The translations under genes and the position numbers were made by a program. A model generated the notes under the pieces. The model was not told the DNA's origin. It searched no databases and saw only the letters and a list, made by a program, of their open reading frames with translations. From positions 387 to 17,113 of the forward strand of contig JAQSDS010000402.1 in assembly GCA_029946045.1 (NCBI GenBank): a stretch of 16,727 nucleotides of DNA. The letters are read 5' to 3'. Positions 1 to 16,727 of this stretch are shown here, one piece after another; positions within the stretch are counted from its first letter, which is position 1; each line of letters opens with the position of its first letter. The DNA comes from Rhodoferax sp. GTDB lineage: Bacteria > Pseudomonadota > Gammaproteobacteria > Burkholderiales > Burkholderiaceae_C.

Positions 1-500
1 AGCGTGCCTGAAATCGAACTCGGGCACGTGCCACAGGCGCCCTGGTAATGCACGATGAGCTGATTGCCACTGAGACTCAGCACATGCAGGTCGCCGCCAT
101 CACTTTGCAGGTAGGGCCGGATTTGCTGGTCCAGCAACAACTCGATGTCGTCGAGGCGCTGGCGGTCTTCCTCGCTCAACTCTGCCACGCTGGCGCGCGC
201 TGCAAAAACAGCGGCTGCCGATTGCGCACTGGCGGCGGGAGCGGCCCGCACCGGCACAGCAATCTCGCGCAACAAGGGGTCCCAGTCGGCCTGGCCGTCT
301 TGCGTGACGGTGAGCCAGCTGTCGATGTAAAAAACGTTGGTCACATGGGGAATGGCAAACAGCGCGCTGGCGAGTGCATCGCCCTGGGCCTGTTGCGCGT
401 TGTCATACGAGTGCGCGATGCCCCAGCTCAGCGGTTCGCGTAACAGGAATTTGCGCGCATTCGGATTGGGGGTTTCATCGATGTCAACAATTTTGGGCAT
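1..500 (-). CDS. nfu: Nfu-type iron-sulfur cluster scaffold/carrier (partial, C-terminus cut by window edge)
   Basis: Nfu proteins bind a cluster between two subunits through a CxxC motif and pass it to target apoproteins. The 166 residues visible begin MPKIVDIDETPNPNARKFLL, typical of the Nfu/NifU N-terminal domain (about residues 1-88). An Ala-rich linker (about 88-105) follows, then a NifU C-terminal-type domain from about 110, with YLQSDGGDLHVL at 130-141 and the ligand motif CGTC at 156-159. The end lies beyond position 1. The start ATG at 500 is chosen because the N-terminal domain begins there; only a weak CAGGA lies upstream. The gene is the last visible member of the SUF operon, 33 bases after sufU. 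The two-domain form resembles mitochondrial NFU1-like carriers rather than E. coli NfuA, whose N-terminal domain is A-type-like. Confidence 0.9.
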   Translation of the reverse strand, partial: MPKIVDIDETPNPNARKFLLREPLSWGIAHSYDNAQQAQGDALASALFAIPHVTNVFYIDSWLTVTQDGQADWDPLLREIAVPVRAAPAASAQSAAAVFAARASVAELSEEDRQRLDDIELLLDQQIRPYLQSDGGDLHVLSLSGNQLIVHYQGACGTCPSSISGT

Positions 501-533
501 GGTGGTGGGGTCCTGTCGGTTTTGCCGCGTGCC

Positions 534-1022
534 TCAGGCATCGCCCAGCGGGGTCTGCATCGGGTCGGCCTCGGCCTCGGTCGAGGTGCTGGCTTCTGCA
601 TGAAAGGCCGCCTGGAGGGTGTGCCACGGCAGGATGGCGCATTTGACGCGCATCGGCAGTGCGCTGATGTTTGAGAACACCGCCAACCGGCCGATGTGCG
701 GGCTGTCCCCGGCGGTGACGCGGCCGGTGGCCATGTCGACAAATTCGTGGATCAGCGTCTTTGCCTCGTCGGTGTGTTTGCCCTTGACCGCCGCCGTCAT
801 CATCGATGCCGAGGCCTTGCAAATGGCGCACGATTCGCCATGAAAGGCGATGCGCTCGATCGTGTCGTTCTGGATCTCCAGCGCCAGGTGAATGTGATCA
901 CCACAGAGCGGATTCACGCCTTCGGCATGGTGGCTGGGCTGCGCCAGCTCGCCATAGTTGCGCGGCTTGCGGTTGTGGTCCAGGATCACTTCCTGGTACA
1001 GGGCTTGAACGTTTGTGCTCAT
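534..1022 (-). CDS. sufU: SufU-type sulfurtransferase / IscU-fold protein
   Basis: SufU accepts persulfide sulfur from the SufS cysteine desulfurase through a zinc-bound site and passes it to SufBCD. The 162-residue product has the IscU fold pattern: LYQEVILDHNRKPRNYG near the N-terminus, NPLCGD (C40, D42), GESCAICKAS (C65, with an extra C68) and RVKCAILPWHT (C128). C40, D42, C65 and C128 match the usual zinc or cluster ligands. The insertion between the second and third cysteines (about residues 84-110) is typical of SufU and absent from IscU. Its ATG overlaps the sufS stop by four bases, which fixes the start; a longer reading frame upstream lies inside sufS. The C-terminal tail after about residue 140 is acidic and Ser/Thr-rich. 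SufU partners are best known in Firmicutes and Actinobacteria, whereas Proteobacteria usually pair SufS with SufE. A scaffold role is possible but less likely. Confidence 0.93.
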   Translation of the reverse strand: MSTNVQALYQEVILDHNRKPRNYGELAQPSHHAEGVNPLCGDHIHLALEIQNDTIERIAFHGESCAICKASASMMTAAVKGKHTDEAKTLIHEFVDMATGRVTAGDSPHIGRLAVFSNISALPMRVKCAILPWHTLQAAFHAEASTSTEAEADPMQTPLGDA

Positions 1023-2269
1023 GCGAATACCTTTTGAACCGTGCGAATGCCGGCCACCAGCGCGTCGACATCGGCGTGTGTGTTGTAAAACGCAAACGAG
1101 GCGCGCGACGTAGCCGCCACGCCCAGCCGCGCCATCAGGGGCTGCGCGCAATGGTGGCCTGTGCGCACCGCCACACCCTCCTGGTTCAACAGGGTGCCCA
1201 CGTCGTGCGGGTGTATGCCTTGCAGCGCAAACGACAGCACCGCCGCTTTGTGCTGTGCCGTGCCGAGCAGGCGCACACCTGGCGTTGCTGCCAGTTGTTC
1301 GGTGGCGTACTGCAGCAGATCATGTTCATGCGCGGCAATCGCCGCCATGCCGATGCCGTTGAGATAGTCCACGGCGGCGGCCAGCCCGATGGCGGCGGCA
1401 ATCGGCGGTGTGCCGGCCTCGAACTTGTTTGGAATCGGGGCGTAGGTTGTTTTCTCAAAGCTCACAGTGTGGATCATGTCGCCACCGCCCTTGAACGGCG
1501 GCATGGCCTCCAGCAACGCGGCACGGCCATACAACACGCCGATGCCGGTCGGTCCGCACAGCTTGTGGCCTGAGAAGGCATAAAAATCACAATCCAGGTC
1601 CTGCACGTCCACCGCCAAGTGGGGTGCAGCCTGGGCGCCATCGACCAGCACCGGCACCGGCACGCCGCGGGCGTGCGCGAAGGCGATCATTTCTTTCACC
1701 GGGTTGATGCTGCCCAGCGCGTTCGAGACATGGCCCACACTCACCAGACGGGTGCGTTCGTTGAACAGCGCCTGGTACGCGTCGAGCAGCAGCTCGCCCG
1801 CGTCATTCATCGGCACCACGCGGATCGTGGCCCCTTTTTCTTGGGCCAGCAATTGCCAGGGCACGATGTTGGAGTGGTGCTCCAGCACCGTCAAGATGAT
1901 TTCATCGCCAGCCCGAATGTTCTGGCGGCCCCAGCTTTGCGCCACCAGGTTGATGCCTTCGGTGGTGCCACTGGTGAAGATCACCTCGCGCGCCTCGGCA
2001 GCGTTGATGAAATGCTGCAGCGTGATGCGCGCCGCCTCATAAGCGGCAGTCGCCGTTTCCGACAGGTAATGCACCGCGCGGTGAATGTTGGCGTGCTCAT
2101 GGGTCTGGTAGCGGACCAGCCGGTCAATCACCGCTTGCGGCATCTGGCTGGAGGCCGCGTTGTCCAGGTAGACCAGTGGCTTGCCCGCCACCGTGCGTTG
2201 GAGGATGGGAAAATCGGCGCGAATGCGCGCCACGTCGAAGGCGGCGGGTGGGTTGAAAAGCTGGCTCAT
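1019..2269 (-). CDS. sufS: SufS cysteine desulfurase (class II, PLP-dependent)
   Basis: This enzyme removes sulfur from L-cysteine, giving alanine and an enzyme-bound persulfide used for iron-sulfur cluster assembly. The 416 residues fit the SufS/CsdA length. Visible motifs are YLDNAASSQMP (34-44), the HHSN segment at 131-134, the PLP-binding lysine K236 in SGHKLCGP, and the catalytic cysteine C374 in RTGHHCAQP. The short loop around C374 is the class II form that needs a partner, here most plausibly SufU encoded directly downstream. The start ATG overlaps the sufD stop by four bases, and the stop overlaps the sufU start by four bases, implying translational coupling. No key residue is missing. 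Confidence 0.96.
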   Translation of the reverse strand: MSQLFNPPAAFDVARIRADFPILQRTVAGKPLVYLDNAASSQMPQAVIDRLVRYQTHEHANIHRAVHYLSETATAAYEAARITLQHFINAAEAREVIFTSGTTEGINLVAQSWGRQNIRAGDEIILTVLEHHSNIVPWQLLAQEKGATIRVVPMNDAGELLLDAYQALFNERTRLVSVGHVSNALGSINPVKEMIAFAHARGVPVPVLVDGAQAAPHLAVDVQDLDCDFYAFSGHKLCGPTGIGVLYGRAALLEAMPPFKGGGDMIHTVSFEKTTYAPIPNKFEAGTPPIAAAIGLAAAVDYLNGIGMAAIAAHEHDLLQYATEQLAATPGVRLLGTAQHKAAVLSFALQGIHPHDVGTLLNQEGVAVRTGHHCAQPLMARLGVAATSRASFAFYNTHADVDALVAGIRTVQKVFA

Positions 2270-3594
2270 GGCTGGCTCGTGGTTTGTTCGAGCACCGTCT
2301 GCTCCAACTGCTGGCGCAGTGATGCGACCGGAATGTGGTTGATGATTTCGGCGCCAAAGGCATAGGTCAGCAGATTGCGCGCCACGCGTTCTGACAGGCC
2401 GCGGCTTTGCAGGTAAAACACTTCATCGCTGTCGAGTTGGCCCACGGTGGCGCCGTGGGTGCACTTCACGTCGTCAGCAAAAATCTCCAGTTGCGGTTGC
2501 GTGTCGACCTGCGCTTTGGTGGACAGCAGCAGGTTGCGGCTGGACTGGGCTGAATCGGTCTGTTGCGCGCCGGGGCGCACCATCACCTGGCCGCTGAACA
2601 CGGCGCGTGCGGCCCCGCCCACGATGCATTTGTGCAACTGCCGGCTGGTGCCATGCGGCTTGGCGTGGTCGATGAAGCTGTGGGTGTCGGCCAGTTGCTC
2701 GCCGCCGATCAATGCCAGGCCGTCCAGGGTGCAGTGCGCGCCCTCGGCGCTTTGCAGCACCTTGAGATCAAGCCGGGAAATCTGCGCGCCCAAGGCCAGG
2801 CTGACCGCGTGGTAATGGCTGGCGGCGCCGAGCGACACCGCGCAGCTGGCCAGGTGAAAGGCTTGGCTGCATTCGCGCTGCAGGCGCACATGGGTGAGCT
2901 GTGCATGGGCGCCCACGACCACTTCGGTCACCGCGTTGGTGAAATAACTGCCCGGGTGCAAAGCCACGTAGTCTTCGATCAGGGTCAGCTGGCTGGCCGC
3001 GCCGGCCAGCAGCAACAGGCGCGGATGGCTGGCCACCCCGGGTTGGGTGGAAATATGCAGCAGGTGCACGGGCGCGGCCAGCGCAGTGTCACACGGCACC
3101 ACCAGCACCGCAGCGTCCTGCAAAAAGGCCGTGTTGAGTGCGCTGAACAGCGTGTCCTGAAAGTGCGCGTGTTGACCCAGATGCGGCTCCAGGCTGGCTG
3201 TCTGCGCGGTCGTCAGGCCAGCGAGTGGGCCCATGAGCAAGCCGTCCTGCGGACTGGCGCTGGAGAGCTGCGGCGCATACACGCCATCCACAAACACCAG
3301 CCGCGTTGTCGCCTCCGGGATGACCAGCTGGGCGATGTCATTCGGCTGCAATGGGGTGGGTGTGCGCAGCGGCTGAAACGACTGGTGCGCAAAGTTGGCC
3401 AGCGGGGTAAAGCGCCAGGCCTCGTCATGTGTGCTGGGCAGCGTGAGGCACCCTACGCGCTCCAGCGCCTGGCCGCGCAGCGCTTTGAGCCATTCCGGCT
3501 GCGCTGGGCCCGCACTGCGTGGCGGCAATGCCAGACCGGCGAGCAGGCTCTCAAGCACGCCTGCTTCCGTGGCCAATGCGGTGCTGCTGCTCAT
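2266..3594 (-). CDS. sufD: SufD, Fe-S cluster assembly complex subunit
   Basis: SufD pairs with SufB in the cytosolic SufBC2D scaffold and contributes to iron acquisition and cluster building at the SufB-SufD interface. The 442-residue product has a helical N-terminal part (1-80), a right-handed beta-helix core (about 100-370) and the conserved C-terminal helical region that binds SufC. The signature [20 protein letters not shown] spans 375-394 and includes H380, at the position of the conserved interface histidine. The following SRGL and [10 protein letters not shown] (412-421) are also typical. It overlaps sufC upstream and sufS downstream by four bases each. The N-terminal third is the least conserved part, as usual for this family. 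Confidence 0.94.
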
Positions 3595-4372
3595 GCCAGC
3601 GCCCCGGCGGCCTCGGCTTCGATCCAGTCGTAACCGCGTTCTTCGAGTTCGAGGGCCAGTTCCTTGCCACCGGTGCGGATGATTCGCCCGGCGCTCATCA
3701 CATGCACATAGTCGGGCACGATGTAGTTCAGCAGGCGCTGGTAGTGCGTGACCAGCACGATGGCGTTGTCCTGGTTGGCCAGGTGGTTGACGCCTTGCGA
3801 GACCACGCGCAGCGCGTCGATGTCGAGGCCCGAGTCGGTTTCATCGAGCATGGCCAGGCTGGGTTCCAGCAGCGCCATTTGCAAAATCTCATTGCGTTTT
3901 TTCTCGCCGCCAGAGAAGCCTTCGTTGACGCTGCGCTGCAGGAACTCGGGGCTCATCTCCAGCAGTTGCATTTTTTCGCGCACCAGGTCGTCAAACTCCA
4001 GCGGGTCCAGTTCCTCCTGGCCGCGCTCGGCCTGCAGCGTGTTGTAGGCCAGTCGTAAAAACTGGCTGTTGCCGACACCGGGGATCTCAATCGGGTACTG
4101 AAAGGCCAGAAAGACGCCGGCACGGGCGCGTTGCTCAGGTGCCAGTTCCAGCAGGTTTGTGCCTTTGAACAACACCTCGCCGGCGGTGACCTGGTAGGCC
4201 GTGTGGCCCGCCAGCACCTTGGCAAACGTGCTCTTGCCCGAGCCGTTGGGCCCCATGATGGCATGGACTTCGCCGCGCTTGACGGTCAGGTCCAGGCCCT
4301 TGAGAATTTCGGTGCCGTTGATGCTGGCGCGCAGGCCGCGCACTTCCAGCAGGGTTGGGCTGTTTTGAATCA

Positions 4373-4376
<4 letters not shown>
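3591..4376 (-). CDS. sufC: SufC ATPase of the Fe-S assembly complex
   Basis: SufC is an ABC-type ATPase that works in the cytosol, not in transport. Two copies bind SufB and SufD and drive the conformational change needed for cluster assembly. The 261 residues show Walker [10 protein letters not shown] (42-50), a Q-loop glutamine at Q93 in AFQYP, the family-specific signature FSGGEKKR (154-161), Walker B ending in LDETDSGLD (D178, E179) and the switch histidine H211 in [15 protein letters not shown] and [13 protein letters not shown] are diagnostic of SufC among ABC ATPases. The reading frame begins MMIQNS; the first ATG overlaps the sufB stop by four bases, so it is preferred over the second. 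Confidence 0.97.
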
Positions 4377-5805
<1,429 letters not shown>

Positions 5806-5809
<4 letters not shown>

Positions 5810-6162
5810 GCGAGCACGCCTTTGCCGGCGGCCGATTTCAGGCTGAAGCTTTCGCCGCAGCCGCAGGTGTTGCTCACGTTGGGGTTGTCAAACTGGAAAC
5901 TCTGCTTGAGCCCATCGGTGACAAAGTCGAGGCAGGCGCCGTCCAGACTCGCCAGATGCTCGGTGGCAATCAGCACGGTCGCCCCGTGGGCCTCGATGCG
6001 TTGCTCGTTGTCGGCTACCTCGTCGGCCAGCGCGTAGGTGTAGGCATAGCCAGAGCAGCCCACCGGTTTGAGGCCCACGCGCAGCCCCATGCCGCTGCCG
6101 TGTTTGACAATTTGTGTGCGGATCTGTTGCGCAGCCGCTGGTGTCAAGGTGATTGAAGTCAT
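5806..6162 (-). CDS. sufA: A-type Fe-S carrier (SufA/IscA/ErpA family), first gene of the SUF operon
   Basis: A-type proteins carry newly built clusters to target apoproteins. The 118-residue product shows the three invariant cysteines: C36 in VGCSGYAY, and C100 and C102 in NTCGCGESF. The fold-defining segment [18 protein letters not shown] (78-95) precedes the last two. The operon position supports SufA, but sequence alone does not cleanly separate SufA from IscA or ErpA. The ATG at 6162 is supported by an AAGGAG ribosome binding site six bases upstream. A palindromic candidate operator overlaps the region just ahead of it. The stop overlaps the sufB start by four bases. Confidence 0.92.
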
Positions 6163-6168
6163 GAAGTT

Positions 6169-6174
6169 CTCCTT
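6169..6174 (-). promoter_or_regulatory. Strong ribosome binding site of the SUF operon
   Basis: AAGGAG on the minus strand with a 6-base spacer to the ATG at 6162. It is the clearest Shine-Dalgarno sequence in the SUF block and fixes the start of the first cistron. The following genes rely on 4-base overlaps with their predecessors. Confidence 0.8.
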
Positions 6175-6175
6175 T

Positions 6176-6196
6176 AGGTGTATTTTAAATACACCT
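6176..6196 (-). promoter_or_regulatory. Palindromic candidate operator (NsrR/Rrf2-like) at the SUF promoter
   Basis: A perfect inverted repeat with 10-base arms, AGGTGTATTT and AAATACACCT, around a single central base (6186). Arm length, the one-base centre and the core GTATTT-N-AAATAC closely resemble the NsrR consensus as I remember it (gATGyATTTnAAATrCATc). One symmetric position in each arm differs (GGTG instead of GATG). NsrR is an Rrf2-family, Fe-S-containing NO sensor; IscR is a relative with different sites. The palindrome overlaps the predicted -10 element and ends one base before the ribosome binding site, a position suited to repression. No Rrf2 gene lies in the window, so the cognate protein is inferred. 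Confidence 0.65.
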
Positions 6197-6209
6197 TATA
6201 AAAGAGCAA
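6182..6209 (-). promoter_or_regulatory. Candidate sigma-70 promoter for the SUF operon
   Basis: On the minus strand, TTGCTC (6209-6204) and TAAAAT (6187-6182) are separated by 16 bases. The -10 element matches five of six consensus positions; the -35 is weak. It would give a leader of only about 12 bases before the sufA ATG. An alternative -10, TATAAG, lies about 13 bases further upstream with no good -35. The surrounding AT-rich stretch contrasts with the GC-rich flanks, supporting a promoter here even if the exact element is uncertain. The rest of the gap up to the tusA end (6210-6293) shows only a weak 5-bp hairpin. Confidence 0.45.
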
Positions 6210-6293
6210 CACGTACCAGGAAATCCAGCAAAGTGAATAGGGGAAATCAGCAGCCTGGGGTTGCAGGCCTAACAACGAGGGCAGGGTAGCGCG

Positions 6294-6521
6294 TTAGCGC
6301 CGGCGCAGCACGTGAATAAATGCCATGCCCAGCGTTTCCTGCTCCAGCAACTCGTTGCCGGTCTGTTTGGCAAAGGCCTGAAAGTCGCGCAGCGAGCCGC
6401 TGTCGGTGGCGATGACCTTGAGTATCTGGCCGCTCTCCAGCTCGGCCAGCGCCTTTTTAGCTTTGAGGATGGGCAGCGGGCAGTTGAGGCCGCTGGTATC
6501 TATTTCTTTGTCGATGTGCAT
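6294..6521 (-). CDS. tusA: TusA/SirA-like sulfur carrier protein
   Basis: TusA-family proteins carry sulfur as a persulfide on a single cysteine, for tRNA thiolation, molybdenum cofactor or sulfur trafficking. The 75-residue product has the hallmark GLNCPLPILKAKKAL with C14 in the CPxP motif, followed by the usual beta-alpha pattern (ILKVIATDSGSLRDFQAFAKQTGNELL). The start ATG at 6521 is preferred because the domain begins there and AGGAA lies upstream; a longer in-frame extension would run into cysM. It sits 34 bases after cysM, probably in one transcript, and 131 bases ahead of the SUF operon on the same strand. TusA normally takes sulfur from IscS; whether SufS serves here is open. Many genomes carry several TusA paralogues, so the exact role is unproven. 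Confidence 0.88.
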   Translation of the reverse strand: MHIDKEIDTSGLNCPLPILKAKKALAELESGQILKVIATDSGSLRDFQAFAKQTGNELLEQETLGMAFIHVLRRR

Positions 6522-6555
6522 GCTGGTTTCCTGGAGTTTTGAGCGCTGCGCGGCA

Positions 6556-7458
6556 TCAGGCCGGAAAGACACCCGTGGACAGATAACGGTCGCCCCGGTC
6601 GCAGACGATGAAGACGATGGTCGCATGTTTTTCGCGCCTGGCTATTTCCCTGGCCACCCAGCACGCCCCGGCGGCTGAAATGCCGGCAAAAATGCCTTCT
6701 TCGCGGGCCAGTTGACGGCACATTTCCTCGGCATCTTCCTGGCTCACGTAGAGCATCTCATCAATATGGGTGGGGTCATAAATTTTGGGCAAATAGGCTT
6801 GCGGCCATTTGCGGATGCCCGGAATGCGTGAGCCCTCGGTGGGTTGCACGCCGATGATTTTGATGGCCGGGTTCTTCTTTTTGAGGTACTGTGACACCCC
6901 GGTGATGGTGCCGGTGGTGCCCATGGCGCTCACAAAGTGGGTGATCTTGCCTTTGGTGTCGGCCCAGATTTCAGGACCGGTGGTCTCGACGTGGATGCGC
7001 GGGTTGTCCTGGTTGGCAAACTGGTCCAGCACGTGGCCTTTGCCTTCACGGGCCATCTGGTCAGCCAGGTCGCGCGAGTATTCCATGCCGCCGCTTTTGG
7101 GCGTCAAAATCAGCTCGGCACCAAACGCCTTCATGGTTTGTGCGCGCTCAATCGACAGGTCTTCGGGCATGATCAAGACCATGCGGTAGCCCTTGATGGC
7201 CGCCGCCATGGCCAGGGCAATGCCGGTATTGCCCGAGGTGGCCTCGATCAGGGTGTCGCCCGGCTTGATGTCGCCGCGCTCCTCGGCGCGCCGGATCATT
7301 GACATTGCGGCCCGGTCCTTGACCGAGCCTGCCGGGTTATTGCCCTCCAGTTTGCCCAGAATGACATTGCCCCGGGCGGCATTTTCAGTGGCCCCAATAC
7401 GCTGCAAGCGCACCAGTGGGGTCTTGCCGATCAAATCCTCGATGCTTGAATATTTCAT
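6556..7458 (-). CDS. cysM: Cysteine synthase B (O-acetylserine sulfhydrylase, PLP-dependent)
   Basis: CysM makes L-cysteine from O-acetylserine and sulfide, and CysM-type enzymes can also use thiosulfate. The 300 residues contain the PLP lysine K47 in NPAGSVKDRA, the substrate loop TSGNTG (74-79) and the phosphate-binding GTTGT (180-184). CysM-specific features are RIPGIRKWP (211-219) and the C-terminal VCDRGDRYLSTGVF (285-298). The ATG at 7458 gives the usual MKYSSIEDLIGKTPLVRLQ start; a GTG three codons earlier is possible. No strong ribosome binding site is seen. Only 37 bases separate it from the divergent tRNA-Leu, so the two share a promoter region. Product cysteine is the substrate of SufS in the adjacent operon. 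Confidence 0.94.
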   Translation of the reverse strand: MKYSSIEDLIGKTPLVRLQRIGATENAARGNVILGKLEGNNPAGSVKDRAAMSMIRRAEERGDIKPGDTLIEATSGNTGIALAMAAAIKGYRMVLIMPEDLSIERAQTMKAFGAELILTPKSGGMEYSRDLADQMAREGKGHVLDQFANQDNPRIHVETTGPEIWADTKGKITHFVSAMGTTGTITGVSQYLKKKNPAIKIIGVQPTEGSRIPGIRKWPQAYLPKIYDPTHIDEMLYVSQEDAEEMCRQLAREEGIFAGISAAGACWVAREIARREKHATIVFIVCDRGDRYLSTGVFPA

Positions 7459-7472
7459 AACCCGCACTGTGC

Positions 7473-7478
7473 CATAAT
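7473..7478 (+). promoter_or_regulatory. Possible -10 element of the tRNA-Leu gene
   Basis: CATAAT matches the -10 consensus at five of six positions and lies 17 bases before the mature tRNA 5' end. A convincing -35 at standard spacing is not visible; TTGAAT at 7446-7451 would need a 21-base spacer and falls inside the start of cysM. Confidence 0.3.
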
Positions 7479-7495
7479 TCGGGCCTCAAAGCGTA

Positions 7496-7580
7496 GCCCG
7501 GGTGGTGAAATTGGTAGACGCAGGGGACTCAAAATCCCCCTCCGAAAGGAGTGCCGGTTCGATTCCGGCCCCGGGCACCA
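7496..7580 (+). tRNA. tRNA-Leu (anticodon CAA, codon UUG), CCA encoded
   Basis: The sequence folds as a class II tRNA. Acceptor arms GCCCGGG (7496-7502) and CCCGGGC (7570-7576) pair perfectly, with discriminator A at 7577 and genomic CCA at 7578-7580. The anticodon stem is GGGGA (7523-7527) with TCCCC (7535-7539), enclosing the loop CTCAAAA; the anticodon CAA is at 7530-7532. A long variable arm (CTCC GAAA GGAG) and a TpsiC segment GGTTCGATTCC follow. The gene stands alone and lies divergent to cysM. No repeat of its 3' end was noticed downstream, so there is no sign of it being an island attachment site in this window. Confidence 0.97.
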
Positions 7581-7663
7581 TCCTCATGATCGTAAGTTGG
7601 CAGCCAAACCGAGCGTTTTGGTTCTTGCCCCAAAAAATCACTCCTTCAGGATCGAGCCTGCCC

Positions 7664-8362
7664 ATGACGCGAGCCCTCACGCGCACCAGTTTTCACAGCG
7701 CCAGATTGATCCATGTGCTCGCTGACCTGTCTTTGCTGGACAAGGCCGCGCAGGGTGCCGCTTTTGCAGAAAAGCTGGGCACCTGGGTGCGCTTCACCGA
7801 CGCCATCACCCTGTCGGCCGTGCACAACGCCAACCCGGCCAGTCAGCCCGGTTTGCCCGTCGGCTTGAGGGCCGACGCACACAGCGAGCTTGGCAAGACT
7901 TTAGCCCGCGTCCAGGCTGGCCTGGTGAGTTCGATGGATCGGGCGCAAGCAGAACTCCCGGCACCAGAAGCTGATGCGTTAACCGATCCGACGGCCGGCT
8001 TTGAGCCCTACCGGCGCCACTACCTGGCGCAGCAGCGCGAGATCGAATTGAAGCTTCGGGCCTTGCGGGCCCAGGTGCGCCAAGTGCTTGGCCAGTCGTC
8101 AGCGCGGCTCAGAAAGTTGGTCGCGCTGGATGCTGCCTTTGAGGGCATCCTCGCCGAGCGTGAAAGCAAGCTGCTCCTGAAGCTGCCTGTGCTGCTCGAA
8201 AAACGTTTCAAGCAGTTGGCCCAGGTGCAGCCGCAAACGCACACGTGGCTGACCGGCTTTTGTCGGGAAATGCAAGCAGTGCTGCTGGCCGAACTGGAAC
8301 TTCGCATGCAACCGGTGCTGGGCCTCATGGAAGCCTGCCACCAGGATTCAACCACGGGATGA
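7664..8362 (+). CDS. DUF3348 family protein, first gene of the motor-like cassette
   Basis: Function unknown. The 232-residue product appears soluble, without signal peptide or membrane helix. It is recognised as DUF3348 by its N-terminal block (TSFHSARLIHVLADL, about 9-23), by GFEPYRRHYLAQQREIELKLRALRAQVR (about 112-139), and by its place ahead of DUF802. From about residue 115 it is rich in Leu, Arg, Glu and Gln and predicted largely helical. The ATG at 7664 starts the family-like N-terminus; AGGA lies about 13 bases upstream, so the ribosome binding site is poor. The reading frame stays open back into the tRNA, but that extension does not look like protein. It ends 10 bases before the DUF802 gene, implying cotranscription. 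Its helical character and operon partners suggest, as inference only, a cytosolic partner of the membrane complex. Confidence 0.85.
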   Translation: MTRALTRTSFHSARLIHVLADLSLLDKAAQGAAFAEKLGTWVRFTDAITLSAVHNANPASQPGLPVGLRADAHSELGKTLARVQAGLVSSMDRAQAELPAPEADALTDPTAGFEPYRRHYLAQQREIELKLRALRAQVRQVLGQSSARLRKLVALDAAFEGILAERESKLLLKLPVLLEKRFKQLAQVQPQTHTWLTGFCREMQAVLLAELELRMQPVLGLMEACHQDSTTG

Positions 8363-8372
8363 CACAAGATCA

Positions 8373-10409
8373 ATGAATAAATATCTGTACTCAGGCGCCT
8401 TTTTGTTGGGTGCCATGGCAGTCGTCTGGATTGGCGCCGGGTTCGTGGTTTCACACCCACTGGCCTTGGTGATGACGCTGCTGATTGCCGCTGTCTATGG
8501 CTTTGGCACGCTGGAATTGCGTCAGTTTCGTCAGGCCACGAACAGTTTGTCGCAGGCGCTGACGGCCCTGCCCGACACGCTGACTAGTCTGGGTGACTGG
8601 CTCAGCCAGTTGCATCCGTCGTTGCAGAATCAGGTGCGTTTGCGCATTGAAGGTGAGCGAATCGGCTTGCCTGGTCCGGCATTGACGTCTTATCTGGTGG
8701 GCTTGCTGGTGATGCTGGGCATGTTGGGCACGTTTTTGGGCATGGTCGTTACCCTCAATGGCGCGGCCTTTTCGCTGCAGGGAAGCACCGATCTGCAAAC
8801 CATCCGCAGCGCGTTGGCGGCGCCCATCAAGGGTCTGGGACTGGCGTTTGGGACCTCGGTGGCGGGTGTGGCTGCGTCTGCCATGCTGGGCCTGATGTCG
8901 GCTGTCAGTCGGCGCGAAAGAATGTTGGCGGCCCAAGCGCTGGACAGCAGAATCGCGACCACGCTACGCAGCTTTTCGCTCAGCCACCAGCGCCAGGAAG
9001 CCTACCAGGCGCTGCAATCCCAGGCCCGCGCCCTGCCTGCGGTGGTCGATCAATTGCAGGCCATGATGGTGCAGATGGAACAGTTGAGCCAGCAATTGAA
9101 CCAGCGCCTGCTGAGCAACCAGGACGGCTTTCATGGTGAGGTCAAAGGCATGTACCGTGAATTGGCCGCCTCGGTGGACCAATCGCTCAAGGACAGCCTG
9201 ACGCAAAGCGCCCAGGTGGCCGGCGAGAGCCTCAAGCCGGTGCTCGAGGCGGCTTTGTCGGGCATGGCCCAAGACGCCAGGGAACTGCACCAGCGCGTGA
9301 TCGGCAGCACGCAGGTACAACTCGACGGGCTGTCGGCCCGGCTGATTGAGACCGCTGCCACGGTCACCGCGGCCTATGCCAATCTGCAGTCTGATCAGGC
9401 CACGCAAGAGCGGCAGCAACAGGCGGCGTGGCGCGCGTCGCTGGAGAACATGGCGGCCACGCTCCAGCGGGAGTGGCAGCAGGCTGGCGCGCAGACGTTT
9501 ACGCAGCAGCAGCAGATTTGCACGGCGCTGGCCCAGACCGCCGAGCAGATCACCATCAACGCACAGACCCACGCCAGCAGCACGCTCAGCGACATCCAGC
9601 GCCTGACCAGCAGCTCGGAGGCGCTGATTCGCTCCCGCATGGCCTCCGAGTCGCAATGGCTGGCGCAGCATGACGCGCGCATGAGGCAGTTGCTCAGTTT
9701 GCTGCAGACCGAGCTCGGTGTGCTGCGCGACCAGGAAGCGTTGCGGGGCGATGCGGCCGTGGCGCGCCTGGGCGACTTGCAGATTGCGGTGACTGCCCAC
9801 TTGAGCACGCTGGGAACAGCATTGGAAGACCCGATCAGGCGGCTCATCGAGACCGCCTCGGAGGCGCCACGCGCCGCTGCCGACGTGATCGGTCAATTGC
9901 GCAGGGAAACATCCAGCAGTGTGGCGCGCGACAATGAATTACTGGAGGAGCGCAGCCGTATTCTGGTCACCTTGAACACCTTGCTTGCGTCCATCAACCA
10001 GGCGTCGCTTGAGCAGCGTGAAGTCATCGGCACGCTGGTGGCCTCCTCGGCCGCGGCACTTGCGCAAACTGGCGGCCAGTTCGCCACGCAAGTCGAGCAG
10101 CAGACTGACAAACTCGCCGACATGGCGGCCCAGGTCACCAGCAGCGCCGTGGATGTAGCCAGCTTGAGTGACGCGCTGGGTTTTGCGGTGAGTGCCTTCA
10201 GCGAGGCCAACGCCAAACTGGTGGGTCAATTGCAACGCATTGAAGGCGCCATGGACAAATCGATGGCCCGCAGCGATGACCAACTGGCCTACTACGTGGC
10301 CCAGGCCCGTGAAATCATTGATCTGAGCCTGATGTCGCAAAAGGAAATTTTTGACGAACTGCGCCAACTCCCGGCCAGGCAGGCCCTTTTGGCGCAAGAG
10401 GTGAACTGA
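8373..10409 (+). CDS. DUF802 family MotA/ExbB/ZorA-like membrane protein with long coiled-coil tail
   Basis: Probable stator-type channel subunit. The 678 residues begin with two membrane helices (about 8-26 and 29-46), a periplasm- or cytosol-facing loop, then two more (about 105-128 and 152-178). The last two carry GMLGTFLGMVVTL and GLGLAFGTSVAGVAASAMLGL, a pattern shared with MotA, TolQ, ExbB and ZorA proton-channel subunits. From about residue 185 to 650 the chain is Ala/Gln/Leu/Ser-rich, lacks further membrane segments and looks like a long alpha-helical coiled coil, the layout reported for the ZorA tail. No chemoreceptor signalling tip is apparent. Its stop overlaps the next gene's ATG by one base (TGATG). 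The DUF802 label is from memory of the family and its neighbours; a transport or chemoreceptor-like role is less likely. Confidence 0.82.
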   Translation: MNKYLYSGAFLLGAMAVVWIGAGFVVSHPLALVMTLLIAAVYGFGTLELRQFRQATNSLSQALTALPDTLTSLGDWLSQLHPSLQNQVRLRIEGERIGLPGPALTSYLVGLLVMLGMLGTFLGMVVTLNGAAFSLQGSTDLQTIRSALAAPIKGLGLAFGTSVAGVAASAMLGLMSAVSRRERMLAAQALDSRIATTLRSFSLSHQRQEAYQALQSQARALPAVVDQLQAMMVQMEQLSQQLNQRLLSNQDGFHGEVKGMYRELAASVDQSLKDSLTQSAQVAGESLKPVLEAALSGMAQDARELHQRVIGSTQVQLDGLSARLIETAATVTAAYANLQSDQATQERQQQAAWRASLENMAATLQREWQQAGAQTFTQQQQICTALAQTAEQITINAQTHASSTLSDIQRLTSSSEALIRSRMASESQWLAQHDARMRQLLSLLQTELGVLRDQEALRGDAAVARLGDLQIAVTAHLSTLGTALEDPIRRLIETASEAPRAAADVIGQLRRETSSSVARDNELLEERSRILVTLNTLLASINQASLEQREVIGTLVASSAAALAQTGGQFATQVEQQTDKLADMAAQVTSSAVDVASLSDALGFAVSAFSEANAKLVGQLQRIEGAMDKSMARSDDQLAYYVAQAREIIDLSLMSQKEIFDELRQLPARQALLAQEVN

Positions 10410-11044
10410 TGGACAACAGCGAAGGTGTTGAGCAAACCGCGCCGGTCTGGGCCGTTTTTGGCGACCTGATGTCGGGCTTGCTGGGCGCGTTTGTGCTGAT
10501 CCTGGTTGCGGTCATGGGCGTCCAGCTGGAATTGGCCACCAGCCTGGATGCGGAAATCAACAAACGCAAAGTCGAGGAGCAGCGGCGCATGACGCTTGAA
10601 AAAGCCTTGGCGATTCCGCTGGCCACGGGACGCATTACCCTGAACAACGGCCGCATTGGCATCAGTGGCCGCGTTTTGTTCGCGTTGAATTCCGACCAAT
10701 TGCAGCCCGAGGGGCGGCAATTGCTCAACAGCCTGGTGCCGCCGCTGCGTGCCTATCTGGTGTCGCGCAATGAGCTGTTGATGGTGAGCGGCTTCACCGA
10801 TGACCGCTCGATCCGCGAGGGCAACGCGCGTTTTGTCGACAACTGGGAGTTGTCGGCCCAACGGTCCTTGACGGTGACGCGGGCTTTGATTGAGGAGGGT
10901 ATGCCCTCGGCCATGGTCTTTGCAGCCGCCTTTGGAGCCGAGCAGCCGGTCACACCCAACAGCGATGAGGCGGCACGCCAACAAAACCGGCGCGTTGAAA
11001 TGGCACCCGTCCCCAAGACCAATGCTGCCAACGCAACACCATGA
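10409..11044 (+). CDS. MotB/ZorB-like OmpA-domain protein, partner of the DUF802 channel
   Basis: The 211 residues have one N-terminal membrane helix (about 17-41) preceded by a short cytosolic segment, a linker, and a C-terminal OmpA-like peptidoglycan-binding domain (about 85-205). D19 in VFGDLMSGLLGAFVL stands at the start of the helix, where MotB and ZorB have the proton-carrying aspartate. OmpA-domain hallmarks are VLFALNSDQLQPEG, VSGFTDDRSI, NWELSAQRSLTVTRALIEEG and the end motif QQNRRVEM. There is no lipobox or cleavable signal peptide, as expected for an inner-membrane stator subunit rather than an outer-membrane Pal-type protein. Overlaps of one base with DUF802 and four bases with DUF2894 imply fixed expression ratios. 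The proton-channel role is inferred from architecture and the retained Asp. Confidence 0.88.
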   Translation: MDNSEGVEQTAPVWAVFGDLMSGLLGAFVLILVAVMGVQLELATSLDAEINKRKVEEQRRMTLEKALAIPLATGRITLNNGRIGISGRVLFALNSDQLQPEGRQLLNSLVPPLRAYLVSRNELLMVSGFTDDRSIREGNARFVDNWELSAQRSLTVTRALIEEGMPSAMVFAAAFGAEQPVTPNSDEAARQQNRRVEMAPVPKTNAANATP

Positions 11045-11661
11045 CTGAGCCGGCGCAGGATCTCGGCGCGCAACTGGCTGGCCTGCGGCTGGCGGGTGCG
11101 GCAGACTTTGATGCTGTGACTTTTCGTTACCTGCAGACGCTGTCTGAGCGCGTGGCCAGGGAGCAAGGCGAGGTCAGGCGCCTGCTCGAAGTCAGGTTGG
11201 CACAGGGGCTGCAGCGTTTGCAGGGACGCTTTGAGCAGGCGCAAAAGGCGGCCCGGCATCACGTCGCCCGCCAACCCGGTAGCGTGCCTCCTGCCCCGTT
11301 GGGCGAGCTGCTTCGTTACATCGTGCAGCAAGCGCCGCAACCGGTTGATGCCGGTGCCTGGTGCCGCGCCAACGGCGCACGCCCCGAGCTCAAAAGCGTG
11401 CAGCATTTTCGCGCGACCTGGTCCAAGCTCAGCGTCGACAAGCAGGTGGCTCAGGCGCTGGATCAGGCGCCAAGGAACGCCGGGCCCATCAATTCGCACA
11501 TGTTGGTGCTGCGCTCGCTGGCGCTGATGCGCGAGCTATCGCCGGCTTACCTCAACCGTTTCATGGCTTCGGTGGACGCCTTGCTCTGCCTCGATGAAAG
11601 CGGTCAGGCCAGGACGACCCAGACCAAAAAAGTACCGCGCTTGAAAGTGGTTAAAAAATGA
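11041..11661 (+). CDS. DUF2894 family protein, last gene of the motor-like cassette
   Basis: Function unknown. The 206-residue product is basic, apparently soluble, and recognised as DUF2894 by its C-terminal block at about 115-185: ELKSVQHFRATWSKLSVDKQ, then VAQALDQAPRNAGPINSHML and VLRSLALMRELSPAYLNRFM. The N-terminal third (25-75) is predicted helical with heptad-like Leu/Val spacing. The tail is Lys-rich (TKKVPRLKVVKK). The ATG overlaps the preceding stop as ATGA, which fixes the start. The very conserved central block resembles a protein-interaction module more than an enzyme; no catalytic motif is visible. Together with DUF3348 it brackets the two channel-like genes and is presumably a cytosolic accessory factor of the same complex. 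Confidence 0.87.
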   Translation: MTEPAQDLGAQLAGLRLAGAADFDAVTFRYLQTLSERVAREQGEVRRLLEVRLAQGLQRLQGRFEQAQKAARHHVARQPGSVPPAPLGELLRYIVQQAPQPVDAGAWCRANGARPELKSVQHFRATWSKLSVDKQVAQALDQAPRNAGPINSHMLVLRSLALMRELSPAYLNRFMASVDALLCLDESGQARTTQTKKVPRLKVVKK

Positions 11662-11671
11662 GCAGCTGACA

Positions 11672-11693
11672 GGGTCAGGCCCTCAGCCGACCC
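11672..11693. terminator. Hairpin between convergent genes, possible terminator
   Basis: GGGTCAGGC and GCCGACCC form an 8-bp GC-rich stem with one bulged A and a 5-base loop, in the 36-base gap between the convergent DUF2894 and pta stops. No U-tract follows directly on the plus strand. On the minus strand a T-run appears only about 15 bases later, inside the end of the DUF2894 gene. The position favours a shared terminator, but the weak U-tract keeps confidence modest. Confidence 0.4.
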
Positions 11694-11697
11694 GGTC

Positions 11698-13749
<2,052 letters not shown>

Positions 13750-13819
13750 AAAAAACTCCGCTGGTTAATGCCCGTCCTCTAGTTCGCTGGCGTGAGAATG
13801 GTGCGCTGCATCATAACCG

Positions 13820-13841
13820 AACCTAGGGTTAACCCTAGGTT
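13820..13841. promoter_or_regulatory. Perfect 22-base palindrome upstream of pta
   Basis: Arms AACCTAGGGTT and AACCCTAGGTT are exact reverse complements with no spacer. The site lies 70 bases before the pta start, in the only sizeable non-coding gap on this side. On the minus strand a -10-like TATGAT (13815-13810) follows four bases after it, without a recognisable -35 at normal spacing, so the palindrome occupies the -35 region. That fits binding by a dimeric regulator. The TTAA centre recalls SoxR/MerR-type dyads, but I cannot assign a family. It lacks a following T-run, so a terminator of the upstream transporter gene is less likely. Confidence 0.6.
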
Positions 13842-13928
13842 TGAAGCGCGAGCTTTACCTGATGTTTGATTGTTTGCTACAAAACCGCATGCTTGGTGGT
13901 GCTGCGTTAGACGAAGAATTGGGGTGGT

Positions 13929-14888
13929 TCATTTTGCGAAGGCGCGACCGGGTGCGGCGTGGTCCCGGTCGGGCCGTTTGTAGGGGTCCACATGGGTCAT
14001 CATGTTGATGACACGGTGGCGCTGCATGACGCGGTCGCGGGCCGCCACGGCAATGTCGTGGCCCTGTTCCACGCTCAGGGTGGCATCCACTTCCAGGTGC
14101 GCGTCCACCACAATCATGTCGCCCATTTTGCGGGTGCGTACATCGTGCACATTGCTGATGCCGGGGGTGTCCACCAGGGTCTGGCGAATGGCTTGCACCT
14201 CGGCCGTGTCCACCGCGCGGTCCATCAGGTCATGCAGTGCATCCCAGCCAAAACTCCAACCCATTTTGGTCACCATGAAGCCCACGATGGCAGCGGCGAT
14301 CGGGTCAAGAATGGGGTAACCCAGCAGGTTGCCGATGATGCCCAGACCCACCACCAGAGAGGACGCGGCGTCCGAGCGGGCGTGCCAGGCGTTGGCCACC
14401 AGCATGCTGCTTTTGACACGTTTGGCCACCGACAACATGTAGCGAAACAGCAGCTCCTTGGCCACCAGTGCGCCCGCTGCCACCCACAGGGCGGTGATGT
14501 GCACGGTGGCGATTGAAGCGGGATTTTGCAATTTTGCGGCAGCCGACCACAGCATGCCCAGGCCCACCGCCAGCAACAAGGCGCCTAGCACCAGGGAGGC
14601 CGCGGTCTCGAAACGCTGGTGGCCGTAAGGGTGGTCTTCGTCAGCGTCCTTTTGGCTGTGGTGATTGGCAAACAGCACCACAAAGTCGGCCACCAGGTCA
14701 GACAGCGTGTGAATACCGTCGGCGATCAAGGCCTGTGACTTGGCCAGGATGCCGACCGCAATCTGGGCAATGGTGAGGACCAGATTCACGGCCACGCTGA
14801 CCCAGGTGGAGCGTGACGCCGCGGCGCCGCGCTCGGCGGGACTGAATTGGCTGTCTTCGTCGTTGTCGGGAAATTGGTCAGAGCGCAT
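13929..14888 (-). CDS. Cation diffusion facilitator family transporter
   Basis: CDF proteins are inner-membrane antiporters that export divalent metals (Zn, Fe, Mn, Co, Cd) in exchange for protons. The 319 residues show about six membrane helices between 28 and 210 and a cytosolic regulatory domain (about 215-305). The transport-site motifs are GIHTLSD with H60 and D64 in helix 2, and HARSD with H169 and D173 in helix 5. HPYGH (86-90) is the conserved loop motif, and DAHLEVD (262-268) belongs to the C-terminal metal-binding domain. An HxxxD pair in both helices is seen in ZnT-type zinc carriers, whereas FieF has DxxxD in helix 2, so zinc is plausible but not certain. The N-terminus is acidic and the start lacks a clear ribosome binding site. 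It is divergent from the two-component genes. Confidence 0.92.
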   Translation of the reverse strand: MRSDQFPDNDEDSQFSPAERGAAASRSTWVSVAVNLVLTIAQIAVGILAKSQALIADGIHTLSDLVADFVVLFANHHSQKDADEDHPYGHQRFETAASLVLGALLLAVGLGMLWSAAAKLQNPASIATVHITALWVAAGALVAKELLFRYMLSVAKRVKSSMLVANAWHARSDAASSLVVGLGIIGNLLGYPILDPIAAAIVGFMVTKMGWSFGWDALHDLMDRAVDTAEVQAIRQTLVDTPGISNVHDVRTRKMGDMIVVDAHLEVDATLSVEQGHDIAVAARDRVMQRHRVINMMTHVDPYKRPDRDHAAPGRAFAK

Positions 14889-14891
14889 GAG

Positions 14892-14916
14892 GCAGGTGAG
14901 CAGGTGGAAGACCTGC
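14892..14916. repeat. Short direct and inverted repeats ahead of the CDF gene
   Basis: GCAGGTG occurs twice in direct orientation (14892-14898 and 14900-14906), and the second copy forms a perfect 6-bp inverted repeat with ACCTGC (14911-14916) around a 5-base loop. It lies in the 119-base gap between the divergent CDF and response regulator genes, immediately before the CDF start. It could be an operator or a leader hairpin that affects CDF translation. The repeats are short and could be chance. Confidence 0.35.
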
Positions 14917-15007
14917 AGTTTAGGCTAGCTTGAGGGCTGCGGAGCGAAGGTAGGTGGCTTTCCCCGGGATAATCAGACTCCAAAGTCGAATTCAAAGGGT
15001 TCTCTGC

Positions 15008-15733
15008 ATGAAGATCATAGTTCTGGATGATGAAGCAGAGATGCGCTCCATGCTGGAGCGCTATCTGTCATCGCAGGGCATGGTCGTGCGCACCGTGGCG
15101 GACGCCAAAGCCTTGTTGCGCTTGCTCACCAGGGAAGCGTTCGATTTGCTGGTGCTCGACATTTCGATGCCCGACGAGGATGGCCTGTCGGTCTGCCGGC
15201 GCTTGCGCGAGCAGGGCGAAATCATCCCGATCCTGATGCTCACTGCGCGGGGCGATACGGTCGACCGGGTGGTCGGGCTTGAAATGGGTGCCGATGATTA
15301 CCTCGCAAAGCCCTTCGAGCCACGTGAGTTGGTGGCGCGCATCAAGGCGCAGATTCGGGCGCGCCAACTTCAGAGCGGTGGGCGCGTCTACCAACCCGCA
15401 GGTCACCGGGCGCAGTTCGGCGAGTGGGAAGTCTCGCTCGACAGTGTGCGGCTTCTCCGCAGCGGTGTTGAGGTGGGCATCAAGGCCGCGGAGCACTCGC
15501 TGCTCTGTGTGCTGGTCAAGCATGCCAATCGCCCGCTGGGGCGCGACAAACTGATTGCCCTGTCACGTGAGTACGGTACCGATGTCAGCCCGCGCAGCAT
15601 CGATGTCCAGATTCTGCGCTTACGCCGATTGATCGAGGACGATTACAAGAATCCCAAGCTGATCCGGACTGTCTGGGGCGTGGGTTATTCGTTTGTGCCG
15701 GGGTACCCGTACGCGGCTTGGCCCGCAACATGA
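15008..15733 (+). CDS. OmpR/PhoB-family response regulator
   Basis: A DNA-binding response regulator controlled by phosphorylation from the kinase encoded next. The 241 residues have a receiver domain (about 1-118) with the acidic pocket D7/D8, phospho-acceptor D51 in LVLDISMPDEDG, switch T79 and K101 in AKPFEP. A winged-helix domain (about 140-235) ends in the typical SIDVQILRLRRLIEDD and LIRTVWGVGYSFVP. The ATG at 15008 starts the receiver fold (MKIIVLDDE), with AAAGGG about nine bases upstream; an earlier in-frame ATG at 14954 adds residues with no family likeness. The receiver sequence looks closest to OmpR among paralogues. Target genes are not shown; the neighbouring CDF transporter is one possibility but there is no direct evidence. 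Confidence 0.93.
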   Translation: MKIIVLDDEAEMRSMLERYLSSQGMVVRTVADAKALLRLLTREAFDLLVLDISMPDEDGLSVCRRLREQGEIIPILMLTARGDTVDRVVGLEMGADDYLAKPFEPRELVARIKAQIRARQLQSGGRVYQPAGHRAQFGEWEVSLDSVRLLRSGVEVGIKAAEHSLLCVLVKHANRPLGRDKLIALSREYGTDVSPRSIDVQILRLRRLIEDDYKNPKLIRTVWGVGYSFVPGYPYAAWPAT

Positions 15734-16727
15734 GTTTTTTTCTCTATAAGCCCCTGCTGATGCGCCTGGCGTTCTGGTCGCCGAGCTGGCACCGGTCCAC
15801 TTTTGCAGTCAACATGCTGCTGATCGGGGCTGTTGTTGCAACGGCTTTGGGTGCGGCCGTGGGTGCGTTTTATTTCTTTGTGCAGGTGCCCCGGGCCGAG
15901 ATGCTGAGCAGGGTGTTTGCGGCCCAGATTGCCAGCGTCAGTGCGGCTGTGGAAGCCTTGCCGGCGCTGGAGCGTGATGCTTACCTCAAGAAGATCCACG
16001 TCTTGAGTGAAGGTGCCATGACCGAGGACGACCCGGCCCAGTGGCTGCTGCAGGACTCGCCGCAGCCCCTGGTCAAGATTTTCCTGACCAGCCTGCGCCA
16101 GCGCCTGCCGCGCCACCGCATCGAATTCACGCCCGGCGCGTCGCCGCAGTTATGGGCGCAGCTCCTGACGCCAGATGCGCCGCCGCGCTGGCTTCGCATT
16201 CCGGTGGGGCAGTATGCGACCGTGCCCACCATGCTCTGGGCCGCCGCTGCATTGGGTTTTTTGGCGCTGGTTTTCGTCAGCGCCGCCTTTTTGCTGGGGC
16301 AGTTGCGCCGCAAACTCAATGGCCTGGGCGCCGTGATTGAGCAGGTGGGACGTGACGAACGAACAGCCGACAAAGCTTTTCCGCTGGCGGCGCCACGGCA
16401 GGACGATATCGCTGTGCTGAAGCAGCGCCTGGACGATATGAAGCAGCGGCTGTTGCAGTCGGATGCCGAGCGCGAATTGATGCTGGCCGGTGTGTCCCAT
16501 GATTTGCGGTCGCTGTTGACGCGGCTGCGTTTGTCCATGGACCTGGACGTGTCTCTGGACATCAGTGCCTCACCCGTCAGGCTGATCAGGGAGATGAACC
16601 GGGTCATTGAGCAATTTACCGATTTCTCGCGTCCGATTGACCTGGAGGACACGGTGACGATGGACATCAATGACATTGTGCGCGAGCTGGCCGCCGAGTT
16701 TGACTCCGAAGGGGCGACTATCGAACT
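15730..16727 (+). CDS. Sensor histidine kinase (EnvZ-like), C-terminus cut by window edge
   Basis: Inner-membrane sensor kinase paired with the preceding regulator; its ATG overlaps that gene's stop by four bases. The 332 visible residues include membrane helix 1 (about 28-51), a periplasmic sensor region of about 115 residues with no known domain recognised, helix 2 (about 168-190), a HAMP linker (about 190-242) and the dimerisation/phospho-acceptor segment with H257 in GVSHDLRSLLTRLRLSM. The ATP-binding domain lies outside the window. The topology and H-box resemble EnvZ. One oddity is Leu at 262, where the H-box normally has Pro (HDLRTPLTR-like); the codon is CTG, one transition from CCG. 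Confidence 0.92.
   Translation, partial: MSFFLYKPLLMRLAFWSPSWHRSTFAVNMLLIGAVVATALGAAVGAFYFFVQVPRAEMLSRVFAAQIASVSAAVEALPALERDAYLKKIHVLSEGAMTEDDPAQWLLQDSPQPLVKIFLTSLRQRLPRHRIEFTPGASPQLWAQLLTPDAPPRWLRIPVGQYATVPTMLWAAAALGFLALVFVSAAFLLGQLRRKLNGLGAVIEQVGRDERTADKAFPLAAPRQDDIAVLKQRLDDMKQRLLQSDAERELMLAGVSHDLRSLLTRLRLSMDLDVSLDISASPVRLIREMNRVIEQFTDFSRPIDLEDTVTMDINDIVRELAAEFDSEGATIE

Follow-up and report, generated by a model that had tools for sequence, protein, structure and literature searches.

In the Zorya systems of types I and II, structures place five ZorA subunits around two ZorB subunits, and in the authors' model an attack on the cell wall is sensed and ion flow turns the ZorA rod (PMC11890865). 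These types are reported to require the ZorA tail, the ZorB aspartate and binding to peptidoglycan (PMC11890865). Payne et al. named type III in 2021; they counted 6,401 loci, reported that the system of Stenotrophomonas nitritireducens in E. coli BL21-AI lowered plaquing for at least one of five phages (T1, lambda-vir, T4, PVP-SE1 and T7), and proposed its DUF3348 and DUF2894 proteins as regulators of ZorAB (PMC8565338). Type III is the type without an identified effector, and in the literature searched its two extra genes go by their domain names in two papers. Their systematic names clash, ZorF being DUF3348 and ZorG being DUF2894 in the text of the papers, whereas PADLOC-DB 2.0 uses ZorG3 for DUF3348 and ZorF3 for DUF2894.

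We analyzed a stretch of 16,727 nucleotides from Rhodoferax sp., referred to here as the window, whose source genome is a 3.3-Mb draft of 481 contigs, 86.7% complete. ORF calling placed four contiguous genes on the plus strand, separated by +10, −1 and −4 bases: a DUF3348 gene (7664..8362, 232 aa; Pfam 1.7e-52), zorA, encoding a motor subunit with a long cytoplasmic tail (8373..10409, 678 aa), zorB (10409..11044, 211 aa) and a DUF2894 gene (11041..11661, 206 aa; Pfam 4e-51). The ATG at 7664 is a plausible DUF3348 start because the in-frame GTG at 7502 falls within a tRNA-Leu (CAA) gene on the plus strand (7496..7580 by ARAGORN; Rfam RF00005 at 7496-7577), from the end of which the cassette start is 84 bases away. 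A consensus scan of 7400-11760 gave no sigma-70-like promoter. The type III models of PADLOC-DB match all four genes, at 1.9e-64 for DUF3348, 9e-252 for ZorA3, 6.5e-110 for ZorB3 and 7.7e-62 for DUF2894, and chance is excluded by these E-values together with the co-occurrence of the genes in sets of 150 and 299 genomes. Judged by sequence, the cassette is a Zorya type III system, a known anti-phage system.

The ten main ORFs of the flanks were scanned with Pfam. On the left, the opposite strand carries a SUF-type iron-sulphur set and a cysteine-synthase-like gene of the PALP family; the right flank contains pta, genes for cation efflux and for a response regulator, and one ORF that matched no family. 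Neither ZorC with ZorD nor ZorE, which would mark types I and II, was present among these ten ORFs, and neither was any flagellar, Ton or Tol family. The scan bears on a reading in which ZorAB is an accessory flagellar stator pair of the MotAB/PomAB type with unusual partners, a notion suggested by the resemblance of ZorB to MotB-type proteins but already contradicted by the family assignment: the window ZorA has no MotA/ExbB Pfam match and carries a tail of ~460 residues, the type III models match, DUF3348 and DUF2894 are constant companions and flagellar families are missing from the scanned flanks, so that we regard this reading as exceedingly improbable. The first-pass annotation of this DNA had described a four-gene cassette with the spacings given above, encoding an ion motor of the ZorAB kind, in which ZorA has a long helical tail and the B subunit one membrane helix and an OmpA domain, and lacking any ZorC/D/E, flagellar, Ton or Tol gene; the ORF coordinates, the model matches and the flank scan agree with this description. 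Its proposal of a separate class of rotary envelope machine, with a purpose yet to be assigned, is ruled out by the type III matches, as the class was named in 2021 and a representative from another species has been assayed against phages.

To compare the cassette with its relatives, we used two sets of loci. The named-genome set comprises the best 80 of at least 586 stretches encoding a relative, hence the nearer relatives, and the second comprises 49 loci from profile-found genomes, chosen with no peptide pattern in the selection. The four genes stood in one order on one strand in 69 of the 80 named loci (L041 and L056 are cut at an end); the remaining 11 lacked DUF3348, one of them also ZorA, with the first match at most 129 bases from a contig edge. 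Among the profile-chosen loci, 46 of 49 showed the same order. The exceptions were G161, which has no DUF3348, is 65% complete and has ZorB3 771 bases from a contig start, and G189 and G195, in which DUF3348 and ZorB3 are on different contigs (G195 has only a 48-position fragment of DUF3348) and ZorB3 lies 152 and ~700 bases, respectively, from a contig end. Complete cassettes show one gene order.

The window ZorB has a single hydrophobic helix at residues 20-38 and, at residues 90-194 (10676..10990, plus strand), an OmpA-like peptidoglycan-binding domain (Pfam 6.7e-17); the NCBIfam match of this subunit is PRK09040.1 at 1.4e-108. Three residues, D19 (codon 10463..10465, plus strand), D131 and R152, were invariant in all 83 aligned ZorB proteins, drawn in part from the best 80 of at least 586 stretches, and in 49/49 profile-chosen loci. 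The latter count is the better evidence for D19, because the set of 83 was partly picked with the peptide pattern WAVFGDLM, which contains this residue; the conservation on which the first-pass annotation had staked its reading was found in both sets. By analogy, D19 is the presumed ion-carrying residue, and D131 and R152 are polar residues of the OmpA domain that we take, from what is known of Pal/OmpA, to be peptidoglycan ligands. As types I and II need equivalents of the aspartate and of peptidoglycan binding (PMC11890865), a like role of D19 and the OmpA domain in type III is probable.

The window ZorA begins with hydrophobic helices within the first 175 residues, followed by a tail of ~460 residues with a 3.6-residue periodicity. 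To delineate its parts, we aligned 71 proteins, namely the window copy and 70 of 79 nearer relatives (from the best 80 of at least 586) after removal of incomplete or identical ones. Three parts emerged. The motor core, residues 1-289 in the window (8373..9239), is near-constant in length, residues 19-289 spanning 270 positions in 61 of the 71 proteins. The rod that follows, residues 290-490 (9240..9842), is 202 residues long here, and the segment between residues 289 and 491 ranges from 75 to 530 across the 71 sequences. The tip, residues 491-656 (9843..10340), returns to a near-constant length, with 165 residues in 69/71. In the profile-chosen set of 48 ZorA proteins, in which fragments were retained, the core kept its length of 270 positions in 24 and the tip its 165 positions in 39, with rods of up to 566; the constancy of core and tip is less strict among more distant ZorA III proteins.

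The core is the part that ZorA III shares with the other types, matching the ZorA1 and ZorA2 models at 3.5e-10 and 4.7e-8. Within it, T120 and S162 were invariant, in 71/71 proteins of the nearer set and in 45/45 profile-chosen loci with a residue at the position, while T161 was invariant in the nearer set only, the profile-chosen loci showing 36 T, 4 A, 4 S and 1 C (n = 45). All three fall in the segment that aligns with the 696-residue chain 8vvn_C (core profile E 1.5e-4), which, from its chain length, is probably the type I ZorA from Shewanella described in PMC11890865. The tip sets type III apart, since the last 200 residues of ZorA matched ZorA3 models only, at E ≤ 1. Searched at E 1e-30 against 150 genomes from the order, the type I ZorA model PDLC00601 found a protein in one of them, and the ZorA3 tip matched that type I protein weakly. 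The tip is acidic, with a median pI of 4.7 among the nearer relatives and 4.6 in the profile-chosen set.

DUF802 is a Pfam family of unknown function, and the first-pass annotation had assigned the channel gene to it. This assignment fails for the window copy, which has no DUF802 Pfam match, and it holds for most other members scanned; a DUF802 search of the window's own genome was silent, as was its control, and carries no information by itself. DUF802 exceeded the cut-off in 8 of 10 ZorA III proteins chosen mostly for length and in 6 of 10 of a second scan that included the negative window copy, which makes 14 of 19 other ZorA III proteins in a non-random sample, and in 12 of these 14 the best stretch begins at residue 320-324. 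By these profile matches, DUF802 is a unit of the ZorA III rod in most of the members examined, a link to Zorya for which we found no earlier mention in the literature searched, where DUF802 itself turned up in a single paper, from 2005. The rod part of 10 of the 71 zorA genes also contains tandem repeats of 120-348 bases, such as a 348-base unit repeated 3.0 times in L089 (7206-9989) and a 273-base unit repeated 2.7 times in L088 (6936-9968). The repeat period is divisible by three in 10/10 cases, and some ZorA rods have therefore grown by in-frame duplication.

The two partner proteins are both predicted to be helical. AlphaFold2 gave a confident helical bundle for DUF3348 (pLDDT 88.1, pTM 0.83) and an all-helical structure of lower overall confidence for DUF2894 (80.5, 0.45). 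Neither protein had a Pfam match to a nuclease, helicase or ATPase, and fold searches with the two predictions returned no informative match. DUF2894 is basic, with a pI of 10.4 in the window and medians of 9.8 among nearer relatives (n = 79) and 10.8 in the profile-chosen set (n = 49); a high pI alone is common in control proteins, being at least 9.5 in 26/90 and 26/82. Its C-terminal tail is rich in Lys and Arg. The last 25 residues carry a net charge of +5 in the window (11584..11658, plus strand) and of at least +4 in 66/79 nearer and 36/49 profile-chosen relatives, which are not independent of one another, compared with 13/90 and 12/82 control proteins. This tail may bind the acidic ZorA tip or anionic lipid instead of DNA.

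These properties bear on a reading in which DUF3348 and DUF2894 form a gate that frees ZorAB upon infection, so that ions leak and the cell stops without any attack on nucleic acid. The lack of nuclease, helicase and ATPase Pfam matches and of an informative fold match is what such a gate would lead one to expect, and the 2021 paper proposes that both partners regulate ZorAB (PMC8565338). However, a plain channel would not need a type-specific tip and a long rod, the basic tail of DUF2894 also counts against a gate, and the published model for types I and II is nuclease recruitment (PMC11890865). We consider a gate possible but on balance doubtful.

The cassette is unevenly distributed. With a threshold that we set at E < 1e-100, a search of 60 genomes, its own included, gave strong ZorA3 matches in the own genome, in 9 of 35 genus mates (several of the other 26 being incomplete) and in none of 24 genomes of other families in the order; at E 0.001, matches were found in 22 of the 60 genomes, 12 of them weak. 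Among 150 genomes of the family, own included, the ZorB3 model found some OmpA/MotB-like match in 149, and the best scores per genome drop from 5.5e-89 to 2.2e-25 with nothing in between, so that the 43 genomes above this gap were counted as having a strong ZorB3. DUF2894 was above cut-off in 43 and DUF3348 in 42 genomes, the same ones as for ZorB3, and neither was above cut-off in the other 107; neither partner occurred without ZorAB in this set, and the separate occurrence that would have told against the first-pass annotation was not seen there. Besides G161, G189 and G195, ZorB3 and DUF3348 share one contig in the other 40. Across 299 genomes of the phylum, ZorB3 (E 1e-50), DUF3348 and DUF2894 were found in 12, 12 and 13 genomes, the same 12 for all three and all in the window's class, four of them also belonging to the family set; the thirteenth DUF2894 match is marginal, at 25 bits with neighbours and an internal stop. 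One clear exception was seen in a control genome, Corynebacterium glutamicum, which has DUF2894 above the Pfam cut-off without DUF3348. Plasmid and megaplasmid records held ZorB3 in 27 cases and DUF3348 in 27, with equal counts per genus, and no ZorB3 match was found at E 1e-20 among 50,697 phage records. The type III cassette is an accessory module of patchy presence.

Among the named loci (the best 80 of at least 586), 45 have 4 kb or more of sequence on either side, and they fall into up to 38 site groups, an upper figure as only two called genes per side were compared. Their 90 nearest neighbours matched 17 PADLOC families at E ≤ 1e-10, corresponding to ~10 proteins if same-named models hit one protein, with a strict ceiling of 22; the 82 control genes gave matches to 8 families and to no more than 8 proteins, and the lack of a clear excess speaks against the defence reading. 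The Pfam matches listed for the neighbours (25 of 89 families) include one transposition ATPase, IstB_IS21. The neighbours are mostly ordinary genes, and an enrichment in defence islands is not clear, although a weak one is possible. In a tree of ZorA core and ZorB, a single clade of the 26 Comamonadaceae rows, which include the window and its genus mates, against 28 rows of other families was rejected (AU p 5.9e-114); 17 unassigned rows were excluded, and the grouping was chosen after inspection of the tree. Four Variovorax copies occupy one common site. The cassette seems to be passed on both by transfer and by local inheritance, because the Comamonadaceae do not form one clade and the Variovorax copies share their site.

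At the site occupied in the window, the cysteine-synthase-like gene is adjoined by tRNA-Leu (CAA) in 19 of 20 genus-mate regions, and the cassette is present in 0/20. The 15 regions that extend at least 4 kb past the tRNA vary in content, with some blocks or families shared among relatives. Both the window and L001, which shares its contig with L012, have the cassette at the tRNA-Leu site, and in L013 it lies close to the cysteine-synthase-like gene. Integration of an island at tRNA-Leu was considered and is unsupported: the tRNA 3' end has no second copy in the window, a tRNA is found less than 1 kb away for 2 of 45 cassettes, and there is no integrase among the ten flanking ORFs scanned. On the other flank, L012 has the same arrangement as the window, and in L080 a gene (5380-7428) that shares 85% identity with pta of L012 (11698-13749 in the window) adjoins the cassette on the opposite side. 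The 3' side of pta may be a repeated insertion site.

Taken together, these data allow an envelope housekeeping motor to be weighed, a rotary machine akin to Tol or Ton that would serve cell division or maintain the outer membrane and protect against phages as a side effect. The ordinary neighbours, without clear enrichment in defence or mobile genes, would suit such a motor, as would the four Variovorax copies at one site and the R. solanacearum system, since type III Zorya there exemplifies systems that occur in at least 90% of the genomes of a species (PMC13064858); the latter two also fit stable retention of the cassette. However, a strong ZorB3 is absent from 107/150 family genomes and a strong ZorA3 from 26/35 genus mates (several incomplete), DUF3348 is present in only 40 of 132 family genomes that are at least 90% complete, the cassette occupies many sites and occurs on 27 plasmid or megaplasmid records, and a phage assay has been published (PMC8565338). 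We therefore judge a housekeeping motor improbable. The first-pass annotation had left envelope maintenance, cell division and phage defence side by side and suggested a survey to separate housekeeping from immunity; published support was seen for phage defence only, and the survey gave a patchy presence (43/150 in the family, 9/35 genus mates) that argues against housekeeping, and no clear defence-island context.

We consider it likely that the cassette is a type III accessory anti-phage module of this betaproteobacterium in which the rod serves as a spacer, the tip docks the partners, DUF2894 contacts DNA or binds the tip, and DUF3348 is an adaptor. Carried over from types I and II, two ZorB would sit within a ring of five ZorA, ZorB would serve to sense an attack of the phage on the wall, and ions passing the ZorB aspartate would turn the ZorA rod. 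The length of the spacer could change by in-frame repeats, and the acidic tip of near-constant length would be the docking site for both DUF3348 and DUF2894. DUF2894, with its basic tail, may take a role like that of ZorC as a DNA-contacting or tip-binding subunit, and DUF3348 would act as a helical adaptor. The phage may be stopped through its DNA, the envelope or an ion leak, with no nuclease recognizable in the cassette. A more specific version, which we put forward tentatively and regard as rather unlikely in its full form, is a motor with an expandable rod and no nuclease of its own: coiled-coil units like DUF802 would make up a rod that separates the motor core from the acidic tip and lengthens by in-frame tandem duplication, and rotation of the tip would act on DNA or the envelope via a histone-H1-like DUF2894 together with DUF3348 as helical adaptor.

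In our limited literature search, we found no earlier report of the division of ZorA III into core, variable rod and tip, of DUF802 as rod unit with in-frame repeats, of a tip restricted to type III, or of the basic nature of DUF2894. With a three-part ZorA, a type-specific tip and a basic DUF2894, the question of mechanism becomes one of tests that remove single parts. The tight co-occurrence of the genes without a clear defence-island context suggests that island-based surveys could misread such systems.

In comparison with known systems, the window cassette shares with ExbBD/TolQR the MotA/ExbB/TolQ relation given in the descriptions of the PADLOC ZorA models; it differs in the OmpA domain of its B subunit and in lacking a Ton or Tol family among the ten flanking ORFs. 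With MotAB/PomAB it has in common a channel subunit, an OmpA-domain subunit and one conserved aspartate, whereas the long tail, the missing MotA Pfam match and the missing flagellar families in the same ten ORFs set it apart. The likeness to Zorya types I and II, as described in PMC11890865, extends to the ZorAB motor, the ZorB aspartate, the ZorA polar residues, the peptidoglycan-binding domain, the rod and the profile relation of the core, the differences being the other tip and flanks in which none of the ten ORFs is ZorC, ZorD or ZorE. The type III copy that was tested came from Stenotrophomonas, whereas the window copy is from Rhodoferax sp., and no DUF802 unit was detected in its rod. 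The kind of system is already known, and what is usefully added to it is the anatomy of rod and tip together with the basic partner; the closest match is the type III of Payne et al. (PMC8565338), with the same four components in the same flanking arrangement and with DUF3348 and DUF2894 as the type-defining genes.
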